The notes under the pieces were generated by a model. The model saw nothing but the letters and a program-made list of their open reading frames with translations. It searched no databases and was not told where the DNA came from. The translations under genes were made by a program, and so were the position numbers. A stretch of 64,000 nt of DNA from Olivibacter sitiensis DSM 17696 (GTDB taxonomy: Bacteria > Bacteroidota > Bacteroidia > Sphingobacteriales > Sphingobacteriaceae): positions 1 to 64,000 of the forward strand of contig NZ_ATZA01000024.1 in NCBI RefSeq assembly GCF_000427965.1. Reading direction: 5' to 3'. This document shows positions 1 to 64,000 of the stretch, in pieces. How positions within the stretch are numbered: the first letter of the stretch is position 1; every line of letters begins with the position of its first letter.

Positions 1-218
1 TCACCGAGAAATCGGACGCCAAAACCACCAAGGAAACGCTCAAATGGGTACATATCGCTATCAGCAATGCAAAACGGACATTGCTGGGCAACTACCATAA
101 AATCAAAAGGAAGTACCTCCAGCTCTACCTCAACGAGTTCATTTATAAGCTCAATAGACGGTATTTCGGAGACAAACTGTTTGACAGAATGGTCATTGCA
201 AATATAACAGGTGCGTAA
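1..218 (+). CDS. IS1595-family transposase, C-terminal fragment (5' end outside window)
   Basis: An open frame entering from the left edge (phase from base 3) gives 71 residues and stops with TAA at 216-218. The peptide contains WVHIAISNAKRTLLGN and, further on, YLNEFIYKLNRRYFGD, which is the typical end of ISXO2/IS1595-type DDE transposases: the region around the last catalytic residues and the conserved N-R-R-F/Y block. Only the tail is present because the window starts inside the gene, so I cannot tell whether the element is intact. No terminal inverted repeat could be identified in the 269 bases that follow. Confidence 0.8.
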   Translation, partial: TEKSDAKTTKETLKWVHIAISNAKRTLLGNYHKIKRKYLQLYLNEFIYKLNRRYFGDKLFDRMVIANITGA

Positions 219-487
219 ACGGAGAATCAGTAAAAAAAATAAAAATCTATAGAAAAAAAATAAAAAGAAGCGATTCAATTGGATATAAAACGCCATTCGA
301 TATACTTATCTAAGATATAGGTAGGCTACAAGCAATTGTTATAGTTATTTTACTCCAATAAGCTATATTGCCAACCCAAAGCTTATCCTTAGGTTTGGCT
401 TATATAGATCGTTATGGCCATTCTGGCAAAAGACCATGTAAAAAACACATCAAGCGAAAAAAGCATCAGACTTCACTTAAATAGCAC

Positions 488-1303
488 CTATGGCGCCACC
501 ACCTCTTTGCGTTGTATCGTATGCGCACTGAAGTAGCCCAAGGCATTCCCTCTCAAATTGCTCACGGGATTGGCGGGTGTGGCGGAGTTGCTATCGCCCG
601 TGGCGCTATTGGCCAAGCTGAAAAAATATTTGTAAACCGCGGCATCTGTGGTCAACATCTCTACCCTCACCACGTCGCCACTTTTTATTTTATCCTCATC
701 ATCTTCAGCCTCCGTAAGGACATATAGACTGAGCGAATTGGCATTGCCATCCGTAAGTTCGTCATTGAAGGCAAAAATCTGTTTGATCTTCCGATCGTTC
801 ACGTACAGCACAAATCGATAGTAATTGGGCACTCCGAAAGGGTCCATAAAATCAATGGTGGCCAGTTTTTGGATCTCGCCAAAGATAAGTTCTTCCCTGA
901 TATAAAGGCTATCCATCCTAATCAGATCGGGCATGGTAGAGCTAGCGGTGATCTGCTCATCGCCTATTTGTACACGGAGGTGATAGGTCGTCCCAGGCGT
1001 GCCTAGCCATGTAGGTGAAGTATATTCACCAGGAGCCGTTTCTTCCAGATCAATTGAGTTTGTCCCATCGCTCATGCTGACGATAGCACCGCTCACGGTA
1101 GCTCGGGTATTATCTTCATCAAAGTCCTTGGTTTGGCTGATCAGTACCTTAGACCCGCCTTCCTCATCGGTCACTACCGCTTCGACGACATACCTTTTCT
1201 CCACGCCATCCAGCCGGATGTCTATCTCCTTTTCGCAGGAAAACAAGATACCCGAGAGTATGATTAATACCGACATCCATATATAATTGTCAATCCGTTT
1301 CAT
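488..1303 (-). CDS. DUF4249 domain lipoprotein
   Basis: A predicted lipoprotein of about 271 residues. I chose the start at 1303 because it puts a short basic N-terminus (MKRIDNY) directly before a hydrophobic stretch and a lipobox (SGILFSC). The longer frame from 1348 adds 15 residues with no signal character. The Cys becomes the lipidated residue, so the protein should sit on a membrane facing the periplasm or cell surface. The body is beta-rich with the layout of DUF4249 proteins (an Ig-like first half with a T-Y-x-L-x-V strand, then a Y-Y-R-F block). DUF4249 genes commonly follow a TonB-dependent receptor of the CarboxypepD_reg type. That is the case here: the receptor gene lies 53 bases upstream on the same strand. 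The substrate is unknown. Confidence 0.8.
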   Translation of the reverse strand: MKRIDNYIWMSVLIILSGILFSCEKEIDIRLDGVEKRYVVEAVVTDEEGGSKVLISQTKDFDEDNTRATVSGAIVSMSDGTNSIDLEETAPGEYTSPTWLGTPGTTYHLRVQIGDEQITASSTMPDLIRMDSLYIREELIFGEIQKLATIDFMDPFGVPNYYRFVLYVNDRKIKQIFAFNDELTDGNANSLSLYVLTEAEDDEDKIKSGDVVRVEMLTTDAAVYKYFFSLANSATGDSNSATPANPVSNLRGNALGYFSAHTIQRKEVVAP

Positions 1304-1356
1304 ATTTATGTTTTGCTTGTTGCTATATCGATTCAATAGATCCATCATATTTTTGA

Positions 1357-3684
1357 TTACTTGAACTTGAAATTGTAGGAAACAGAAGGGATAAACCGGA
1401 AAAGGGAAATCTGATTGGCTACGGTCCTATTGGGATCGTCCTTGCTATCCTGAAACTCGATTACATAGGCATTCTCCCGACCATAGGCGTTGTACAGGCT
1501 GAAACTCAACTCCGAGCTCCATCGCTTTTTCTGCTTAAGCTGCCAAGTGGCTCCCAGATCGAGCCGATGGTAGTCGGGCATTCGGTATCCATTGCGTTGC
1601 GTGTAATAATAGGTGGTTTGGTCATCGATAATGTACTTCCCCGCGGGAAAGGTTATGGCGTCTCCCGTGTAATATACCCAATTGGCAGATAAGGTCCATT
1701 TCTTGTTCAGCTGGTACATGGCCACGATGGCTATATCGTGCGTCCTATCCTGCCTGGCATTGTACCATTCGCCATTATTGATGCCATCTATCTGCCTTTC
1801 GGTCTTGGAAAGGGTGTAACTGATCCACCCGCTCAACCTGCCCGACTTTTTCCTAAGTAGCCACTCTATGCCATAGGCTCTACCCTTTCCATAAAGCAGC
1901 TCGGTTTCTATGGCGTTATTGCCATTGTACACATCGGCGCCATCGCGATAATCGATCTGGTTCTGCATGGTCTTGTAATAGGTTTCCACGTTCAGTTCAT
2001 AGCGGTTGCCCGCCAAGTTGCGATAGTACCCCAAGGCGAACTGATCGGATACCTCTGGCTTGACAACATTGGTACTGGCTATCCACTTATCCGTAGGGCT
2101 CGCCGCAGTACTATTGGCAATGAGGTGCAGGTTTTGCGTATTCCGCACATAGGATCCTTTGACGGACGAATAGTCGTTCATCTGATAACTGGCCGCCAGG
2201 CGCGGTTCCAGATTAAGGTAGGTTTTCACAAATTCGCCCCGATCGTAGCGCATGGTATCGATCACCCGACCCTCACCATCCACATCATAGAAATCGCCCT
2301 CTCCCAGAATGCTGAATGCGCTAAGGCGCAGGCCATAGGTGAGCTGTAGCTTATCCGAGGCTTTCCACGTGTCCGTGGCAAACAGGGCATTTTCCCAGGA
2401 ATAACGCTTTTGCATGAATATATCATTGACACTCGATTCTTCGTTCGCAACCACTTCCCCGGGACGGATGGTATGGTATGTGGAGTTGAGCCCAAACCTG
2501 ACGTTGTTCCTATTGCCGGCATTCCATTGAAATTCCTGCTTGAGCTGGTAATCTTCTATACTGGAATAGATATTGAACTTATTCGTACCGCTGTTGATAC
2601 CGATATTGTAATCGTAATTGCTATAAATCATTGACGTATTGGAAAACAACCTGCTGTTGAAAATATGGTTCCACCGCAAGGTGCCCGTCGTATTGCCCCA
2701 GTCCAGGCCGAATACGTCTCCTACCCCCAAGCGATCCTTGCCCAGATAACCGGAAAAGTACAAATGATCTTTGTCGCCGAGATGAAAATTCAGCTTGGCG
2801 TTTAAATCATAGAAATACAGCTGATTGTTGTTGATGGACGAATCGCTGGACAGCTTCAAGAACATATCGAAATAGGTTCTCCTGCCCGATACCAGGAACG
2901 ACGATTTGTCTTTCTGTATGGGGCCTTCCACATTGAGCTTTGCCGAGATGAGCCCCAGGCCACCGCTTACATTGAAGTCTTGGTTGTTGCCATCGTTCAT
3001 CTTGACATCTAGTACCGAAGAGAGTCGACCGCCGTACTGTGCCGGCATCCCACCTTTGTATACGGTCATATCCTTGATGGCATCCGAATTGAAGGTGGAG
3101 AAAAAACCCAATAGGTGCGATGCATTATAGACGGTTGCCTCATCCAGCAATATCAAATTCTGATCGGCACCACCGCCCCGTACGAACATACCACTATTGC
3201 CATCCCCGGCGGGCTTTATACCAGGCAGCAACTGTATGACTTTCAGCACGTCCCGCTCGCCCATCAGCACCGGCACATGTTTCACTTCCTGTAAATCTAC
3301 CTGCTCCACGCCCATCTGGGGGGTTCCCAAACTCCGCTCTTGGGATGACGAAATGACCACCTCGTCCAGTGCCTGGGCAGCATCGTCCAGGCGGACATGC
3401 AACACGACATCTCCAGATGCCCTGATGGTATCACTGTAAGTGGTAAACGATACGTAGCTCACCACGAGCTGGTATGTACCAGCGGGTATTTGTAGGGAAA
3501 AGAAACCGTACTCATTGGTTTTCGTACTGAATTTGCCATCAACGCTCACCGTGGCGCCGATAATAGTCTCGCCTTTGCTTTTTGACCTGACCGTGCCGCT
3601 TAGCGTGACCTTGTTCTGCGCATACGAATGAATAGAAATAAAAAAAATAGGGATCAATAACCAAGTTAACTTCATATCTGCCAT
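1357..3684 (-). CDS. TonB-dependent outer-membrane receptor with carboxypeptidase-regulatory-like domain
   Basis: A 775-residue TonB-dependent receptor; the true start may be the Met three codons in (3675), which directly precedes the signal peptide. The order is: signal peptide ending near SYAQ; a CarboxypepD_reg-like beta-sandwich (about residues 25-105); a TonB-box-like LDEVVISSS; a plug domain with the FVRGGGADQNLILLD and GGMPAQYGGRLSSVLDV signatures (about 110-230); and a beta-barrel ending in aromatic-rich strands (SVSYNFKFK at the C-terminus). It is shorter than SusC/RagA proteins (about 1000 residues) and is followed by DUF4249 rather than SusD, so it belongs to the DUF4249-partnered class. 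It imports a ligand across the outer membrane using TonB-ExbBD energy. The ligand cannot be read from the sequence. Confidence 0.9.
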   Translation of the reverse strand: MADMKLTWLLIPIFFISIHSYAQNKVTLSGTVRSKSKGETIIGATVSVDGKFSTKTNEYGFFSLQIPAGTYQLVVSYVSFTTYSDTIRASGDVVLHVRLDDAAQALDEVVISSSQERSLGTPQMGVEQVDLQEVKHVPVLMGERDVLKVIQLLPGIKPAGDGNSGMFVRGGGADQNLILLDEATVYNASHLLGFFSTFNSDAIKDMTVYKGGMPAQYGGRLSSVLDVKMNDGNNQDFNVSGGLGLISAKLNVEGPIQKDKSSFLVSGRRTYFDMFLKLSSDSSINNNQLYFYDLNAKLNFHLGDKDHLYFSGYLGKDRLGVGDVFGLDWGNTTGTLRWNHIFNSRLFSNTSMIYSNYDYNIGINSGTNKFNIYSSIEDYQLKQEFQWNAGNRNNVRFGLNSTYHTIRPGEVVANEESSVNDIFMQKRYSWENALFATDTWKASDKLQLTYGLRLSAFSILGEGDFYDVDGEGRVIDTMRYDRGEFVKTYLNLEPRLAASYQMNDYSSVKGSYVRNTQNLHLIANSTAASPTDKWIASTNVVKPEVSDQFALGYYRNLAGNRYELNVETYYKTMQNQIDYRDGADVYNGNNAIETELLYGKGRAYGIEWLLRKKSGRLSGWISYTLSKTERQIDGINNGEWYNARQDRTHDIAIVAMYQLNKKWTLSANWVYYTGDAITFPAGKYIIDDQTTYYYTQRNGYRMPDYHRLDLGATWQLKQKKRWSSELSFSLYNAYGRENAYVIEFQDSKDDPNRTVANQISLFRFIPSVSYNFKFK

Positions 3685-3738
3685 TTATTTTAAGCAAGAC
3701 GTTCAACATGGATAGTACCCCTATGTCATAAAAAAAGA

Positions 3739-5658
3739 TTATTCAGATGCCAATGTTCGCAATTTGCGATAAATGGTCATTCTGGAAATCTGAAGTATTT
3801 CTGCCGCCCTACTCATATTGCCACCGGTTTGTTCCAGTACGGATCGTATCAATAGGAGTTGTTCCTGGGCGTCAAGATCTTTAGAATAAGACTTTTTGGT
3901 ATCATTTTGTTCCTGCTCAAACCGGATGATCCTTTCCTGCAAATGCTCGGCGGTTAGTTCCAGTTCACCTTTCAGCGCAAAGACTGCATACTGTGCTGCA
4001 TTTCTAAGCTCACGTACGTTTCCCGGCCACGGATAACGAAGCAAACTTCGTTGAGCACTTGGATGTATATATACATGAGACGAAACATGCTCTTCCAAAA
4101 AATGCTTGAAAAGGGGTAAAATATCCTCCCGTCGATTCTTAAGATCTGCTATGGCAAGGTCAATCACATGCAACCTAAAGTATAGATCTTCCCGAAATCG
4201 CCCCTGCGCCACTTCCTCTTCCAGATTTTTATGCGTAGCGGCAATAATGCGCACATCTACAGGCACGCCTTTCTCTGCCCCCAAAGCATATACCATGTTA
4301 TCTTCCAGTATTCGTAACAGATAGGGCTGTACGTCCAAAGGTAGCTCTGCAATCTCATCCAAAAACAAAACGCCTTTATGAGCCTGTACGAATTTTCCCT
4401 TTTTGCCTTTGCCATCCGCCCCAGTAAATGCTCCGGCAACATAACCAAACAGCTCGCTCGCAATCAATTCCCTAGAAACCGCCCCACAGTTCATGGCGAC
4501 AAATGGCCCTCCACGCCTCTGAGATTGCTGATGAATAAAGAGTGCCAACTTTTCCTTTCCCGTGCCAGTACTGCCATGAATAAGAACCGGAAAGTCATAC
4601 ATGGCTGCCTGTTCGGCTTTTTTCAGGCAATTTATAAAACTGGCAGACTCTCCTATAATTCGATTGGCATACACATTTTCATTATCGATAGAAGATAAAC
4701 CACCTTGTACTGGTTTGAAAACCGCTATGCCTCCTAATAATTGGGTATCCATTGCATGAGGAGAAATCACAATCTCCCACTCCTTTCCCTCCTCTTCTTT
4801 ATAGTGCATGGTTACTTTGAAATTGAGATACATTTGGCTCGTTTCCGGCAATCTAAAATGACTTCTGAAATTCATCCCTTCACGCGCTCCCAATAGTACC
4901 TGCGCCAACCTATTGCATCTCGTGACTTTACCATTTATATCGAAAACAAGCACAGGCCGTGTATTCTCCAATAAATGGTGGTAGGGCGTGTACATCGCTT
5001 TCTTCATATACTCCTGTTCGATGGCATTTTCTATCAAAGCTTTTGCCGTATATACAACGCCAAAATTATGAGCACCCAGCAAATCCTTTCTCCCGGTAAA
5101 ATCCAATATACCTAAGGGATTACCGGTAAATGGGTCGACAATTGGAATTGCAGTACAAACCAAATGATGCCAGCCTTCGCAATAATGTTCGGCGCTAAAA
5201 ATCGTAACGGCAGATAAACTCTGCAAAGCCGTACCAATGGCATTGGTACCACAATTGGATTCATCCCAAATGGCTCCGTTAGTGAAATTCAATTTATCGA
5301 ATTCCTTTATCGTGCCACCGTCCGCTTCCGTTTTCAAAATGGTGCCTTCACTATCAGCCAATACCATAATAAGACCGTGCATATCAAACTGATTGGACAA
5401 CATTTTGATGATGGGCTGAGCAATGGACAGAAAGTGCCCGTTTTTTTCACGACTGATTTTTAGGGCATGATCTGACAACTGCTGAGGAGCCTGATTCAGG
5501 TTCATCGCCACATTGTTCTTTTTACAACGCTCCCATGAACTCGATACTACATCACGTAACGACATAAATGTTTCGCCCTTTAAGGCATAAGAATGCCATG
5601 CCTGTTGTATAGATTGATCGATCTCGTTATATCGGTCAATTTGCAATAATGGATACAT
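3739..5658 (-). CDS. AcoR-like sigma-54-dependent transcriptional activator
   Basis: A 639-residue bacterial enhancer-binding protein. It has an N-terminal sensory part with a GAF domain carrying the AcoR-type W-D-E-S-N-C-G-T-N signature (residues 131-139), then a PAS-like segment (about 230-315). The AAA+ domain follows, with Walker A GSTGTGKE (362-369), the sigma-54 contact loop GAFTGA (409-414) and an arginine-finger stretch RFREDLYFRL. The C-terminus is a Fis-type helix-turn-helix (GNMSRAAEILQISRMTIYRK). An intact GAFTGA loop means it should activate sigma-54 RNA polymerase. Walker A departs from the usual GESGTGKE at its second and third positions. The gene diverges from the alcohol dehydrogenase at 5968, its most likely target. 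AcoR relatives respond to acetoin, alcohols or ketones; the effector here is unknown. Confidence 0.92.
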   Translation of the reverse strand: MYPLLQIDRYNEIDQSIQQAWHSYALKGETFMSLRDVVSSSWERCKKNNVAMNLNQAPQQLSDHALKISREKNGHFLSIAQPIIKMLSNQFDMHGLIMVLADSEGTILKTEADGGTIKEFDKLNFTNGAIWDESNCGTNAIGTALQSLSAVTIFSAEHYCEGWHHLVCTAIPIVDPFTGNPLGILDFTGRKDLLGAHNFGVVYTAKALIENAIEQEYMKKAMYTPYHHLLENTRPVLVFDINGKVTRCNRLAQVLLGAREGMNFRSHFRLPETSQMYLNFKVTMHYKEEEGKEWEIVISPHAMDTQLLGGIAVFKPVQGGLSSIDNENVYANRIIGESASFINCLKKAEQAAMYDFPVLIHGSTGTGKEKLALFIHQQSQRRGGPFVAMNCGAVSRELIASELFGYVAGAFTGADGKGKKGKFVQAHKGVLFLDEIAELPLDVQPYLLRILEDNMVYALGAEKGVPVDVRIIAATHKNLEEEVAQGRFREDLYFRLHVIDLAIADLKNRREDILPLFKHFLEEHVSSHVYIHPSAQRSLLRYPWPGNVRELRNAAQYAVFALKGELELTAEHLQERIIRFEQEQNDTKKSYSKDLDAQEQLLLIRSVLEQTGGNMSRAAEILQISRMTIYRKLRTLASE

Positions 5659-5789
5659 AATAGCTACCTCCTAGTTTATGATTGGCCCAAATTAATCCCA
5701 AGCAAAAATAATCATAATTACTTTGAAATAGCAATCCTCCTCCCCGGTTACTTATTGTCCATATAAGGCAAGTGACTGTAACGAAACAC

Positions 5790-5825
5790 TGAAACATGTT
5801 ACGCATATACTATAAACATGTTTCA
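5790..5825. promoter_or_regulatory. Candidate upstream activating sequence (palindrome) for the sigma-54 activator
   Basis: TGAAACATGTT at 5790-5800 is matched by its exact reverse complement AACATGTTTCA at 5815-5825, with a 14-base spacer. The arm-to-arm repeat is two helical turns (25 bp) long. A second, overlapping dyad, GTAAC (5778-5782) and GTTAC (5798-5802), lies next to it. The palindrome centre is about 125 bases upstream of the -24 GG at 5932, within the usual 80-150 base range for enhancer-binding-protein sites. The assignment is from position and symmetry only. Confidence 0.55.
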
Positions 5826-5929
5826 AGGCGTGATCAACATAAAAACAACAAAAACCTGCTATTCAACACATTAATAAAACAGGCACAAATATGGCATGGG
5901 AATGAAAAATAGGGCATTCCCTTGACTAA

Positions 5930-5946
5930 TGGGATTGCTCTTTGCA
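5930..5946 (+). promoter_or_regulatory. Sigma-54-like (-24/-12) promoter of the alcohol dehydrogenase gene
   Basis: TGGGATTGCTCTTTGCA has the GG (5932-5933) and GC (5944-5945) dinucleotides separated by exactly 10 bases, and the -12 box TTGCA fits the consensus. The bases just after the GG (ATT instead of CAC) do not. Transcription would begin near 5957, giving a leader of only about ten bases before the ATG at 5968. Support comes mainly from the neighbouring activator gene. Confidence 0.5.
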
Positions 5947-5967
5947 ACATAAGAACAATATAAAAAA

Positions 5968-7008
5968 ATGAAATCACTAGTATTTAATGGCGATCACGAC
6001 ATTGCCTTGGAAGAGAGACCAATACCAAAACTTCTAAAACCAACAGATGCCATCGTTAAGGTCTTGAAAACAACCATTTGCGGAACAGATTTAGGAATTT
6101 ACAAGGGCAAGAACCCCGAGGTAGCCAAGGGCCGTATCTTGGGACACGAAGGAATAGGAATCATCGAGGAAGTGGGTGAAAGTGTGACACAGTACAAAAA
6201 AGGCGATAAAGTATTGATTTCATGTGTCACCTCTTGTGGCTCGTGCGAGTATTGCAAAAAACAGCTATATGCACATTGCAAGGACGGGGGCTGGATTTTG
6301 GGATATATGATAGACGGCGTACAGGCCGAATACGTTCGCATACCCCATGCAGATAACAGCCTTTTCAAGATTCCCAACACCATAGACGATGAAGTAGCGG
6401 TATTGTTGAGCGATATATTGCCCACTGGGCATGAGATAGGTGTGCAATATGGCAACGTGAAGCCAGGTGATACCATCGCTATTGTAGGTGCTGGGCCTGT
6501 AGGCATGTCGGTGCTTTTGACTTCGCAATTCTATTCCCCTTCCATTATTATTGTTATCGACATGGATGAAAACAGGTTGGCCTTGGCAAAAGAACTGGGT
6601 GCCACTCATACCATCAATTCTGCCAATGAAAATGCCTTAGAAGCGGTAAAGAAAATTGCTGGTGAGGAAGGGGTTGATACGGCTATCGAAGCAGTCGGAA
6701 TTCCACCGACATGGAATATTTGCCAGCAAATTGTCAAACCTGGCGGCCACATCGCAAACGTTGGGGTACATGGTGTGAAGGTAGACTTTGAAATCCAGAA
6801 ATTATGGATTAAAAACCTGACGATTACGACAGGTTTGGTAAATACCAATACGACGCCTATGCTCATCAAAGCTGTTTCTGCCAACCGTTTTGACTTGAAA
6901 AGACTCATTACCCACCATTTTGATCTTTCTGAGATTGAAGAGGCATACCAAGTCTTCCTCAATGGGGCAAAAGAGAAAGCATTGAAAATAATCATAAACA
7001 ACTCTTAG
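5968..7008 (+). CDS. Zinc-dependent alcohol dehydrogenase (medium-chain family)
   Basis: A 346-residue MDR-superfamily alcohol dehydrogenase that oxidises an alcohol or reduces a ketone/aldehyde with NAD(P). Catalytic zinc ligands are visible as C38 and H60-E61 (in GHEGIG), with an acidic residue near 149 in LSDILPTGHE. The structural zinc lobe has four Cys (C90, C93, C96, C104). The Rossmann glycine motif GAGPVG is at 174-179 and is followed by an acidic strand end (IIVIDMDENR), which suggests a preference for NAD. The layout resembles bacterial secondary-alcohol or 2,3-butanediol-type enzymes. It lies opposite an AcoR-like activator and has its own terminator, so it is probably a single-gene unit induced by a small alcohol or ketone. 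The substrate is inferred only from family and context. Confidence 0.92.
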   Translation: MKSLVFNGDHDIALEERPIPKLLKPTDAIVKVLKTTICGTDLGIYKGKNPEVAKGRILGHEGIGIIEEVGESVTQYKKGDKVLISCVTSCGSCEYCKKQLYAHCKDGGWILGYMIDGVQAEYVRIPHADNSLFKIPNTIDDEVAVLLSDILPTGHEIGVQYGNVKPGDTIAIVGAGPVGMSVLLTSQFYSPSIIIVIDMDENRLALAKELGATHTINSANENALEAVKKIAGEEGVDTAIEAVGIPPTWNICQQIVKPGGHIANVGVHGVKVDFEIQKLWIKNLTITTGLVNTNTTPMLIKAVSANRFDLKRLITHHFDLSEIEEAYQVFLNGAKEKALKIIINNS

Positions 7009-7076
7009 AAAGTACGAGAAAAGCACCGCAAACAAATACTAGTCTATTTGTGAAGTGCAGCAGAACAACTATTTCC

Positions 7077-7116
7077 CCCGGTAGCCGGAGCAAACTGCTT
7101 CGGCTATCGGGTTTTT
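7077..7116 (+). terminator. Rho-independent terminator after the alcohol dehydrogenase gene
   Basis: A 16-base arm at 7077-7092 pairs with 7096-7111 (TGCTTCGGCTATCGGG) through two G-U pairs, with a 3-base loop, followed by TTTTT at 7112-7116. Confidence 0.85.
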
Positions 7117-7148
7117 AGCGGGTTATGAAAAACATTGCATTCATCCCG

Positions 7149-8591
7149 TTATAGGTGTACTTCTATACCAAACACATCTTTCAATGCCGTTCTAGCCGCA
7201 TAAAAGCCGCTCATGCCGTGCACACCACCCCCTGGCGGCGTGGAGGCCGAGCAGAGATAGACTCCTTTTGCCGATGTACGGTAGGGAGAAAAGCGCAATA
7301 CGGGTCTATTGAACAATTGTGCGAGATTGACCACACCACCATTAATATCGCCACCTATATAATTGGGATTGTAATGCTGCATTTCTTCCGTATTGAAGGT
7401 ATGCTTGGCCAAAATGGTATCCCTAAAACCCGGGGCAAACCGCTCGACCTGCGCTTCTATAGCTTCGGTCATATCTCTGGTAGAACCATTGGGCACATGG
7501 CAATAGGCCCAGCCCGTATGCTTCCCTGCGGGTGCCCTGCTTTCGTCAAACAGGCTCTGCTGAGCCACGAGCACAAAGGGCTTGTCGGGATGTTGGCCTT
7601 TCCATACCTGAGACTCTGAATGAGCCACCTCTTCAAAGGTATTGCCCAAGTGTACCGTCCCTGCCTTGCGGCATGCTTCCGAGCGGAAAGGAATGGGGCT
7701 ATCCAATGCCCAGTCGATCTTGAAAACGCCCATACCGTATTTATAGTCCTTCAATTGCCAACGATAGAAGCTAGAAAGTTCGTCGCCACAAATGGCCAGT
7801 AACTGCCTGGGCGTTACGTCCAGCAACACCGTGCGCGCATCGGGTAGGTCGCTCAAAGAGCTTACGGGACTATTGAGTTGTATCTCCCCTCCCAACGATT
7901 CGAAGTAAAAAGCCAAAGCATTGGCGATACTTTGCGAACCACCAATGGGTATAGGCCAGCCACCGATATGCCCGGCTGTGGAAAGTACCAGTGCAATGGC
8001 CGCCGATGTCTGGGCAGACAAAGGAATCATACTATGGGCTACGATACCCGCCCAGAGCCCACGGGCCTCCTTGGTCTTGAAACGGGCGGCGATCTGCTTG
8101 CCCGATTGCAAGGCCTTCCATCCAAAACCGGCCATGGCAAAAGGATGACGTGGCAGGGAAACCAAAGGCCCCAATACGTCCCTCTCTATTTGCGGCCAAT
8201 GGCGTACAAGTGGGGCAAAAAGCTTTTTATAAGCACCTTCGTCCGCGCCAAATCCTTTAGCAGTTTCATCTAGCGACCGTAAAAGTGCCGCCGCATCATC
8301 TCCCGAATCAAAAGGGTGCGCCGCCAGTACAGTTGGCTGCACGTACTTTAGCCCATGTTGTTCCAGCGGAAGCGATCGCAAAAAGGGTGATGCTGCCCCC
8401 ATGGGGTGGATAGCGGAACATACATCGTGGCGGAAACCCGGGAGCGTCAGCTCTTGGGTACGCATACCACCACCAACGGTGGCTTTCGCTTCGAGCAAAA
8501 GCACCGAAAGCCCCTCACGCTGCAAAGTAATGGCTGCAGCCAAACCATTGGGCCCAGCCCCCACTACCACCGCATCGTATCTTTTGGACAT
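7149..8591 (-). CDS. FAD-dependent oxidoreductase, phytoene desaturase-like
   Basis: A 480-residue flavoprotein of the phytoene-desaturase/amine-oxidase superfamily. The N-terminus has the dinucleotide-binding fold VVVGAGPNGLAAA, the acidic strand end (LLLEAKATVGGGMRT) and the second GD-type motif. The C-terminus has the typical FAD-contact block (YLCSASTPPGGGVHGMSG). Length and both motifs fit the CrtI/PYROXD2-type group. No phytoene synthase or other carotenoid gene lies in the window, so a carotenoid role is not supported. Many Bacteroidota carry such stand-alone relatives of unknown substrate. It lies 42 bases downstream of the secreted protein gene at 8634 on the same strand. Confidence 0.85.
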   Translation of the reverse strand: MSKRYDAVVVGAGPNGLAAAITLQREGLSVLLLEAKATVGGGMRTQELTLPGFRHDVCSAIHPMGAASPFLRSLPLEQHGLKYVQPTVLAAHPFDSGDDAAALLRSLDETAKGFGADEGAYKKLFAPLVRHWPQIERDVLGPLVSLPRHPFAMAGFGWKALQSGKQIAARFKTKEARGLWAGIVAHSMIPLSAQTSAAIALVLSTAGHIGGWPIPIGGSQSIANALAFYFESLGGEIQLNSPVSSLSDLPDARTVLLDVTPRQLLAICGDELSSFYRWQLKDYKYGMGVFKIDWALDSPIPFRSEACRKAGTVHLGNTFEEVAHSESQVWKGQHPDKPFVLVAQQSLFDESRAPAGKHTGWAYCHVPNGSTRDMTEAIEAQVERFAPGFRDTILAKHTFNTEEMQHYNPNYIGGDINGGVVNLAQLFNRPVLRFSPYRTSAKGVYLCSASTPPGGGVHGMSGFYAARTALKDVFGIEVHL

Positions 8592-8633
8592 AAAATTTCA
8601 AATAAAAGATGATAGAACCGAAATGCAGACAGC

Positions 8634-9401
8634 CTACTGTATGACAAAATTAATCTTGTCTACCCCCGTATTGTTTCCTTTGGCATAAAAGGCATACACC
8701 AGCAATTCATAATTTCCCTTTTCCGAGATATCTATATCGCCATCGTACAAATTATCCTCGCTCAACTTACGCAAATCGTATTGCCCTATCTCAACACCCT
8801 CTTTTTTCAGGACAGCCTTGATCTCTATATCATCGGAATCCCATATCCCGCCTTTACTGATTACGCAACCGCAAAGCATGGTCAGGCTTACCTTAAAATT
8901 AAGTGCCTTGCCCTCCAAAGAGCTCAGCGGGATGAACTGATGAGTAGTAGGACTTAGAATATCAAGTATCAAGCCCGACAATTCAATAATGAGCCCATCG
9001 CCGACAATGTCTTTACCAGGAATGAGCCAAAACTGCGTAGTCCCTTTGATAGCCGCCCCCTTTCTGCTCAAGGGAGCTAGCACTTCCACGTCCAATAAGG
9101 TAGGCTCTTTGATATCCAGCGTGGCTTCAAATTTCGCCGTTTTCTCGTCTGTAAGCGCGTGCCCCCGTGCCAAGAGCGTTTGCAAGAGCAATTTGGTATC
9201 GCCAGAACTCCCCGTTGTTACCCCTTTTGCCAACAGTTCCCCTGTCAGATTATCTTTTATGACTACCGAAGCCCCTCCGATACCCGTTCCCATGAACTTG
9301 GCATCCTTTGCTTTTACCCGAACGATCAGCTTGGTAGGTGTAGCAACCAAGCTACCTGCGTATAAGCACAATACTACCAAACCTGCAATTTTTCTAAACA
9401 T
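8634..9401 (-). CDS. Secreted protein of unknown function
   Basis: 255 residues with a clear signal peptide (MFRKIAGLVVLCLYAGSLVA) followed by a beta-rich sequence. The first third (TKLIVRVKAKDAKFMGTGIGGASVVIKD) reads like an Ig-like or carboxypeptidase-regulatory-like sandwich, with strands separated by G-rich turns. The middle has a distinctive L-C-G-C pair in TMLCGCVISKGG that could bind metal or form a disulfide. The end has another strand-rich block with a NYELLVYAFYAKGN motif. I do not recognise the family. It lies between the YeiH-type exporter and the flavoprotein, all on the minus strand, but gaps of 74 and 42 bases do not prove an operon. Confidence 0.65.
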   Translation of the reverse strand: MFRKIAGLVVLCLYAGSLVATPTKLIVRVKAKDAKFMGTGIGGASVVIKDNLTGELLAKGVTTGSSGDTKLLLQTLLARGHALTDEKTAKFEATLDIKEPTLLDVEVLAPLSRKGAAIKGTTQFWLIPGKDIVGDGLIIELSGLILDILSPTTHQFIPLSSLEGKALNFKVSLTMLCGCVISKGGIWDSDDIEIKAVLKKEGVEIGQYDLRKLSEDNLYDGDIDISEKGNYELLVYAFYAKGNNTGVDKINFVIQ

Positions 9402-9475
9402 CTTGCTTCTTTCCTTTTTAATTTTTCTCTCCCAAATACCTTGCCGTCAAATAACTAAACAACAACACGCACTGT

Positions 9476-10732
9476 CTAGTCAAACAACAGGTATGCCAAC
9501 AATAAGGTCACCAATATATTAAAAACCTGCGCAATCAGAAAAGCATAGAACGGTTTTGGACTATTGTCCTTGATCAAGTCCTTGAAATTCGTTTCCAATC
9601 CTATACTCGTAAAGGCCAGGGCAAACCAAAGTCCTTGTATATCCTTTATCGTGCCTTTGACAGCGGCCGTTGTCTCTGGACTCACCACAAACGAAAACAA
9701 AAGCGATGCGGCAATGAAGCCCAGAACAAATTTAGGGAAGCGTTCCCATATGATTCCCAAACTGGGCTTGCTGCCCGGTTCTGCTCCTGCTGGATGATTC
9801 GTATAGCTCCAGTAGATAGATATGGCCAATGCCGCAATCCCCAATAGTACGTTTTGCGAAAATTTCACAATGGTGCTGATTTTCAAGGCCTCCTCTCCCA
9901 CCAAGCTACCCGATGCCACTACGGCTCCCGTGGTATCTATACTTCCGCCGAGCCAGGCACCCGTAACTTCTTGTGATAGCCCAAGATAATGCGCCAAATA
10001 GGGCATGCCTATCATCATGGGGATAGCGGTGATAAGCACCATGGAGACCACGTACGACAGCTTTTTGGGATCGCCCTGGATGGCCCCCGAAGTAGCAATG
10101 GCCGCCGATACGCCACAGATAGAGACGGCGCTGGAAATCATGAGCCTGAGTTCTTCATCTACCTTGAACTTCTTGCACAACCAAAAAGCGAAATACCATA
10201 CGGACAGTACCACCACAAGCGCTTGTACAATCCCTTTGCCGCCCGCTTTCAATATATCTGAAAAGATGACACTGGTACCGAGCAGCACCAACCCAATCTT
10301 TACCAACAATTCCGCCGATAAGGCTTCCTTGAACCACACGGGCAGTTTAACGGTATTGCCCACCAGTAAACCGATGAGCAGGCTGAATATGACGGCTTCC
10401 AGTCCCAAATCTTTTACGGTAGCGTTGCCCGCAAGGAACAAGGCCACGATGGTGAGTGCATACACAATGGGAAAAACCCGTAGATGTGCCTTGACGGATT
10501 TCCCGGTAAGTATCGCCCCCAAGACAAACACGGCATAGGCAAAGAGAAACTGAATAAGCAGGTGTACAGCGTTATCCGAATGAAACAACGCGCCGATATC
10601 TGACGCGGAATGCCAAGTAAACTTGGGGCTGGGGATATGAAGCCCAAGTAAAATCAAGACGATGATGATAAAACCTAAAGCCACAACGGCCCAGTCTTCG
10701 GTGAGCAGCGTTTTTTTATTAATTGATGTCAT
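9476..10732 (-). CDS. YeiH-type putative sulfate/sulfite exporter family membrane protein
   Basis: A 418-residue integral membrane protein with about ten hydrophobic segments. It carries the UPF0324/PSE family signatures: the ISSAVSICGVSAAIATSGAI region in the middle, GAWLGGSIDTTGAVVASG, and the C-terminal GLWFALAFTSIGLETNF. Family members have been proposed to export sulfate or related anions, and some accompany sulfonate or sulfite degradation genes; direct biochemical proof is thin. Here it lies 72 bases downstream of the sulfite oxidase gene on the same strand, which fits export of the sulfate product or of excess sulfite. It is somewhat longer than the usual 330-350 residues because of an N-terminal extension with two extra hydrophobic stretches. 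Confidence 0.85.
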   Translation of the reverse strand: MTSINKKTLLTEDWAVVALGFIIIVLILLGLHIPSPKFTWHSASDIGALFHSDNAVHLLIQFLFAYAVFVLGAILTGKSVKAHLRVFPIVYALTIVALFLAGNATVKDLGLEAVIFSLLIGLLVGNTVKLPVWFKEALSAELLVKIGLVLLGTSVIFSDILKAGGKGIVQALVVVLSVWYFAFWLCKKFKVDEELRLMISSAVSICGVSAAIATSGAIQGDPKKLSYVVSMVLITAIPMMIGMPYLAHYLGLSQEVTGAWLGGSIDTTGAVVASGSLVGEEALKISTIVKFSQNVLLGIAALAISIYWSYTNHPAGAEPGSKPSLGIIWERFPKFVLGFIAASLLFSFVVSPETTAAVKGTIKDIQGLWFALAFTSIGLETNFKDLIKDNSPKPFYAFLIAQVFNILVTLLLAYLLFD

Positions 10733-10804
10733 AGTATACGATAAAGTTCAAAGTTGACGCATTCGCATCACAAATGTGGTTATTATTAAATTAGTTTTAT
10801 AAAG

Positions 10805-12043
10805 TTACTTTTCCCAAGAAATTCCCGAAAAATCATTATTATCCAAAAACACACGCCCATCGCCTTTTAAGGCCCATGCCGTAACAGGATTGAAGTGATA
10901 GCCCCCTTTACTTTCTCTAGCCGCCACTAGTTCCTCATAAAAAGGCTGGCGATATCCCGTTTCGTCAAATGCCCTACTCATAATAACCGTTTCCTTTCCG
11001 TTCCATTCCCACAGAAAGCGAAATGCCGTATGCGCCTTGTCAAGCACGGGCTCCTGAAGCCTTGCAGGATACCAACTGCGCCCAGCATCAACACTCACCT
11101 CTACCTTGGTAATTTTACCCCTGCCAGACCAAGCTATCCCACGAATCTCTATCCAGCCTTTCTCTACCGTTACGGGATATGTTGGAAAAGTGATAATGGA
11201 ACGGGCATCCATAACCACGCTGAATTGCCTGACCTTCCCATCCTTCACCGTTTCCGTATATTTGGATGTCTCCTCCCTTGTCATAAATGGTGCATCTGCC
11301 ACTTCTATGCGCCTCAGCCATTTCACCGAAGTATTACCTTCCCAGCCAGGCAAAAGCAACCTAGCGGGATAGCCCTGTTCAGGTCTGACAGCCTCTCCAT
11401 TTTGTGCATATACGATCATTGCATCATCCAAACCCTTCTCCAAAGGAATGCTTCTAGTCATTACGGCGGCGTCTGATCCTTCGGCCAAAAACCAGCTCGC
11501 CTTCGGCTTGACTCCCACCTCCCTGAACAAGGTGGACAACATCACACCTGTCCACTCACTTTGACTCGTCAAGCCACAGATTTCCTGTGGCGTCATCTCC
11601 TCCTTGCCAGAACGGAAATTGCCGGAGCATTCCAAAAAACATATTCTGGTCACTGATGGGAATCGTTTCAGATCCGTCAGAGTAAATTTCATGGGTCGCT
11701 CCACCATACCGTGGATCAAAAGCTCATATTTCTCTGGCAGTATAACGGGAACTCCTCCGTGGTGGCGCTCGAAATGCAGATCGGATGGCGTAATGGTGCC
11801 ATAAAAATTCTGTAGCGGGCTTCTGGAAGAAGTAAATGTAGGCAATTTTTCCAGTTGCTCTGCCGACGACCTTGTTCCAAGCTTACCCGGAAAAACACCC
11901 AATTTTTTGGTAGGGTCATCGGTATTTTGAGGCAGTGGCACACCTTGCTGAATTACCTTACCTAGAGGATCCTGACTCAATACCAGCCCCAAAGCCGCCA
12001 TTTTCCCCAGTAGTTGCCGCCTGCTTATTTTTTTTTGTTTCAT
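10805..12043 (-). CDS. Molybdopterin-dependent sulfite oxidase/dehydrogenase (SoxC-like), Tat-exported
   Basis: A 412-residue enzyme of the sulfite oxidase superfamily that oxidises sulfite to sulfate at a molybdopterin centre. The N-terminus has a Tat signal (SRRQLLGK followed by a hydrophobic stretch), so it should be exported folded with cofactor. The Mo-ligating cysteine is C139 in FLECSGN. The oxidoreductase domain covers about residues 75-270 and the C-terminal dimerisation domain (Mo-co_dimer) about 285-395, with GIAWSGRGKITKVEVS and the D-E-T-G-Y-R-Q-P block. No heme motif is present, so electrons must pass to a separate carrier. The best candidate is the cytochrome c two genes upstream, as in SoxC-SoxD or SorA-SorB pairs. 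The start overlaps the TlpA-like stop by 4 bases, implying translational coupling. Confidence 0.93.
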   Translation of the reverse strand: MKQKKISRRQLLGKMAALGLVLSQDPLGKVIQQGVPLPQNTDDPTKKLGVFPGKLGTRSSAEQLEKLPTFTSSRSPLQNFYGTITPSDLHFERHHGGVPVILPEKYELLIHGMVERPMKFTLTDLKRFPSVTRICFLECSGNFRSGKEEMTPQEICGLTSQSEWTGVMLSTLFREVGVKPKASWFLAEGSDAAVMTRSIPLEKGLDDAMIVYAQNGEAVRPEQGYPARLLLPGWEGNTSVKWLRRIEVADAPFMTREETSKYTETVKDGKVRQFSVVMDARSIITFPTYPVTVEKGWIEIRGIAWSGRGKITKVEVSVDAGRSWYPARLQEPVLDKAHTAFRFLWEWNGKETVIMSRAFDETGYRQPFYEELVAARESKGGYHFNPVTAWALKGDGRVFLDNNDFSGISWEK

Positions 12044-12585
12044 TCCCTGCTCAGTTTATCAACGGCAGCGACCATGCCCTTGAATTCGTCTTCATCATAC
12101 AGACGGGTCAAATAACGAATCACCCCATCCTTGTCGATCAACACATTTCTCGTTACGCCAGCCTTCCTATCTGCATATCTGGCAAATACATCTGCCCCGG
12201 GATCGAGCGCCAAAGGGTAACTGATCTTCATGTCCGCATGGAATTTCCTTACTGTTTCCAGCGGCTCATCACGATCTACCCCAATCAAGACAACGTCCTT
12301 ATCCCGATAAGCTTGCCAAAGCTCCTTTTCCAAATGCGGCATTTCTTCCCTACATACCTTGCACCACGAAGCGGTAAACTGCAACACCACAATTTTACCG
12401 CGAAGATCCTTCAATGAGGTTTTAGTACCATCGTGTAAGATCAGTTCAAAATCATCGGGAGCACGATCGCCTACCTGTACCAAATAACCTCTGTTGTCTG
12501 CAATCGGTTCCTGCGCAAACAAATTGCCTAGCGAAAGCACTAAAAGCAAGATTCCAAACAAATACTTTTTCATTTTTCGTTTCAT
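12040..12585 (-). CDS. TlpA-like periplasmic thioredoxin-fold protein
   Basis: 181 residues with a signal peptide (cleavage near LFAQ) and a redoxin/TlpA domain. The active site is C75-K-V-C78 in FTASWCKVCREEMP, and the cis-proline segment follows near VTRNVLIDKDG. Proteins of this kind reduce or exchange periplasmic disulfides, for example to prepare apocytochrome cysteines for heme attachment or to protect thiols. It sits between the cytochrome c and sulfite oxidase genes, with a 24-base gap upstream and a 4-base overlap downstream, so it probably matures one of these two. The start could be the internal Met at residue 5 (12573), which precedes the signal peptide equally well. Confidence 0.88.
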   Translation of the reverse strand: MKRKMKKYLFGILLLVLSLGNLFAQEPIADNRGYLVQVGDRAPDDFELILHDGTKTSLKDLRGKIVVLQFTASWCKVCREEMPHLEKELWQAYRDKDVVLIGVDRDEPLETVRKFHADMKISYPLALDPGADVFARYADRKAGVTRNVLIDKDGVIRYLTRLYDEDEFKGMVAAVDKLSRE

Positions 12586-12609
12586 TAATTTCTAGTTCAT
12601 ATTACATTA

Positions 12610-13236
12610 TCAACGCACTTCTGGACCGCCCTTTCGGTCGTCAAGCACAAACCTCGACCTAGCGGGCATTTCCACTTTGGATAGATTTCTGGCGTTTATC
12701 ACGGACATGGAATCGATAATCCCATTTTCATACAACAGGTAGGCCGTAAGATGATAGACCTCTTGATCATTCAAAGAGCCCGGCGCATCAAATGGCATCG
12801 CTCTCCGGATATAGTCGAACAACGTCGTTGCATAAGGCCAATAATTTCCGATAGCCTTTTTATCGCTTTCTCCTTTGCTGACCAGTACATCATAAGGTCC
12901 TTCCTTACCCGTCGCCCCATGACAAGCAATGCATTTTTGTCGATAGATCAACATTCCGTTCTTCACGCGACCGGTGCCTTCTGGCAGTCCTTTTCCATCT
13001 GGACCAATGTCTATATCAAGGGCAATAATATCTGCAGTCGAAGCCTTTTTACCAAAGCCAAAACGTTCGGGCCAATTGGCTCTTGAGCTATCTTCTTTGC
13101 TATATGTAGCATCTTCCGAGATTTCTTTCATCGTAGGCGCGCTGAACCTTAAATCTCCTTTTCTGTCTCGTTCCCCACAAGCATTATAGAGAAAGAGGCA
13201 AGCGGCAATCATTAACGAAAATGTCCTATGGCTCAT
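12610..13236 (-). CDS. Cytochrome c lipoprotein, SoxD-like electron acceptor
   Basis: A 208-residue single-heme cytochrome c. The N-terminal signal ends at a lipobox with C20 (CLFLYNACGER), so it is tethered to a membrane. The heme site is C102-I-A-C105-H106, and a downstream AMPFDAP segment can supply the axial Met. The region between the anchor and the heme (PERFGFGKKAS, DIDIGPDGKGLPEGTG) matches the pattern of SoxD/SorB-type cytochromes that partner sulfite dehydrogenases. It presumably takes electrons from the sulfite oxidase two genes downstream and passes them to a terminal oxidase. The start overlaps the end of the MoeB-like gene by 11 bases, showing tight coupling of cofactor and enzyme genes. 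Confidence 0.87.
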   Translation of the reverse strand: MSHRTFSLMIAACLFLYNACGERDRKGDLRFSAPTMKEISEDATYSKEDSSRANWPERFGFGKKASTADIIALDIDIGPDGKGLPEGTGRVKNGMLIYRQKCIACHGATGKEGPYDVLVSKGESDKKAIGNYWPYATTLFDYIRRAMPFDAPGSLNDQEVYHLTAYLLYENGIIDSMSVINARNLSKVEMPARSRFVLDDRKGGPEVR

Positions 13237-13987
13237 GCAACACTCCTTTATCAGCTTTCGAAAGAAATTGTTTCTTTATCGCATACTTGAATATCTCGTT
13301 GCGCAAAAAATCATATACCAGCACGCTATTTCCTAGCACATCACCAGAACCCGTAAGCAGCTTCAGCACTTCTCCTGCCTGGATATTGCCCAATATCATG
13401 GGAAAGACGCCCAATACACCATTATCTGTACAATTGGGAGCTTGTTCTTCGGACCTTCCTTGCGGAAATAAATCTTCATAGCCGATAGCTTTGGCATCGC
13501 CTGTCGGAAAATTGAAGACGGCCACCTGTCCCTGAAATTTATGAATGGCAGCATAAACAAGACTTCTTCCCACCTCTGCACATGCCTTACTGATGAGATA
13601 TTTGGCCTTTGTATCATCCGTACCGTCCACTACTACATCGTATTGTCCAATCAGTTCATGGGCATTCTGTTCATTGAGATAGGTTGAATGTATACATACT
13701 TCCGTTTCACCGTTGATCTTTCGAATTGCACGCTTCGCTGCTTCTACCTTCGGTGTTCCTATGTCATTGTCCGTATAGAGTATCTGCCTATGCAGATTGG
13801 AAATCGAAACCCGATCGCCGTCCACTATACCCAATGTACCTACGCCCGAAGCCGCTAGGGCTTGCAATACGGAACAGCCCAAACCGCCTGCGCCGATGAC
13901 CAATACGCTACCCTCGCATATTCTTTGCTGTCCCAATATACCTATCTCACCCAAGGTGATATGGCGCATATATCTTTTTATATCCAT
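13226..13987 (-). CDS. moeB: Molybdopterin-synthase adenylyltransferase MoeB-like (ThiF family)
   Basis: 253 residues from the start at 13987, chosen because it leaves a 16-base gap to moaD; the longer frame to 14035 would overlap moaD by 32 bases. The ThiF/E1-like domain has the ATP-binding GAGGLGCSVLQALAASG and the adenylation segment DGTDDTKAKYLI. It should adenylate the C-terminal glycine of MoaD so that sulfur can be transferred. The zinc-binding Cys-x-x-Cys usual in MoeB (CYRC-type) is replaced by sequence around IGYEDLFPQG, and the second Cys pair near the C-terminus is also missing. A single Cys remains in APNCTDNGVLG. There is no rhodanese domain, so sulfur must come from a separate donor such as a cysteine desulfurase. 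Confidence 0.88.
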   Translation of the reverse strand: MDIKRYMRHITLGEIGILGQQRICEGSVLVIGAGGLGCSVLQALAASGVGTLGIVDGDRVSISNLHRQILYTDNDIGTPKVEAAKRAIRKINGETEVCIHSTYLNEQNAHELIGQYDVVVDGTDDTKAKYLISKACAEVGRSLVYAAIHKFQGQVAVFNFPTGDAKAIGYEDLFPQGRSEEQAPNCTDNGVLGVFPMILGNIQAGEVLKLLTGSGDVLGNSVLVYDFLRNEIFKYAIKKQFLSKADKGVLHEP

Positions 13988-14003
13988 ACTACTTTCTTTT
14001 GTC

Positions 14004-14231
14004 CTATCCTCCTGAAAAAGGCGGCAGCAAGGCAATCTCCATATCCTGATCTAATGCGACATTTTCGGAGACTATCTGCCTATCGATGGCCACGGCGTAG
14101 GAAATTCCCACAAGCGCTGGATAATTTTCTTGCAATACCAAAATCAATTGCGCTCTATCGTAAACTTGGTCTATCTCGATCTCTCTTTGACCGGTAATCT
14201 CCACTAGTCGACCAAATAATTTAATTTTCAT
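14004..14231 (-). CDS. moaD: MoaD, molybdopterin synthase small (sulfur-carrier) subunit
   Basis: 75 residues with a ubiquitin-like fold, starting MKIKLFGRLVEITG and ending in PPFSGG. The terminal Gly-Gly is the site of adenylation by MoeB and thiocarboxylate formation. Together with MoaE it forms molybdopterin synthase, which inserts the dithiolene sulfurs into cyclic pyranopterin monophosphate. Length and C-terminus are those of the family. It lies 14 bases after the MoaC-MoaB gene and 16 bases before moeB. Confidence 0.93.
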   Translation of the reverse strand: MKIKLFGRLVEITGQREIEIDQVYDRAQLILVLQENYPALVGISYAVAIDRQIVSENVALDQDMEIALLPPFSGG

Positions 14232-14245
14232 TTGAGTATCCTGTT

Positions 14246-15169
14246 TTACAAGTCAAACACATGCAATACCTGTGGAAAAAGTGCATCCATTGTTTCGGAA
14301 ACACCTTTTTTGGATCCAGGCAAGGTCATTACGAACATTTTTCCAATAAATCCGGCCACACCTCTAGACAGCATGGAAAAGGGCGTGCGCTGTTGTCCAT
14401 AGGCCCTTGCCGCCTCCATAATTCCAGGTATTTCCCGATCGAGCAAAGGTTTTATGGCGTCGGGTGTCACATCCCTGGCCGACAAGCCTGTTCCCCCCGT
14501 AAAAAGGAGCAGGTCAACACCGGCTGAACTAAATCGCTCGGCTATTCTTCGGATCCCGTCAAGATCATCTGGCGTAACAATATATTCCCCAACTTCAATC
14601 CCATGTACGGCTAATTTCTCGATAATGACCTTTCCAGCGGTGTCCTCATAGACGCCTGCCGTCACCCGATCGGAACAAACCACTACCGCTACACGCAAAT
14701 GTCCATAAAAGCCACTATCAAAATCAGACTTACCCCCACTTTTGGAGAGCAATTTGATATGACTGATCTCCAACTCCTTATCTATAGGTTTCAACATATC
14801 ATAAAGGGTAAGTGCCACAACCGATGCCCCATGCATAGCCTCCACCTCTACCCCCGTCTTATAGATGGTACTGACCTGTACCTTTACAATAATTTGCCTA
14901 CCGTCGACAGTATAATCGATAGTCGCCTGTTCAATAGGCAAGGGATGACAGTCGGGAATCAGATCGCTCGTTTTTTTGATGGCCAACAAACCAGATGCCC
15001 TGGCAAACTCGAATACATCCCCTTTAGGCACCCGCTTTTCCAAGACCGATTGGATGGTCTCGTCTTCAGAGGCCAGAACAACGGCTTGGGCAATGGCCTG
15101 CCTGTAGCTATACCGTTTTGAGGTAATGTCATTCATGATTTCTTTTCCATTGAGTTTGTTCGTCATCAA
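14246..15169 (-). CDS. MoaC-MoaB fusion (bifunctional molybdenum cofactor biosynthesis protein)
   Basis: A 307-residue fusion. Residues about 1-155 are MoaC, cyclic pyranopterin monophosphate synthase: CHPLPIEQATIDY, VEVEAMHGASVVALTLYDM and LLSKSGGKSDF are all present. Residues about 157-307 are MoaB/MogA, molybdopterin adenylyltransferase: VVCSDRVTAGVYEDTAG and LLFTGGTGLSARDVTPDA. The two halves carry out an early and a late step of the pathway; such fusions are known in several bacteria. I kept the start at 15169 because the segment before residue 12 aligns with the usual short MoaC N-terminus, although it overlaps the end of moaE by 41 bases. A start at 15136 is the alternative. Confidence 0.93.
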   Translation of the reverse strand: MMTNKLNGKEIMNDITSKRYSYRQAIAQAVVLASEDETIQSVLEKRVPKGDVFEFARASGLLAIKKTSDLIPDCHPLPIEQATIDYTVDGRQIIVKVQVSTIYKTGVEVEAMHGASVVALTLYDMLKPIDKELEISHIKLLSKSGGKSDFDSGFYGHLRVAVVVCSDRVTAGVYEDTAGKVIIEKLAVHGIEVGEYIVTPDDLDGIRRIAERFSSAGVDLLLFTGGTGLSARDVTPDAIKPLLDREIPGIMEAARAYGQQRTPFSMLSRGVAGFIGKMFVMTLPGSKKGVSETMDALFPQVLHVFDL

Positions 15170-15605
15170 AGCGTTCCAGCCCCCATATAGGCACCTCCGC
15201 CTTTACTTTATTGACCATTTCCTGGCAGGCCTGCATAGCCTCCGTCCTATGAGCAGCGGTGACGGCTACCAAGAAACAGCATTCGCCTACCGCTACTTCA
15301 CCCAAGCTATGTACTACCTGAATGTCGGAAACCTTATATTTACCGATCAATTCATTCCTCAGTCGCTGAATACGATCCTTGGCCATATCTTCATAAGCGG
15401 TAAATATGATGGATATCACCTTGCTATTTCCTCGATAGTCTGCCCTCACCCATCCCAAAAAACTACTTGACGCACCCGTTTGCCTCTCGTTGCCCGACGG
15501 GGGAGAGACGGCCTTCAAAATCAAGTCTGCAGGAAGCCCTTCCTCTACGAACAACGGCATGCGCTGTTCGGTATGGAATTTTTCAAGTCTTGCCAAATCT
15601 GTCAT
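15129..15605 (-). CDS. moaE: MoaE, molybdopterin synthase large subunit
   Basis: 158 residues. MoaE features are visible in order: GASSSFLGWVR, the I-x-F-x-A-Y-E-x-M-A strand-helix, VVHSLGEVAVGE and HRTEAMQACQEMVNKVKAEVP. As the catalytic subunit of molybdopterin synthase it works with MoaD. One oddity: the conserved W-K-x-E after the P is W-G-L-E here, so the second of the two lysines regarded as catalytic in E. coli MoaE appears to be missing, while the first (in NKVK) is kept. Its stop overlaps the next gene, and its start overlaps the end of moeA by 4 bases. Confidence 0.92.
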   Translation of the reverse strand: MTDLARLEKFHTEQRMPLFVEEGLPADLILKAVSPPSGNERQTGASSSFLGWVRADYRGNSKVISIIFTAYEDMAKDRIQRLRNELIGKYKVSDIQVVHSLGEVAVGECCFLVAVTAAHRTEAMQACQEMVNKVKAEVPIWGLERFDDEQTQWKRNHE

Positions 15606-16819
15606 ATTTCCTCTGATTGATCATTAGGAATAGAGTAATAAGGCAATAAATGAACCTCTACCAACTCCCCATCCTTAAATTCCGATTTTCCTTCGGGCAA
15701 GAAGACCAAACAATCCGCCCCAGCAAATGAAGAAAGGCGATACGATTCCTGTGCCGGCAGAAGTTCTACGCTACCGCTGTGGATCTTCCCTTTCAAAAAA
15801 AATGCTAAGTCGCCCCCCTTTACAAAGGATTGCCTTAAAGGCAGGAACACGCGCCTCAAAGCACCTTCTTTACCAGAAAGCTGTAACACTATGGGCAATA
15901 CGTATTCATAGAAGCAAGTCAATACGGAAGCGGGATTGCCCGGTAGCCCAAATATTTCCACGTGTCCTTTTTTCCCATAAAACAGCGGCTTTCCTGGTTT
16001 TTGCCTTATGCGATGGAAAAGTGTTCTTACGCTGCAATGCCGACAGGCTTCTACCACAAAATCATAATCGCCTACGCTGACCCCACCGGTCAGCAATACG
16101 AGATCGGAAGTTTGCAAGGCCTCGCCCAATACGAAGATGAGTTGCTCTCTACTATCCAAAACATGCTGTACACGTATGTCTGACACGTTCAAAGTGGACA
16201 AGGCGGCCCTAAGTGAAAACGAATTGGACTCATAAACTTGCCCATTTCTCAATGCCTCGCCCGGCTGGACCAGTTCATTACCAGTAACGATAATTGTCAC
16301 TTTGGGCGATCCGTAAACCTTGACCGAAAGAAGACCTAAACTAGCCAAGAACCCGATAGCCGGTGCATGCAGAACGCTTCCTTTTGGCAAGGCCAATTCT
16401 CCCTTTTTAATCTCCGAACCCACCAGCCGCAGGGCGTTGCCCTTGGAAAGCTCTTTGTCCCGTACATATATGAAGCCGTTTTCCTTCTCCACCTTTTCCT
16501 GCATCACCACTGTATCTGCGGGGAGAGGCACTGGCGCCCCCGTAAATACACGGGCAGCCTGATTTGGCGACAGTGTCTGATGGCCGTGGCTTCCTGCTTC
16601 TACCTCTATCCCTATCTTCAATCCCTTCCCTTTCAGCAAATCGCTGTACAGAAAAGCATAGCCATCTACCCCCGACTGTGGAAACTGGGGCAAGTCCAAT
16701 GGTGCATGCACATCCTCTGCCAGTACATGCTCCAATGCCGACAATAGCGAAAGTTCTCTCTGTACCGGCAATCGCTCAACATGCGACAAAATCCGTTTTG
16801 CTTCTGTTACCGTAACCAT
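15602..16819 (-). CDS. moeA: MoeA, molybdopterin molybdenumtransferase
   Basis: 405 residues, the usual length. Family blocks are FPQSGVDGYAF, the VFTGAPVPLPADTVVMQE loop, the molybdopterin-binding VLLTGGVSVGDYDFV and GLPGNPASVLTCFYEY, followed by the C-terminal beta-barrel. It uses adenylated molybdopterin and molybdate to form the mature cofactor. It follows modC by 2 bases, so molybdate import and molybdate insertion are encoded back to back. Confidence 0.95.
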   Translation of the reverse strand: MVTVTEAKRILSHVERLPVQRELSLLSALEHVLAEDVHAPLDLPQFPQSGVDGYAFLYSDLLKGKGLKIGIEVEAGSHGHQTLSPNQAARVFTGAPVPLPADTVVMQEKVEKENGFIYVRDKELSKGNALRLVGSEIKKGELALPKGSVLHAPAIGFLASLGLLSVKVYGSPKVTIIVTGNELVQPGEALRNGQVYESNSFSLRAALSTLNVSDIRVQHVLDSREQLIFVLGEALQTSDLVLLTGGVSVGDYDFVVEACRHCSVRTLFHRIRQKPGKPLFYGKKGHVEIFGLPGNPASVLTCFYEYVLPIVLQLSGKEGALRRVFLPLRQSFVKGGDLAFFLKGKIHSGSVELLPAQESYRLSSFAGADCLVFLPEGKSEFKDGELVEVHLLPYYSIPNDQSEEI

Positions 16820-16821
16820 AT

Positions 16822-17439
16822 CTAAACGATTTCCAATACTTGATCAATTATTCCCGTCACTTCTTCCACATAGTGTGTCGCAATGAAAGAAGAAATGGAC
16901 AATTCTTGTTGCAGTTGACATAATTCTCCAATGATTTCCTTTTTCATCGCTTTATCCTGCGCAGAGAAAGGTTCATCCATTAGCAATACACTGGGCCTGG
17001 TACTTAGTGCCCTGGCTATTGCCAGCCGTTGTTGCTGCCCACCGGAAAGTTGGTGTGGCAAATGCTTTTCCAGGCCTTCGAGTTTCATGATTGTCAGCAA
17101 TTTCTTTAAATATGCTTCATCTTTGGTACCATATCTCAGATGCCGCTCTACAGTGAGGTGAGGAAACAAAGCGTAATCCTGAAATACAAAACCCACCTTA
17201 CGTTCTTTGGCAGGCAACGTGAATCCAATGCTTGCATCGTTCCATTTTTGCCCCCCGACAAAGATGGTTCCCCGGTCTGGCGTCACCAATCCCCCCAATA
17301 TTTTCAGGAATGTCGTCTTTCCGATACCCGAAGGTCCTAACACGGCTATATTACTGCCCAAACTGAATGTCGCTTTCACCTTAAGCAAAGCAATGTTCTT
17401 ATGCCTGTTTATATTTTTCTCGATATTTAAACCTATCAT
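16822..17439 (-). CDS. modC: ModC-like molybdate ABC transporter ATPase (no TOBE domain)
   Basis: A 205-residue ABC nucleotide-binding domain: Walker A GPSGIGKTT, Q-loop VFQDYALFPH, signature LSGGQQQR, Walker B VLLMDEP and a switch His in ATHYVEEV. The typical ModC is about 350 residues with C-terminal TOBE/Mop domains; here the protein ends directly after the ATPase fold. It therefore lacks the regulatory molybdate-binding part, like minimal tungstate/molybdate ATPases. It overlaps modB by 4 bases, which makes the molybdate assignment firm from context. Confidence 0.9.
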   Translation of the reverse strand: MIGLNIEKNINRHKNIALLKVKATFSLGSNIAVLGPSGIGKTTFLKILGGLVTPDRGTIFVGGQKWNDASIGFTLPAKERKVGFVFQDYALFPHLTVERHLRYGTKDEAYLKKLLTIMKLEGLEKHLPHQLSGGQQQRLAIARALSTRPSVLLMDEPFSAQDKAMKKEIIGELCQLQQELSISSFIATHYVEEVTGIIDQVLEIV

Positions 17440-18107
17440 TCCAAAGGGCTTTTAGCTATATGACGATTAATGACAAACACCAACAGGACTATTGCAAAAG
17501 AAATAGCAAATAGAACCGAAGCATGGCTACCGGCAGTGATATAGTCCATCTGCTCCACTGCATTGTACACCGCAACAGAACCCACTTGGGTAACTCCTGG
17601 GATATTGCCCCCAATCATCAACACGATGCCGAATTCGCCCATTGTATGTGCAAAGGAGAGAACGGATGCCGTAACGATAGCGGGCTTCACTACCGGTACG
17701 GAGATGTGGATGAAAGTAGCCAATTCGGATTTGCCCATCGTGTACGAAGCTTCTATAATTGAGCGAGGCATGCGTACAAAAGCAGACTTTATGGGACCTA
17801 CCATAAAAGGTAGGCTGTAAATAACGGATGCCAGCACCAATCCTTTAAAGGAAAACACCAATTGTATATCGAATACTTCATTCAGATTTTTCCCCAACCA
17901 ACCCTGAGGGCTGAAGGCCAGCAGCAAATAAAAACCTAAAACCGATGGTGGAAGAACCAGCGGCATAGTCAAAAGTGCCTCGATAACGATCTTCCATATC
18001 GAATTGCCTTGCGCCAACCAATAAGCCAATGGCAAGCCGATGAATCCCAATATCACGGTAGTGACAACGGAAAGCTTAACGCTCAATATAATAGGTGTCC
18101 AATCCAT
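17436..18107 (-). CDS. modB: ModB, molybdate ABC transporter permease
   Basis: A 223-residue inner-membrane permease with five or six hydrophobic segments and the coupling (EAA) loop EASYTMGKSELATFIHISVPVVKPAI, followed by SFAHTMGEFGIVLMIGGN, a hallmark of ModB/CysT-type permeases. It forms the membrane channel for molybdate with ModC and receives substrate from ModA. It starts 3 bases after the modA stop. Confidence 0.94.
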   Translation of the reverse strand: MDWTPIILSVKLSVVTTVILGFIGLPLAYWLAQGNSIWKIVIEALLTMPLVLPPSVLGFYLLLAFSPQGWLGKNLNEVFDIQLVFSFKGLVLASVIYSLPFMVGPIKSAFVRMPRSIIEASYTMGKSELATFIHISVPVVKPAIVTASVLSFAHTMGEFGIVLMIGGNIPGVTQVGSVAVYNAVEQMDYITAGSHASVLFAISFAIVLLVFVINRHIAKSPLE

Positions 18108-18110
18108 ATA

Positions 18111-18881
18111 TTACCGTACTATTGGCACTTGATATCCATAATCCTGAAATATTCTTTTTGCCGATGCCGAAGACAGGTAATCCAAGAAAGCCTTGGCCTG
18201 CTCCAATCGATTCCCTTTTGCATATTGACATATCAATACCCCTTGCTCGATCTTACTATATAAACTTTCGTCTACCCTCGCCCAATATAAGCGATGTTTA
18301 TTGCCACCCTCATGTACCAATGCTTCCGTCGTAAATGCCAAATCCACCGCGCCATTTGTGAGGTATATATTTACCTGGGAGATACTTTCGCCATATACCA
18401 GTTTGGGGGTCACTTTTTCCAAAAGCCCATAATGCTTCAACACCTCTTCTGCGGCTTTACCATAGGGCGCAAGCTTCGGATCGGCTATGGCCAATTTGTT
18501 AATTCGACCACTTTTCAATAGTTCTTCCCACTTTGCTATTGGCTGTATTGTTTGGCTTGCAACAATCAGGCGGCCGTAGGCATATACCTTAACCGCTGTA
18601 AGGCCAAATCCCGCCTGCGCGACCTTTTCTGGAAAATACATGTCGGCAGACAGGAAAAGATCGTAAGGTGCGCCATTCAGTATCTGCGCGGCCAGCTTGC
18701 CGGAAGAAGAAATGATGGCCTCCGTGGCTATACCCGTCCGCTCTTGAAAATCCGACTGCAATTGACCAATAACGAACTGCGCATTGGCCGAGACAGCCAA
18801 GCGCAAGGGTTGCGCCAATAGCTTCCACTGAAAAAAACAGCAGGCAAAAACCCAAAAAAATACCCAGCATATTCTTCTCAT
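18111..18881 (-). CDS. modA: ModA, molybdate-binding periplasmic protein
   Basis: 256 residues with a signal peptide and the ModA pattern: AVSANAQFVIGQL near the N-terminus, SSGKLAAQILNGAPYDLFLSAD, then AIADPKLAPYGKAAEEVL and a C-terminal FLDYLSSASAKRIFQDYGY. It captures molybdate (or tungstate) in the periplasm for ModBC. There is no Cys lipobox, so it should be soluble in the periplasm. It begins 8 bases after the small sulfite-oxidase-fold gene. Confidence 0.94.
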   Translation of the reverse strand: MRRICWVFFWVFACCFFQWKLLAQPLRLAVSANAQFVIGQLQSDFQERTGIATEAIISSSGKLAAQILNGAPYDLFLSADMYFPEKVAQAGFGLTAVKVYAYGRLIVASQTIQPIAKWEELLKSGRINKLAIADPKLAPYGKAAEEVLKHYGLLEKVTPKLVYGESISQVNIYLTNGAVDLAFTTEALVHEGGNKHRLYWARVDESLYSKIEQGVLICQYAKGNRLEQAKAFLDYLSSASAKRIFQDYGYQVPIVR

Positions 18882-18889
18882 CGTGTTGT

Positions 18890-19423
18890 TTACCTCGATT
18901 CTACGTCGCCTATTCTTAGACTGGTTACATTTCTTATATAGCGTGCCTTTCTTTTCTCTCCGCCCACAATAACCCTAAAGGGTCCTTCTCTTTCGGGCAG
19001 AAAGCTTCCATTTTTCCTGTTGGCAAGGATCACCTGTTCGTCTTTAAACAAACTGTCAATTTCTGCCAATGAAAACATTACCTTATAGCCATCACTAGCT
19101 TCTATCAAAAGGTATTTTGTCAAGTTCGCTCCGCGTAGTTCTTCACCGGAAGGCACTCCGGCCAAAGCCAAGATCTGCGTTAGCGACACGCCTGAATAGG
19201 TATCGTGTTGTCCCGAATCGGCCGGTATTCGGATGCTTACCACTTCCATCTTATCCAAATTGTCAAATGAAAGCACTAAGTTCTTTTTCACCAGACCTTC
19301 CACTCGCAATGTCTCCATTCGTGACTGGGCACTTGTCATCCCGCCCATCGCAAACATCATGGCAACCAATATCAGTTTAGCAATAAAAAAACGGCTCATT
19401 CCCCGAGAATAAATTGATTTCAT
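18890..19423 (-). CDS. Small exported molybdopterin-oxidoreductase-fold protein without the Mo-ligand cysteine
   Basis: 177 residues with an N-terminal signal (FFIAKLILVAMMFAMGG...SAQ). The rest resembles the core of the sulfite-oxidase molybdopterin domain: VEGLVKKNLVLSFDNLDKM, YSGVSLTQILALAGVP, YLLIEASDGYKVMFSLAEID and EGPFRVIVGGEKRKARYIRNV. Full enzymes have a Cys that binds molybdenum, but this protein contains no cysteine, and the dimerisation domain is absent. Small proteins of this type are found in other bacteria near molybdate transport genes. It may bind a pterin or molybdate, or act as a chaperone or sensor; this is inference from its position between moaA and modA. Confidence 0.8.
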   Translation of the reverse strand: MKSIYSRGMSRFFIAKLILVAMMFAMGGMTSAQSRMETLRVEGLVKKNLVLSFDNLDKMEVVSIRIPADSGQHDTYSGVSLTQILALAGVPSGEELRGANLTKYLLIEASDGYKVMFSLAEIDSLFKDEQVILANRKNGSFLPEREGPFRVIVGGEKRKARYIRNVTSLRIGDVESR

Positions 19424-19440
19424 TTATCTAAATATTAATA

Positions 19441-20424
19441 TTAACCTCCTATCGTAATCATACTTCTATTGATCAGTGACTCTGCCTCCCACTCCTCGGA
19501 TCCAAAAGGCAATTGACCACCAGTTTGTGCAGCCTTCGCTCTCAATGAACGACGGATAAGTGGAAGGATATCTCTCCCTGCCCGATAGGGCATCAATAGG
19601 TCTTCTTCCGTTTGAGAAAAAAGACAATTTTTCATCTTGCCATCCGCCGTCAGCCTTATCCTATTGCATCCGGAGCAAAAAGGTTGGGTGATGGTGCTGA
19701 TTACAGCTATTTTGCCTCTATGGCCCTCAACCTGATATTTCCTTGCCGTATCGTGCTTATGATCCGGCACCTTATGACAGCTATATTTTTGGCCTATCAG
19801 CCGCATTAATTCTCCGGCGCCCACTATCTTTTTCTGCCCCCAGCCATTCCCACTGAACGGCATAAACTCAATAAAGCGAACCTCTATGGGCCAAAACCTT
19901 GTCAGCTCCACAAAGTCGTTGACCTCATCATCATTGATATCCCTCATCACTACCACATTCAATTTCAGCTTCACCTTCATCCCTATCAACGAGCTGATAT
20001 TTCCAAATACAGTATCAAACTTATCTCGTTTGGTGATGGCAAAAAACCTATCTCTGCGCAAGGTATCCAGACTAATATTGATCGACTCCAAAAATCCGGC
20101 TTCCACTAGATCGATGATTTCAGCAAGCCGAACCCCATTGGTGGTCATGCTCAATGGCACCCGCAAACGCGCCAGATAGTCCATGATCTTTTGGATGTCC
20201 TTACGTACTAAAGGCTCACCTCCCGTGAGCCTGATTTTATTTATACCCGCTTGTTTGAATATGCCCGCAATGCCATATATCTCCTCTGCGGTCATCCATC
20301 GATTGTCCAAAAAAGGATGTTCCCCGTCTTCTGGTATGCAATAAAGACAGCGCAGGTCACAATGGCTAGTAAGTGACAATCTCAGATAATCATGTATCCT
20401 GCCATGGGAATCTATCAGTTGCAT
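19441..20424 (-). CDS. moaA: MoaA, GTP 3',8-cyclase (radical SAM)
   Basis: A 327-residue radical SAM enzyme that starts molybdopterin synthesis by cyclising GTP. The N-terminal cluster motif is C22-x3-C26-x2-C29 (SHCDLRCLYC). The C-terminal cluster ligands lie in FCSGCNRIRLTADGKMKNC. The chain ends in ITIGG, the double-glycine tail needed for activity. SAM-binding LTGGEPLVRKDI is present. With MoaCB, MoaDE, MoeB and MoeA, every known step from GTP to Mo-molybdopterin is covered in this operon. Confidence 0.96.
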   Translation of the reverse strand: MQLIDSHGRIHDYLRLSLTSHCDLRCLYCIPEDGEHPFLDNRWMTAEEIYGIAGIFKQAGINKIRLTGGEPLVRKDIQKIMDYLARLRVPLSMTTNGVRLAEIIDLVEAGFLESINISLDTLRRDRFFAITKRDKFDTVFGNISSLIGMKVKLKLNVVVMRDINDDEVNDFVELTRFWPIEVRFIEFMPFSGNGWGQKKIVGAGELMRLIGQKYSCHKVPDHKHDTARKYQVEGHRGKIAVISTITQPFCSGCNRIRLTADGKMKNCLFSQTEEDLLMPYRAGRDILPLIRRSLRAKAAQTGGQLPFGSEEWEAESLINRSMITIGG

Positions 20425-20435
20425 ATGCTCTCCCT

Positions 20436-22124
20436 TTAATCGTACTGCCCGGCATCCAATTTGCCAGGGGATAACTTGTAGTCCTTTTTCACTCTATCGA
20501 GCACCACGTATATCGAATCCTTGTTTTCATCTATGCCATTCAATACGATCCTGTTGCCGCCGTCGATCACCTCATAGTCTATCACAAAGCGTTTCCTTAT
20601 TTCTTTTTTGGCCAATTCGTCGGCCTTTGCAAATTCCCGAATACGCCTTGTCGTGCGTGCACGGGGATGGACAAAATTGACTTCTTCACCAATACGCAGC
20701 CTCGCCTCCTCCGGAATCCACTCGTCCAAGCTCAATCCAGAGCCTGCGGCAGACAAAGCTTCCGGCAATATGCCGTAATTCCTCACGCCGCCATCTCCCC
20801 CAGAACCGGAAGTAACATTTCTTCTATCGGGTATGGGCTTATATTTATCTTCGAGGTATAGGCGCCGCTCCAATGTATCTGCGTAGTAGTGAAATGCTCG
20901 CTGCCCGCCAGCGACCCCTGCAATCTCGAAGGTGCGGTTGACATCGCGCTTGGGGTCGCCACCACCATTGGACAAATCCAAAGGAAGAGACCTATTGACC
21001 CTAAACGTCAGCGTGGTCCATCTTTCAAAGGTGGCAGATTGCCACCTTACCGTATCTAGTGGATCGTATGGCAACACCCGATTGTTCAACCTGAACTCGG
21101 TGACGTCGTAATTTCCCCGCAGTTCCTTAATGCCGGCAGTAGACGGCTGCTTGTAGGGGTCGTACAGAAAATCGACCAGTTGCAAATAGAAGAATACGCC
21201 CAAAAAGACAAACAAGGTCAAGGCCTTGAGCCCAAAGCGTACATACGGCCAAGCCCCGTTAAAGGTAGGAAAGAAAAGTGCCACCTTTGCCGCCCGTTCA
21301 TGGATGAAAACATCGCCAAACGGCTTGTAATAGGGAACCAATAAAAACAGTCCCAACAAGGTAAAATAGGAGCTATAAACATGTACCCCCCCATCATATA
21401 CCAAATTGACGACCACAATAACACCCAATGCCCCTACCAACAGAGCCGCCCCGATACCTACCGTTTTCCTGAACAGGAGCAGTGCGCCAGCAGTGACCTC
21501 GAGAACCCCCGCAAAAACCTGGTACCAAGGTACAATGCCAAAAGACAACCAAAAGATCTTTTGAGACGTCAGCTCCCCATAATCGGTGTCCAATATGCCC
21601 AAAGACGGATAGGGCATTTGTACCGGTAGCAATTTGGTAAAGCCAAAGCCGATGATTCCCAGTCCAGCGCGATAACGCACAATAACGTTCAACCAATAAT
21701 AAAGAAGATTGTATTCCTTTCTTTCTCTTTTCTGGATCTTGGCAATCAATGTCCACAACAGTCCACCGCCAACAGCTATGAGCAAAGTAGTGATCCAATT
21801 GGCATAGCCCAACAACCTATATCCAAAAAAACTGTTGCCAAACAGGTTGATCCCTGATCCGAACCTACATATATCGTAGAGATCGCGGTAATCCAGGTTG
21901 AACCAATCGATCTTCAGCACATGTTCATACCAAAGCGGGTTGTTGGGAATGGAGAGCGCAATAAAGAAAATGAAACTTATCCTGAAAAGGATTCGCTGAT
22001 ATTCCCTCCAATTTTTACCTTCGGTCGCTGAGAATGAATGATCATCCGATGCGGTCTTGTCCTTTTCTTCGGCCTTTACATGAACGTCCGCGGATGTAAA
22101 GGCATGTTTGCTTATTGATGCCAT
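20436..22124 (-). CDS. DoxX-like membrane protein with large extracytoplasmic C-terminal domain (paralog 1)
   Basis: 562 residues. The N-terminal half has about seven hydrophobic segments with DoxX-like features: YRAGLGIIGFGFTKLLPVQMP, then WYQVFAGVLEVTAGALLLFRKT. The second half (from about residue 320) is soluble and shares ATFERWTTLTFRVNR with the gene upstream, where the same position reads VVFEKWNTLSIRSNR. This copy also has an insertion of roughly 75 residues (around SGSGGDGGVRNYG to REFAKADEL) missing from its neighbour. DoxX/DoxD proteins include the membrane part of thiosulfate:quinone oxidoreductase, so a role in moving electrons from a sulfur compound to quinone is possible but unproven. 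It is 11 bases from moaA and 27 from its paralog. Confidence 0.7.
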   Translation of the reverse strand: MASISKHAFTSADVHVKAEEKDKTASDDHSFSATEGKNWREYQRILFRISFIFFIALSIPNNPLWYEHVLKIDWFNLDYRDLYDICRFGSGINLFGNSFFGYRLLGYANWITTLLIAVGGGLLWTLIAKIQKRERKEYNLLYYWLNVIVRYRAGLGIIGFGFTKLLPVQMPYPSLGILDTDYGELTSQKIFWLSFGIVPWYQVFAGVLEVTAGALLLFRKTVGIGAALLVGALGVIVVVNLVYDGGVHVYSSYFTLLGLFLLVPYYKPFGDVFIHERAAKVALFFPTFNGAWPYVRFGLKALTLFVFLGVFFYLQLVDFLYDPYKQPSTAGIKELRGNYDVTEFRLNNRVLPYDPLDTVRWQSATFERWTTLTFRVNRSLPLDLSNGGGDPKRDVNRTFEIAGVAGGQRAFHYYADTLERRLYLEDKYKPIPDRRNVTSGSGGDGGVRNYGILPEALSAAGSGLSLDEWIPEEARLRIGEEVNFVHPRARTTRRIREFAKADELAKKEIRKRFVIDYEVIDGGNRIVLNGIDENKDSIYVVLDRVKKDYKLSPGKLDAGQYD

Positions 22125-22151
22125 AAGTCTAATTTTAAATAATTTGCTTTT

Positions 22152-23519
22152 CTACAACCTAAATCCCAATGTAGATCTGCCCACCTTCTTCACTTCCTCT
22201 ATGAGGTATTTTTTGTCCAGTTTATCCAGCTTTACCAACAGCGAGTCTCCTTTATTGTCCCTTCCGCTCAAGAAAATGGTATTATTGTCTGGACGAGCAA
22301 TATCCAATTCCAGATGCTCATCGGCATAGTGGGGATTTCTGTTTTGCAGGTGAAGTTTTTTACCATCCTCGCTGACCTGGTAGCTGTAGTAATGACGGTC
22401 GCCCACGAGCGCATACTCGTAATTGCGGAGACTGTCTTCACGCTGCAGGCTGATGCCATTGAGTTCATTCAAGTCTACTGGCCTATTCGATCGTATGCTC
22501 AGGGTATTCCATTTTTCAAATACCACATCCTTCCATCTGAAGGGGTGATTGGGCGCATAGGCCACCGTATCCCTGTTCTGCACAAAAAGGCTCGCATTAT
22601 AAATCCCTTCGGCGTCTACCAGTCCTGCGGTTTGAGGGTAATATAAGGAGCTATGGTTGGTGTATACCGAATAGCTTTTGCTGCCATAAAGTGCAACGAG
22701 CACAAAAACAAAAATTAATTTCAAGGGCACTTTAACCCGCGCACTTATTGCTTCATCCAATTTCTGTCCAAGAAAGGCAGGTTCGGTGTGCGCATGGCCT
22801 ATGACCAGACGGACGAACCTGCGAAAATCGTACAGGAAAGGTACAAAGGCCAAAGTGAGCAAAAACAACGAAAAAACATACCCTTTGCCTTCATAAGCCA
22901 GATTGGCAAGGAAGACATTTCCATAAAATGGGATAATGAAAATCACGGCCAAAAACGACGTTCGCCGAAAAAGAAGAAGTATTGCCGTCGTTACCTCGAT
23001 GACGCCCAAAAAGGAAAGATAGGCAGGAGCTACACCAAGGCTCAAATAAAGCTGCTTCAAATCTGCAAAATAACCGTAGGCCGTATTGAGATGGCTCAGT
23101 GAGGGCTCCGGTGCAAAAAGTGGAAACAACTTGATGAAACCTAGAGCAAACAAGGCTGCGGCCAACCGAAACCTAACCAATACCCTCAAATAATAGTAGC
23201 GCGTATCGTCGTCTAGCTTGCTTTGCCTACCCTTTGCCAGCAAAGGCCATACAAAAGTGCCCAAAAGAGCAATGGAGGCAATAAGCAACCAATCCAGAAG
23301 CGTACTTTCAGTGCCGAAGAAATGTGGCGTGTACGTGGCCAACTGGAATACGTCAATAACAAATGTATTCCAGTTCACGTTAAAGAGCTGTCGATAGAAA
23401 TCTGGCTGAAAAGGAATAAGCTGCAATGCAAAATAAATCCATGCAAAGCGAAGCAATCCAACTTGGAACGCCGTCCAATGGTGGAATGGTGTTGTTGTTT
23501 TTGTTGTTTCTGAGGACAT
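22152..23519 (-). CDS. DoxX-like membrane protein with extracytoplasmic C-terminal domain (paralog 2)
   Basis: 455 residues from the start at 23519 (MSSETTKTTTPFHHW). I preferred this to the frame start at 23612 because that would overlap susD by 80 bases and add a non-signal stretch. The N-terminal half has several membrane segments with FRLAAALFALGFIKLFPLFAPEPSL and YLSFLGVIEVTTAILLLFRRT, matching the DoxX-like block of the neighbouring gene. The C-terminal soluble domain is about 160 residues. Both copies probably come from tandem duplication and may form a heteromer. No catalytic motif is recognisable; the sulfur link comes only from family and operon context. Confidence 0.7.
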   Translation of the reverse strand: MSSETTKTTTPFHHWTAFQVGLLRFAWIYFALQLIPFQPDFYRQLFNVNWNTFVIDVFQLATYTPHFFGTESTLLDWLLIASIALLGTFVWPLLAKGRQSKLDDDTRYYYLRVLVRFRLAAALFALGFIKLFPLFAPEPSLSHLNTAYGYFADLKQLYLSLGVAPAYLSFLGVIEVTTAILLLFRRTSFLAVIFIIPFYGNVFLANLAYEGKGYVFSLFLLTLAFVPFLYDFRRFVRLVIGHAHTEPAFLGQKLDEAISARVKVPLKLIFVFVLVALYGSKSYSVYTNHSSLYYPQTAGLVDAEGIYNASLFVQNRDTVAYAPNHPFRWKDVVFEKWNTLSIRSNRPVDLNELNGISLQREDSLRNYEYALVGDRHYYSYQVSEDGKKLHLQNRNPHYADEHLELDIARPDNNTIFLSGRDNKGDSLLVKLDKLDKKYLIEEVKKVGRSTLGFRL

Positions 23520-23532
23520 AAGTGATAAAGTT

Positions 23533-24864
23533 TTAATAACCTGGATTTTGTTCAAGTGCATCGTCCAAAAGCAGCTGTTCGGCAGGCAAAGGCAATAGCA
23601 GACGGTTGTCATCTGTAATACCCAATACCGCTTTGGCTCGGCCAGTTCTTACCAAATCAAACCAACGATGGGCTTCCAGTCCAAACTCCAGCCGTCTCTC
23701 GTTTTCAATGGCAAGCAAAATGGCGTCCTGCCCTTCCGCTTGGCTATCTGCCAAGCCAGCTCTATTTCTTACCTCATTTAGGTCGGTCAAGGCACCATTA
23801 CTATCGCCTAGATTTGCCTTAGCCTCGGCACGTATCAGGTAAAGCTCAGCTATTCGGATCACATAGGTCGGATCTGTAGCCGGACTGCGATAGTACAGAT
23901 TTCCATACCACCGGCCTTGATTGTCCAGAGCCACCAAGGCACTCCTACTACCTCCTACCTCGGGGTTGTTGACGAGCGCCACGAAAGTATCATTGGGTGC
24001 CCACTGACGTGTGCCACCCCGTTCTTGCGGCTGCCATTGATTGCGATGGGGGTTGAGCTCATTGGCATTGTAGTAGATTTCGAACACCGATTCGCGTGTT
24101 CCTACCACATTATTGACAAAGAAAGCGGTATATGGAGCCAATAGTTCATAGTTCTGAACATCGGCAATTAACCTAGAAGCATAATCGAGGGCCTGCTGCC
24201 AATCTTGCCTATAGAGGAAATAGCGTGCCTTCAAAGCCCAAACGGTCTTGCGGGTCGCCTGATAGCGATTGGTGGTCTCCGACAGCAGGCCTTCCGCTAT
24301 ATCCCAATCCGAGATCGCCTGTTGATAAGTTTGCTCCTGCGTGCTGCGAGGGATTCCACGATTGTCATCCACATTGAGCGTAGGCGACGTAATCAAGGGC
24401 ACTCCGCCCCATACCCTTGCCAAGTCAAAATAGGTAAGCCCCCGTATAAAATAGGCCTCACCCAATATGCGGGAACGTTCGCTATCGCCAATGGCTCCAG
24501 CGTCCAAATCGGCCACTTTGGCGATGACGTTGTTTGCCCGGTTTATCGTTTCATATATGCCCACCCAAGTACTGCTTATGGTTGCATTTTCGGCACGCAC
24601 ATTGTGATTGATAAATTCTTGGATTTGCGATTGCGAACCCGTCCATTGTATATTGTCGCCCGATAGGTATGCTATAGACTGAAAGTTGATGCTGTAGTAA
24701 GAGCGAAGTGCACTATACACGCCGTTCAGTGCCGTATTTGCCGATTGTGCATCTATTATCGTATTGTCGTCAGAGATGGAAGCCCTGGGATCCACTTCCA
24801 AGAAACTGCTGCATCCCGAAAACAGGATAAGTGGTATGGATAATATAAAAAATAATTTCTTCAT
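23533..24864 (-). CDS. SusD/RagB-family outer-membrane lipoprotein (first pair)
   Basis: 443 residues from MKKLFFILSIPLILFSGC, where the Cys is the lipidation site; the frame extends 11 codons further but those overlap susC. SusD features are the N-terminal SFLEVDP segment, TPR-like helices with EAYFIRGLTYFDLARVWGGVPL, and the C-terminal AELYLIRAEAKANLGD, LTDLNEVRNRAGL and ERRLEFGLEAHRWFDLVRTG blocks. It forms the lid of the SusC channel on the cell surface. It lies 10 bases after susC and 13 bases before the DoxX-like genes, so its ligand may be tied to sulfur or molybdenum metabolism rather than glycans (inference). Confidence 0.93.
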   Translation of the reverse strand: MKKLFFILSIPLILFSGCSSFLEVDPRASISDDNTIIDAQSANTALNGVYSALRSYYSINFQSIAYLSGDNIQWTGSQSQIQEFINHNVRAENATISSTWVGIYETINRANNVIAKVADLDAGAIGDSERSRILGEAYFIRGLTYFDLARVWGGVPLITSPTLNVDDNRGIPRSTQEQTYQQAISDWDIAEGLLSETTNRYQATRKTVWALKARYFLYRQDWQQALDYASRLIADVQNYELLAPYTAFFVNNVVGTRESVFEIYYNANELNPHRNQWQPQERGGTRQWAPNDTFVALVNNPEVGGSRSALVALDNQGRWYGNLYYRSPATDPTYVIRIAELYLIRAEAKANLGDSNGALTDLNEVRNRAGLADSQAEGQDAILLAIENERRLEFGLEAHRWFDLVRTGRAKAVLGITDDNRLLLPLPAEQLLLDDALEQNPGY

Positions 24865-24874
24865 GTTGTATAGG

Positions 24875-27800
24875 TTATAGGGAAACATTAAGACCAAATT
24901 GAAAACTACGCGGCTGAGGGGGAGTACCCAAATCTATTCCTTGCTGATTGGGGCTGCTGTTGGCAGCAGACTCTGGATCCAATCCGGTATAATTTGTCCA
25001 TGTAAAAAGATTGTTGCCTTCTACGAACAGCCTCAAGCGATTTAAATGAAGGCGATTGGTCAATCCTTTGGGCAGCGTGTATCCAATATTTAAGGAGCGT
25101 AAGCGCAGGTAGGACCCATCCTCGAGCCATCTTCCTCCCCCGTCGCGGTAGTTATTGACGTTCACTCCATCTGCACGAGGCACGTCCGTAATATCTCCCG
25201 GCTGTTGCCACCTCGCCAGATTGGATGCTAGAATCACGCGAGCTGCATCCCTTGCCCCACCTGCTTCACCAAAAAAGCGGTTGTGATTGTATATTTTGTT
25301 GCCGTAAGAAAAAACGAAAAACAGGGAGGCATCAAAGCCCTTATAGGAAAAATTGTTGGTCAACCCGCCAAAGAAGTCGGGCCAGATATCACCCTTTATT
25401 TGTCGGTCGGCCACGGTAATCTGCCCATCTTGATTGACGTCCTCATACACGGCATCTCCCGTTTGTGGATCCACGTATAATTGATTGTACACCCAGAAAG
25501 AATACATCGGGCTACCTTCTTGGAAGATGACCAAATCCCTACTGCCAGCGTAGATGGTGTAAGCAAGCTTTTCTATTTTATTGATGTTTCTCGAAACGTT
25601 AAAGCTGGTCTGCCAAGAGAAGTCCTTCTTCCTGACATTGGTACTGGTGATGGCCAATTCGAAACCTTTATTACTGATTTCGGCCGAATTGCTGGTGTAC
25701 GAATCAAATCCAGTAGTGGCCGCTAGGCTAAGGGGAAGCAGGCCATCCTTGGTGTACTTGTCGTACACGTTAAAAGTGAAATCCAATCGTTCATTGAAAA
25801 AGATGGCGTCGAGCCCGATATTCAGCTGCCTAGTACGCTCCCATTTCAGTTCGCTATTTGCCAATTGTTCCGGAGCTATACCGGCCACTCCCTGATAAGA
25901 TTCACCGCCAGACCACAAACCTCTGGCGGCAAATGGGCCTATTCCGTTTTGATTGCCAGTAGAGCCATAACTAGCCCTTAATTTCAAATCGTCTAAAGCC
26001 TTTGCGTCAGCTAAGAAAGCTGCCTTTTTGATACGCCATGCAGCACCTACCGCTGGAAAATAGCCCCATTGGTTAGCTGTTCCAAAACGCGAAGACCCAT
26101 CGGCCCTAAGTGAAAAATCCAATAGGTAAGTGTCCCTAAAGGCATAATCCACACGCCCAAAGAATGAGGCCAATCGGTATTCCCACCAATCTTGGGTGGA
26201 TGTAGTCGTGGCTGCAGAAGAAATTAATTTAAAGGAATTATTGGCAAAGCCTCTTCCTTCCGCACCGGTAAGTTCAAGTGTACTTCCCTGCAAGGTATTA
26301 CCTACCACAATCCCCAAATTGTGTTGATCGTCCCAATTTTTGCGGTAAGTCAGAGTCTGTTCGTTTATCCATGTAGAAGATTGCGTGATGGTAGACGTGG
26401 CCAAACCATCTGGACTTCCTTCAATCAAGAGATTATTCCAATATTCAGATTCATCGTAGTTGTTGTAATCCAAGCTAAAGGTCGATCTGAATTTGAGATT
26501 TTTCAACAAGTCCGCTTCCAAGTAAACATTGCCAATATACCTTAAGCTGCGCGAACCCACGTCGTAATTTTCAAGCAAAAGCGTGAGATTATCAAAACCG
26601 GCACGTCCCACCAATTCTCCAGCGTCATTATAGGGAGACAGATAGGTAGGGGTGTGCAAGGCCGACTGCAGCAGTCCACCCCGTGGTCCATCACCAGCAC
26701 GGGCTTGATTTCTTCCGGTCCTTGCAAAACTATTGCTGACACCTATTTGCACGCGTTCACTCAGCTTTTGATCTATATTGGCCTTAAAACTCGTCCTATC
26801 AAAACTGACAGGCTTTATGATCGCTTCCTGTCTATTAAAACCTGCCCCAAAATAGTATTTGGTCTGGCTTGTACCGCCAGACACCGATAGATCCGCATTG
26901 GTAAGCGCGGCAGATCTAAACAGCTCGCCCAAGCGGTCATAGGTCTGTTGCTCTTCAGGTAAGCCTCTACCAGCAACCCCGTTAATCACCTCGCCTACGG
27001 GACGAAAGGGTGCCGGTTGACCGATATTTTGGAAATATTCATTGACCAATTGTGCATGCTCTGGTCCCGTAGTCAATTCCCACAATTTGGCAGCCTTCGA
27101 AAAACCCTGTGAAAGATTGAGATTTACCCTTGCTTTTTCATTGTAATTTCCTCTCTTGGTAGTCACAATGATGACGCCGTTGGCTCCTCTAGAACCATAT
27201 AGGGCAGTAGCTTCTGCATCTTTCAATACTTCCACGCTTTCTATATCGGCAGGATTTATATCGGCTATGGGCGATGTCGCCTTTCCGCCCGTGTTAATGG
27301 TTTGCAGGCTGTTTGAGTTGAGGAACACACCATCTACCACGTACAAAGGATCATTGCCCGCATTGATGGAAGTGGCGCCACGCAAGCGGACGTTCAAGGC
27401 CTCTCCTGGTACGCCAGTATTACTAGTAATCTGTACGCCCGGCACCTTGCCCTGTAGCTGTGCATCAAAACTACCCGTAGGAATATTCACCGTGGCAGCA
27501 GGGTCAACTTTGGAAACAGAGCCTATGAGATCCTTCTTTTTTTGTGTGCCATAGCCTACCACCACCACGTCTTCCAGTTGATTAAGATTGGGCGCCAGCT
27601 CAATGCTTATCGGCGATCCCTCCGCTCTAACTGTCTTACTGTCATAACCCAGATAAGAAATCACAATATTGTAGGGGAAAGGCTGCCCTGTAATAAGTTG
27701 AAACTTTCCATCTTTATCTGTCTGCGTTTGATTTGTCACCCCCTCTATCTTCACCAATGCCCCTGGCAAAGGTTCTTTACTACTAGCGTCTACCACCAAT

Positions 27801-27961
27801 CCAGATAGGGTAGAATTGATCAAGGGCTTGTTCTGTGCGCTCGACTTTTCAGAAAATAGTAGAAAAAAAAGAAAGCAAACGGACACCAACCACCTCACAG
27901 CATCCCGGAGATGCGGATTATGCTCCATAAATAAGGCTTTACGATTATACTGATTATACAT
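24875..27961 (-). CDS. SusC/RagA-family TonB-linked outer-membrane transporter (first pair)
   Basis: 1028 residues. Signal peptide (hydrophobic stretch ending near KSSAQ), CarboxypepD_reg-like domain (LSGLVVDASSKEPLPGALVKIEG), TonB box LEDVVVVGYGTQKKKDLIG, plug domain with the VRLRGATSINAGNDPLYVVDG signature and VLKDAEATALYGSRGANGVIIVTTK, then a long beta-barrel ending in FQFGLNVSL. It pairs with the downstream SusD and is the first gene of the tight minus-strand array that runs to the sulfite oxidase. No glycoside hydrolase, sulfatase or peptidase lies nearby, so it does not look like a polysaccharide locus. Confidence 0.95.
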   Translation of the reverse strand: MYNQYNRKALFMEHNPHLRDAVRWLVSVCFLFFLLFSEKSSAQNKPLINSTLSGLVVDASSKEPLPGALVKIEGVTNQTQTDKDGKFQLITGQPFPYNIVISYLGYDSKTVRAEGSPISIELAPNLNQLEDVVVVGYGTQKKKDLIGSVSKVDPAATVNIPTGSFDAQLQGKVPGVQITSNTGVPGEALNVRLRGATSINAGNDPLYVVDGVFLNSNSLQTINTGGKATSPIADINPADIESVEVLKDAEATALYGSRGANGVIIVTTKRGNYNEKARVNLNLSQGFSKAAKLWELTTGPEHAQLVNEYFQNIGQPAPFRPVGEVINGVAGRGLPEEQQTYDRLGELFRSAALTNADLSVSGGTSQTKYYFGAGFNRQEAIIKPVSFDRTSFKANIDQKLSERVQIGVSNSFARTGRNQARAGDGPRGGLLQSALHTPTYLSPYNDAGELVGRAGFDNLTLLLENYDVGSRSLRYIGNVYLEADLLKNLKFRSTFSLDYNNYDESEYWNNLLIEGSPDGLATSTITQSSTWINEQTLTYRKNWDDQHNLGIVVGNTLQGSTLELTGAEGRGFANNSFKLISSAATTTSTQDWWEYRLASFFGRVDYAFRDTYLLDFSLRADGSSRFGTANQWGYFPAVGAAWRIKKAAFLADAKALDDLKLRASYGSTGNQNGIGPFAARGLWSGGESYQGVAGIAPEQLANSELKWERTRQLNIGLDAIFFNERLDFTFNVYDKYTKDGLLPLSLAATTGFDSYTSNSAEISNKGFELAITSTNVRKKDFSWQTSFNVSRNINKIEKLAYTIYAGSRDLVIFQEGSPMYSFWVYNQLYVDPQTGDAVYEDVNQDGQITVADRQIKGDIWPDFFGGLTNNFSYKGFDASLFFVFSYGNKIYNHNRFFGEAGGARDAARVILASNLARWQQPGDITDVPRADGVNVNNYRDGGGRWLEDGSYLRLRSLNIGYTLPKGLTNRLHLNRLRLFVEGNNLFTWTNYTGLDPESAANSSPNQQGIDLGTPPQPRSFQFGLNVSL

Positions 27962-28244
27962 ATAGGATTTATTTTACACATGAAGCCAGTACCCATTCAC
28001 AAAAGGCAATACGGGGTACTGACCAAAAAGAATTTGGTTTCGATTAAGTCAATAAGACGATGCTCAATTCATGAGCAAACAGTCAACATGAAAAAATATT
28101 GAGGGCAATTAACAACAGCAGCCGCTAGGCATTCGGCGCCAGGTAACGTGTAGGTAGTGAATATTTACATTTAGACAAGTACTCAAACTCGGTTGTAGAT
28201 TTGTTTTCATCGCATTACTTGGTTATTTGTTTGTTTTACAAGGA

Positions 28245-28275
28245 CAAACATAAGTCAAAATATTTAATCTACAAA
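28245..28275 (-). promoter_or_regulatory. Bacteroidota-type promoter upstream of the first SusC gene
   Basis: On the minus strand, TTTG (28275-28272) is followed after 19 bases by TATGTTTG (28252-28245), an exact match to the TTTG-N19-TAnnTTTG pattern of the Bacteroidota primary sigma factor. The -33 box touches the left arm of the inverted repeat at 28275-28310. Confidence 0.6.
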
Positions 28276-28310
28276 ATCTATAGACAAAATATTTATTATA
28301 TCTATAGATT
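28275..28310. promoter_or_regulatory. Inverted repeat overlapping the SusC -33 box (candidate operator)
   Basis: AATCTATAGA (28275-28284) and its exact reverse complement TCTATAGATT (28301-28310), with a 16-base spacer. It lies directly upstream of, and touching, the -33 element, where an activator or repressor would bind. The half-site core TCTATAGA is itself palindromic. Confidence 0.45.
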
Positions 28311-28441
28311 AACTGACAACGACAGCATTATTCAAGTAAATCGGCGTACCCAATGGGTTATTGCATGGCGGACACACGGCATTTGTTCGTACGCGCGTTC
28401 CCATATCCAAGATAGTATATATAGTCAATTTGTTTCACGAT

Positions 28442-28494
28442 AAACAGCAATAGTGGCCGAACTAGCGAATGCTGTCTGGCCACTATTGCTGTTT
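28442..28494. terminator. Strong hairpin terminator after the second SusCD pair
   Basis: A perfect 17-bp stem: 28442-28458 (AAACAGCAATAGTGGCC) pairs with 28478-28494, with a 19-base loop. The arms begin with AAA and end with TTT, so each strand has a short U run. It lies 42 bases past the susD stop at 28537 and separates this pair from the downstream SusC operon. Confidence 0.75.
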
Positions 28495-28536
28495 CGTTTG
28501 ATACGTCCTTAAACGCAGCCTATCGTTTATTATAAG

Positions 28537-30087
28537 TTATTCCGAAGGTTTCCAACCCTTGTTTGCGGCGGTGACTGTTTCGCCAAAGTTTCCCTTTTCG
28601 CCAAAGTAGTCCTTACCTCCAAAAGTATATACGTCTATATTTGCCAATTCGGCCTGCAACTGCGGCACAGGATATTGCGTGGGCGTACCGCCAATGAGCA
28701 GATCATTTCTCCTCATGAAGGTAAAGGGTACGAATGCCCCACCTGCGGCGTCTATTTCAATAGCGTATTCATAGTGCAAAGCCCGCCTAAGAGCCTCCCT
28801 TTCGGCGCCCACATCGGCTAGGAGGCCTTTGCTTTTACGGGCAGCGAAAGGCGCGTTGAGCAAAGCGGCGGCACCGGCATAATCATCCAACCAGTAAAGG
28901 GCCTCTGCCTCTATGAGACGCAACTCCTCTGCCAGGAAGAAGGGATTTTGTGCACCGGGCACGTTGAGGGTATTACTGGCATTATACCAACGCTTACGGT
29001 AGTAGTTGGTAAACAATCCTCGTCCGCGCGACTCCATCAGAATACCGAAGCTGGTGGTGTAGCCAAAATAATCGTCAAATCGCTCATCGAGCGACGATAT
29101 GGGAGGCAATATACCGGTTTGTGGGTAGTAATTGGGCGTTTGGCCGCTTTCGTCTGCCAAGTAGGGGATCTTGATATCAGGTGGCAGCCATCCAGAACCA
29201 TCGGCATTTCGCTGTACCAAGAGCGATACCAACTGGTTATAATAGCCCCCCGTGGTAGTAGGCAATATATAGTCGCCGCTTACTCCTTTCTGGGCAAAAG
29301 CGATGACCTTGTTCCAGTGGGCCGCTCCCAACGCCCTAGCCTCTTCTTCGTCGCGCGCTTGGGAAGAAAGTATCCTGGCGGCAAGGCTGTTGGAGAGGGC
29401 AATGAATTCGGCCTTGGAAAGGATGATTCCGGAAAGGAAATCAAAGCGGAAGTTGGCGCTGGCCTCTGCCAGTTCAACGGCCTTTTCAATATGCTTTATA
29501 CCATTCTCTATCAACTCCTTGTAGCTATTTGGAAAAGCTCTTTCGGACACGTCCACATCGTCTACGATGATACCTCGATCGAAAATGACCCCCAAGTATC
29601 CCTGTGATACGCCCTTAGCAAAATAAGCGGCAATGCGGCAATCTGCCGTCCTGTCCTCTCCTTGGCCGTCTATGATAGGCTTTCCTTCGTTTTCGATGAT
29701 ATTCAGGGCCAAGGTTGCGTCCAAATTGGCCTGATAGAAATTGTTGTAAAAAGTATTCCAAGTTACTGCTCCTCTATAGGAGGTATTGTTGTTGAGCCGC
29801 AACCGGGGTTCCAGCGCAAACTCCCACCATGACGAGTTACCGTTGGTATTGGTGGTTTGGTCTGCCAAAAGGCTGAAATGCACACCTGCACTGCTGGTAG
29901 TTGTACTAAACGTAGTTTGTACACTGCTGGTACTGAGCTTATAACCCAAGTCCTCGATTTTATCGATGGCTTGCTCATTGGTGAGTATGGCCGGATTGTC
30001 AAACCCGATACCAGAGCACGCACCTAAGAAGGTTTGGGTTGCTAGGGCCGCTATCAAAGCGAATCTATTATATTTTTTCTTGTTCAT
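28537..30087 (-). CDS. SusD/RagB-family lipoprotein (second pair)
   Basis: 516 residues with a lipobox at ATQTFLGACSG. The sequence follows the more divergent SusD-like (RagB) pattern: an AYFAKGVSQGYLGVIFDRG segment, a helical middle and a late FFLAEELRLIEAEALYWLDDYAGAA block equivalent to the usual A-E-x-x-L-I-x-A-E-A helix. It is the surface lid for the SusC encoded 4 bases upstream. It differs strongly from the first SusD, so the two pairs should have different ligands. Confidence 0.88.
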   Translation of the reverse strand: MNKKKYNRFALIAALATQTFLGACSGIGFDNPAILTNEQAIDKIEDLGYKLSTSSVQTTFSTTTSSAGVHFSLLADQTTNTNGNSSWWEFALEPRLRLNNNTSYRGAVTWNTFYNNFYQANLDATLALNIIENEGKPIIDGQGEDRTADCRIAAYFAKGVSQGYLGVIFDRGIIVDDVDVSERAFPNSYKELIENGIKHIEKAVELAEASANFRFDFLSGIILSKAEFIALSNSLAARILSSQARDEEEARALGAAHWNKVIAFAQKGVSGDYILPTTTGGYYNQLVSLLVQRNADGSGWLPPDIKIPYLADESGQTPNYYPQTGILPPISSLDERFDDYFGYTTSFGILMESRGRGLFTNYYRKRWYNASNTLNVPGAQNPFFLAEELRLIEAEALYWLDDYAGAAALLNAPFAARKSKGLLADVGAEREALRRALHYEYAIEIDAAGGAFVPFTFMRRNDLLIGGTPTQYPVPQLQAELANIDVYTFGGKDYFGEKGNFGETVTAANKGWKPSE

Positions 30088-30091
30088 GAGA

Positions 30092-33000
30092 TCAAAAGTT
30101 AAGTGTCAATTTGCCGCTGAAGATCCGATAAGTGGGATATTCAAAGAAATCCATATTGCCTTCGGGCGTAACGCCCGTAAAGTCTGTCCAGGTATATAGG
30201 TTGCGTGCTACAAAGGCTATTCTGCCACTCTTTACGGCATTCTTGAACAAGCCTATCCGGGGCAGGTTGTAGGCCACCGAAAGCTCTCGCAGTGAAAGGT
30301 AGCTGCTCTTGTGCAGCCAATAATCGGTTACCTGTTGGGCATTGAAAACACCGGTGGTAAAGGCCAAGGGTAAACCCAACTGGGCCGTTTCATCGGAGAA
30401 AGGCGAGCGGTACTGATAGGTAAGATACTGCTGGGTCATGTTGTACTTCAGCCCCCCCTGCTGCCAATCCAACAGACCATATATGCTAAAGGATTTCCAG
30501 CGGAAGGTATTGGAGAGGCCTAAAATAAAGTCTGGTTGCGCATCGCCTATGACCTTGGAATTGCCCGTGGCGGCATTTTGGTATAGCAGTGGCACCTCTG
30601 CGGCCGTTCCCAGTTGACTTTTAAGCACGACGAAACCCACCGAGTTCATGGTAAAATCATCGGGACGGAGATCTCCTCCTGCTGCATTGGTCACCAGCCC
30701 ATCGGCATTCACTTCCAATTGATCCAAGCTGGTGAGCACGCTGTAGCCGTAATAGGCAAATGGGCTTAGCCCCATGGCCTTTCGGAAATTGCTGCTGGTA
30801 AACTCGGGCACATTGCCCAGTGAAGTGATCTCACTGCGCACACGGCTAAAGGTGATGCCCACGTTCCATGAGAAGGCCGTACGCTGGATGGCGGCCCCAT
30901 TGGCCTCGAGTTCCCACGCATGGGATTTCACCGCACCTAGGTTGTCGTATATCTGTGCCGATCCGGTGGTGGGCGAAAAAGCGGGCACCAGTATGAAGTC
31001 GTTCTTGCTATCGGAAGCGGCGTAGTTGGCCTGTACGTTGATGCGATTGAACACCACGGCGTCTATACCCAGTTCTATTTCGGAGGTCACGGCCCGCTTT
31101 AGATCGGTATTGGCCCGCTGTGTGTAGCTTACGCCACCGGTACTGTTCAGCTCCACACGGCTTTCCTTGGCATTGAAAGGAGGCAAGCTGCCCGCCTGTC
31201 CATAGGCTGCACGCAGCTTAAGCTCATTGACAAAGCCGAGGTCCACATCCTGCGTGAGCCTATAGGCAAGGGATGCCCTGGGAAAAAAGGCCGTGGCCAC
31301 ATCCTGCCCAAAGCGCGAACTCTGATCCAACCGGCCAAGCACGTCTAGGAAGACCTTTTCTTTCCAACCGGCCTTCACGTTCAGGAAATAGCCATAGTTG
31401 ACCGTCCGGCTCCAGTCCGAACCAATGCTTCGCGTATCTGCAGCAGCAGCGGAGAGGTTTTTTACCGGTGCACTCAGGTTATAGCCAGAGGCCCTCAGTT
31501 CCGTATAGCGATAATCTTCGTAAACGGATTTGAGCGAGACACCCAGATCCAACACGTTGAAACGGCGCTGATAGTTGATCTGTGCCTGCGCGTTCTTGGT
31601 GGCCACCTTGGAGGACAGCAATCCATAGTAGCCGTTGTTACGGCTAATGTTGGCCGTCAAGGTCTGGAAGCCAATCGGATAATAGTCCTCACTGTTAAAA
31701 TACTCGTTCTGTATGGAGCCATATACCTCGGCATTCAGGTACTGGCTGAAGGCATAGCGCAATTTAGCACCACCCAGCACATTGTCATTATTGTTGGCAT
31801 ACTCGCGGTAGCTCAACTGGTAGAAGGGATTATCTACGTTGAATTTCTGTATCTCAAAGCCATCTGGGCTAAAGGCGTACTTGCCATTTTCATCGCGCTG
31901 GCGCAGGTATATGAATGGCTCATAGAGCGTGGTGGCATAGAGCAGCGAACCCGCACCGCTATTGGTCGTTGCCGACGAAGGCGTTACCGTATTGAAGTAT
32001 TGCAGGGTGAGGTCTACGCTCAACTTCTGATTGGGCCTGTAGCCAAAGTTAAACATAGCCGTCTTTCTCGTATCGGCATCTACTACGGAAGCTACGCCTC
32101 CCTTGTGCTGGTTTTGGAAAGAGGCATACAGGTTGTACTTGTCGCCCGCTGCCGTGGCAGAGAAGGTATTGCTAAAGAAAGCGTTGTTGTTCAACATGTT
32201 GCCCACATTGTCATAGTAATGGGTATAGGGGTGCAGGTTGAGCGAGAAGCCGTTGTCCTGGTAATCCAAGAGGCGGTTGGTACCGTTCAGCACAAAAGAG
32301 CCATCGGCATTTACCTGAAAATGGTGGTATTCCGATACGGGTGGCGTTCGCTGCACGTTGGATATACCCACCTCGTTATCCAGCGTCAAACGCAACCCCG
32401 AGCTGCCCTTTCCGGTTTTGGTGATAACCTGTATGGTGCCTCCTTCCCCACGGGTTCCGTACAGCGCGGAAGCGGCCGCACCCTTTACCACCTCTATGGA
32501 CTCAATGTCCTGCGGATTGAGGTCGGAAAGGGAAAGGTTGGTTACAAATCCGTCCACCACGATGAGGGGAGCCACGTTGCCCGATACGGATTTTGCACCG
32601 CGCAAGGTGACAGTGGCACTTCCATTGCCCGTGCTTTGCACGATGCGGATACCGGCTACCTTTCCCCTCAAGCTTTGCGAGGCATCTACACCGGGCACAG
32701 TTGCCAGCTGTTCGGTGTTCACTTTTGTCAGCGCAAATGCCAGCTGCTTGCGATCCGTGCCCTGTGCCACACCCGTCACCACCACCTCATCGAGGGTGGT
32801 ATTGTCCGGCACCAAGATGACGCGCAGGCCTTCCTTTGCGGGCAAGTTGGTGGTGACATAGCCCAGCGAGGAGAAAGTAAGCTCGGTGCCTGGGGCTATG
32901 CTCACCGAGAACCGGCCATTTGCGTCGGTCGTTGCCAAAAGGGAACCCCTTTCCTTCCACGTCACATTGACTCCGGGGACGGGTGCATTTGTTTCGCTAT

Positions 33001-33094
33001 CTATGACTTCGCAGTTAACGGCTATCTGTTGTGCTCCGGCACTGGCGGGCAGCCACAACAAGAAGATGATCATCAACTTCAAGAATCTATTCAT
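30092..33094 (-). CDS. SusC/RagA-family TonB-linked outer-membrane transporter (second pair)
   Basis: 1000 residues: a signal peptide ending at SAGAQQ, CarboxypepD_reg domain (EVIDSETNAPVPGVNV), TonB box LDEVVVTG, and a plug with VTLRGAKSVSGNVAPLIVVDG and VVKGAAASALYGTRGEGGTIQVITK. The barrel ends in an aromatic-rich strand (FSGKLTLNF). It shares an operator-like sequence with the encapsulin/methionine control region (33424-33452), so its expression may follow sulfur status, and an organic sulfur compound is a possible ligand (inference). Confidence 0.95.
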   Translation of the reverse strand: MNRFLKLMIIFLLWLPASAGAQQIAVNCEVIDSETNAPVPGVNVTWKERGSLLATTDANGRFSVSIAPGTELTFSSLGYVTTNLPAKEGLRVILVPDNTTLDEVVVTGVAQGTDRKQLAFALTKVNTEQLATVPGVDASQSLRGKVAGIRIVQSTGNGSATVTLRGAKSVSGNVAPLIVVDGFVTNLSLSDLNPQDIESIEVVKGAAASALYGTRGEGGTIQVITKTGKGSSGLRLTLDNEVGISNVQRTPPVSEYHHFQVNADGSFVLNGTNRLLDYQDNGFSLNLHPYTHYYDNVGNMLNNNAFFSNTFSATAAGDKYNLYASFQNQHKGGVASVVDADTRKTAMFNFGYRPNQKLSVDLTLQYFNTVTPSSATTNSGAGSLLYATTLYEPFIYLRQRDENGKYAFSPDGFEIQKFNVDNPFYQLSYREYANNNDNVLGGAKLRYAFSQYLNAEVYGSIQNEYFNSEDYYPIGFQTLTANISRNNGYYGLLSSKVATKNAQAQINYQRRFNVLDLGVSLKSVYEDYRYTELRASGYNLSAPVKNLSAAAADTRSIGSDWSRTVNYGYFLNVKAGWKEKVFLDVLGRLDQSSRFGQDVATAFFPRASLAYRLTQDVDLGFVNELKLRAAYGQAGSLPPFNAKESRVELNSTGGVSYTQRANTDLKRAVTSEIELGIDAVVFNRINVQANYAASDSKNDFILVPAFSPTTGSAQIYDNLGAVKSHAWELEANGAAIQRTAFSWNVGITFSRVRSEITSLGNVPEFTSSNFRKAMGLSPFAYYGYSVLTSLDQLEVNADGLVTNAAGGDLRPDDFTMNSVGFVVLKSQLGTAAEVPLLYQNAATGNSKVIGDAQPDFILGLSNTFRWKSFSIYGLLDWQQGGLKYNMTQQYLTYQYRSPFSDETAQLGLPLAFTTGVFNAQQVTDYWLHKSSYLSLRELSVAYNLPRIGLFKNAVKSGRIAFVARNLYTWTDFTGVTPEGNMDFFEYPTYRIFSGKLTLNF

Positions 33095-33412
33095 TGCATC
33101 AGTATGTGAAAAAATTTGCGTAAATGTCCTACAAGCCTATCGTCGCAGGCCTGCATGGTGATATCCAGAAATAAAAATTAAGTGCATCAAGATCCAAAAT
33201 GAAAGGGGATCGTGCATGGAATTGGAAGTCGCTTAGCGACACATTCGCATTCGGAGGCAGCTTATATAAAAGCCGAAAAGGCAGGTTGTGAATAAGGTCA
33301 TGGCAAAAGGCCTTGCAAGACCAAGTGTGGTTATTACTGCGCAAGACGGTATGGGTGCATTCATAAAAATTGTTTAAGTAAATTAATATAAGTCTGGTCT
33401 CTAAAACGATTG

Positions 33413-33443
33413 CAAACATACGTATAAAATCTATTAAATCAAT
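33413..33443 (-). promoter_or_regulatory. Bacteroidota-type promoter upstream of the second SusC gene
   Basis: On the minus strand ATTG (33443-33440) and TATGTTTG (33420-33413) are separated by 19 bases; the -7 box is exact and identical to that of the first SusC, and the -33 box matches at three of four bases. The leader would be about 310 bases. Confidence 0.5.
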
Positions 33444-33452
33444 AGGCTTTAT
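33424..33452. promoter_or_regulatory. Operator-like inverted repeat shared with the encapsulin/met region
   Basis: ATAAAATCTA (33424-33433) - 9 bases - TAGGCTTTAT (33443-33452). The same arrangement with the same 9-base spacing occurs at 39870-39898 (ATAAAGTCTA-N9-TAGACTTTAT). Eighteen of the twenty half-site positions agree. It covers the -33 region, 3 bases from the -7 box. Confidence 0.5.
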
Positions 33453-33694
33453 ATTTATTATTAGAAAAAGAACTGTAAAGGCTATAACTACTTCATTATT
33501 TGAGCGTAAAAATACCGCAACATGCCTTATATCTAATCATCGAGGTCATTTGTACCTAGCTACATAGCGCGTTCATGCACAAGCATGGAAATATCTGACG
33601 GAAAAACAGCCAAATAATATGTAACTATTCGCCCGAATTATATAACATACTTTAGCCAATCGGTCCCGATATTTGTAGTATTAAACGAAGGACA

Positions 33695-36127
33695 ATGATG
33701 GAAACCGTAAATAAAAGAACATTCGACCTTCCATTGGAAAATGTGGATAGCGAGCATTGTGCCATGATAGTGGACAAGGGATTGGCACAGGTGCAGGGCA
33801 TTAGCTCGCATAAGGTGGAGCTCAACAATAACAGGGCGCTCATCCAAGTGGACCAGAATACACAAGCCACTGTCGCAAACGCCGTAAATGCCATTCGCGA
33901 CTTGGGTTATGGCGTCACTACCGTAAAAAAAACATTTCCCGTAATGGATATGTCGTGCGCGTCCTGTGCCAGCAGTGTGGAGTCTGTCCTCCAACACCAT
34001 GACGGCGTGATCCATGTAGCGGTCAATTTTGCCAACAACAGTGCACAGGTGGAATACATACCTACGATTACCGATCCAGGCGAGCTCAAAAAGGCGGTAC
34101 AGCAAGCGGGCTATGACCTGATGATCGATGAGCATGAAGACGCACATGAATCCCTTGAAACCGCCAAGGCAAACAAACAGAAAACACTGGCTAGAAAAGT
34201 TTATGGAGCGCTACTCCTTTCGGTACCTCTGGTCATCATCGGTATGTTTTTCATGGACATGCCCTATGCCAATTACATCATGTGGGCTCTTTCCACGCCT
34301 ATGCTGTTTTACTTTGGACAGCAGTTTTTTGTAGGCGCCTGGAAACAGGCCAAGCACCGCTCTGCCAACATGGACACCTTGGTAGCCATCAGCACGGGTA
34401 CGGCCTATGTGTTCAGCGTGTTCAACACCTTATTGCCCGGTTTTTGGCATAGCCGTGGTGTCCATCCCCATGTCTATTTTGAAGCGGCAGGGGTGGTCAT
34501 CGCTTTCTTGCTATTGGGCAAACTGTTGGAAGAAAAAGCAAAAGGCAACACCTCCAGTGCCATCAAAAAACTGATGGGACTACAACCCAAGACGGTCACC
34601 GTCATCCACCACGGGGGGCATCAAATGGAAATGCCCATTACTAAGGTACAGGTGGGAGATACACTACTGGTGAAGCCTGGGGAACGGATTGCAGTAGACG
34701 GAACAGTTGCCGAAGGCAGCAGCTATGTAGACGAGAGCATGATCAGCGGAGAACCAGTACCCGTAGCTAAGCAAAAAGGTGATCCGGTATTTGCGGGTAC
34801 CATCAACCAAAAAGGTGGCTTTCAGTTTACGGCCAATAAGGTAGGTGGCGACACCGTGCTGGCCCAGATCATCAAGATGGTGCAAGATGCACAGGGAAGC
34901 AAAGCGCCCGTACAGAAATTGGTGGATAAGATCGCTGCCATTTTTGTACCCGTGGTGATGCTGATTGCTATCCTTAGTTTCTTTATCTGGCTATTGGCGG
35001 GTGGAAGCAATGGTTTCAGCCAAGGACTCATTGCCTTTGTCACAGTGCTGATCATTGCCTGTCCCTGCGCCCTGGGGCTTGCAACGCCCACGGCTGTCAT
35101 GGTAGGGGTAGGCAAAGGCGCAGAGAAGGGAATCCTTATCAAGGATGCCGAAAGCCTGGAACTTGCAAAGCGTATCACGGCCATCATACTCGACAAAACA
35201 GGAACCATCACGGAAGGCAAGCCTTCGGTAACCGACGTGCGATGGCTTGCCCAAACGGATCAATTGCTGCAAAATATCCTCTACAGCATTGAAAAGTCGT
35301 CAGAACATCCCCTAGCTGATGCCGTGGCCGACTATTTTAAGGGAAAAGCCGAGTATCTAAGCAACGTAACGATAGAAAACATAAGCGGCCAAGGCATCCA
35401 GGGCACATACGAAGGCGAAACCTACACCATCGGCAATCAACAATTGATGCGTGAGAAAGGCATAGCCATTGGCGAAGATGCAAGCGCATGGATGAATCAA
35501 AAATACACAGAAGCGCAAACCGTTATTTTCTATGGCAAGGGACAAACTTTATTGGCTATGTTGGCTATAGCCGATAAGATAAAGCCTAGCTCTGCCAGTG
35601 CCATCCACCAACTGCACAAAGAGGGCATCAAAGTGTATATGCTCACTGGCGACAACGAACATACTGCAAGGGCCGTAGCGGAGCAATTGCATATAGACGA
35701 CTACAAGGCCAACGTGCTGCCTGCCGAAAAAGCTGCTTTTGCCAAAACACTGCAACAACAGGGAAATGTCGTAGCCATGGTGGGCGACGGCATCAACGAC
35801 AGCAATGCACTGGCACAGGCCGATGTAAGTATCGCCATGGGTAAAGGAAGCGACATTGCGATGGACGTGGCCAAGATGACCATTATCTCATCCGATTTGT
35901 CCAAAATCCCGGAAGCCATCCATCTTTCAGACCAAACGGTGAAAGCCATAAAGCAAAACCTCTTTTGGGCATTCATTTACAATATGATTGGCATTCCACT
36001 TGCTGCCGGAATATTGTATCCCATCAATGGCTTCTTGCTGGATCCCATGTGGGCGGGTGCCGCAATGGCGTTCAGTTCGGTGAGTGTGGTAGCCAATAGC
36101 TTAAGGCTGAAATGGAAGAAAATATAG
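33695..36127 (+). CDS. copA: Copper-translocating P-type ATPase (CopA)
   Basis: 810 residues. Two N-terminal heavy-metal domains: the first (about residues 8-75) is degenerate, with only one Cys in DSEHCAMIV, while the second (about 80-145) has the normal M-S-C-A-S-C site. The membrane part has the metal-binding CPC motif (IACPCALGLATPT). The soluble part has the phosphorylation loop DKTGTITEG, the SSEHPLADAV HP motif, the TGES-equivalent ISGEP and the hinge MVGDGINDSNALAQADVSIAMG. It exports Cu(I) from the cytoplasm. The chaperone gene follows 73 bases downstream, confirming copper rather than zinc/cadmium. Confidence 0.94.
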   Translation: MMETVNKRTFDLPLENVDSEHCAMIVDKGLAQVQGISSHKVELNNNRALIQVDQNTQATVANAVNAIRDLGYGVTTVKKTFPVMDMSCASCASSVESVLQHHDGVIHVAVNFANNSAQVEYIPTITDPGELKKAVQQAGYDLMIDEHEDAHESLETAKANKQKTLARKVYGALLLSVPLVIIGMFFMDMPYANYIMWALSTPMLFYFGQQFFVGAWKQAKHRSANMDTLVAISTGTAYVFSVFNTLLPGFWHSRGVHPHVYFEAAGVVIAFLLLGKLLEEKAKGNTSSAIKKLMGLQPKTVTVIHHGGHQMEMPITKVQVGDTLLVKPGERIAVDGTVAEGSSYVDESMISGEPVPVAKQKGDPVFAGTINQKGGFQFTANKVGGDTVLAQIIKMVQDAQGSKAPVQKLVDKIAAIFVPVVMLIAILSFFIWLLAGGSNGFSQGLIAFVTVLIIACPCALGLATPTAVMVGVGKGAEKGILIKDAESLELAKRITAIILDKTGTITEGKPSVTDVRWLAQTDQLLQNILYSIEKSSEHPLADAVADYFKGKAEYLSNVTIENISGQGIQGTYEGETYTIGNQQLMREKGIAIGEDASAWMNQKYTEAQTVIFYGKGQTLLAMLAIADKIKPSSASAIHQLHKEGIKVYMLTGDNEHTARAVAEQLHIDDYKANVLPAEKAAFAKTLQQQGNVVAMVGDGINDSNALAQADVSIAMGKGSDIAMDVAKMTIISSDLSKIPEAIHLSDQTVKAIKQNLFWAFIYNMIGIPLAAGILYPINGFLLDPMWAGAAMAFSSVSVVANSLRLKWKKI

Positions 36128-36155
36128 CATGAAATAAAAAGTAAAAAAATTAAAA

Positions 36156-36178
36156 AACTTGCCTGCCGTAGGCATGGT
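36156..36178. repeat. Short hairpin, TGCCT-AGGCA type
   Basis: TGCCT (36160-36164) and AGGCA (36170-36174) around GCCGT, in an A-rich spacer between copA and the chaperone gene. Intergenic palindromes of the CCTGCCGTAGGCAGG kind are, as far as I recall, frequent in Bacteroidota genomes; this could be one shortened copy. Confidence 0.35.
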
Positions 36179-36200
36179 GAAAAGATAAAAATCTAAAAAA

Positions 36201-36413
36201 ATGGAAACCTTAAAATTCAAGACCAATATCAATTGTGGAGGCTGTGTGGCCAAAGTGACCCCAGCGTTGAACAGCGATGAGAAGATAACAGAATGGCACG
36301 TGGATACGGACAATAAGGACAAAATACTTACCGTATCCGGAAAAACAGTAGACAAGGAGAAGGTGATGGAATTGATTGCCAAAACAGGCTTCAAGTCCAC
36401 CCCTATTGATTAA
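36201..36413 (+). CDS. Copper chaperone, heavy-metal-associated domain (CopZ-like)
   Basis: A 70-residue single HMA domain with the metal site N-C-G-G-C (residues 11-15 region, NINCGGCVAKV) and the beta-alpha-beta-beta-alpha-beta pattern ending in AKTGFKSTPID. It should carry Cu(I) to CopA or buffer it. The Met that usually precedes the CxxC (MxCxxC) is replaced by Ile/Asn. The stop codon overlaps the stop of the convergent cysteine desulfurase gene by 3 bases. Confidence 0.9.
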   Translation: METLKFKTNINCGGCVAKVTPALNSDEKITEWHVDTDNKDKILTVSGKTVDKEKVMELIAKTGFKSTPID

Positions 36414-38194
36414 TGCTTCAAGCTTTTTATTACGTCGATAAATTGGTCTATTTCAGCGCAAGTGTTGTAAAACGCGAAAGAAGGCCGCACCGTCGACTCG
36501 AGCCCATAGCGTCGCAGTATGGGTTGTGCACAGTGATGTCCGGCACGTACTGCGATGCCCTCCTTGCTGAGCGCTTCACCCACCTGTGTCGTTGTATATC
36601 CATTTAGTACGAAAGATAGGACGCTGGTTTTCTCCTTGGCAGTGCCTATCAATCGTATACCGGGTATAGCCTTCAACTTGCTGGTGGCATAGTGCAACAG
36701 AAAATGCTCATATTGGTAAATATTGTCTATCCCCAATTTGTTCACGTAATCAATGGCCGCCCCCAAGGCTACCGCATCAGCGATATTTCCGGTACCTGCC
36801 TCAAAGCGGCTAGGTGCCTCGTGGAATTCAGTATGTTCAAAGGTGACATCCTTGATCATGTTTCCTCCGCCTTGGTAAGGCTGCGTTGCATTGAGCAGAC
36901 CCTCCTTACCATATAGTACACCTATTCCCGTGGGACCAAATATCTTATGTCCCGAAAAAACAAACCAATCTGCGCCCAACTGTTGCACATCCGTACGGAT
37001 ATGCGATACGGACTGCGCCCCATCGGCCAGTACCTTTGCTCCTGCCGCATGGGCGATATCTACAATTTGCTTGGCTGGAGTGATGGTACCCAAGGCATTG
37101 GAAACCAACGTAAAGGACACTAACTTGGTCCTAGGGCTTATTAGCTTGGCATATTCATCTATCAATACTTGCCCATCATCATCCACGGGTATTACCTTAA
37201 TGTTCAAGTTCTTTTTCTTGGCCAACAATTGCCATGGAACAATATTGGCATGATGCTCCAAATGACTAAGGATAATCTCATCCCCTTCATGGAGGTATTG
37301 CTCGCCCCAACTACTCGCCACCAGGTTGATGGCCTCCGTCGTTCCTCTAACAAAGACGACCTCGTTGATTGAGCGTGCATTTAGGAAATGCTGCACTTTG
37401 ATGCGCGCCTCTTCGTAAGCATCCGTTGCTCTCGCTGCCAAGGTATGGGCAGCTCGATGGATATTGGAGTTCTCGTGCTGATAGAAATAAGCCAACCTGT
37501 CCAATACCGATTGAGGCTTTTGCGTGGTAGCCGCGTTATCAAACCAGATGAGCGGCCGACCATTTACCCGTTCGTTCAGAATGGGAAAATCGTTCCTTAC
37601 CAAGTTGACATTGAAAGTTGGGCTTGCACCATAACTGGACCACTGTGTTTCGCTTCCCGAAGCAAAAGGCGAAATCGGGGTGAAATAATAGGCACTTTCG
37701 TCCAATACACTAGAGGGAGGATTGGAAAACTGCGCTGACGGACCGCTAAGCTGTATATGGCGCAATGCATCGAGCAATTGCTGCTCGAACGACGATTTCC
37801 CCCCTTCAAAGGGCAGGGCATTTATGCCTAGATCGTGATCTTCAACACGCGAGCCCGATACCGCATCGCCAGCAGACGCCCCACCGCTGCCTGCCGTAGA
37901 GTGAGGTACCTCGCCATAGCCCTTGGCATTGGGATCGGGCAGACTGGTCTGCGGATCGTACAAATCGATGGCATTGCCCTGATGTATGGCCGATGGAGAG
38001 ATACCACCATTATCATGAAGCGATACGGGGGCATGATACCCTCCTATGTAAGGATGGACACGATCAGAAGTACCAGGCGGACTCGCTGGATCTATACCAC
38101 CTGGAGATGTCTGGAAGAGACTATTGGCCAATCTCTCCAATTCGCTCTCTTCGGGCAGTTCATAGTTGTGTTTATTGAAATTGTTGTCGCTCAT
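36410..38194 (-). CDS. Cysteine desulfurase with encapsulin cargo extension (family 2A encapsulin cargo)
   Basis: 594 residues. From about residue 200 it is a SufS-type PLP enzyme: FDNAATTQKPQSV, HxEHHANIVPW, PLP lysine K417 in FSGHKIFGPTGIG and the active-site C555 in RAGHHCAQP. It removes sulfur from L-cysteine as persulfide/sulfane sulfur. The first ~195 residues are low-complexity, rich in G, S, P and N, with short hydrophobic patches such as LERLANSLFQ and FEQQLLDALRHIQL. This matches the disordered N-terminal domain that loads the desulfurase into SrpI-type shells. The shell gene is directly upstream, one base away. Ordinary SufS proteins are about 410 residues. Confidence 0.93.
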   Translation of the reverse strand: MSDNNFNKHNYELPEESELERLANSLFQTSPGGIDPASPPGTSDRVHPYIGGYHAPVSLHDNGGISPSAIHQGNAIDLYDPQTSLPDPNAKGYGEVPHSTAGSGGASAGDAVSGSRVEDHDLGINALPFEGGKSSFEQQLLDALRHIQLSGPSAQFSNPPSSVLDESAYYFTPISPFASGSETQWSSYGASPTFNVNLVRNDFPILNERVNGRPLIWFDNAATTQKPQSVLDRLAYFYQHENSNIHRAAHTLAARATDAYEEARIKVQHFLNARSINEVVFVRGTTEAINLVASSWGEQYLHEGDEIILSHLEHHANIVPWQLLAKKKNLNIKVIPVDDDGQVLIDEYAKLISPRTKLVSFTLVSNALGTITPAKQIVDIAHAAGAKVLADGAQSVSHIRTDVQQLGADWFVFSGHKIFGPTGIGVLYGKEGLLNATQPYQGGGNMIKDVTFEHTEFHEAPSRFEAGTGNIADAVALGAAIDYVNKLGIDNIYQYEHFLLHYATSKLKAIPGIRLIGTAKEKTSVLSFVLNGYTTTQVGEALSKEGIAVRAGHHCAQPILRRYGLESTVRPSFAFYNTCAEIDQFIDVIKSLKH

Positions 38195-38195
38195 G

Positions 38196-39122
38196 TTAGT
38201 ACTTGTACTCGTGATACTTGTTTATTTCTACATCGTCCAGTACCGCAATGGCATCTTCTACCAAAACGGCAAGAGAACAGTACAGGGAAACCAAATAGGA
38301 AGCAATGGCCTTTTCGTTAATCCCCATAAAGCGAACCGAAAGCCCTGGCGATTGCTCGCCCTGCAAGTTGGGCTGGTAAAGCCCTACAACTCCCTGCCTG
38401 CTTTCTCCGGTACGTATCAAGATGATCTTGGTTTTGTTGTTCTCAATGGGCACCTTGTCCGAAGGAATCAACGGTATGCCACGCCAGGTGATAAACTGCG
38501 AGCCAAACAAGGATACCGTGGGTGGCGGCACTCCGCGTCTGGTACATTCTCTTCCAAAGGCGGCTATGGCCAAAGGATGCAAAAGAAAAAATCCCGGTTC
38601 CTTCCACACCTTGGTAATCAATTCATCCAAATCATCTGGCGTGGGCGCACCTGTCCGTGTCTTTATCCGTTGGGATTTTACAACACTATGAAGCAATCCG
38701 TATTCCCTATTATTTATCAACTCACTCTCCTGACGCTCCTTAATCGCTTCGATGGTCAGCCGCAATTGCTCACTGATCTGGTTATAGGGTTTGCTATATA
38801 GGTCGGACACACGGGTATGTACGTCCAATACCGTATTCACTGCACTCAACAAATATTCCCTAGGTTGCTCCACATAGTCTACAAAGGTATTCGGCAGTGC
38901 ACGCTCATCACGGTTGGAGCAATCTACTTCTACCGTGTTGCCTTCCTTCACTCTGTTGACCCGATATATACCAGCCTCTACCGGTACCCAGCTCAATAGA
39001 TGTGGCAACCAGCGCGGCGTGATAAAGGAGGTTTGAGGTACGGTACGCGTGGCTATGGCCAGCGGTCTTGCCGCAATATCACTCAGTGCGGTCTGTTGTT
39101 GATTCTTTACTTGTCCTGCCAT
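38196..39122 (-). CDS. Family 2A encapsulin shell protein (SrpI-like)
   Basis: A 308-residue HK97-fold shell protein. Recognisable SrpI-family blocks are TPRWLPHLLSWVPVEAGIYRVN, YVEQPREYLLSAVNTVLDVHTRVSDLY, SPDELDELI-like PTPDDLDELITKVWKEPGFF, HPLAIAAFGRECTRRGVPPP and the C-terminal KAIASYLVSLYCSLAVLVEDAIAVLDDVEI. Family 2A shells form hollow protein capsules; the Synechococcus SrpI capsule encloses a cysteine desulfurase and is induced by sulfur starvation. It lacks the cyclic-nucleotide-binding insertion of family 2B shells. It sits between the cargo gene and the DUF4395 gene. Confidence 0.93.
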   Translation of the reverse strand: MAGQVKNQQQTALSDIAARPLAIATRTVPQTSFITPRWLPHLLSWVPVEAGIYRVNRVKEGNTVEVDCSNRDERALPNTFVDYVEQPREYLLSAVNTVLDVHTRVSDLYSKPYNQISEQLRLTIEAIKERQESELINNREYGLLHSVVKSQRIKTRTGAPTPDDLDELITKVWKEPGFFLLHPLAIAAFGRECTRRGVPPPTVSLFGSQFITWRGIPLIPSDKVPIENNKTKIILIRTGESRQGVVGLYQPNLQGEQSPGLSVRFMGINEKAIASYLVSLYCSLAVLVEDAIAVLDDVEINKYHEYKY

Positions 39123-39189
39123 AAAAAATGTGTTTTTGGTTTTAGATTTAATAGTGATTGTTATAAAAAATTGACTTTATCCGTTTAGG

Positions 39190-39666
39190 TCATATGGGCT
39201 TACGAATCAGGCCAAACTTTACCAACAGACTGAAAACATGGCATCCGGCACAGAAGCCAAACACAGATTCCAGTAATGCGAATAAAGCCAATATGGATGC
39301 CAATACGACGGCACTTACGGTGCTGTATCCCGCCAAGCTCAATATAGCTATTGAAAAAAGAAGCCCAATGGTAGCTGCAAACCGCTTCGGGGCTCGGTCG
39401 GTCCCTCTAAATCCAATCTTAAAACCACTTACGATCAGTCCCGCAATACGCCAAAAAGGACTGTAACTACCCTTGTTCGCAACACGCAGGGCAAAATCGA
39501 CTACCAATAGCACAGGGATTCCCCAAAAGCCCGTCAACAGGTAGAGCGAGGCGCTAATAAAAACAAGGCCAGCTGTTACCCTAGCCTGAAAGTCATTGAT
39601 CAATATAAAATCGGTAGGGCAATTCAGCCCATCGAAAGATGTAATTTGTTGTTTTACCCGTGCCAT
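39190..39666 (-). CDS. DUF4395 membrane protein with CxxC motif
   Basis: 158 residues with four hydrophobic segments. An N-terminal GLNCP (C16) and a C-terminal C139-A-G-C142 in FGFCAGCHVF are the conserved cysteines of the DUF4395 family, which occurs near thioredoxins, rhodaneses and sulfur-handling genes. In this operon it is the first gene, 67 bases before the encapsulin shell. It could pass thiols, persulfide sulfur or a sulfur compound across the inner membrane to or from the encapsulated desulfurase; this is inference. The function of the family is not established. Confidence 0.85.
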   Translation of the reverse strand: MARVKQQITSFDGLNCPTDFILINDFQARVTAGLVFISASLYLLTGFWGIPVLLVVDFALRVANKGSYSPFWRIAGLIVSGFKIGFRGTDRAPKRFAATIGLLFSIAILSLAGYSTVSAVVLASILALFALLESVFGFCAGCHVFSLLVKFGLIRKPI

Positions 39667-39860
39667 TAGCTATGATTTATTTGGTGATGACTCCTACATT
39701 ATTTAATTAAAGTGTCTTTGTAAAGAACGCTTGTTTTATATCAAATGAATTATTTGGTCTTCCTATACTCGTTCTGTTTGCCATAAAAATAGTTTTCCGT
39801 AATGGTATCCGGTTTGCAGCTTTTCGATCAAAACAAAAAATTACCCAACGGCGTTCAGAG

Positions 39861-39868
39861 CAAACATA
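39861..39868 (-). promoter_or_regulatory. -7 box of the encapsulin operon
   Basis: TATGTTTG on the minus strand, identical to the -7 boxes of both SusC genes. No TTTG-like -33 box is found at the expected distance; that position falls inside the palindrome, which suggests an activator-dependent promoter. Confidence 0.5.
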
Positions 39869-39902
39869 CATAAAGTCTATAAAAAAAGTAGACTTTATGT
39901 AT
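39866..39902. promoter_or_regulatory. 14-bp-arm palindrome between divergent promoters (candidate operator)
   Basis: ATACATAAAGTCTA (39866-39879) and its perfect reverse complement (39889-39902) flank a 9-base A-rich spacer. It touches the encapsulin -7 box and lies 8 bases from the metN -7 box, so one protein bound here could control both. The core ATAAAGTCTA-N9-TAGACTTTAT (39870-39898) recurs upstream of the second SusC. A transcription terminator is less likely because no gene ends nearby. Confidence 0.6.
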
Positions 39903-39910
39903 AATTTATT

Positions 39911-39918
39911 TATTTTTG
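39911..39918 (+). promoter_or_regulatory. -7 box of the metNI / tRNA-like transcript
   Basis: TATTTTTG matches TAnnTTTG. Transcription would start near 39925, about 19 bases before the tRNA-like element and 200 bases before metN. There is no TTTG box 19 bases upstream; the palindrome is there instead. Confidence 0.5.
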
Positions 39919-39943
39919 TCGAAACAAGATTGGTTTTGGCTGC

Positions 39944-40014
39944 AGTCGCGTGACCGAGTGGCTAGGTGGAGGGAGGCATACCCTTTTACGGTAGTTCGAA
40001 TCTGCCCGCGACTT
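39944..40014 (+). tRNA. tRNA-Cys-like cloverleaf (anticodon GCA, G at position 33)
   Basis: The 71 bases fold as a tRNA. The acceptor stem is AGTCGCG/CGCGACT (7 of 7 pairs, 39944-39950 with 40007-40013). U8, a 3-bp D stem (ACC/GGT) with A14, G15, G18-G19 and A21 follow. The anticodon stem is GAGGG/CCCTT with loop AGGCATA (39974-39980), giving anticodon GCA. A 4-base variable loop ends in C48, which can pair with G15. The T arm is GGTAG-TTCGAAT-CTGCC. The discriminator base is U (40014). Anticodon GCA and U73 are the main identity elements of cysteine tRNA. Against a normal decoding tRNA are G instead of the near-universal U at position 33 and the absence of an encoded CCA. It could be a genuine but specialised tRNA, a tRNA mimic in the metN leader, or a decayed copy. 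Confidence 0.55.
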
Positions 40015-40128
40015 CTACTCGTAGCACCTCACCTGCCTGCAAAAAGAAAATGAATAGACTAGGGGTAATCACAAAAAAGTATAAAAGTAGCCCTAACACC
40101 TATTCGGATCACTAAGCAACACAACAAC

Positions 40129-41157
40129 ATGATAACGATAAAAAACGTTTCCAAAACTTTCTATCAAAAAGACAAGGCATTCAAGGCGCTTGACAATATA
40201 AATCTAACGGTAGCAGAAGCAGATATTGTCGGTGTCATTGGAAGTTCAGGAGCGGGAAAAAGTACTTTGATACGTTGTGTTAACCTATTGGAAAAGCCCG
40301 AGGAAGGACAAATCATTGTCAACGGGACAGAGCTGACCAGGCTGACCGAGAAACAGCTGGCGCAGGAACGCAAAAAAATCGGGATGATCTTTCAGCATTT
40401 TAACCTGCTTTCTTCAAGGGCAGTATTCAACAATGTGGCATTGCCCTTGGAACTAGATGGTGTACCGAAAGCCGAAATTCGCCGAAAAGTGACCGAGCTA
40501 TTGGAGGTAGTGGGACTTCGCGAGAAAGCAAATGATTATCCCAAAAACCTATCTGGAGGACAAAAGCAACGCGTCGCCATTGCCCGGGCCTTGGCGAACG
40601 ATCCTTATGTACTACTTTGCGATGAGGCAACAAGTGCCCTGGATCCCGCCACCACGCAGTCCATCCTGCAATTATTGAAAGACATCAACAAAAGATTGCA
40701 CCTCACCATCCTACTCATCACCCATGAAATGGAAGTAGTAAAATCTATCTGCAACCATGTAGCGGTGATAGATAGGGGCAAGCTAGTGGCAAAAGGTACC
40801 ATTCGCCAATTGCTCGCCAAAGACGACAAACATATCATTCACCAATTTATTCAATCGGACGCCATGACCCTACCAAAAGAGCTGAGCGAGAACCTGCAGA
40901 AAGATTATCAGGAAGGCCTATGCCCGATAATCGAAATCCAACTCAATGGAAATATGAGGTTTGATGTCCTGATAGCCAAAATATCGGGCGAATACCAAGT
41001 ACCGTTTAAGGTGCTAAGGGCAGATATTGAATACTTGGGCGACACAAACTTCGGCAAACTATTGCTACACCTAATGGGCAGCACTGAGGAAAATGCAAGA
41101 GCTATTTATTATTTTAATCAACATCAGCTAAAAAACACTATAAAAGGATATGCTTGA
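40129..41157 (+). CDS. metN: MetN, methionine ABC transporter ATPase
   Basis: 342 residues. The ABC domain has Walker A GSSGAGKST, Q-loop IFQHFNLLSSRAVFNNVALPLE (a MetN-typical stretch), signature LSGGQKQR, Walker B VLLCDEAT and the switch His in LITHEME. A C-terminal NIL domain (about residues 265-340, CPIIEIQLNGN, YLGDTNFGKLLLHLMG) is the ACT-like part that binds methionine and inhibits transport when cytoplasmic methionine is high. It powers uptake of methionine through MetI. The end overlaps metI by 8 bases. Confidence 0.95.
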   Translation: MITIKNVSKTFYQKDKAFKALDNINLTVAEADIVGVIGSSGAGKSTLIRCVNLLEKPEEGQIIVNGTELTRLTEKQLAQERKKIGMIFQHFNLLSSRAVFNNVALPLELDGVPKAEIRRKVTELLEVVGLREKANDYPKNLSGGQKQRVAIARALANDPYVLLCDEATSALDPATTQSILQLLKDINKRLHLTILLITHEMEVVKSICNHVAVIDRGKLVAKGTIRQLLAKDDKHIIHQFIQSDAMTLPKELSENLQKDYQEGLCPIIEIQLNGNMRFDVLIAKISGEYQVPFKVLRADIEYLGDTNFGKLLLHLMGSTEENARAIYYFNQHQLKNTIKGYA

Positions 41158-41803
41158 CAACACCACACTGCTGATTTTAAAAGGACTCTGGGAAACCATT
41201 TTTATGACTTTTGTTTCTGGCATTTTTGGCTTTGCTTTGGGACTCCCTACGGGTATTGCACTATTCTTGACCCGAAAGGGGCAGTTGCTGGAGAGACCGC
41301 TATACCACCGCACACTATCTATACTGGTCAACGCTTTTCGCTCCATTCCTTTCATCATCTTGATCGTATGGATGATCCCTTTCACGAGGGCATTGGTGGG
41401 GACTTCCATAGGCATCAGCGCAGCTTTGGTGCCCCTTAGTATCGGTGCCGCCCCGTTTATAGCAAGGCTGGTGGAAAACAGCCTACTTGAAGTACCAAGC
41501 GGATTGATCGAAACAGCTCGCTCCATGGGAGCCCGGCCGTTTCAAGTAATCACCAAAGTACTGCTGCCAGAAGCCTTGCCTTCCCTCATAAACAATGCGA
41601 CGATTACCCTGATTACGCTGGTGGGCTATTCGGCCATGGGAGGCGCCGTAGGCGCTGGAGGCCTCGGGCAAATTGGCTATCAGTATGGATACATCGGCTA
41701 TGACGCCCTTATCATGAATATGGTACTCATCCTCTTGGTTGGGCTGGTTTTTGCCATTCAGTTCATAGGAGATCGCTTGTCGAGAAAATTCGATCATAGG
41801 TAA
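41150..41803 (+). CDS. metI: MetI, methionine ABC transporter permease
   Basis: A 217-residue permease with five hydrophobic segments. MetI signatures are IALFLTRKGQLLERPLYH, VNAFRSIPFIILIVWMIPFTR, the coupling loop EVPSGLIETARSMGARPFQVI and VGYSAMGGAVGAGGLGQIGYQYGY. It is translationally coupled to metN and ends 16 bases before the stop of metQ, which is encoded on the other strand. Confidence 0.95.
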   Translation: MLDNTTLLILKGLWETIFMTFVSGIFGFALGLPTGIALFLTRKGQLLERPLYHRTLSILVNAFRSIPFIILIVWMIPFTRALVGTSIGISAALVPLSIGAAPFIARLVENSLLEVPSGLIETARSMGARPFQVITKVLLPEALPSLINNATITLITLVGYSAMGGAVGAGGLGQIGYQYGYIGYDALIMNMVLILLVGLVFAIQFIGDRLSRKFDHR

Positions 41804-41819
41804 GTAGGATTTTTCGGTT

Positions 41820-42656
41820 TTACCAACCTTTAACCGCTCCCCCCTTGAATACCTTTTCCGCTGCTTTCTCAACCGCTTCAGACTGGTATGCCTTAACGAA
41901 GTTCCGCACTTTTTCGGCGTCTTTGTTATCCTCTCTAGCCACTATAACATTCACGTAGGGAGATTCCTTATCTTCCTTTAGGATACCATATTGCTCGGGG
42001 TCTATCCCGGCCTGCGCGGCAAAGTTGTTGTTGATAACAGCAATGGTTACTTCCTTGTCGTCCAATACCCGTGGCAACTGTGGTGCTTCAATTTCGAGGA
42101 TTTTCAATTGCTTGGGATTTTGCGCGATGTCGGTGACCTTGGGCAGCAAGCCCACGCCATCCCTCAATTGCAGCAGTCCATGTTTCTGCAGGAGCAGTAA
42201 TGATCGCCCACCGTTGGTCGGATCATTGGGAATAACGATGGTGCTCCCGTTCTTCAGTTCCGATATATTCCCAATCTTTTTGGAATAGGCAACTATCGGG
42301 TAAACGAACGTATTGCCCACAACGGCCAATTTATAGCCTCGCTGCTTGGCCTGCTCCTCCAAATAAGGCACGTGCTGAAAGGCATTTATATCAATGTCGC
42401 CTTGGTTGAGTGCTTCATTTGGCACAACGTAATCGTTGAAGGTAACCAGCTCCACGTCGAGATCATATTTCGCTTTGGCCTCTTTTTGGGCAGCCTCTGC
42501 AATTTCTCTTTCCGGACCAGAGGTAATGCCTACTTTCAGGTATTTTGGATTGTCGTTCTTGGATCGTCCACCGCAAGCATGGAGCAAAAACAGGCCAATA
42601 AACGCCGCGAATAGGAACAGTCTTTTCTTGCCACCATGGCATATCATCAGGTTCAT
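41820..42656 (-). CDS. metQ: MetQ, methionine-binding lipoprotein (convergent to metNI)
   Basis: 278 residues of the NlpA/MetQ family with lipidation at C28 (LFLLHACGG). Family blocks: KVGITSGPEREIAEAAQKEAK, the D-I-D-I-N-A-F-Q-H-V-P-Y-L motif, IVIPNDPTNGGRSLLLLQ and AVINNNFAAQAGIDP. It delivers methionine to MetNI. MetQ normally follows metNI in the same direction; here it faces them tail to tail, so it has its own promoter, upstream near 42660-42700. A start at 42647 (MICHGGKK) is also possible. Confidence 0.94.
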   Translation of the reverse strand: MNLMICHGGKKRLFLFAAFIGLFLLHACGGRSKNDNPKYLKVGITSGPEREIAEAAQKEAKAKYDLDVELVTFNDYVVPNEALNQGDIDINAFQHVPYLEEQAKQRGYKLAVVGNTFVYPIVAYSKKIGNISELKNGSTIVIPNDPTNGGRSLLLLQKHGLLQLRDGVGLLPKVTDIAQNPKQLKILEIEAPQLPRVLDDKEVTIAVINNNFAAQAGIDPEQYGILKEDKESPYVNVIVAREDNKDAEKVRNFVKAYQSEAVEKAAEKVFKGGAVKGW

Positions 42657-42709
42657 ATAACTATATTAAGGATGTATATTCGATTTTAATAAAACATGAA
42701 CTCCTTAAC

Positions 42710-44932
42710 TCAAAAAGTCGCGTTTAGAAACTCGGTTAGTATGAGCAATTGCTGCTCCAACAACCGGAGCTGATGCTGAAACTCATCGTAATGTCCTTCT
42801 TCCAAAGCCTCCCTTATTCCCGGCAGTGTTTTCACACCATAGCCGGTATAAAATCCGGGCGCATAGATGCTGTGCTTGTACCAAGGTCTCCGTGGCAAAC
42901 CCTGCTCCAACAACAGCGACTTTTCGGCTTGATACAACCTTCCGTTTTGTGCTGTCAGCTCTTTCTTACTACCCTGAAAAGCAGCAATTCTGGCGTTTAA
43001 CTTATCTGCCGCGACGGATAAGCTGTCCAATGCCGAAAATAGTGTATCAAGGGCTATCTGAGGCACTGGCGCCTTTAGTTTGGGTGTTGTGTACGTCTTT
43101 TTTGGATCTGCCGCTACTTCAAATATGCTTTTGTCCAATAATTGTTGATTGAGTTCCTGCTGCTGTTTCAGTTCTTTCGCTAGTGATTGTACCTCAACGG
43201 CATATTCCAATACGGCTTTATGTAAGCCTTCAAAGTCAAAGGGCAGCACTTCGGCCTGCGAAAGCCTCAAAACCGCTCTGCCGGCTGTCTGAGCCAAGGC
43301 TTTGCCATAAACGAAATCAGGATCCTTGAAACGTACATAATGATTATAATTATCATAAATACTGTGATAATCGCCTCCTGGACCTTCTCCCCCGAAGGAA
43401 AAATTGAGGCTAGGGATACCAAGATGCTGAAGAAATGCCGAATAATCCGAACCGGTACCCAGCGCTTGCAAAGCGTAATCCTTTTTGTCCAATAGTTTCT
43501 TCTGGGGGGCAACGGAATTGGTCGAAGTGATTTCCTGCGCTCTTTTCCTGTCGAACAAGCTGACTTCCTTTAAGGGATCCCGTACGTCCCTTGCTATTTC
43601 TGTCACCAAGCCGGTTAATGCGTGCGATCCCCCTGCACGGAAAAAGCCCCTGCTGTTGCCGTCGGTATTGATATAGGCCACTACTTTTTCCGAGAGCTCC
43701 TTTGCATGATCTTCTACCCACTCGGTAGATCCCAGCAACGATTGCTCTTCCCCATCCCAAGCGCAATACACGAGCGTACGGCGTGGCTTAAAACCCTTTC
43801 GCGCCAGTTCACCAATGGCTTTTGCTTCTTCCAACATGGCCGCCAAACCACTTACAGGGTCATCGGCTCCGTTTACCCAAGCATCGTGGTGATTGCCCCG
43901 CACTACCCATTCATCTGGATAGTCGCTTCCTTTCAGCGTAGCAATCACATTGTACGCAGGCACAATATCCCAGCTATGCTTTACCTTCAAGTGCACTTTG
44001 ACATCCCCATTCCCTCCCACATGATAGGTAATGGGCAATGCACCACGCCATGCAGGAGGAGCTACAGGCCCCTTGAGTGCCGTAAGTAATGGCAAAGCAT
44101 CGTGGTAGCTAATAGGCAGTACGGGGATTTTCAAAATCGTAGGCGCCTCTTCCCTTTCCAGTCTTTCTGCTTTCTCGGTGGCACCGCGATTAGGAGTCAG
44201 GGGATCTCCCGGATAGATAACCATGTCCATGACCGACCCGCGCTGCACGGTATGCTCATTCTTATAGGGACCTTGCGGATATCCTTCGCCCTGAAAATAG
44301 CCATCTTCTTTGGGGTCAGAATAGATAAGACAACCAACTGCCCCATGCTCATAGGCTACCTTGGGTTTTATTCCTCGCCAGCTATTGCCGTACTTGGCAA
44401 TGACGATCTTTCCTTTGACGCTGATGCCCTGACGGTCCAGCTCCTCATAATCTGCAGGAAGTCCATAATTGACAAACACCAACGGAGCCGTCACATCACC
44501 ATCGGCTCCCCATGCATTATAAGTGGGCAATTGTCCCTCTTGAGTAGAATAGCTGTCTCCCTCCACCACCTGCTCCTTGAGCAAGGCCGTGAAAGGAGTG
44601 GGTGATAGCAGCTGCAGCTCGCGTTCCACCGGCGTGGGAAAAAGTACGTGATATGTTTCCAGCTTGGCCTGCCAACCATATTGCTTGAACCAAGCCAAGA
44701 TGAGTTCCGCCACCTCTTTCCCTCGTGCAGAGCCCAAATGGTGCGGCCTATCGGCAAGCAGCTTCACCTGCTCCCGAATACTCTCGGAAGATAATAGGGC
44801 ATCGAACTGCTGCTCCAGCGCTTGCTGATCAGCACTAGGCTTTTCCTGGGCATAAATCACATGGCCTAGGCTCTGTAAGGAAAAAAACAACCCCATTGCC
44901 CCGGCACCTATACGATGTTTCATATTTACCAT
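42710..44932 (-). CDS. M28-family metallopeptidase, glutamate carboxypeptidase II-like
   Basis: 740 residues with a signal peptide (ending near IYAQ). It has the three-part layout of glutamate carboxypeptidase II/PSMA proteins. A PA (protease-associated) domain lies at about residues 130-300. The M28 peptidase core follows: zinc ligands in RGNHHDAWVNGADDPVSG, catalytic acids in CAWDGEEQSLLGSTEWVED, INTDGNSRG, and the last His in DYHSIYDNYNHY. A TfR-like dimerisation domain is at the C-terminus. It cleaves C-terminal acidic or other residues from periplasmic peptides. It begins 4 bases after the stop of the TlpA/DUF4369 gene, so both are probably cotranscribed. Confidence 0.92.
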   Translation of the reverse strand: MVNMKHRIGAGAMGLFFSLQSLGHVIYAQEKPSADQQALEQQFDALLSSESIREQVKLLADRPHHLGSARGKEVAELILAWFKQYGWQAKLETYHVLFPTPVERELQLLSPTPFTALLKEQVVEGDSYSTQEGQLPTYNAWGADGDVTAPLVFVNYGLPADYEELDRQGISVKGKIVIAKYGNSWRGIKPKVAYEHGAVGCLIYSDPKEDGYFQGEGYPQGPYKNEHTVQRGSVMDMVIYPGDPLTPNRGATEKAERLEREEAPTILKIPVLPISYHDALPLLTALKGPVAPPAWRGALPITYHVGGNGDVKVHLKVKHSWDIVPAYNVIATLKGSDYPDEWVVRGNHHDAWVNGADDPVSGLAAMLEEAKAIGELARKGFKPRRTLVYCAWDGEEQSLLGSTEWVEDHAKELSEKVVAYINTDGNSRGFFRAGGSHALTGLVTEIARDVRDPLKEVSLFDRKRAQEITSTNSVAPQKKLLDKKDYALQALGTGSDYSAFLQHLGIPSLNFSFGGEGPGGDYHSIYDNYNHYVRFKDPDFVYGKALAQTAGRAVLRLSQAEVLPFDFEGLHKAVLEYAVEVQSLAKELKQQQELNQQLLDKSIFEVAADPKKTYTTPKLKAPVPQIALDTLFSALDSLSVAADKLNARIAAFQGSKKELTAQNGRLYQAEKSLLLEQGLPRRPWYKHSIYAPGFYTGYGVKTLPGIREALEEGHYDEFQHQLRLLEQQLLILTEFLNATF

Positions 44933-44936
44933 CTGG

Positions 44937-45953
44937 TTATTTCTTAACCACTAAGTTATCTTTTTTATCCAACAATTCACCCAACTTATCGTGCAGTTCC
45001 TCGCCACGCAAATTTTTGGCTACGATAGTGCCATCGGGTGCTATCAGCAAGTTGGCAGGGATAGCACGTACGCCATACAGCTTGGCCGGTGCGCTATCCC
45101 AGAAAGTCAAATCTGTCAGCTGTACCCAATCCAGGTGGTCGTCTGCAATGGCTTTTTCCCAAGCATCCTTCTTTTTGTCTAAGCTAAAGCCTACCACACT
45201 AAAACCTTTGTCCTTATATTTTTGGAATGCGGATACCACATTGGGATTTTCCTTGCGGCACGGCGGACACCAAGCGGCCCAAAAATCCAATAACACATAG
45301 CCCTTACCCAATTGCTCACTGAAAGACACCGTTTCGCCATACTGATTGCGCGACTGAAAATCCGGTGCTTTCTTGCCTATCGCTACTGACTGCAGCACGC
45401 CTACCAAATCCTTTAATACCTTCACGTACTCCGTTCCCTGCAGGGAAGGCGATAGTTTGGTCACATAGCTTTCTATTTCTTCCGGAGAAAGGCGGTAGGA
45501 ATAGTTGCGATAAAGAATGTAGGCGGTAGCGATGGATGAAGGATATTTATCCACAAAGCTGGCAATATCTACTTCCCTTTGCTTGCTGTACTCAGCAAAG
45601 ACATCCTGCGAGAACGATCCTTCTGCCAAGGTATTCCGATAACGGGCGGACGTGTCCAATTGCACGTTCACTGGACTGTCTTCCAGAAAGAGAAAGTAGG
45701 GACTTTTCTGTTCTTCCAAGGTCAGTCCATATAGTTCGGGGAGCTTCACCGGAGTGGAAAAGCTAAAATTACCGTTAACGATCGTCACTGAATCTATCGT
45801 AAAGAACATCTTGTTCCTAAACTCCTGTAGATAGATCTTGCCGTCTTTCACATCTTTGACGGTTCCGGAAAGTTGTAGATTCGCTTGCTGGGCATTTACC
45901 GCAACTATGCTCGATAGCCATATAAATGCCAATAGATTGAATTTTCTTTTCAT
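44937..45953 (-). CDS. DUF4369/TlpA-family disulfide oxidoreductase
   Basis: 338 residues with a signal peptide (cleaved near VNAQ). The N-terminal ~110 residues form the beta-rich DUF4369 domain (LQLSGTVKDVKDGKIYLQEF), a helical linker follows, and the C-terminal thioredoxin domain has C-P-P-C in WAAWCPPCRKENPNVV and a cis-Pro in VRAIPANLLIAPDG. Such two-domain proteins are a Bacteroidota speciality and act as periplasmic thiol reductases. A -7 box (TATTTTTG on the minus strand, 46022-46015) lies about 60 bases upstream, and the M28 peptidase is next in the operon. Confidence 0.9.
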   Translation of the reverse strand: MKRKFNLLAFIWLSSIVAVNAQQANLQLSGTVKDVKDGKIYLQEFRNKMFFTIDSVTIVNGNFSFSTPVKLPELYGLTLEEQKSPYFLFLEDSPVNVQLDTSARYRNTLAEGSFSQDVFAEYSKQREVDIASFVDKYPSSIATAYILYRNYSYRLSPEEIESYVTKLSPSLQGTEYVKVLKDLVGVLQSVAIGKKAPDFQSRNQYGETVSFSEQLGKGYVLLDFWAAWCPPCRKENPNVVSAFQKYKDKGFSVVGFSLDKKKDAWEKAIADDHLDWVQLTDLTFWDSAPAKLYGVRAIPANLLIAPDGTIVAKNLRGEELHDKLGELLDKKDNLVVKK

Positions 45954-46377
45954 AATGTCCTATTTGCTACGTTGTTCACTTTGGGCTATTAAAATCTTTT
46001 TGCCTTTGAACGCACAAAAATACAATATTTAATCCACCTGTTAAATAGATTTTTTAGAGTACATGGCAAAAAATGAAGAACAGTTCCGTCGTACCCGTTG
46101 AAACATTAAGAAGATTAAATCCTTTTTCTTAATTTATCTTAATTCCTTAATGGTTTTTATTGAAGAAATGAAGCAATTTTTTTCAAGCACTAAAACTTGT
46201 TTTAAAAAAAACAAATCCCTGAATGAGAAATATTTCCATTTTCGCAAATCGAAACAAAGCATGCCTCTCCTTAGGCTAAATTGCGGGTTTTGAAAAACGG
46301 AGCGGATGGCTTCACGTATGTATGTATCCAATAGGACGAAGTGCAGAAAACAGCCTAGTTTTCAGGACCTGATACGG
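45954..46377. other. AT-rich intergenic region without a recognisable gene
   Basis: 424 bases. A candidate -7 box for the DUF4369/TlpA gene is at 46015-46022. The only open stretch (46134-46331, minus, 65 codons) has a phenylalanine/lysine-rich translation typical of AT-rich non-coding DNA. No tRNA, hairpin terminator or repeat was identified. Confidence 0.5.
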
Positions 46378-47070
46378 TCAAAAATTGATACCAAACAATA
46401 TGGAACCATCTTGCAGGGATTCCAACTCAGCCTGATCTAAATCCCATAGCAACAAACTGTCGCCGCTACGCAGCAAGCGTCCTTCTATTTCAAAACTTCC
46501 TTGTAGTATATATGCAAAAAAAGACGATTTTCCCTGCGCCATATACAATGTGTCTTCCTTTCGCCCCTCCAATATGCCGATGTACAATGAAACAAGCGGA
46601 CTACTTCCGTCCAAGGCCACCAAACGATCTTTCTCCTCATTTATACCCAATCTAGCAATGCGGATTCCGGAAGACAAACCCTTATCTATCCTGCACGAAA
46701 ACTGAACGAAGGAAGTCGGATGTTCCTGATATGGATTCCTGATCAGCAGATCTGCCTTATCCGCGCCGTGGTCATAAATAAGTATTTCACCTACATCTAT
46801 CATTTTGGCTCCGTTATCGGCCAAAAGTATTTCCCCACCTATAGGCAGTAGATAGGTTTGTGCCCACTCGGGGATGTCCAATAAAATATCCCTCCCAGCT
46901 TCCAATATCACGGCATTGGCCTGCAGCAATCTTCCCTGTTCAGCTGCAAGGCTATCGTAAAACGTACTGTACATCTCACTTGAATCACTCTTGTAACGCA
47001 TTCTTCTTTCCGCCAAATAGATATTTCCTTGCAGCATATTTACGGTTTTCATCTCCTGTGTTTTTAACAT
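46378..47070 (-). CDS. Cupin-like protein of unknown function
   Basis: 230 residues, no signal peptide. The pattern of short strands and turns (WAQTYLLPIGGEILLADNGAKMIDVGEILIYD, then SFFAYILQGSFEIEGRLLRSGDSLLLWDLDQAELESL) reads like the two halves of a pirin/YhhW-type bicupin. The metal-binding His cluster of active pirins is not evident, so I do not assign an activity. Its start overlaps the stop of the 163-residue gene by 7 bases, which points to translational coupling in a three-gene operon headed by the dioxygenase-like gene. Confidence 0.6.
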   Translation of the reverse strand: MLKTQEMKTVNMLQGNIYLAERRMRYKSDSSEMYSTFYDSLAAEQGRLLQANAVILEAGRDILLDIPEWAQTYLLPIGGEILLADNGAKMIDVGEILIYDHGADKADLLIRNPYQEHPTSFVQFSCRIDKGLSSGIRIARLGINEEKDRLVALDGSSPLVSLYIGILEGRKEDTLYMAQGKSSFFAYILQGSFEIEGRLLRSGDSLLLWDLDQAELESLQDGSILFGINF

Positions 47071-47555
47071 TCTTTCACTGAATGAATATTTACATAAGGT
47101 CTTAACTCAAAAAGGTGCGTCAAGCAATTTTCGTCTCCTAGCGGTTGTAGCAGCAAATAGTTGCTTATGGTATCCAGCCAAAGCAAGGGATCCGTAAAAA
47201 AAGACACCGCTATGCGAAAAGTGCTTTGCTTGCTCCTATGGGCATCAATGATCTCAAATTGATACTGACTGAAGCGAAGAAAATATTTGCCTACGTTATT
47301 GACTACATCGGGCACTCTCCCGTTCAGTTGTTGCAAATAGCCATTGATCGCCCCGCTTACCAAAAAAGGCAATTTCTCTGCTCCATTTACGGCCAACAAC
47401 AGATCTGAATACCGATCCCATTTCCCTTCCGTATCAAAATACTGTACTTGCATGTGATATTCCTCATATGCCGCATCGTACAGCAGTCGTTCCCATCTAC
47501 CTTTCGAAGAGTTGTCTATGAGCTTGCGGTAGCATAAGACCAATTCCCTAGCCAT
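47064..47555 (-). CDS. Hypothetical cytoplasmic protein (163 aa)
   Basis: 163 residues, no signal peptide or membrane segment, mixed helices and strands (YEEYHMQVQYFDTEGKWDRYSDLLLAVNGAEKLPFLVSGAINGYLQQL is split here by several short turns). I do not recognise a family. It lies 3 bases after the dioxygenase-like gene and overlaps the cupin-like gene by 7 bases. Retention in this tight arrangement argues that it is a real gene. Confidence 0.6.
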   Translation of the reverse strand: MARELVLCYRKLIDNSSKGRWERLLYDAAYEEYHMQVQYFDTEGKWDRYSDLLLAVNGAEKLPFLVSGAINGYLQQLNGRVPDVVNNVGKYFLRFSQYQFEIIDAHRSKQSTFRIAVSFFTDPLLWLDTISNYLLLQPLGDENCLTHLFELRPYVNIHSVKEC

Positions 47556-47558
47556 TAC

Positions 47559-48281
47559 TTAAACGCTTACCCTGATAGTTATCGACATCTCAAAACCCGC
47601 CGCCAAACTTCCTGTTACCGTAGACATTTCCTTGGCTACCGAATCACTGAATACGCTATCATATGCGTTGTAGGTATATCTCGACATCCCCTTGGTGTAG
47701 CCATAGGCAGAACCAGTAGTATTTACCGTCGTAGACAGGCTATCCTGAAAAGCGATTTGGGTTACCAATAGGGACCGGCCAGCAGAATTGTAAATATGTA
47801 CATGGATATGCGTGGCCCTACCCTGATACCATCCCGGAAATATGGTTTGAAACGTCACCAGACCGTTGCTGTCCGTTACCTGTCTACCACGAAACCAATG
47901 GACGCTCTGGTAATTGGTAGACTGCATCTGAGTTCCTCCGTATTCGGAATAATCGCCATTTACGTCACAATGCCATACATCAACAACGGCGCCCTCCAAT
48001 GCTGCGCAATTATTGTTTGCATTTACGACGGTGATTTTTGCGTTCATATTCGCCCCTACGCCATCTCCTTTTCGAATATCGCTGCGCACATAGGATGCTG
48101 GGTTTTTCGTAGGAAACGGTCCTTCTGTCTCACTGGGGCTCACCACACAGCTACCATCGGCTACGACTTCTTTGCCGCCATCAACAGCATCGGTCGATTC
48201 TTCCTTAGCACAAGACTGGGTTGTCAAGGGCGCTGCCAAGGCAAACATCGATAGCGATTTTAAAAACCTCTTCCGTTCCAT
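47559..48281 (-). CDS. Intradiol ring-cleavage dioxygenase-like lipoprotein
   Basis: 240 residues with a signal ending at a Cys (PLTTQSCAKEE, C24), so it is probably a lipoprotein. The rest is the beta-sandwich of intradiol dioxygenases: CVVSPSETEGPFPTKNPA, VVDVWHCDVNGDYSEYGG and WYQGRATHIHVHIY. The Tyr of GDYSEY, the Tyr of WYQG and the two His of HIHVH fit the non-heme iron ligands (2 Tyr, 2 His). True catechol dioxygenases are cytoplasmic and carry a helical dimerisation domain, absent here. Exported relatives may cleave or bind catechol-type compounds outside the cytoplasm. The substrate is unknown. Confidence 0.85.
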   Translation of the reverse strand: MERKRFLKSLSMFALAAPLTTQSCAKEESTDAVDGGKEVVADGSCVVSPSETEGPFPTKNPASYVRSDIRKGDGVGANMNAKITVVNANNNCAALEGAVVDVWHCDVNGDYSEYGGTQMQSTNYQSVHWFRGRQVTDSNGLVTFQTIFPGWYQGRATHIHVHIYNSAGRSLLVTQIAFQDSLSTTVNTTGSAYGYTKGMSRYTYNAYDSVFSDSVAKEMSTVTGSLAAGFEMSITIRVSV

Positions 48282-48373
48282 AATTCATCTTTTTGTAATA
48301 GTTCAGTTTAGTCCATACAAAGTAAATTAACGGAAGTGTCAAATATATTCAACAGAAGTTAAATCCTGTTAAA

Positions 48374-48847
48374 TCACTCAACACCTGTCCTTTTCCACAA
48401 TTCCAGCAAAAACTCTCTTTGCTGTTCATTGATCATCTTCAAGGCATCGTCCAAGCTAAACCACTCTGCCCTATCAATCTCGGGAAAACTTTTTTGCAAA
48501 CCCGATCTTGGAGGCCATTCCAACGTGAAGGTATTGCAGATTATCTTCTCAGCATCCAAATCTCCTTCAACGGCCCAGCAATGCACCGTTTTACCGCCTT
48601 TCTGCTTGACAGGCAGCAAGGAGTAAAATGGTTTTTTGGGCTTATAACCTGTTTCTTCCTCAAACTCCCTAATGGCTGTTGCCAAAAGTTCTTCCTCCTC
48701 GTTGGGCTCTCCTTTGGGGATGGTCCACCAGCCCGCATCCTTTCTGGCAAAATAGGGCCCACCGGGGTGTACCAGAAAAAACTCCAACACGCCATCATTA
48801 GGTGAGTGTCTATAAAGCAATATACCTGCACTTAATTTCATAATCAA
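48374..48847 (-). CDS. NUDIX hydrolase
   Basis: 157 residues. The Nudix box is complete: G, five residues, E, seven residues, REFEEETGY (from PKGEPNEEEELLATAIREF onward). N-terminal SAGILLYR and FFLVHPGGP are typical of the YfcD/Ap4A-hydrolase-like subgroup of small NUDIX proteins; the WAVEGDLD strand follows. It hydrolyses a nucleoside diphosphate linked to another group; the exact substrate is not readable. The Met at residue 3 (48841) is an equally good start. Confidence 0.9.
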   Translation of the reverse strand: MIMKLSAGILLYRHSPNDGVLEFFLVHPGGPYFARKDAGWWTIPKGEPNEEEELLATAIREFEEETGYKPKKPFYSLLPVKQKGGKTVHCWAVEGDLDAEKIICNTFTLEWPPRSGLQKSFPEIDRAEWFSLDDALKMINEQQREFLLELWKRTGVE

Positions 48848-48927
48848 TTGGCAATTTAGTCATTTTATTTCCCCCACCTTACGAAAACCGATCATGAAAT
48901 CAATACCTTTACGACACGATTGCCATT

Positions 48928-49701
48928 ATGAACTTAGCCATACTATCAATGAAAAGAACAAAACAACTGTTATTGAGTCTTGTCATGACTGCCATTACCT
49001 ATACAACTTGCGCGCAGAAAAGGGACCAAATATTGGTATTCAGCAAGACTGCCGGATTTCGGCATCAGTCCATTGAAAAAGGAATACAGACCATTCGAGA
49101 GCTTGGGCAAAAGAATGACTTTGAGGTCATTGCCTCGGAAGATGCAAAATTGTTCACAGACGACAAGCTGAAGAAATTCAAGGCCATATTGTTTCTTAAC
49201 ACCACGGGCGATCTATTCAATGAGCAACAGAAATCGGCATTTCAGTCCTATATCAGGCAAGGAGGTGGCTTTATGGGCATCCACGCCGCTACGGATACGG
49301 AGTTCAACTGGCCGTGGTACAATCAATTGGTGGGAGCCTATTTTGTGAACCATCCCGAGGTTCAAGAGGCAAAGCTCATAAAGACGGATGCTGCTCATCC
49401 CGCTACTGAGCACCTCCATCAGGTGTGGATGCACACAGACGAGTGGTACAACTTTAAATCCATCTACCCCGAAATTCACCCTTTACTTCTACTGGACGAA
49501 ACCAGCTATTCAGGCGGCAACAACGGCAAGGAGCATCCCATCACCTGGTATCACGACTTTGATGGAGGCCGCTCATTCTATACAGGCCTAGGGCATACAG
49601 ATGAAAGTTATGATGAAAACGCATTCCAGCAACTGCTCTTGGGAGGCATCAACTATGCCATGGGCAGAAAAGGGCCCCGCTTCGGCGTGGCTCCTCAATA
49701 G
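48928..49701 (+). CDS. ThuA-domain protein
   Basis: 257 residues with a signal peptide (MKRTKQLLLSLVMTAITYTTCAQ; the Met at residue 8, 48949, is the more natural start). The ThuA-like (class I amidotransferase-like) fold has ILVFSKTAGFRHQSI, GIQTIRELGQ, FLNTTGDLFNEQQKSAFQSYIRQGGGFMGIHAATDTEF and HPITWYHDFDGGRSFYTGLGHTDESY, which is the family pattern. ThuA proteins are linked to sugar or sugar-derivative use; an exported one probably acts on an extracellular sugar compound. A -7-like TACCTTTA is at 48904-48911. The end overlaps the stop of apt, encoded on the other strand. Confidence 0.9.
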   Translation: MNLAILSMKRTKQLLLSLVMTAITYTTCAQKRDQILVFSKTAGFRHQSIEKGIQTIRELGQKNDFEVIASEDAKLFTDDKLKKFKAILFLNTTGDLFNEQQKSAFQSYIRQGGGFMGIHAATDTEFNWPWYNQLVGAYFVNHPEVQEAKLIKTDAAHPATEHLHQVWMHTDEWYNFKSIYPEIHPLLLLDETSYSGGNNGKEHPITWYHDFDGGRSFYTGLGHTDESYDENAFQQLLLGGINYAMGRKGPRFGVAPQ

Positions 49702-50225
49702 GAAACCAATGACACCACTTCCTCAGAAAAGGATTTGAGACGCGACCTACCATTAAGGAAGTCCAGGCTGATCAAGAAGGAATAGCCCACAACCTCACCC
49801 CCAAGCGACTTGATGAGGTTGCTGGTGGCAACTACTGTCCCTCCCGTAGCCAGCAAATCATCGTGCACTAGCACTTTCGTACCGGGAGCCAAGGCATCTT
49901 CGTGCACTTCTATAGTTGCCGACCCATATTCCAAGTCGTAAGAATGACTAACGGTTTTATAAGGTAATTTACCTTGTTTTCGGATTGGTATAAAAGGAAT
50001 GTCGAGCTTATTGGCAAGCATCATCCCAAACAAAAAGCCCCTGCTCTCTATTCCTGCAACTGCCTCTATTTCGAAAGGACTTAAACGCTCCACAAAAGTC
50101 TCGACCACCTCCCTGCACAATACGGAATCTTTCAATATGGGCGTAATGTCCTTGAAAACAATACCCGGCTTGGGAAAATCCAACACATCACGGATTACCG
50201 CCTTTAGTTTATCTTCAATCTTCAT
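49695..50225 (-). CDS. apt: Adenine phosphoribosyltransferase
   Basis: 176 residues. The PRPP-binding loop is VLVHDDLLATGGTVVAT, the family block is FPKPGIVFKDITPILKD, and the substrate loop has GIESRGFLFGMMLANKL. It converts adenine and PRPP to AMP (purine salvage). Its start overlaps the stop of the ComEA-like gene by 11 bases. Confidence 0.95.
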   Translation of the reverse strand: MKIEDKLKAVIRDVLDFPKPGIVFKDITPILKDSVLCREVVETFVERLSPFEIEAVAGIESRGFLFGMMLANKLDIPFIPIRKQGKLPYKTVSHSYDLEYGSATIEVHEDALAPGTKVLVHDDLLATGGTVVATSNLIKSLGGEVVGYSFLISLDFLNGRSRLKSFSEEVVSLVSY

Positions 50226-51165
50226 TTATATGGATATAAGGTGCAATTTTACGTAAAAAATCCTCATCAAAAACCGCAATCTTCAATAAATCGGCTATAG
50301 ATTTATAACTGCCATGCTGCTTTCTATATTGAACGATCAACTGGGCCTGTTTATTGGATATATATGGATGGGCACGCAATATAGCATAATCGGCCTTGTT
50401 GATTTCAATTTTTGAAATCACCGCTTTATCGACATGCAATGAAGGCAAGAGGGGCATCAATCGCAGTGAGTCCATCCCATAAACTTCCAGCAACTGTTCG
50501 ACGGAATGGTAACCACCCAGCAGTTCCCTATACCGCACTATACGCGAGGCAAACACAGGACCTATTCCTTTTAGTCCGGTCCACTGTACGGAATCAGCCT
50601 TATTGATATCTATACTTTTGATAGCGTCGGCAGGTTTGTTATACGCACTATTTCCTGTATCATCGGTTACCTTCCGTTGTTCAAAAGTAGCCTGTTTACG
50701 CGACTCTTTATGTTTATCCACATCTTCCTGAATACGAACATAGGGCTCAAGCCTGGCATAATCTTGATCGCTGATCGTATAAATACGCTTCAAATCGATT
50801 GCTTTTCGAAACTTACCACCTTTAGCAACGTAATTCTGTATATTGCGAATCTGCCCTTCATGAAGCCCCAGTCGTTTACCTTGTTCCAAGCTCAACTTGT
50901 TCGGGTTAAAAGGAAAATAGACCACCTCCGTTTGCTGTACCTTTTCTCCCTTGCCTTGATCAGTGCCCGATACCGCGTCATATTGCTGTGGTAAAGGAAC
51001 AATTTCGACATTAAATGGAACAATTTGATTATTGCCAACATAAAGTCCATGCAAAAATGGTATAAAAAGAATGGCGGCAATTATGCAAAGTAAAATGACA
51101 ATGCCGTTCCGTTCCCGCTTATTAAAGCCAAAATATTTTTGCAACCAGTGCATAGTAAAAATCAA
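50215..51165 (-). CDS. Helix-hairpin-helix protein, ComEA/GspK-like, membrane anchored
   Basis: 316 residues. One N-terminal membrane segment (IVILLCIIAAILFIPFLHGL) is followed by several helix-hairpin-helix units: LGLHEGQIRNIQNYVAKGG, an IDINKADSVQWTGLKGIGPVFASRIVRYRELLGGY unit given here only in part as INKADSVQWTGLKGIG, and IEINKADYAILRAHPYISN. The repeated I-x-I-N-K-A-D pattern is that of ComEA-type proteins, which bind DNA during uptake; in Bacteroidota long versions like this are common and their role is not settled. The Met at residue 5 (51153) is an alternative start. Confidence 0.85.
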   Translation of the reverse strand: MIFTMHWLQKYFGFNKRERNGIVILLCIIAAILFIPFLHGLYVGNNQIVPFNVEIVPLPQQYDAVSGTDQGKGEKVQQTEVVYFPFNPNKLSLEQGKRLGLHEGQIRNIQNYVAKGGKFRKAIDLKRIYTISDQDYARLEPYVRIQEDVDKHKESRKQATFEQRKVTDDTGNSAYNKPADAIKSIDINKADSVQWTGLKGIGPVFASRIVRYRELLGGYHSVEQLLEVYGMDSLRLMPLLPSLHVDKAVISKIEINKADYAILRAHPYISNKQAQLIVQYRKQHGSYKSIADLLKIAVFDEDFLRKIAPYIHINED

Positions 51166-51193
51166 AAGTCAACAAAAACCAAGCGTCCATTTG

Positions 51194-52615
51194 TTATACT
51201 TTCAGCTTCCTCCTGCCCATCATATAATAAATTGGGATGCCCAATATGATAATGATAAGCCCTGGCCAAGTAAAGGTGGGTTGATAAATCAACAAACCTA
51301 CGCAAATGGTCAAGGCAGCTACAATGTATACGGCGGGTAGTACTGGATATAAAAATGCTTTATATGGCCGCGCTAGATCTGGCTTTTTGACCCTGAGAAC
51401 AAAAATCCCCAAAATGGTGAGCGCATAAAAAATAAGCACCACAAAGATAACGTAGTTGAGCAAATCGCCGTACTTGCCGGTAAGACATAAAATGGATGCC
51501 CATAGCCCTTGTGCCCAAAGCCCCCAAGCTGGCACTTCAAAACGATTGAGCCTTCCAGCTTGTTTTAGAAAGACACCATCTTGCGCCATGGTATAATAAA
51601 CCCTAGCACCGGATAAAATAAGCCCATTGTTGCATCCGAAAGTAGATACCATGATCATGATCGCAATGATATAAGTACCTGCATTTCCAAAAATGGCGTT
51701 CGCGGCAGATACAGCAACCCTATCGGCAGGAGCAAAGGCGATATCATTTAGGCTAAGGGTGGCCAGGTACATCAGATTGGTAGACACATAGATAATGGTC
51801 ACGATCAACGTTCCAAGGAATAAGCTCAACCCAATATTTCGCTGTGGGTTTTTGATCTCACCGGCTATAAAAGTCACATTGTTCCAGGCATCGCTGGAAA
51901 ACAAGGAACCGACCATAGAGGAGACTATTCCTGCGAACAAGGCAGCACCAGCGACTGGAACCCATTCGGCAGACGCAAAATCCCAAGTCATGGCCTGCCA
52001 CCCCATACTCCAGTTCTGTTCCCAAATCCTGGCGTTAAAAGCTGCCACAAGCCCGAGCACCGTCAATCCCAGCAAGGAAAGAATTTTCACCACGGTAAAA
52101 ATCGTCTGCAAAACTTTCCCATTCTTTACACCCCGCGTGTTGAACCAAGTAAGCAATAATATAGTGAATATGGAGAGCACTTGGGCCGCATTAAGCTTGA
52201 AAAAGCCCAAATCCAAAAGGATATGTTCATCACTCACCACCGGAAACAGATAAGCCGTAAACTTGGCAAATGCTACCCCCACTGCCGCTATCGTACCGGT
52301 CTGAACAACGGTAAACAAGGCCCAACCGTACAAAAACGCAACAATTTTGTTATAGGCTTCGCGCAAGTAAACATACTGGCCTCCAGCTTTTGGAAACATG
52401 GCCGAAAGCTCGCCATAGCTTAACGCGGCCGTTAATGTAATGAGGCCAGTAATCAACCAAATTAAAATAAGCCATCCCGCACTACCCACATACCTCACGA
52501 TATCGGCACTTACTATAAAAATCCCGGAACCTATCATGGATCCCACTACCAGCATGGTAGCGTCCAACAAGCCAAGTTCCCGTTTCATTCCTTCATTTTC
52601 GCTTATTTCACTCAT
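51194..52615 (-). CDS. APC-superfamily amino acid permease
   Basis: 473 residues from the start at 52615 (MSEISENEGMKRELGLLDA). The upstream extension to 52708 is hydrophobic but does not fit the family. About twelve membrane segments. Family motifs are GLLDATMLVVGSMIGSGIF in segment 1 and GWLILIWLITGLITLTAALSYGELSAMFPKAGG. The layout is that of LAT/YfnA-like transporters, which exchange or import amino acids. It is divergent from the second permease at 52962. The substrate is unknown. Confidence 0.9.
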   Translation of the reverse strand: MSEISENEGMKRELGLLDATMLVVGSMIGSGIFIVSADIVRYVGSAGWLILIWLITGLITLTAALSYGELSAMFPKAGGQYVYLREAYNKIVAFLYGWALFTVVQTGTIAAVGVAFAKFTAYLFPVVSDEHILLDLGFFKLNAAQVLSIFTILLLTWFNTRGVKNGKVLQTIFTVVKILSLLGLTVLGLVAAFNARIWEQNWSMGWQAMTWDFASAEWVPVAGAALFAGIVSSMVGSLFSSDAWNNVTFIAGEIKNPQRNIGLSLFLGTLIVTIIYVSTNLMYLATLSLNDIAFAPADRVAVSAANAIFGNAGTYIIAIMIMVSTFGCNNGLILSGARVYYTMAQDGVFLKQAGRLNRFEVPAWGLWAQGLWASILCLTGKYGDLLNYVIFVVLIFYALTILGIFVLRVKKPDLARPYKAFLYPVLPAVYIVAALTICVGLLIYQPTFTWPGLIIIILGIPIYYMMGRRKLKV

Positions 52616-52961
52616 ATAGATTTGATTAATATTTAGTTTGATTACCCATTGAGCGACGAATATATAAATTAAAATAGAAAAGTGTACAAAACTCAATAAC
52701 AGTTCCATTTAAACTAGCTAAAACATAAAACTATTAGCAACAAAAGCCTTTTCATCCCAAAAAACAAGAAGCAAACCAAGCATAGTGTATCCAAAACACT
52801 TTCCACCTCCCTTAAAAAAGAAATTAGTAAACAAAAAAACATGTATTTTGAAATAAAAATTGTAGGTTTGGCTCTCATATTGATTTTCAACAGAAACAAA
52901 CAACACATAACAAAAAAATCACAACTGAAAAAGTTAGCAAAAGCTAAATTCAAATCACTAT
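52616..52961. other. AT-rich region between two divergent permeases
   Basis: 346 bases. On the plus strand TAGGTTTG (52863-52870) matches a -7 box for the permease at 52962; a good -33 box is not present. No clear minus-strand promoter was found. Two overlapping minus-strand open stretches here (52714-52953) are Phe/Leu-rich chance frames. Confidence 0.5.
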
Positions 52962-54434
52962 ATGTTATACAAAAAATCTATTCCAGCATTAATTGAAGAG
53001 GCTAAGGCCAGTGGAGAAGGAACACTAAAAAGAACACTCTCGAGCTATAATTTAGTAGCCCTCGGCGTTGGGGCTATCATAGGAGCTGGTTTGTTTTCGT
53101 TAACGGGCATAGCCGCCGCAGACAATGCCGGCCCTGCCGTTATTCTTTCGTTTATTGTTGCTGCTGTTGGCTGTGGTTTTGCCGGACTTTGCTATGCAGA
53201 ATTTGCCTCTATGATACCAGTAGCGGGAAGTGCCTACACGTATTCATATGCCACTATGGGCGAATTTGTGGCTTGGATTATAGGATGGGATTTGGTACTC
53301 GAATATGCGTTAGGTGCCGCCACGGTTGCTTCAAGCTGGTCACAGTATTTTTCGGATTTCATGGCCCATCTGGGCATGGAGATTTCTAGCAGTTTCCTAC
53401 ATGGTCCTTGGGAAGGTGGAATCATCAATCTCCCAGCTATCGTCATTGTTTGTCTTTTGTCTCTTTTACTGATGAGGGGGACGGAAGAGAGCTCTTTGGT
53501 AAACAATATCTTGGTCGTAGTAAAAATCATCGTAGTACTGGTTTTCATTGCTCTGGGCTGGAAGTTTATAGATCCCGCCAATCACACCCCCTTCATCCCT
53601 GCCAATCCGGGTGAAGACGCTGTAAAAGCTGGCGAACTGGGTTTCTTCCAATTTTTTGGCAGCCCAGATTTCGGGCATTTCGGTATTAGTGGCATACTAA
53701 GAGGCGCAGGCGTAGTGTTTTTTGCCTTTATTGGTTTTGACGCTGTCAGCACGGCCGCTCAAGAAGCAAAAAACCCTCAGAAGGGAATGCCAATAGGCAT
53801 CATAGGATCCCTAATTGTATGTACTTTGCTTTACGTGCTCTTCTCTTATGTAATGACAGGATTGAGAAACTATACCTTATTTGATGGAGATGCTAGCCCC
53901 GTTGCTTCGGCTTTTGCTACTACAGGCTACACCTTCTTGAATATGTTCCTTATCATCGCCATATTGGCTGGCTACACGTCCGTGATATTGGTCATGTTGT
54001 TAGGACAGAGTCGTGTATTCTATACGATGAGCAAGGACGGCCTGCTACCAGCATTCTTTTCAGACCTGAGCAAAAAACAAACTCCCTGGAAAACGAATCT
54101 TATATTCATGATTTTCGTGAGTGTTTTTGCTGGCTTCGTTCCTGTATCGGATCTGGGTCATATGGTGAGCATCGGTACATTGTTTGCTTTTTCATTGGTC
54201 TGCATAGGGGTGATTATACTTCGGAAAACAGATCCCCATTTGGCTAGGCCTTTCAAAACACCGCTTGTTCCTTTGGTACCTATATTGGGCATCGTCGTTT
54301 GCGTCACTATGATGGCGTCGCTTCCCATAGAGAGTTGGGAGCGATTGGCTATATGGATGGCTCTGGGCATTATCATCTACTTCCTTTATGGAAAGAAACA
54401 CAGCAAGGCTCGTTTGGCACATGAAGCCAAATAA
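52962..54434 (+). CDS. Cationic amino acid transporter-like APC permease
   Basis: 490 residues with about twelve to fourteen membrane segments. Segment 1 reads YNLVALGVGAIIGAGLFSLTG, and a later GFDAVSTAAQEAKNPQKGMP loop is a hallmark of the CAT (cationic amino acid transporter) subgroup. KTPLVPLVPILGIVVCVTMM near the end also fits CAT proteins. It probably imports an amino acid by proton or exchange transport. A hairpin terminator lies 31 bases after the stop. Confidence 0.92.
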   Translation: MLYKKSIPALIEEAKASGEGTLKRTLSSYNLVALGVGAIIGAGLFSLTGIAAADNAGPAVILSFIVAAVGCGFAGLCYAEFASMIPVAGSAYTYSYATMGEFVAWIIGWDLVLEYALGAATVASSWSQYFSDFMAHLGMEISSSFLHGPWEGGIINLPAIVIVCLLSLLLMRGTEESSLVNNILVVVKIIVVLVFIALGWKFIDPANHTPFIPANPGEDAVKAGELGFFQFFGSPDFGHFGISGILRGAGVVFFAFIGFDAVSTAAQEAKNPQKGMPIGIIGSLIVCTLLYVLFSYVMTGLRNYTLFDGDASPVASAFATTGYTFLNMFLIIAILAGYTSVILVMLLGQSRVFYTMSKDGLLPAFFSDLSKKQTPWKTNLIFMIFVSVFAGFVPVSDLGHMVSIGTLFAFSLVCIGVIILRKTDPHLARPFKTPLVPLVPILGIVVCVTMMASLPIESWERLAIWMALGIIIYFLYGKKHSKARLAHEAK

Positions 54435-54464
54435 GCTCCTTTTGTAGTACAAAAAAAATATTCT

Positions 54465-54501
54465 AAGAGCTATAGCCTTTCCGGTTATAGCTCTTTATAT
54501 T
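54465..54501 (+). terminator. Hairpin terminator after the CAT-like permease
   Basis: AAGAGCTATAGCC (54465-54477) pairs with GGTTATAGCTCTT (54483-54495) through 12 Watson-Crick pairs and one G-U pair, loop of 5, followed by TATATTT. Confidence 0.75.
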
Positions 54502-54588
54502 TCCTGAAGCCTCTAACGCTGCCAATCAGTTATTTTCTACAATTTCTTTTCGCTTAACCCATTCCGAAATACTATCGTTTTTTCATTC

Positions 54589-54618
54589 ATTGACATTCAA
54601 AAAAATATACTACCTTTG
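54589..54618 (+). promoter_or_regulatory. Bacteroidota-type promoter of the marC-like gene
   Basis: ATTG (54589-54592) and TACCTTTG (54611-54618) with an 18-base spacer. The -7 box is an exact match to TAnnTTTG. Start of transcription near 54625, about 60 bases before the ATG at 54687. Confidence 0.55.
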
Positions 54619-54686
54619 CCGGCCATAAAAACAAGTATATATCATATATTTACCTTGTTTTCAAGCACTTTAAATAATTAATAGCG

Positions 54687-55262
54687 ATGAAGCCGTTATA
54701 TTTTGATTTCAAGGAAATCCTTTCTGTCACCATGATTTTGTTTGCCATGATAGATATCTTGGGCAGTATCCCCGTCATTATAGACTTGAGGCAAAAGGCT
54801 GGAAAAATAGAATCGGAGAAAGCAAGTATCGTTGCTTTGGTGTTGATGGTCGCTTTTCTGTTTGTAGGGGAGAGTCTATTACATCTTATAGGAATAGATG
54901 TCGCATCCTTTGCAATAGCGGGTTCGTTGGTGATTTTTATCATTGCCATGGAAATGGTATTGGGAGTGGATTTCTTCAAAGGCGATTCGTTCGAGACAGC
55001 TTCCATTGTGCCTCTCGCATTTCCGTTGATAGCAGGTGCAGGCACCATGACCACGATCTTATCTCTGAAATCGGAATACTCCACACCCAATATTATCATT
55101 GGGATATTGATCAATATAGGCATCATCTACCTGGTACTGAAAAACACTTATCGCCTCGAAAAAATCTTGGGAAAGACAGGGCTTGCAGTACTCCGCAAAG
55201 CTTTTGGAATCATCTTGCTTGCCATAGCCATCAAATTGTTCAGGACGAATACTGGACTCTAA
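54687..55262 (+). CDS. MarC-family integral membrane protein
   Basis: 191 residues with six hydrophobic segments. UPF0056/MarC signatures are FAMIDILGSIPVIIDLRQKAG near the N-terminus, FAIAGSLVIFIIAMEMVLG and PLAFPLIAGAGTMTTILSL. The family is named from a gene next to the mar regulon, but a drug-efflux role was not confirmed and the function is unknown. Confidence 0.9.
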   Translation: MKPLYFDFKEILSVTMILFAMIDILGSIPVIIDLRQKAGKIESEKASIVALVLMVAFLFVGESLLHLIGIDVASFAIAGSLVIFIIAMEMVLGVDFFKGDSFETASIVPLAFPLIAGAGTMTTILSLKSEYSTPNIIIGILINIGIIYLVLKNTYRLEKILGKTGLAVLRKAFGIILLAIAIKLFRTNTGL

Positions 55263-55385
55263 CACAAGTCTAATTCGGGTCAAAAAACCTTTTTGTAGGG
55301 TGAATTGCCCTCTTATTGGAGCTTTTTGTAAAAAAAATTGTATTTTTCCCTGTTTGTTAATTACAAAGTCAGCTAAACTACTTCT

Positions 55386-56642
55386 ATGGAATTATACTAT
55401 ACCTTTTCCGTACTTATAGTCCTATCGGCTATCTTTTCTTATGTCAACGAGCGCTTTCTACGGCTGCCTGCCACTATTGGCGTCATGGTAATCGCGCTTC
55501 TAATATCTCTAGGCCTAATCCTTACAGATAAGATGATCCCCCACATCTTTGAAGAATTTTCGGGTTTCATATCAAACATCGACTTCACAGAAGTACTCAT
55601 GGGCGCCATGCTGAACTTTCTGTTATTTGCGGGAGCCATACATATCCACCTGAGCGACCTTAAGGAACAAAAGGCTCCCGTCATTGTCTTCTCAACTGTC
55701 AGTGTCATCATAAGCACTTTTGTGGTGGGTTTTCTACTGTTCTACGTATTACAATGGTTGAATATGGGCATTCCCCTCATTCAATGCTTGGTTTTCGGTG
55801 CCCTAATATCGCCTACTGACCCCATTGCCGTGCTAGGAATTCTAAAACAAGCAGGTGTCCCCAAGTCCTTGGAGACCAAAGTAGCTGGAGAGTCCCTTTT
55901 CAACGATGGCGTGGCCGTAGTGGTCTTTATCATCATGCTATCCATTGCCCAGGGGCAAGATGTGGACCTTTCCGTAGGCAGCGTCACATGGCTTCTAGTG
56001 AAAGAAGCCCTAGGCGGTGTCGGATTGGGATTACTTTTGGGTTTTGTCGCGTCAACGGCTATTGGTAAGATAAACAACTATAAGGTAGAAGTATTGATTA
56101 CGCTAGCTGTGGTGATGGGAGGACATCTAGTGGCCAAAGCCATGCACATGTCTGGCCCACTTGCTATGGTAACCGCAGGACTGGTTGTAGGCAATTATGG
56201 CAGAAAGGTGTCCATGTCGGAAGTTTCAAGGGAATACCTAGATAAATTCTGGGAGCTTGTTGACGAAATCATGAATGCGATTCTATTTCTCATCATCGGT
56301 TTCGAACTCATCGTTATCACCAATATAGGCGATTATTGGCTCATCGGCATCATATCGATCGCCATGGTCTTGTTGGCCCGCCTAGTATCTATCTTGCTAC
56401 CCGTAAAGATTATCCCTATGAAAACCAAATTCAATAAGGCCACCATCACTATATTGGTTTGGGGAGGGTTGCGCGGAGGGGTTTCGGTAGCCCTGGCGCT
56501 ATCCATAGACAATTACCTCAACAAAGAGCTTCTACTGTCCATTACCTACTATGTGGTGCTGTTCTCTATACTGGTACAGGGACTAACTATAGGCAAGTTG
56601 ACCAATTACGCCAAGAAAATAGCACAACAGGACGAGGCTTGA
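55386..56642 (+). CDS. Na+/H+ antiporter, NhaP/CPA1 family
   Basis: 418 residues with about twelve membrane segments. CPA1 features: FGALISPTDPIAVLGILKQAG (the conserved T-D-P block), KVAGESLFNDGVAVVVFIIM (the ion-binding F-N-D), LILVWGGLRGGVSVALALSI near the C-terminus. It exchanges Na+ or K+ for H+ across the inner membrane. It lacks the long cytoplasmic tail of some relatives. The gene ends at a bidirectional terminator. Confidence 0.93.
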   Translation: MELYYTFSVLIVLSAIFSYVNERFLRLPATIGVMVIALLISLGLILTDKMIPHIFEEFSGFISNIDFTEVLMGAMLNFLLFAGAIHIHLSDLKEQKAPVIVFSTVSVIISTFVVGFLLFYVLQWLNMGIPLIQCLVFGALISPTDPIAVLGILKQAGVPKSLETKVAGESLFNDGVAVVVFIIMLSIAQGQDVDLSVGSVTWLLVKEALGGVGLGLLLGFVASTAIGKINNYKVEVLITLAVVMGGHLVAKAMHMSGPLAMVTAGLVVGNYGRKVSMSEVSREYLDKFWELVDEIMNAILFLIIGFELIVITNIGDYWLIGIISIAMVLLARLVSILLPVKIIPMKTKFNKATITILVWGGLRGGVSVALALSIDNYLNKELLLSITYYVVLFSILVQGLTIGKLTNYAKKIAQQDEA

Positions 56643-56648
56643 GGAGCT

Positions 56649-56701
56649 AAGGTGTAGGGTATAAGGCAGGTTTCTCCTTCATTCCTTAAACCCTACACCT
56701 T
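56649..56701. terminator. Bidirectional terminator between antiporter and rRNA methyltransferase genes
   Basis: An 18-base arm at 56649-56666 pairs with 56684-56701 with a single mismatch (12 outer pairs, AAGGTGTAGGGT/ACCCTACACCTT, are perfect), loop of 17. It begins 7 bases after the antiporter stop and its right arm contains the stop codon (TAG) of the convergent methyltransferase gene. Confidence 0.75.
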
Positions 56702-57871
56702 ATTTACCATTCTAGCCACAAACATGGTGTCTGCATGGTGTTGATAGCCCTTTAATACCTCCATATGGTCTACATGAAGTCCTAAGTGCTCTTCAAAATG
56801 GGCAACCTGCAGCTCATTCTCATCGGCATAGGCAGAACAAGTGATATAAATGAGAGGACATCCCTTTTTCAGATAGGGTACGGCATGAGCCACAATTTGA
56901 CGTTGCAACTGCACAAAATGCTTCAACTGTTGTATAGAAAAACTACTCATCATCTCCGGTGTACGTGCCCAAGTTCCCGAACCCGAACAAGGAGCATCCA
57001 CGATGATCCCGTCAAATCGTTCATTACCCAGTATGTGTGAGATATCTTTTGTGAGATCAAGCAGTTTTTTTCGGTAATCACTGATGCCTACCTTTTCAAA
57101 GCGTTCGTCCAAATTACGCAGTATACTTGCTCGTACATCTGACACCAACAAGTTAACAGTAGGCACTTTCTGTTTGAGAAGCAGAGATTTGCCACCAGAA
57201 GCAGCGCAGGCATCCCACCACCGTTCACCGGCTTTGGCACCAAAGAAACGGTGGGTTTGCTGGCTGGAATAATCCTGAACCTGAAACTTCCCCTGTATTT
57301 CTCTTATTTGATCGAGAGGTGCACCGTTGGCCAAGACCAAGGTTTCGAGGGCCCATTCATCAAAAGCAATTCCCTTTTCTCGAAGTATGGACACGACATA
57401 TGCTTTGTCATCAGGCAGAACCCTAATGAACAAATAAGGCTGCCCTAAGTGATTTTCCACAAAAGCAGTGCTATCAATGGACGCAGATAGACGTTCCCTA
57501 AACGGAAAAATCCGATCGGCTTGAAAGCCAAAACGCGAACATGCCATTTCGAGTTTCTCTTGCTTTGTTAAGGCAAGATAAGGCATTAGTTCTGGGTACA
57601 GAACCGACAATAGGTCACTCTCTTCGGCACATAGGAACTCTGCACAGCACAACCTATCTTCCATGGAAGAATCCTCGCCCAAAGCCCCACCTATCCGAAA
57701 TAGGTGATAAATCCACCGAGAAGCCTGACGTCTATCCTTGGACCCCATTTGTTTGTTTTCCCTGAAATAAGCGGATAAGTAAACAGATAGAGGCTGTGCT
57801 TGGCTATAGCCATCCACCATTTGCTTAAAACGGTGGAGCTGGGACATTATTCTTTTGTTTTGGGAAGACAT
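56693..57871 (-). CDS. rRNA cytosine-C5 methyltransferase, RsmB/RsmF-like
   Basis: 392 residues. The C-terminal methyltransferase domain has motif I around WWDACAASGGKSLLL, motif IV VDAPCSGSGTWARTPE and motif VI ITCSAYADENE; the two Cys (in APCSGSG and TCS) are the catalytic and release cysteines of RsmB-type enzymes. The N-terminal half is helical, as in NusB-like domains. It methylates a cytosine in rRNA. It starts 3 bases after the stop of the lipoprotein gene. Confidence 0.92.
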   Translation of the reverse strand: MSSQNKRIMSQLHRFKQMVDGYSQAQPLSVYLSAYFRENKQMGSKDRRQASRWIYHLFRIGGALGEDSSMEDRLCCAEFLCAEESDLLSVLYPELMPYLALTKQEKLEMACSRFGFQADRIFPFRERLSASIDSTAFVENHLGQPYLFIRVLPDDKAYVVSILREKGIAFDEWALETLVLANGAPLDQIREIQGKFQVQDYSSQQTHRFFGAKAGERWWDACAASGGKSLLLKQKVPTVNLLVSDVRASILRNLDERFEKVGISDYRKKLLDLTKDISHILGNERFDGIIVDAPCSGSGTWARTPEMMSSFSIQQLKHFVQLQRQIVAHAVPYLKKGCPLIYITCSAYADENELQVAHFEEHLGLHVDHMEVLKGYQHHADTMFVARMVNKV

Positions 57872-57874
57872 GAC

Positions 57875-59146
57875 TTACATCTTCCCCTTAAGTAGCTTGA
57901 ATTCGCTCCCAACAAACCGTAAAAGCTGTATAGAAGTATTAACATAGCCTTGTCCTTCCAGAAACCTAAACCTAAAACCTGTAGAAATCCCTTGCGACTC
58001 CTCATCTAGGATATGAGTGGTTAAATCATCTTGAGAATGACGATTCAATAGTTCTCCGAAGTACCGTCCAGTATCATACCCTTTATAAGCATACTCTGAT
58101 GCTCTTATGCCAAACTGTTTCTCGTAAATAGCGGAAAACTTTCTGGCGTTACTAGCTCTTTCATCAACGTAAAAGGAAGTGCTGATGGTTGTTTGTAACT
58201 GCGATAGATACGTATGATCCAAATCTGATAATTTCGCCCAATTGGGATGGCCTATCAAAACAATATCGTAAGACCTTTCAACCTTCAACTCAGCAAGCTT
58301 TGCAAGCAAAGGACTTATCGCAAAAGGATTGGTCGAGCCACACAGAACGAAACTCTTACCAGACACGCGCATATTCAATTCCAGACCATCTAAATCCGAT
58401 ATGTTGTCTGTAGCGATTCCTTTGGCTTGCAAGGCATATTTTATGGGGTAAAGAAATTTCTCGCTGTCGGCGTCTCCCAAATCGTAGCAGAACACCTGAT
58501 CGCCAGGCTTCAAGCTTGCGGCCAATTGCTGGCTAATCCATTCGGCATGCATTTCCAATGTTGGTGTGACAGTGACCACTCTTTCCACATGTGCCAAATC
58601 TGGCACGCTTGCAGCCAAAGGAGAAACCTGCAAAATATTGGAGCTTGGGCTGATCGCACTATTGAAACTCTTTAATTCCGATGGAAAAACCGGACCAACG
58701 ATCAGCTTGGCGTCCCTAACTTCTCCACTTTGTGCCAACCTGCTCACTTGTTGAGCATTGTCTCTACTGTCCAATACATTCAGCCTAAAATAAGCGCCCT
58801 TATCTGACAGATCATCCAGCGCCAGCCTAAAGCCTTGATAGAAATCTAATGCCAGTGCGGCCCGATCTGCATCCTGCATGGAAGGTGCGCCTCCCCTCAC
58901 CTTATCAAGTTGAAAGGGCATCAATAAGGCTATCGTCTCCGGAGCTCTTACCGCTGGCTCCTCTTTCTCGACCTCTTCTTCTGTTGGCTCCTTTGGTTTC
59001 TCTACAGGCTGCTTTTTGGGTTCATCCCGTTGCAATACCCTACGGCTGGAACAAGCACCAAGCGTGAGCAATACAAATACGAAAACAAAAAAACTATTCC
59101 CATTCAATGGTAGCCGGTGGCTTTGAACTGATATCGTAAACAACAC
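57875..59146 (-). CDS. Periplasmic-binding-protein-like lipoprotein (LpoA-like fold)
   Basis: 423 residues. Lipobox [10 protein letters not shown] near residue 30, then a proline/glutamate-rich linker ([18 protein letters not shown]), then a type I periplasmic-binding fold: [48 protein letters not shown] and [15 protein letters not shown]. This layout is seen in penicillin-binding-protein activators (LpoA-like) and ligand sensors of Bacteroidota. The GTG start at 59146 overlaps the end of guaA by 53 bases; a TTG at 59107 would reduce this to 14 bases, so the start is uncertain. Confidence 0.85.
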
Positions 59147-60644
59147 GGTTTATTCCTTTAACATGATTAATGATTTCATTGGATATTTTCGCCAACAACT
59201 CATATGGTAGGTGAATCCAGTCGGCCGTCATACCGTCCAGGGAGCCTACGGCCCTTAAACAAATAACATGCTCATATGTTCGCTCGTCTCCCATCACACC
59301 TACAGATTGTACTGGCAAAAAAATTGCTCCCGCCTGCCACACCTTGTTGTACCAGCCGGATTCACGCAGATTGCGTATATATATGGCATCAGCATCCTGC
59401 AAAATCCGTACCTTTTCTGCCGTGATATCTCCCAATATCCGTATGGCAAGACCAGGACCAGGAAAAGGATGTCTACCCAAAATCAAAGGATCTAAACCTA
59501 AGGCAGCCCCAACTTTTCTTACTTCATCTTTGAAAAGTGTATTTAAAGGCTCCACCACTTTCATCTTCATAAAGTCGGGCAGTCCACCTACATTGTGATG
59601 CGATTTGATTGTCGCCGAAGGCCCCTTGACCGATACGGATTCGATGACATCAGGATAAATGGTTCCCTGCCCCAGCCATTTCACTTCTACCCCATTCGGC
59701 AACTCGAGTTGTACCTCGTGGGCAGCATCGTCAAACACATCGATAAATGCACCACCTATAATCTTGCGTTTTCTTTCCGGATCTTTCACTCCCGCCAATA
59801 GACCGTAAAAGCGCTCCTTGGCATCCACACCCTTGATATTAAGCCCCATATCCTTATAGGATTCGAGTACCTGCTCAAATTCGTCTTTGCGCAGCAGGCC
59901 ATTATCTACAAATATACAATGTAGGTTTTTTCCTATGGCTTGATGCAAGAGCATGGCCGCGACCGACGAATCAACACCCCCAGAAAGAGCCATAATTACA
60001 TGGTCGTTTCCAATCTTGCTTTTCAGATCGGCTATGGTGGTCTCTATAAATGTATCGGCGGTCCAATCCTGAGAGCAACCGCAGATATTTACAACAAAAT
60101 TGGCAATCAAAGTCTTACCATCCTCACTATGGGTCACCTCTGGATGAAACTGTATCCCATACGTATCGGTATTCTTGACATGGTACGCTGCCACGCGCAC
60201 CTTATCGGTGCTGGCAATGATCTCAAAAGTTTCCGGCACGTGTTTTATGGTGTCGCCATGCGACATCCATACTTGTGAATTAACGGGAATATGCTTCAGC
60301 AGTGGGCTTGTTTCGTTCACGAAGAGAAGGTTGGCACGTCCATATTCCCTTATCTCCGAGGGAGCCACTTCTCCACCAGAATGCTGCGCTATGTATTGCG
60401 CTCCATAGCACACTCCTAGTAAAGGGTATTTCCCATGAAATTGTTGAAAATCTATTTGGGGAGCATCCGCTTGCCGTACCGAAGCAGGGCTTCCGGACAA
60501 AATAACTCCTTTTATGTATTCGTCAAATGCGGGAAGGTGATTGAACGGGTGTATTTCACAATACACATTTAACTCCCTGACTCGTCGCGCGATTAATTGT
60601 GTATACTGCGACCCAAAGTCAAGAATAATGATCTTTTCTTGCAT
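59094..60644 (-). CDS. guaA: GMP synthase (glutamine-hydrolysing)
   Basis: 516 residues, full length. N-terminal class I amidotransferase domain with [16 protein letters not shown] (nucleophile Cys) and [13 protein letters not shown] (His, Glu). The ATP pyrophosphatase P-loop is [15 protein letters not shown], and the C-terminal dimerisation domain includes [19 protein letters not shown]. It converts XMP to GMP. A -7-like TACCTTTG lies only 5 bases before the ATG, so the mRNA could be nearly leaderless. Confidence 0.97.
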
Positions 60645-60648
60645 GGGC

Positions 60649-60656
60649 CAAAGGTA
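60649..60656 (-). promoter_or_regulatory. guaA: -7 box adjacent to the guaA start codon
   Basis: TACCTTTG on the minus strand, exact TAnnTTTG, ending 4 bases before the ATG at 60644. No clear -33 box. If used, the start site would be at or next to the start codon. Confidence 0.35.
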
Positions 60657-60672
60657 GGAATTTTTTGGAAAT

Positions 60673-61626
60673 TTACTCCACTACAACTCCCATGGCACAG
60701 AACTTATCAATACGCTCGCTTACAAGTTTGTCCACCTTCTTTTTGCCTAGCGATTTTAAATCTTTAACCAACACGCCTTTGAGCGTATCGGCCATTTGTT
60801 GAGGGTTTTGATGAGCTCCACCCAAAGGTTCTGGGATGATGCCATCTATCAAACCATTGCCATACATATCCTCGGCTGTGAGCTTCAGACATTCGGCTGC
60901 GCGCTCTTTATAATCCCAACTACGCCATAGGATAGAGCTGCAAGATTCGGGAGAAATGACCGAATACCAGGTATGCTCCAGCATATACACCTTATCACCC
61001 ACTCCTATTCCTAATGCACCGCCAGATGCTCCCTCACCTATGATGACGCAAATGACGGGCACCTTCAGTACGGACATCTCCAACAGATTGCGTGCTATTG
61101 CCTCCCCCTGTCCACGCTCCTCCGCCTCTATACCCGGATATGCTCCCATGGTGTCGATTAACGTAATTACGGGTTTATTGAATTTCTCTGCCAAACGCAT
61201 CAAACGCAAGGCCTTCCTATAACCTTCTGGATTGGCCATGCCAAAATTCCGAAACTGCCTTTCCTTGGTGTTTTTCCCTTTCTGGTGCCCGATGACCATG
61301 ACCGACTCTCCATTGATAGAGGCAAAACCTCCAATGATTGCCTTATCATCACGTACGGTCCTATCTCCATGCAGCTCCACGAAATCCTCAAACATAAGGG
61401 AAATGTAGTCAAGTGTTTGCGGTCTCTCTGGATGACGAGACATTTGTACTTTTTGCCAGCCTGACATATTGCTGTACACTTCTTTCTTGGCCTCTTCCAA
61501 CTTCGCCTCCAACTCGGTCAAAGTAGCAGACATATCCACTTTGGTTTTTTCAGCCACTTGATTTACTTTTTCTATCTGTAATTGCAAATCGGCAATAGGT
61601 TTTTCAAAATCAAAAGTCGTCTCCAT
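60673..61626 (-). CDS. accA: Acetyl-CoA carboxylase carboxyltransferase subunit alpha
   Basis: 317 residues. The coiled N-terminus ([20 protein letters not shown]) is followed by the crotonase-like carboxyltransferase fold with [39 protein letters not shown] and [22 protein letters not shown]. It transfers carboxyl from biotin to acetyl-CoA with AccD (not in this window), the first step of fatty acid synthesis. Confidence 0.97.
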
Positions 61627-61659
61627 AAAGCAATTTTGGGGTGGCTAAGGTACGTATTT

Positions 61660-61699
61660 TTTTATTAAAAAAGGCACCCCTCTTCACAGAGTGTGCCTT
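61660..61699 (-). terminator. Rho-independent terminator after the ferritin gene
   Basis: On the minus strand a 7-bp outer stem (AAGGCAC/GTGCCTT, 61693-61699 with 61671-61677) and an inner CTCT/AGAG stem are followed by TTTTTTAATAAAAAAA-type sequence with a strong U run (61670-61660). It lies 55 bases after the stop. Confidence 0.75.
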
Positions 61700-61753
61700 C
61701 TATAGAACTTAATAGGCTGAAGAATCAGATCGTCAGCCCAACAAAACAGTAAA

Positions 61754-62281
61754 CTACCCTCTATCAAAAGTGATTTTCGGTATATGTTTATCGATATCCC
61801 ATGCTCCAGTCCCTTCCTCTCCAATCACATCGAACAGCTCTATGGCGCGACGCATGGTATATTCTTCCTCCACTTGCTCTTCCAAGAACCATTGTAAGAA
61901 TTGAAAGGTCACAAAATCCTTTTCCTTGAAGCAAAGGTCGGCCAGATTGTTAAACTGCTTAGTCACGTGCATCTCCTGCTCCAAGGCCTGTTCAAACACC
62001 GACCTGAACGATTCAAAGTCCTGAGGTACATTTACTACTTCTGGAGAAACAGCTTTCCCCCCCCTGTTTTTTACATAATGAAAAATCTTCATCATGTGGG
62101 CACGCTCTTCATCAGCTTGTTCCAGAAAAAAATCCGAACTGAAATCATAACCCTGATAATCGCACCAAGATGCCATAGCCAAATAAATAGAGGACGAGTG
62201 TGCTTCTACTTTTATCTGCGCGTTTAAGGCGCTTTCTATTTTCTCTCCTATAGAGGTTTTTAATCCTATCAAATCTTTCAT
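61754..62281 (-). CDS. ftnA: Ferritin
   Basis: 175 residues, four-helix bundle. Ferroxidase residues are recognisable in KVEAHSSSIYLAMASWCDYQGY, FFLEQADEERAHMMKIFHYV (E-x-x-H) and LQWFLEEQVEEEYTM. A C-terminal fifth helix is short. It oxidises and stores iron in a 24-subunit shell. An AT-rich leader holds a -7-like TATCTTTG (minus strand, 62355-62348), about 70 bases before the start. There is no heme-binding Met typical of bacterioferritin. Confidence 0.95.
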   Translation of the reverse strand: MKDLIGLKTSIGEKIESALNAQIKVEAHSSSIYLAMASWCDYQGYDFSSDFFLEQADEERAHMMKIFHYVKNRGGKAVSPEVVNVPQDFESFRSVFEQALEQEMHVTKQFNNLADLCFKEKDFVTFQFLQWFLEEQVEEEYTMRRAIELFDVIGEEGTGAWDIDKHIPKITFDRG

Positions 62282-62461
62282 ATTGCTATTTCGTATCGTT
62301 TCAAAAAAATTTATCTCGGCAAATTCCTTGCCTCAAATCTCATAGTACAAAGATAACTACTATGTCAATCAAGAAAAAGCGGAAAAAGCAATACAAATTC
62401 AATCTAAATTATACTGAAATACAGTATCTTAAGATCAATTATAAATAAGGGACTGGATATG

Positions 62462-62827
62462 TTAATTGTGACTAACCATTGGCTTATCTGTCAAACAAGC
62501 TTTCAATAGACTATTTAACTCGAGCATAAACATAGCTCCTTGCAAAATCTCCTTCAATGCCAGTAATTGCGTAACATCTAAAAGGAAACAACGTTGAGTA
62601 CGAAAGGGCATCAATAGCGTATAATCCGATGCGCGAGAAGAATCAATGAGCATATCTTCCAAATCGATTTGATCGACAGTTTTCTTAAATTGAAGAAAAT
62701 CCTGTACCCGAAAGGCGGTATGGTTACCTGCAAACTCCAGCCAAAAACAGTTTTTGTTATTACACTGGAGTACAGCACCGTCCTTCGTTCTATAAACCTC
62801 TTCTAATTTAACTAATTCGCAGATCAT
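62462..62827 (-). CDS. Small hypothetical protein (121 aa)
   Basis: 121 residues, cytoplasmic. It begins MICELVKLEEVYRTKDG and has two cysteines in LQCNNKNCFWLEFAGN (C-x5-C) and a helix FLQFKKTVDQIDLEDML. The C-terminal half (LLMPFRTQRCFLLDVTQLLALKEIL) looks like a helix-strand domain. I do not recognise the family with confidence. It lies upstream of ferritin on the same strand but 180 bases away, so the link is weak. Confidence 0.6.
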   Translation of the reverse strand: MICELVKLEEVYRTKDGAVLQCNNKNCFWLEFAGNHTAFRVQDFLQFKKTVDQIDLEDMLIDSSRASDYTLLMPFRTQRCFLLDVTQLLALKEILQGAMFMLELNSLLKACLTDKPMVSHN

Positions 62828-63127
62828 AAAGATACTATCTCATTTCGTTTGGCGAAGTTAGCAATTATCTATAATCAGTCCAAATAAAATATTGTTTTTC
62901 GTATAATCTCTATCGAGGTAGAATTAGCGACCAAAGAATAGCTGGAGAAAACACATCAATTCAGCACTGACAGTGAGCAGGTCATAACCTTATATTATCC
63001 CAAAATCAAAGGAAGGTTCGCTATCGAAAGAGAAAGGCATAGCTCTACGTTTCTTCGTGCCATCAACTACAAGGGGAAACTGGAAATGGGGAAAGATATC
63101 AATTGGCATTAGGAAACATGGACAGTG
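62828..63127. other. Intergenic region with a possible gene remnant
   Basis: 300 bases between the small hypothetical gene and tsaB. The plus strand is open from 62942 to 63112 (see separate entry). Nothing else recognisable. Confidence 0.4.
62942..63112 (+). pseudogene. Possible decayed coding fragment
   Basis: 56 codons without a stop, ending TAG at 63110-63112, with protein-like composition (for example TLYYPKIKGRFAIERERH and FLRAINYKGKLEMGKDINW). There is no start codon in a useful position; the frame is closed by a stop just upstream. The G+C content and codon use look more like genes than like the flanking AT-rich DNA. No family recognised. Confidence 0.3.
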
Positions 63128-63847
63128 TTAGCCTGCGTTTATGGCAGTTCCCTTCTTGGGACTTGTGGGCACAAAGTCCTTAAGATAAAAAGGATCGAAA
63201 TATGCAGTGTCTTCCGTCTCCCCTTTCAAAAGTTTTTGATAAGCCAGATGGACACCATATTGTGCAGAGCACCTAAAGTGCTCAAACACCTCTACAAGAG
63301 CATCGTTCTCAAACAGGGGAGCAAATTTGTCGGCACCGTCGCCAAACAATATAAGCTTCTTTCCCTTATACAATAGCCCCTCAAAACTATTTCTGTCAAT
63401 AATACGAGCAGATATTGGCTCCATTTGATTCAGTTGGCTATCGTAGCTAGCGGAATACACCTCCATCCTTCTGGCATCGATCATAGGCAACAACCATGCA
63501 TTGGACAATTTTAAGCCCGTTTTGTTCGCATACTCTACAAACCCGCAAGCCAGCAAGCTCAATGAATCTACCGACAAAAGTGGAATATCCGCTCCGTAAC
63601 AAAGCCCTTTAGCCGTCGCTACACCGATACGCAACCCTGTATACGAACCTGGTCCTTTACTCACAGCTATAGCAGCCAAATGCCGCAAAGAGATATTGGC
63701 ATCCTTGAGCAAATCCTGTATAAGCAAGGTGAGGTGCGAAGCATGTGCATTTACCTCATTTATTTCTTTTACAGATACAAGCTGTCCGTGATCACTTAAT
63801 GCAACCGAACAAACTTGAGTAGCCGTTTCTATATGGAGAATCTTCAT
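63128..63847 (-). CDS. tsaB: TsaB, tRNA N6-threonylcarbamoyladenosine biosynthesis protein
   Basis: 239 residues from the start at 63847 (MKILHIETATQVCSVAL); the frame runs 21 codons further but that part is not family-like. ASKH-fold signatures: ILHIETAT and IAVSKGPGSYTGLRIGVATAKGL. It works with TsaD, TsaE and TsaC to make t6A37 in tRNAs that read ANN codons. It lies 20 bases after the yidD stop. Confidence 0.94.
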   Translation of the reverse strand: MKILHIETATQVCSVALSDHGQLVSVKEINEVNAHASHLTLLIQDLLKDANISLRHLAAIAVSKGPGSYTGLRIGVATAKGLCYGADIPLLSVDSLSLLACGFVEYANKTGLKLSNAWLLPMIDARRMEVYSASYDSQLNQMEPISARIIDRNSFEGLLYKGKKLILFGDGADKFAPLFENDALVEVFEHFRCSAQYGVHLAYQKLLKGETEDTAYFDPFYLKDFVPTSPKKGTAINAG

Positions 63848-63867
63848 TGCGTAAAACCTAACAGGCA

Positions 63868-64000
63868 TTAAGGTAAAGGATCGTGGCCATGTCCGCCCCA
63901 TGGATGACATCTTCCTATGCGCTTAAGGGTCAACCATCCACCTTTAAAAGGGCCATATTTACTTATGGCTTCTAATGCATACTGTGAACAAGTAGGAGTA
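63868..64000 (-). CDS. yidD: YidD, membrane protein insertion efficiency factor (5' end outside window)
   Basis: The last 43 codons are present. The peptide [16 protein letters not shown], then [18 protein letters not shown] and GHDPLP, is the highly conserved YidD pattern. YidD is a small membrane-associated protein that helps the YidC insertase. The start lies beyond the right edge. Confidence 0.92.

Follow-up and report, generated by a model that had tools for sequence, protein, structure and literature searches.

The window analyzed here, a 64,000-nt stretch of the Olivibacter sitiensis DSM 17696 genome, contains a 72-nt tRNA-Cys-like element on the plus strand (39944–40015). Its boundaries follow from ARAGORN, relatives in other genomes and covariance models, and add C74 to the segment (39944–40014) of a preliminary description of this DNA. 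ARAGORN named the element tRNA-Cys(gca) and drew it with a fully paired 7-bp acceptor stem (AGUCGCG/CGCGACU, with A1-U72), a 3-bp D stem (ACC/GGU) and a 5-bp anticodon stem with one G.U pair. The anticodon loop (AGGCATA, 39974–39980), defined by the sequence, the drawing and loop statistics, reads A32 G33 G34 C35 A36 U37 A38, with G33 at 39975 and the GCA anticodon at 39976–39978. A UUAC variable loop, a T arm with TTCGAAT and U73 at 40014 complete the structure. Both the call and the drawing bear out the cysteine-type cloverleaf with GCA, U73, G33 and a perfect acceptor that had been described earlier. The element has the cloverleaf, anticodon and U73 of a tRNA-Cys gene but lacks the U33 and standard anticodon loop of a decoding tRNA. 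Given its G33 and changed loop, this copy is probably a poor decoder; it could also be a decaying gene. A check of the Infernal tRNA score, as proposed in the preliminary description, went against the element: the Rfam tRNA model (RF00005) gave no match to it at the gathering cut-off (29 bits) or even at E ≤ 10 (39700–40200), and it was not among the 45 tRNAs above cut-off in its own genome. The stability of the lone sequence equaled that of its shuffles (z = −0.02), so single-sequence folding proves nothing.

The element lies 114 nt 5′ of metN (ATG at 40129). This gene (40129–41157, +) encodes an ABC transporter ATPase with a NIL domain (PF00005 and PF09383) and is followed by the permease gene metI (41150–41803, +; PF00528) and by the convergent metQ (41820–42656, −; PF03180), which encodes an NlpA lipoprotein. 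On the other side, and divergent from the element and metN, are genes for a DUF4395 protein (39190–39666, −; PF14340), a family 2A, SrpI-like encapsulin shell (38196–39122, −; PF19307) and a cysteine desulfurase-type protein with a long N-terminal region (36410–38194, −; PF00266). The Pfam assignments agree with the encapsulated cysteine desulfurase previously noted beside the element. A DUF4395 ORF likewise adjoins an element, directly 3′ of it, at another locus (L223). The desulfurase-type protein is the probable encapsulin cargo by analogy with a cyanobacterial encapsulated desulfurase system that is induced by sulfur starvation and resembles the window neighbor (PMC8049743). Judged from the sequence, the encapsulated desulfurase is a neighbor of the element across the palindrome described below and at most a possible partner.

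Between the DUF4395 gene and the element we identified a 27-bp palindrome, TAAAGTCTA-N9-TAGACTTTA (39871–39897), as a candidate sulfur-regulon operator (1 match, versus 0 in 100 shuffles). It fits the pattern TAAARTCTA-N9-TAGAYTTTA at 18 of 18 positions and sits at −73 of the element. Just past it, and 33 nt 5′ of the element, is a −7 promoter box, TATTTTTG (39911–39918, +); we take the −7 consensus of Bacteroidota to be TAnnTTTG. The location of the element between the palindrome with its −7 box and metNI implies that it should be co-made with these methionine/sulfur uptake genes. A second palindrome copy with one mismatch (33425–33451) lies upstream of a SusC-like gene (30092–33094, −), between it and a copper-type P-ATPase gene at 33695. 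No SAM riboswitch was found by Rfam in the window at the gathering cut-off. Nothing T-box-like was found either, at gathering in the window or at E ≤ 10 in 39700–40200, in line with the earlier remark that such regulation is not known in Bacteroidota.

The element is conserved within the genus. In a DNA search it aligned without its flanks at 93, 87, 85, 83 and 79% identity to five places in three of the four other genus genomes (best alignment, 93% identity, E = 1.9e-22), and the flanks were not conserved. Eleven element sequences from this search were used to build a covariance model (R1), which located the housekeeping tRNA-Cys (GGTCGGA...) at one syntenic place in all five genus genomes; in other genera this gene adjoins a SpoU-type methylase gene (Pfam of L246). 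Each genus genome also has one to four extra tRNA-Cys-like copies (R1 matches >65 bits). The window genome has two R1 matches >46 bits, C67:25965–26036 and the window element. On this count of housekeeping genes, another check proposed beforehand, the window element is, by its sequence, an extra copy rather than the housekeeping tRNA-Cys. In the proposed comparison of metN leaders, the element was absent at metN of the sister genome G003, where the palindrome alone lies 105 bp upstream. A dedicated second cysteinyl-tRNA synthetase (CysRS) was also considered and rejected, as each of the five genus genomes had a single PF01406 match.

We extended the search to 151 genomes of the taxonomic family, 144 of which had a match at E ≤ 1e-10 and 54 of which had two or more. 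Extra copies were taken from 49 multi-copy genomes outside the genus; locus L178 of G067 proved to be the housekeeping copy, and the set holds no extra copy from that genome. Six matches <36 bits resembled other tRNAs and were left out. The 109 aligned matches include the genus and encapsulin loci, and L210, at a contig end, was left out of the class counts. We sorted the remainder into beta elements (39; A1 or U1, mostly A1.G72), bulge elements (16; an extra base, mostly A, in the 3′ acceptor strand, ...CUCACGCC), gamma copies (12; C33), tandem copies (13; arrays of three to five, GATCG...), housekeeping genes (10) and other elements (18). Genomes with two or more matches were chosen; as many of them are closely related, the raw counts cannot be treated as independent. 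By its AGUCGCG-type acceptor, GCA and U73, the window copy belongs to the beta class, but its 1:72 is paired (A-U).

The cloverleaf of the beta class is maintained by compensatory change. Among 35 beta elements, 93.0% of the cloverleaf cells are standard pairs and 13 of the 20 pairs have changed on both sides; in 500 shuffles none scored as high on four of five pairing measures, and one did on the fifth. Together with the conservation of the element apart from its flanks in the genus, these compensatory changes place the element beyond chance. The sole exception is pair 1:72, which is unpaired in 36 of 39 beta elements (32 of the 35 in the covariation set), a frequency that partly reflects how members were selected, because the class is partly defined by its first base. 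By comparison, G1-C72 is present in all 10 housekeeping genes fetched within the family and in 17 of 18 correctly read loci outside it (L278 and L282 left out); the exception, L296, is a second copy with U1.G72.

Recognition by CysRS seems to be the conserved trait of the family, since GCA and U73 are kept while the loops vary. Bacterial cysteine identity elements include U73, G34 C35 A36 and G2-C71, according to PMC9976931. Among 91 distinct non-housekeeping elements, 87 retain GCA and 90 retain U73; among the 37 with altered loops, GCA is kept in 33 and U73 in 36. Position 33 is U in 70 of the 91 paralogs, C in 20 and G only in the window copy, whose loop also differs from that of its nearest relative at positions 32 and 38. 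The full decoding loop (CTGCAAA) is present in 54 of the 91, so the term non-decoding cannot be applied to the whole family. Thus, of the earlier proposal of a charged, non-decoding tRNA used as a cysteine donor or sensor, what stands is that the family retains the CysRS identity set and loosens the decoding features. Most sister elements in the 33 loci searched with Rfam pass the tRNA cut-off (34–63 bits); besides the window copy, the model misses elements of G002 (L010/L021), L226, L229 and L235.

Several members of the family depart from these patterns. The tandem arrays at L202:6040–6485 (−), L201:6045–6481 (−) and L204:5979–6237, all from one genus, hold five, five and three tRNA-Cys-like genes at ~90-nt spacing, with a GATCG... 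acceptor, CCGCAAG or CTGCAAG loops and no palindrome. The gamma copies of L136–L139 and L141–L143 (near 6919–7304) have C33, a mostly mismatched anticodon stem, their own −7 box at −20 to −23 and no common neighbor gene that we could see. Both gamma copies and tandem arrays were considered as sulfur-controlled and, having no palindrome, were left out of that claim. Two elements (L033:7671–7742 and L211:8030–8101, −) have a Cys-type cloverleaf, A1.G72 and U73 with a CAU anticodon (loop TTCATAA), and a palindrome (15 and 16 of 18) 69–88 bp upstream. In a class-wide scan of 395 genomes with strict filters (E ≤ 1e-13), the 348 genomes with a match outside the family comprised 14 with two copies and the rest with one; this multi-copy count is a lower bound because the scan lost known extra copies (one of three recovered in G024).

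The retained anticodons and loops would also suit a functional tRNA-Cys isodecoder that reads Cys codons and belongs to the sulfur regulon, so that tRNA supply follows sulfur metabolism. The maintenance of the cloverleaf by compensatory changes and the scores of most sister elements above the Rfam cut-off are consistent with such a role. The reading is nevertheless unlikely in view of G33 in the window copy and C33 in 20 relatives, the open 1:72 pair of most beta elements and the bulged acceptor of another class, where all 10 housekeeping genes fetched have G1-C72. Furthermore, an additional decoding tRNA-Cys would bring no obvious benefit during sulfur shortage.

The palindrome recurs upstream of sulfur genes and of the elements themselves. 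At ≤1 mismatch, the five genus genomes (G000–G004) have 2, 3, 0, 2 and 6 copies, with 0 for a reversed-pattern control; the best site of G002, which has none at this threshold, matches 16 of 18 positions in L021. In addition to metN in G003, genus palindromes precede PhyH genes (G001 and G004) and sulfatase genes (one in G001 and two in G004, one of the latter diverging from a Cys/Met PLP gene, with an element between the two). They also precede an HxlR gene with a PstS-type operon (G003), a TonB-type gene and HTH genes. Another G004 palindrome is located 53 bp past the end of an Rrf2 gene and precedes a tetrapyrrole-methylase gene; siroheme synthesis is among the functions of this gene family. 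Rrf2 genes (PF02082) adjoin elements in L222 and L066 and the palindrome in G004 (L261). Judging solely from this gene neighborhood, the palindrome repressor is perhaps Rrf2/CymR-like.

Across 91 loci (1.17 Mb), 21 palindrome sites scored 17–18 of 18, versus none in five block shuffles, and 61 scored ≥15, versus 35; the consensus derives from loci that include the window and the genus, and other genera contributed little to it. A palindrome of ≥15/18 lies within 2 kb upstream of 22 of 39 beta, 7 of 16 bulge and 5 of 18 other elements, and of none of the housekeeping (0/10), gamma (0/12) or tandem (0/13) copies (34/73 versus 0/35; Fisher p = 7.5e-8). The remaining 17 beta elements had no palindrome at this score and distance. 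Where present, it is 43–124 bp 5′ of most leader-type elements or else before the gene whose 3′ end bears the element.

The promoters of the elements also differ from those of housekeeping genes, all 10 of which have TAnnTTTG at −22 to −26. An own −7 box at −45 to −12 was found for 5 of 39 beta, none of 16 bulge and 7 of 12 gamma elements (background, 2% per 41-nt stretch). Furthermore, 14 beta and 8 bulge elements are ≤25 nt past a stop codon, too close for a promoter of their own. Of the 33 loci searched with Rfam, 14 have a SAM-I riboswitch that is apparently cotranscribed with the element. In some (L218, L187, L181, L225, L193–L196 and L240) it precedes a desulfurase-, peroxiredoxin- or TlpA-type gene with an element at its 3′ end. 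In four others it lies 47–51 nt 5′ of the element with no ORF between (L220:5875–6106; L226:6032–6265, −; L229:5962–6268, −; L235:5737–6059), and the four linkers have a common AAGTGAT...T-run segment. L233 has the riboswitch 16 nt 3′ of the element.

The genes that end in elements point to sulfur and thiol metabolism. Twenty-five non-gamma elements (the 14 beta and 8 bulge elements above and 3 others) are ≤25 nt 3′ of the nearest same-strand stop codon, and the genes upstream encode TlpA/redoxin-type AhpC-TSA proteins (8), AhpC/TSA proteins with a 1-Cys peroxiredoxin domain (6), YeiH-type/PF03601 proteins (5), class-V aminotransferases of the cysteine desulfurase kind (3), PhyH proteins (2) and an S10 carboxypeptidase (1). 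Clustering and Pfam searches of representatives assigned 24 of the 25 to thiol, sulfur or PhyH genes; here we take PF03601 to be a sulfate exporter, the class-V proteins to be cysteine desulfurases and PhyH, from context, to be sulfur-linked. After dereplication, AhpC-TSA made up 5 of 19 adjacent gene families and at most 1 of 100 distal ones among the 25 families listed (p = 3e-4 if 1). The adjacent set covers 19 of 20 genes (a 1600-aa protein was left out), including the ORFs of L223 and L140, which start within the element and extend 3′ of it, and the distal set covers 100 of 110. Other elements are near Cys/Met-metabolism PLP, sulfatase with FGE-type, TauE, Rrf2 and metNI-type genes; for example, two Mucilaginibacter-type loci (L060 and L061) each have two elements before a metN-like gene. 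Several beta elements (e.g., L189, L228 and L232) lack a sulfur or thiol gene among their first neighbors, and neighbors of the SusD/PIG-L, glycoside hydrolase and peptidase types were also seen.

We also considered and rejected a link with encapsulin as such, since the shell (E ≤ 1e-20) was present in just 3 of 60 relatives searched, the window genome included. Model R1 found Cys-type elements in 6 of 80 named encapsulin loci (L033, L060, L061, L066, L092 and L103) and none in L026 and L027; eight 35–38-bit matches in Chitinophaga proved to be tRNA-Met. At L033 (Pedobacter caeni) the element is 259 nt 5′ of the encapsulin gene. The elements are therefore associated with sulfur genes and not with encapsulin as such. 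The concentration of the palindrome and the SAM riboswitches on sulfur and thiol genes makes sulfur control of the elements likely.

The varied positions also bear on whether the fold acts in cis, as an mRNA element that CysRS, RNase P or the CCA-adding enzyme binds or cuts to set mRNA stability or translation. The close spacing to stop codons and the position of the window element before metN would be compatible with this role. Pairing of the riboswitch–element linker with the 5′ half of the element exceeded shuffles in L229 (8 of 1000 as good) and L235 (1 of 1000) but not in L220 (470 of 1000) or L226 (80 of 1000). The 3′ flank of the window element also paired with it better than most shuffles (15 of 500 as good); its 5′ flank paired at shuffle level (331 of 500). 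Against a cis role, the geometry is not fixed: some elements precede genes, others follow them, and four stand directly behind SAM riboswitches without an intervening ORF. The metN-leader position emphasized in the preliminary description holds for the window, where the element follows the palindrome and −7 box, but is one of several placements. Nor did the genus DNA search detect a conserved second sequence adjoining the window element. We consider a cis-acting element quite improbable, ranking it below the decoding isodecoder and above a decaying duplicate. That a decaying tRNA-Cys gene lies in the sulfur cluster by accident would account for G33, the changed loop, the missing Rfam match and the shuffle-level fold, and is very improbable given the intact 7-bp acceptor, T arm, GCA and U73, the conservation of the element without its flanks, the compensatory changes in relatives and their recurrence on sulfur/thiol genes and behind the palindrome.

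Our preferred interpretation, held with moderate confidence, is that the window element is an extra, diverged tRNA-Cys gene under sulfur control that serves as a sink or reporter rather than as an ordinary decoder. Under sulfur shortage, a repressor (perhaps Rrf2/CymR-like) would leave the palindrome and, once it is freed, a transcript joining the tRNA-like element and metNI would be made. RNase P and RNase Z would release the RNA, to which CCA would be added, and the single CysRS would recognize it via GCA and U73 and presumably charge it. G33 and the altered loop would make it a poor substrate for the ribosome; loaded with cysteine or uncharged, it would act as a sink or reporter and may restrain cysteine use during sulfur shortage. 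In relatives, the same kind of RNA would be produced from the 3′ end of cysteine desulfurase-, peroxiredoxin- or YeiH-type transcripts or directly behind SAM riboswitches. More tentatively, and somewhat short of an even chance, the elements may represent a new class of regulatory tRNAs: paralogs induced by sulfur starvation, switched by the palindrome or a SAM riboswitch, chargeable by CysRS and barred from normal elongation, whose role would be to tune cysteine consumption or to signal the state of cysteinyl-tRNA to the sulfur regulon. In such a class, riboswitch control would be a feature of the relatives, and changes in the acceptor or anticodon loop would impose the elongation bar.

Parts of this arrangement have precedents. 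The element shares its cloverleaf, D- and T-arm sequences, GCA, U73 and G2-C71 with the housekeeping bacterial tRNA-Cys(GCA) but differs from it in its second locus, A1-U72 (A.G in most beta relatives), G33, the sulfur-type palindrome and a promoter apparently shared with metNI. The staphylococcal cell-wall tRNA-Gly species are non-proteinogenic extra isoacceptors that keep synthetase identity and have lost ribosome features; the element resembles them in the identity kept and differs by its apparent control through sulfur elements. T-box leaders bind tRNA without being tRNAs, and the E. coli thrS leader is a tRNA mimic. Like these, the element is a tRNA-related structure in an amino-acid gene leader; unlike them, it forms a complete cloverleaf bearing CysRS identity, and its relatives are often at 3′ ends. 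Rli55 and EutX exemplify riboswitch-controlled non-coding RNAs. L220, L226, L229 and L235 similarly have a riboswitch followed by an RNA gene and not an ORF, except that here a SAM-I riboswitch precedes a tRNA-Cys-like gene, and the window has no riboswitch. The CymR/Rrf2 cysteine regulons of Firmicutes (e.g., PMC2869319) likewise have a palindrome on sulfur genes, and here Rrf2 genes are found beside elements or the palindrome. The differences are the phylum, the inclusion of tRNA-like genes and a palindrome-binding protein that is only a candidate. Specialized extra tRNAs, RNAs driven by riboswitches and cysteine regulons of the Rrf2 type are thus each known; for sulfur-controlled tRNA-Cys paralogs, we found no report in the open-access papers searched, as judged by titles and the openings of abstracts.

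tRNA genes are usually regarded as constitutive housekeeping genes. The repeated siting of tRNA-Cys-like genes beside sulfur and thiol genes points to a hitherto undescribed connection between tRNA and the supply of sulfur, and some of these tRNA-like genes may escape annotation because the generic Rfam model misses them. A tRNA-Cys paralog family appears to be part of a sulfur regulon, with few promoters of its own in its two altered classes. If its members are charged but do not decode, they would directly link amino-acid supply to a tRNA working outside translation; if they decode, they would be tRNA genes under riboswitch control. Both outcomes can be tested in ordinary soil Bacteroidota.
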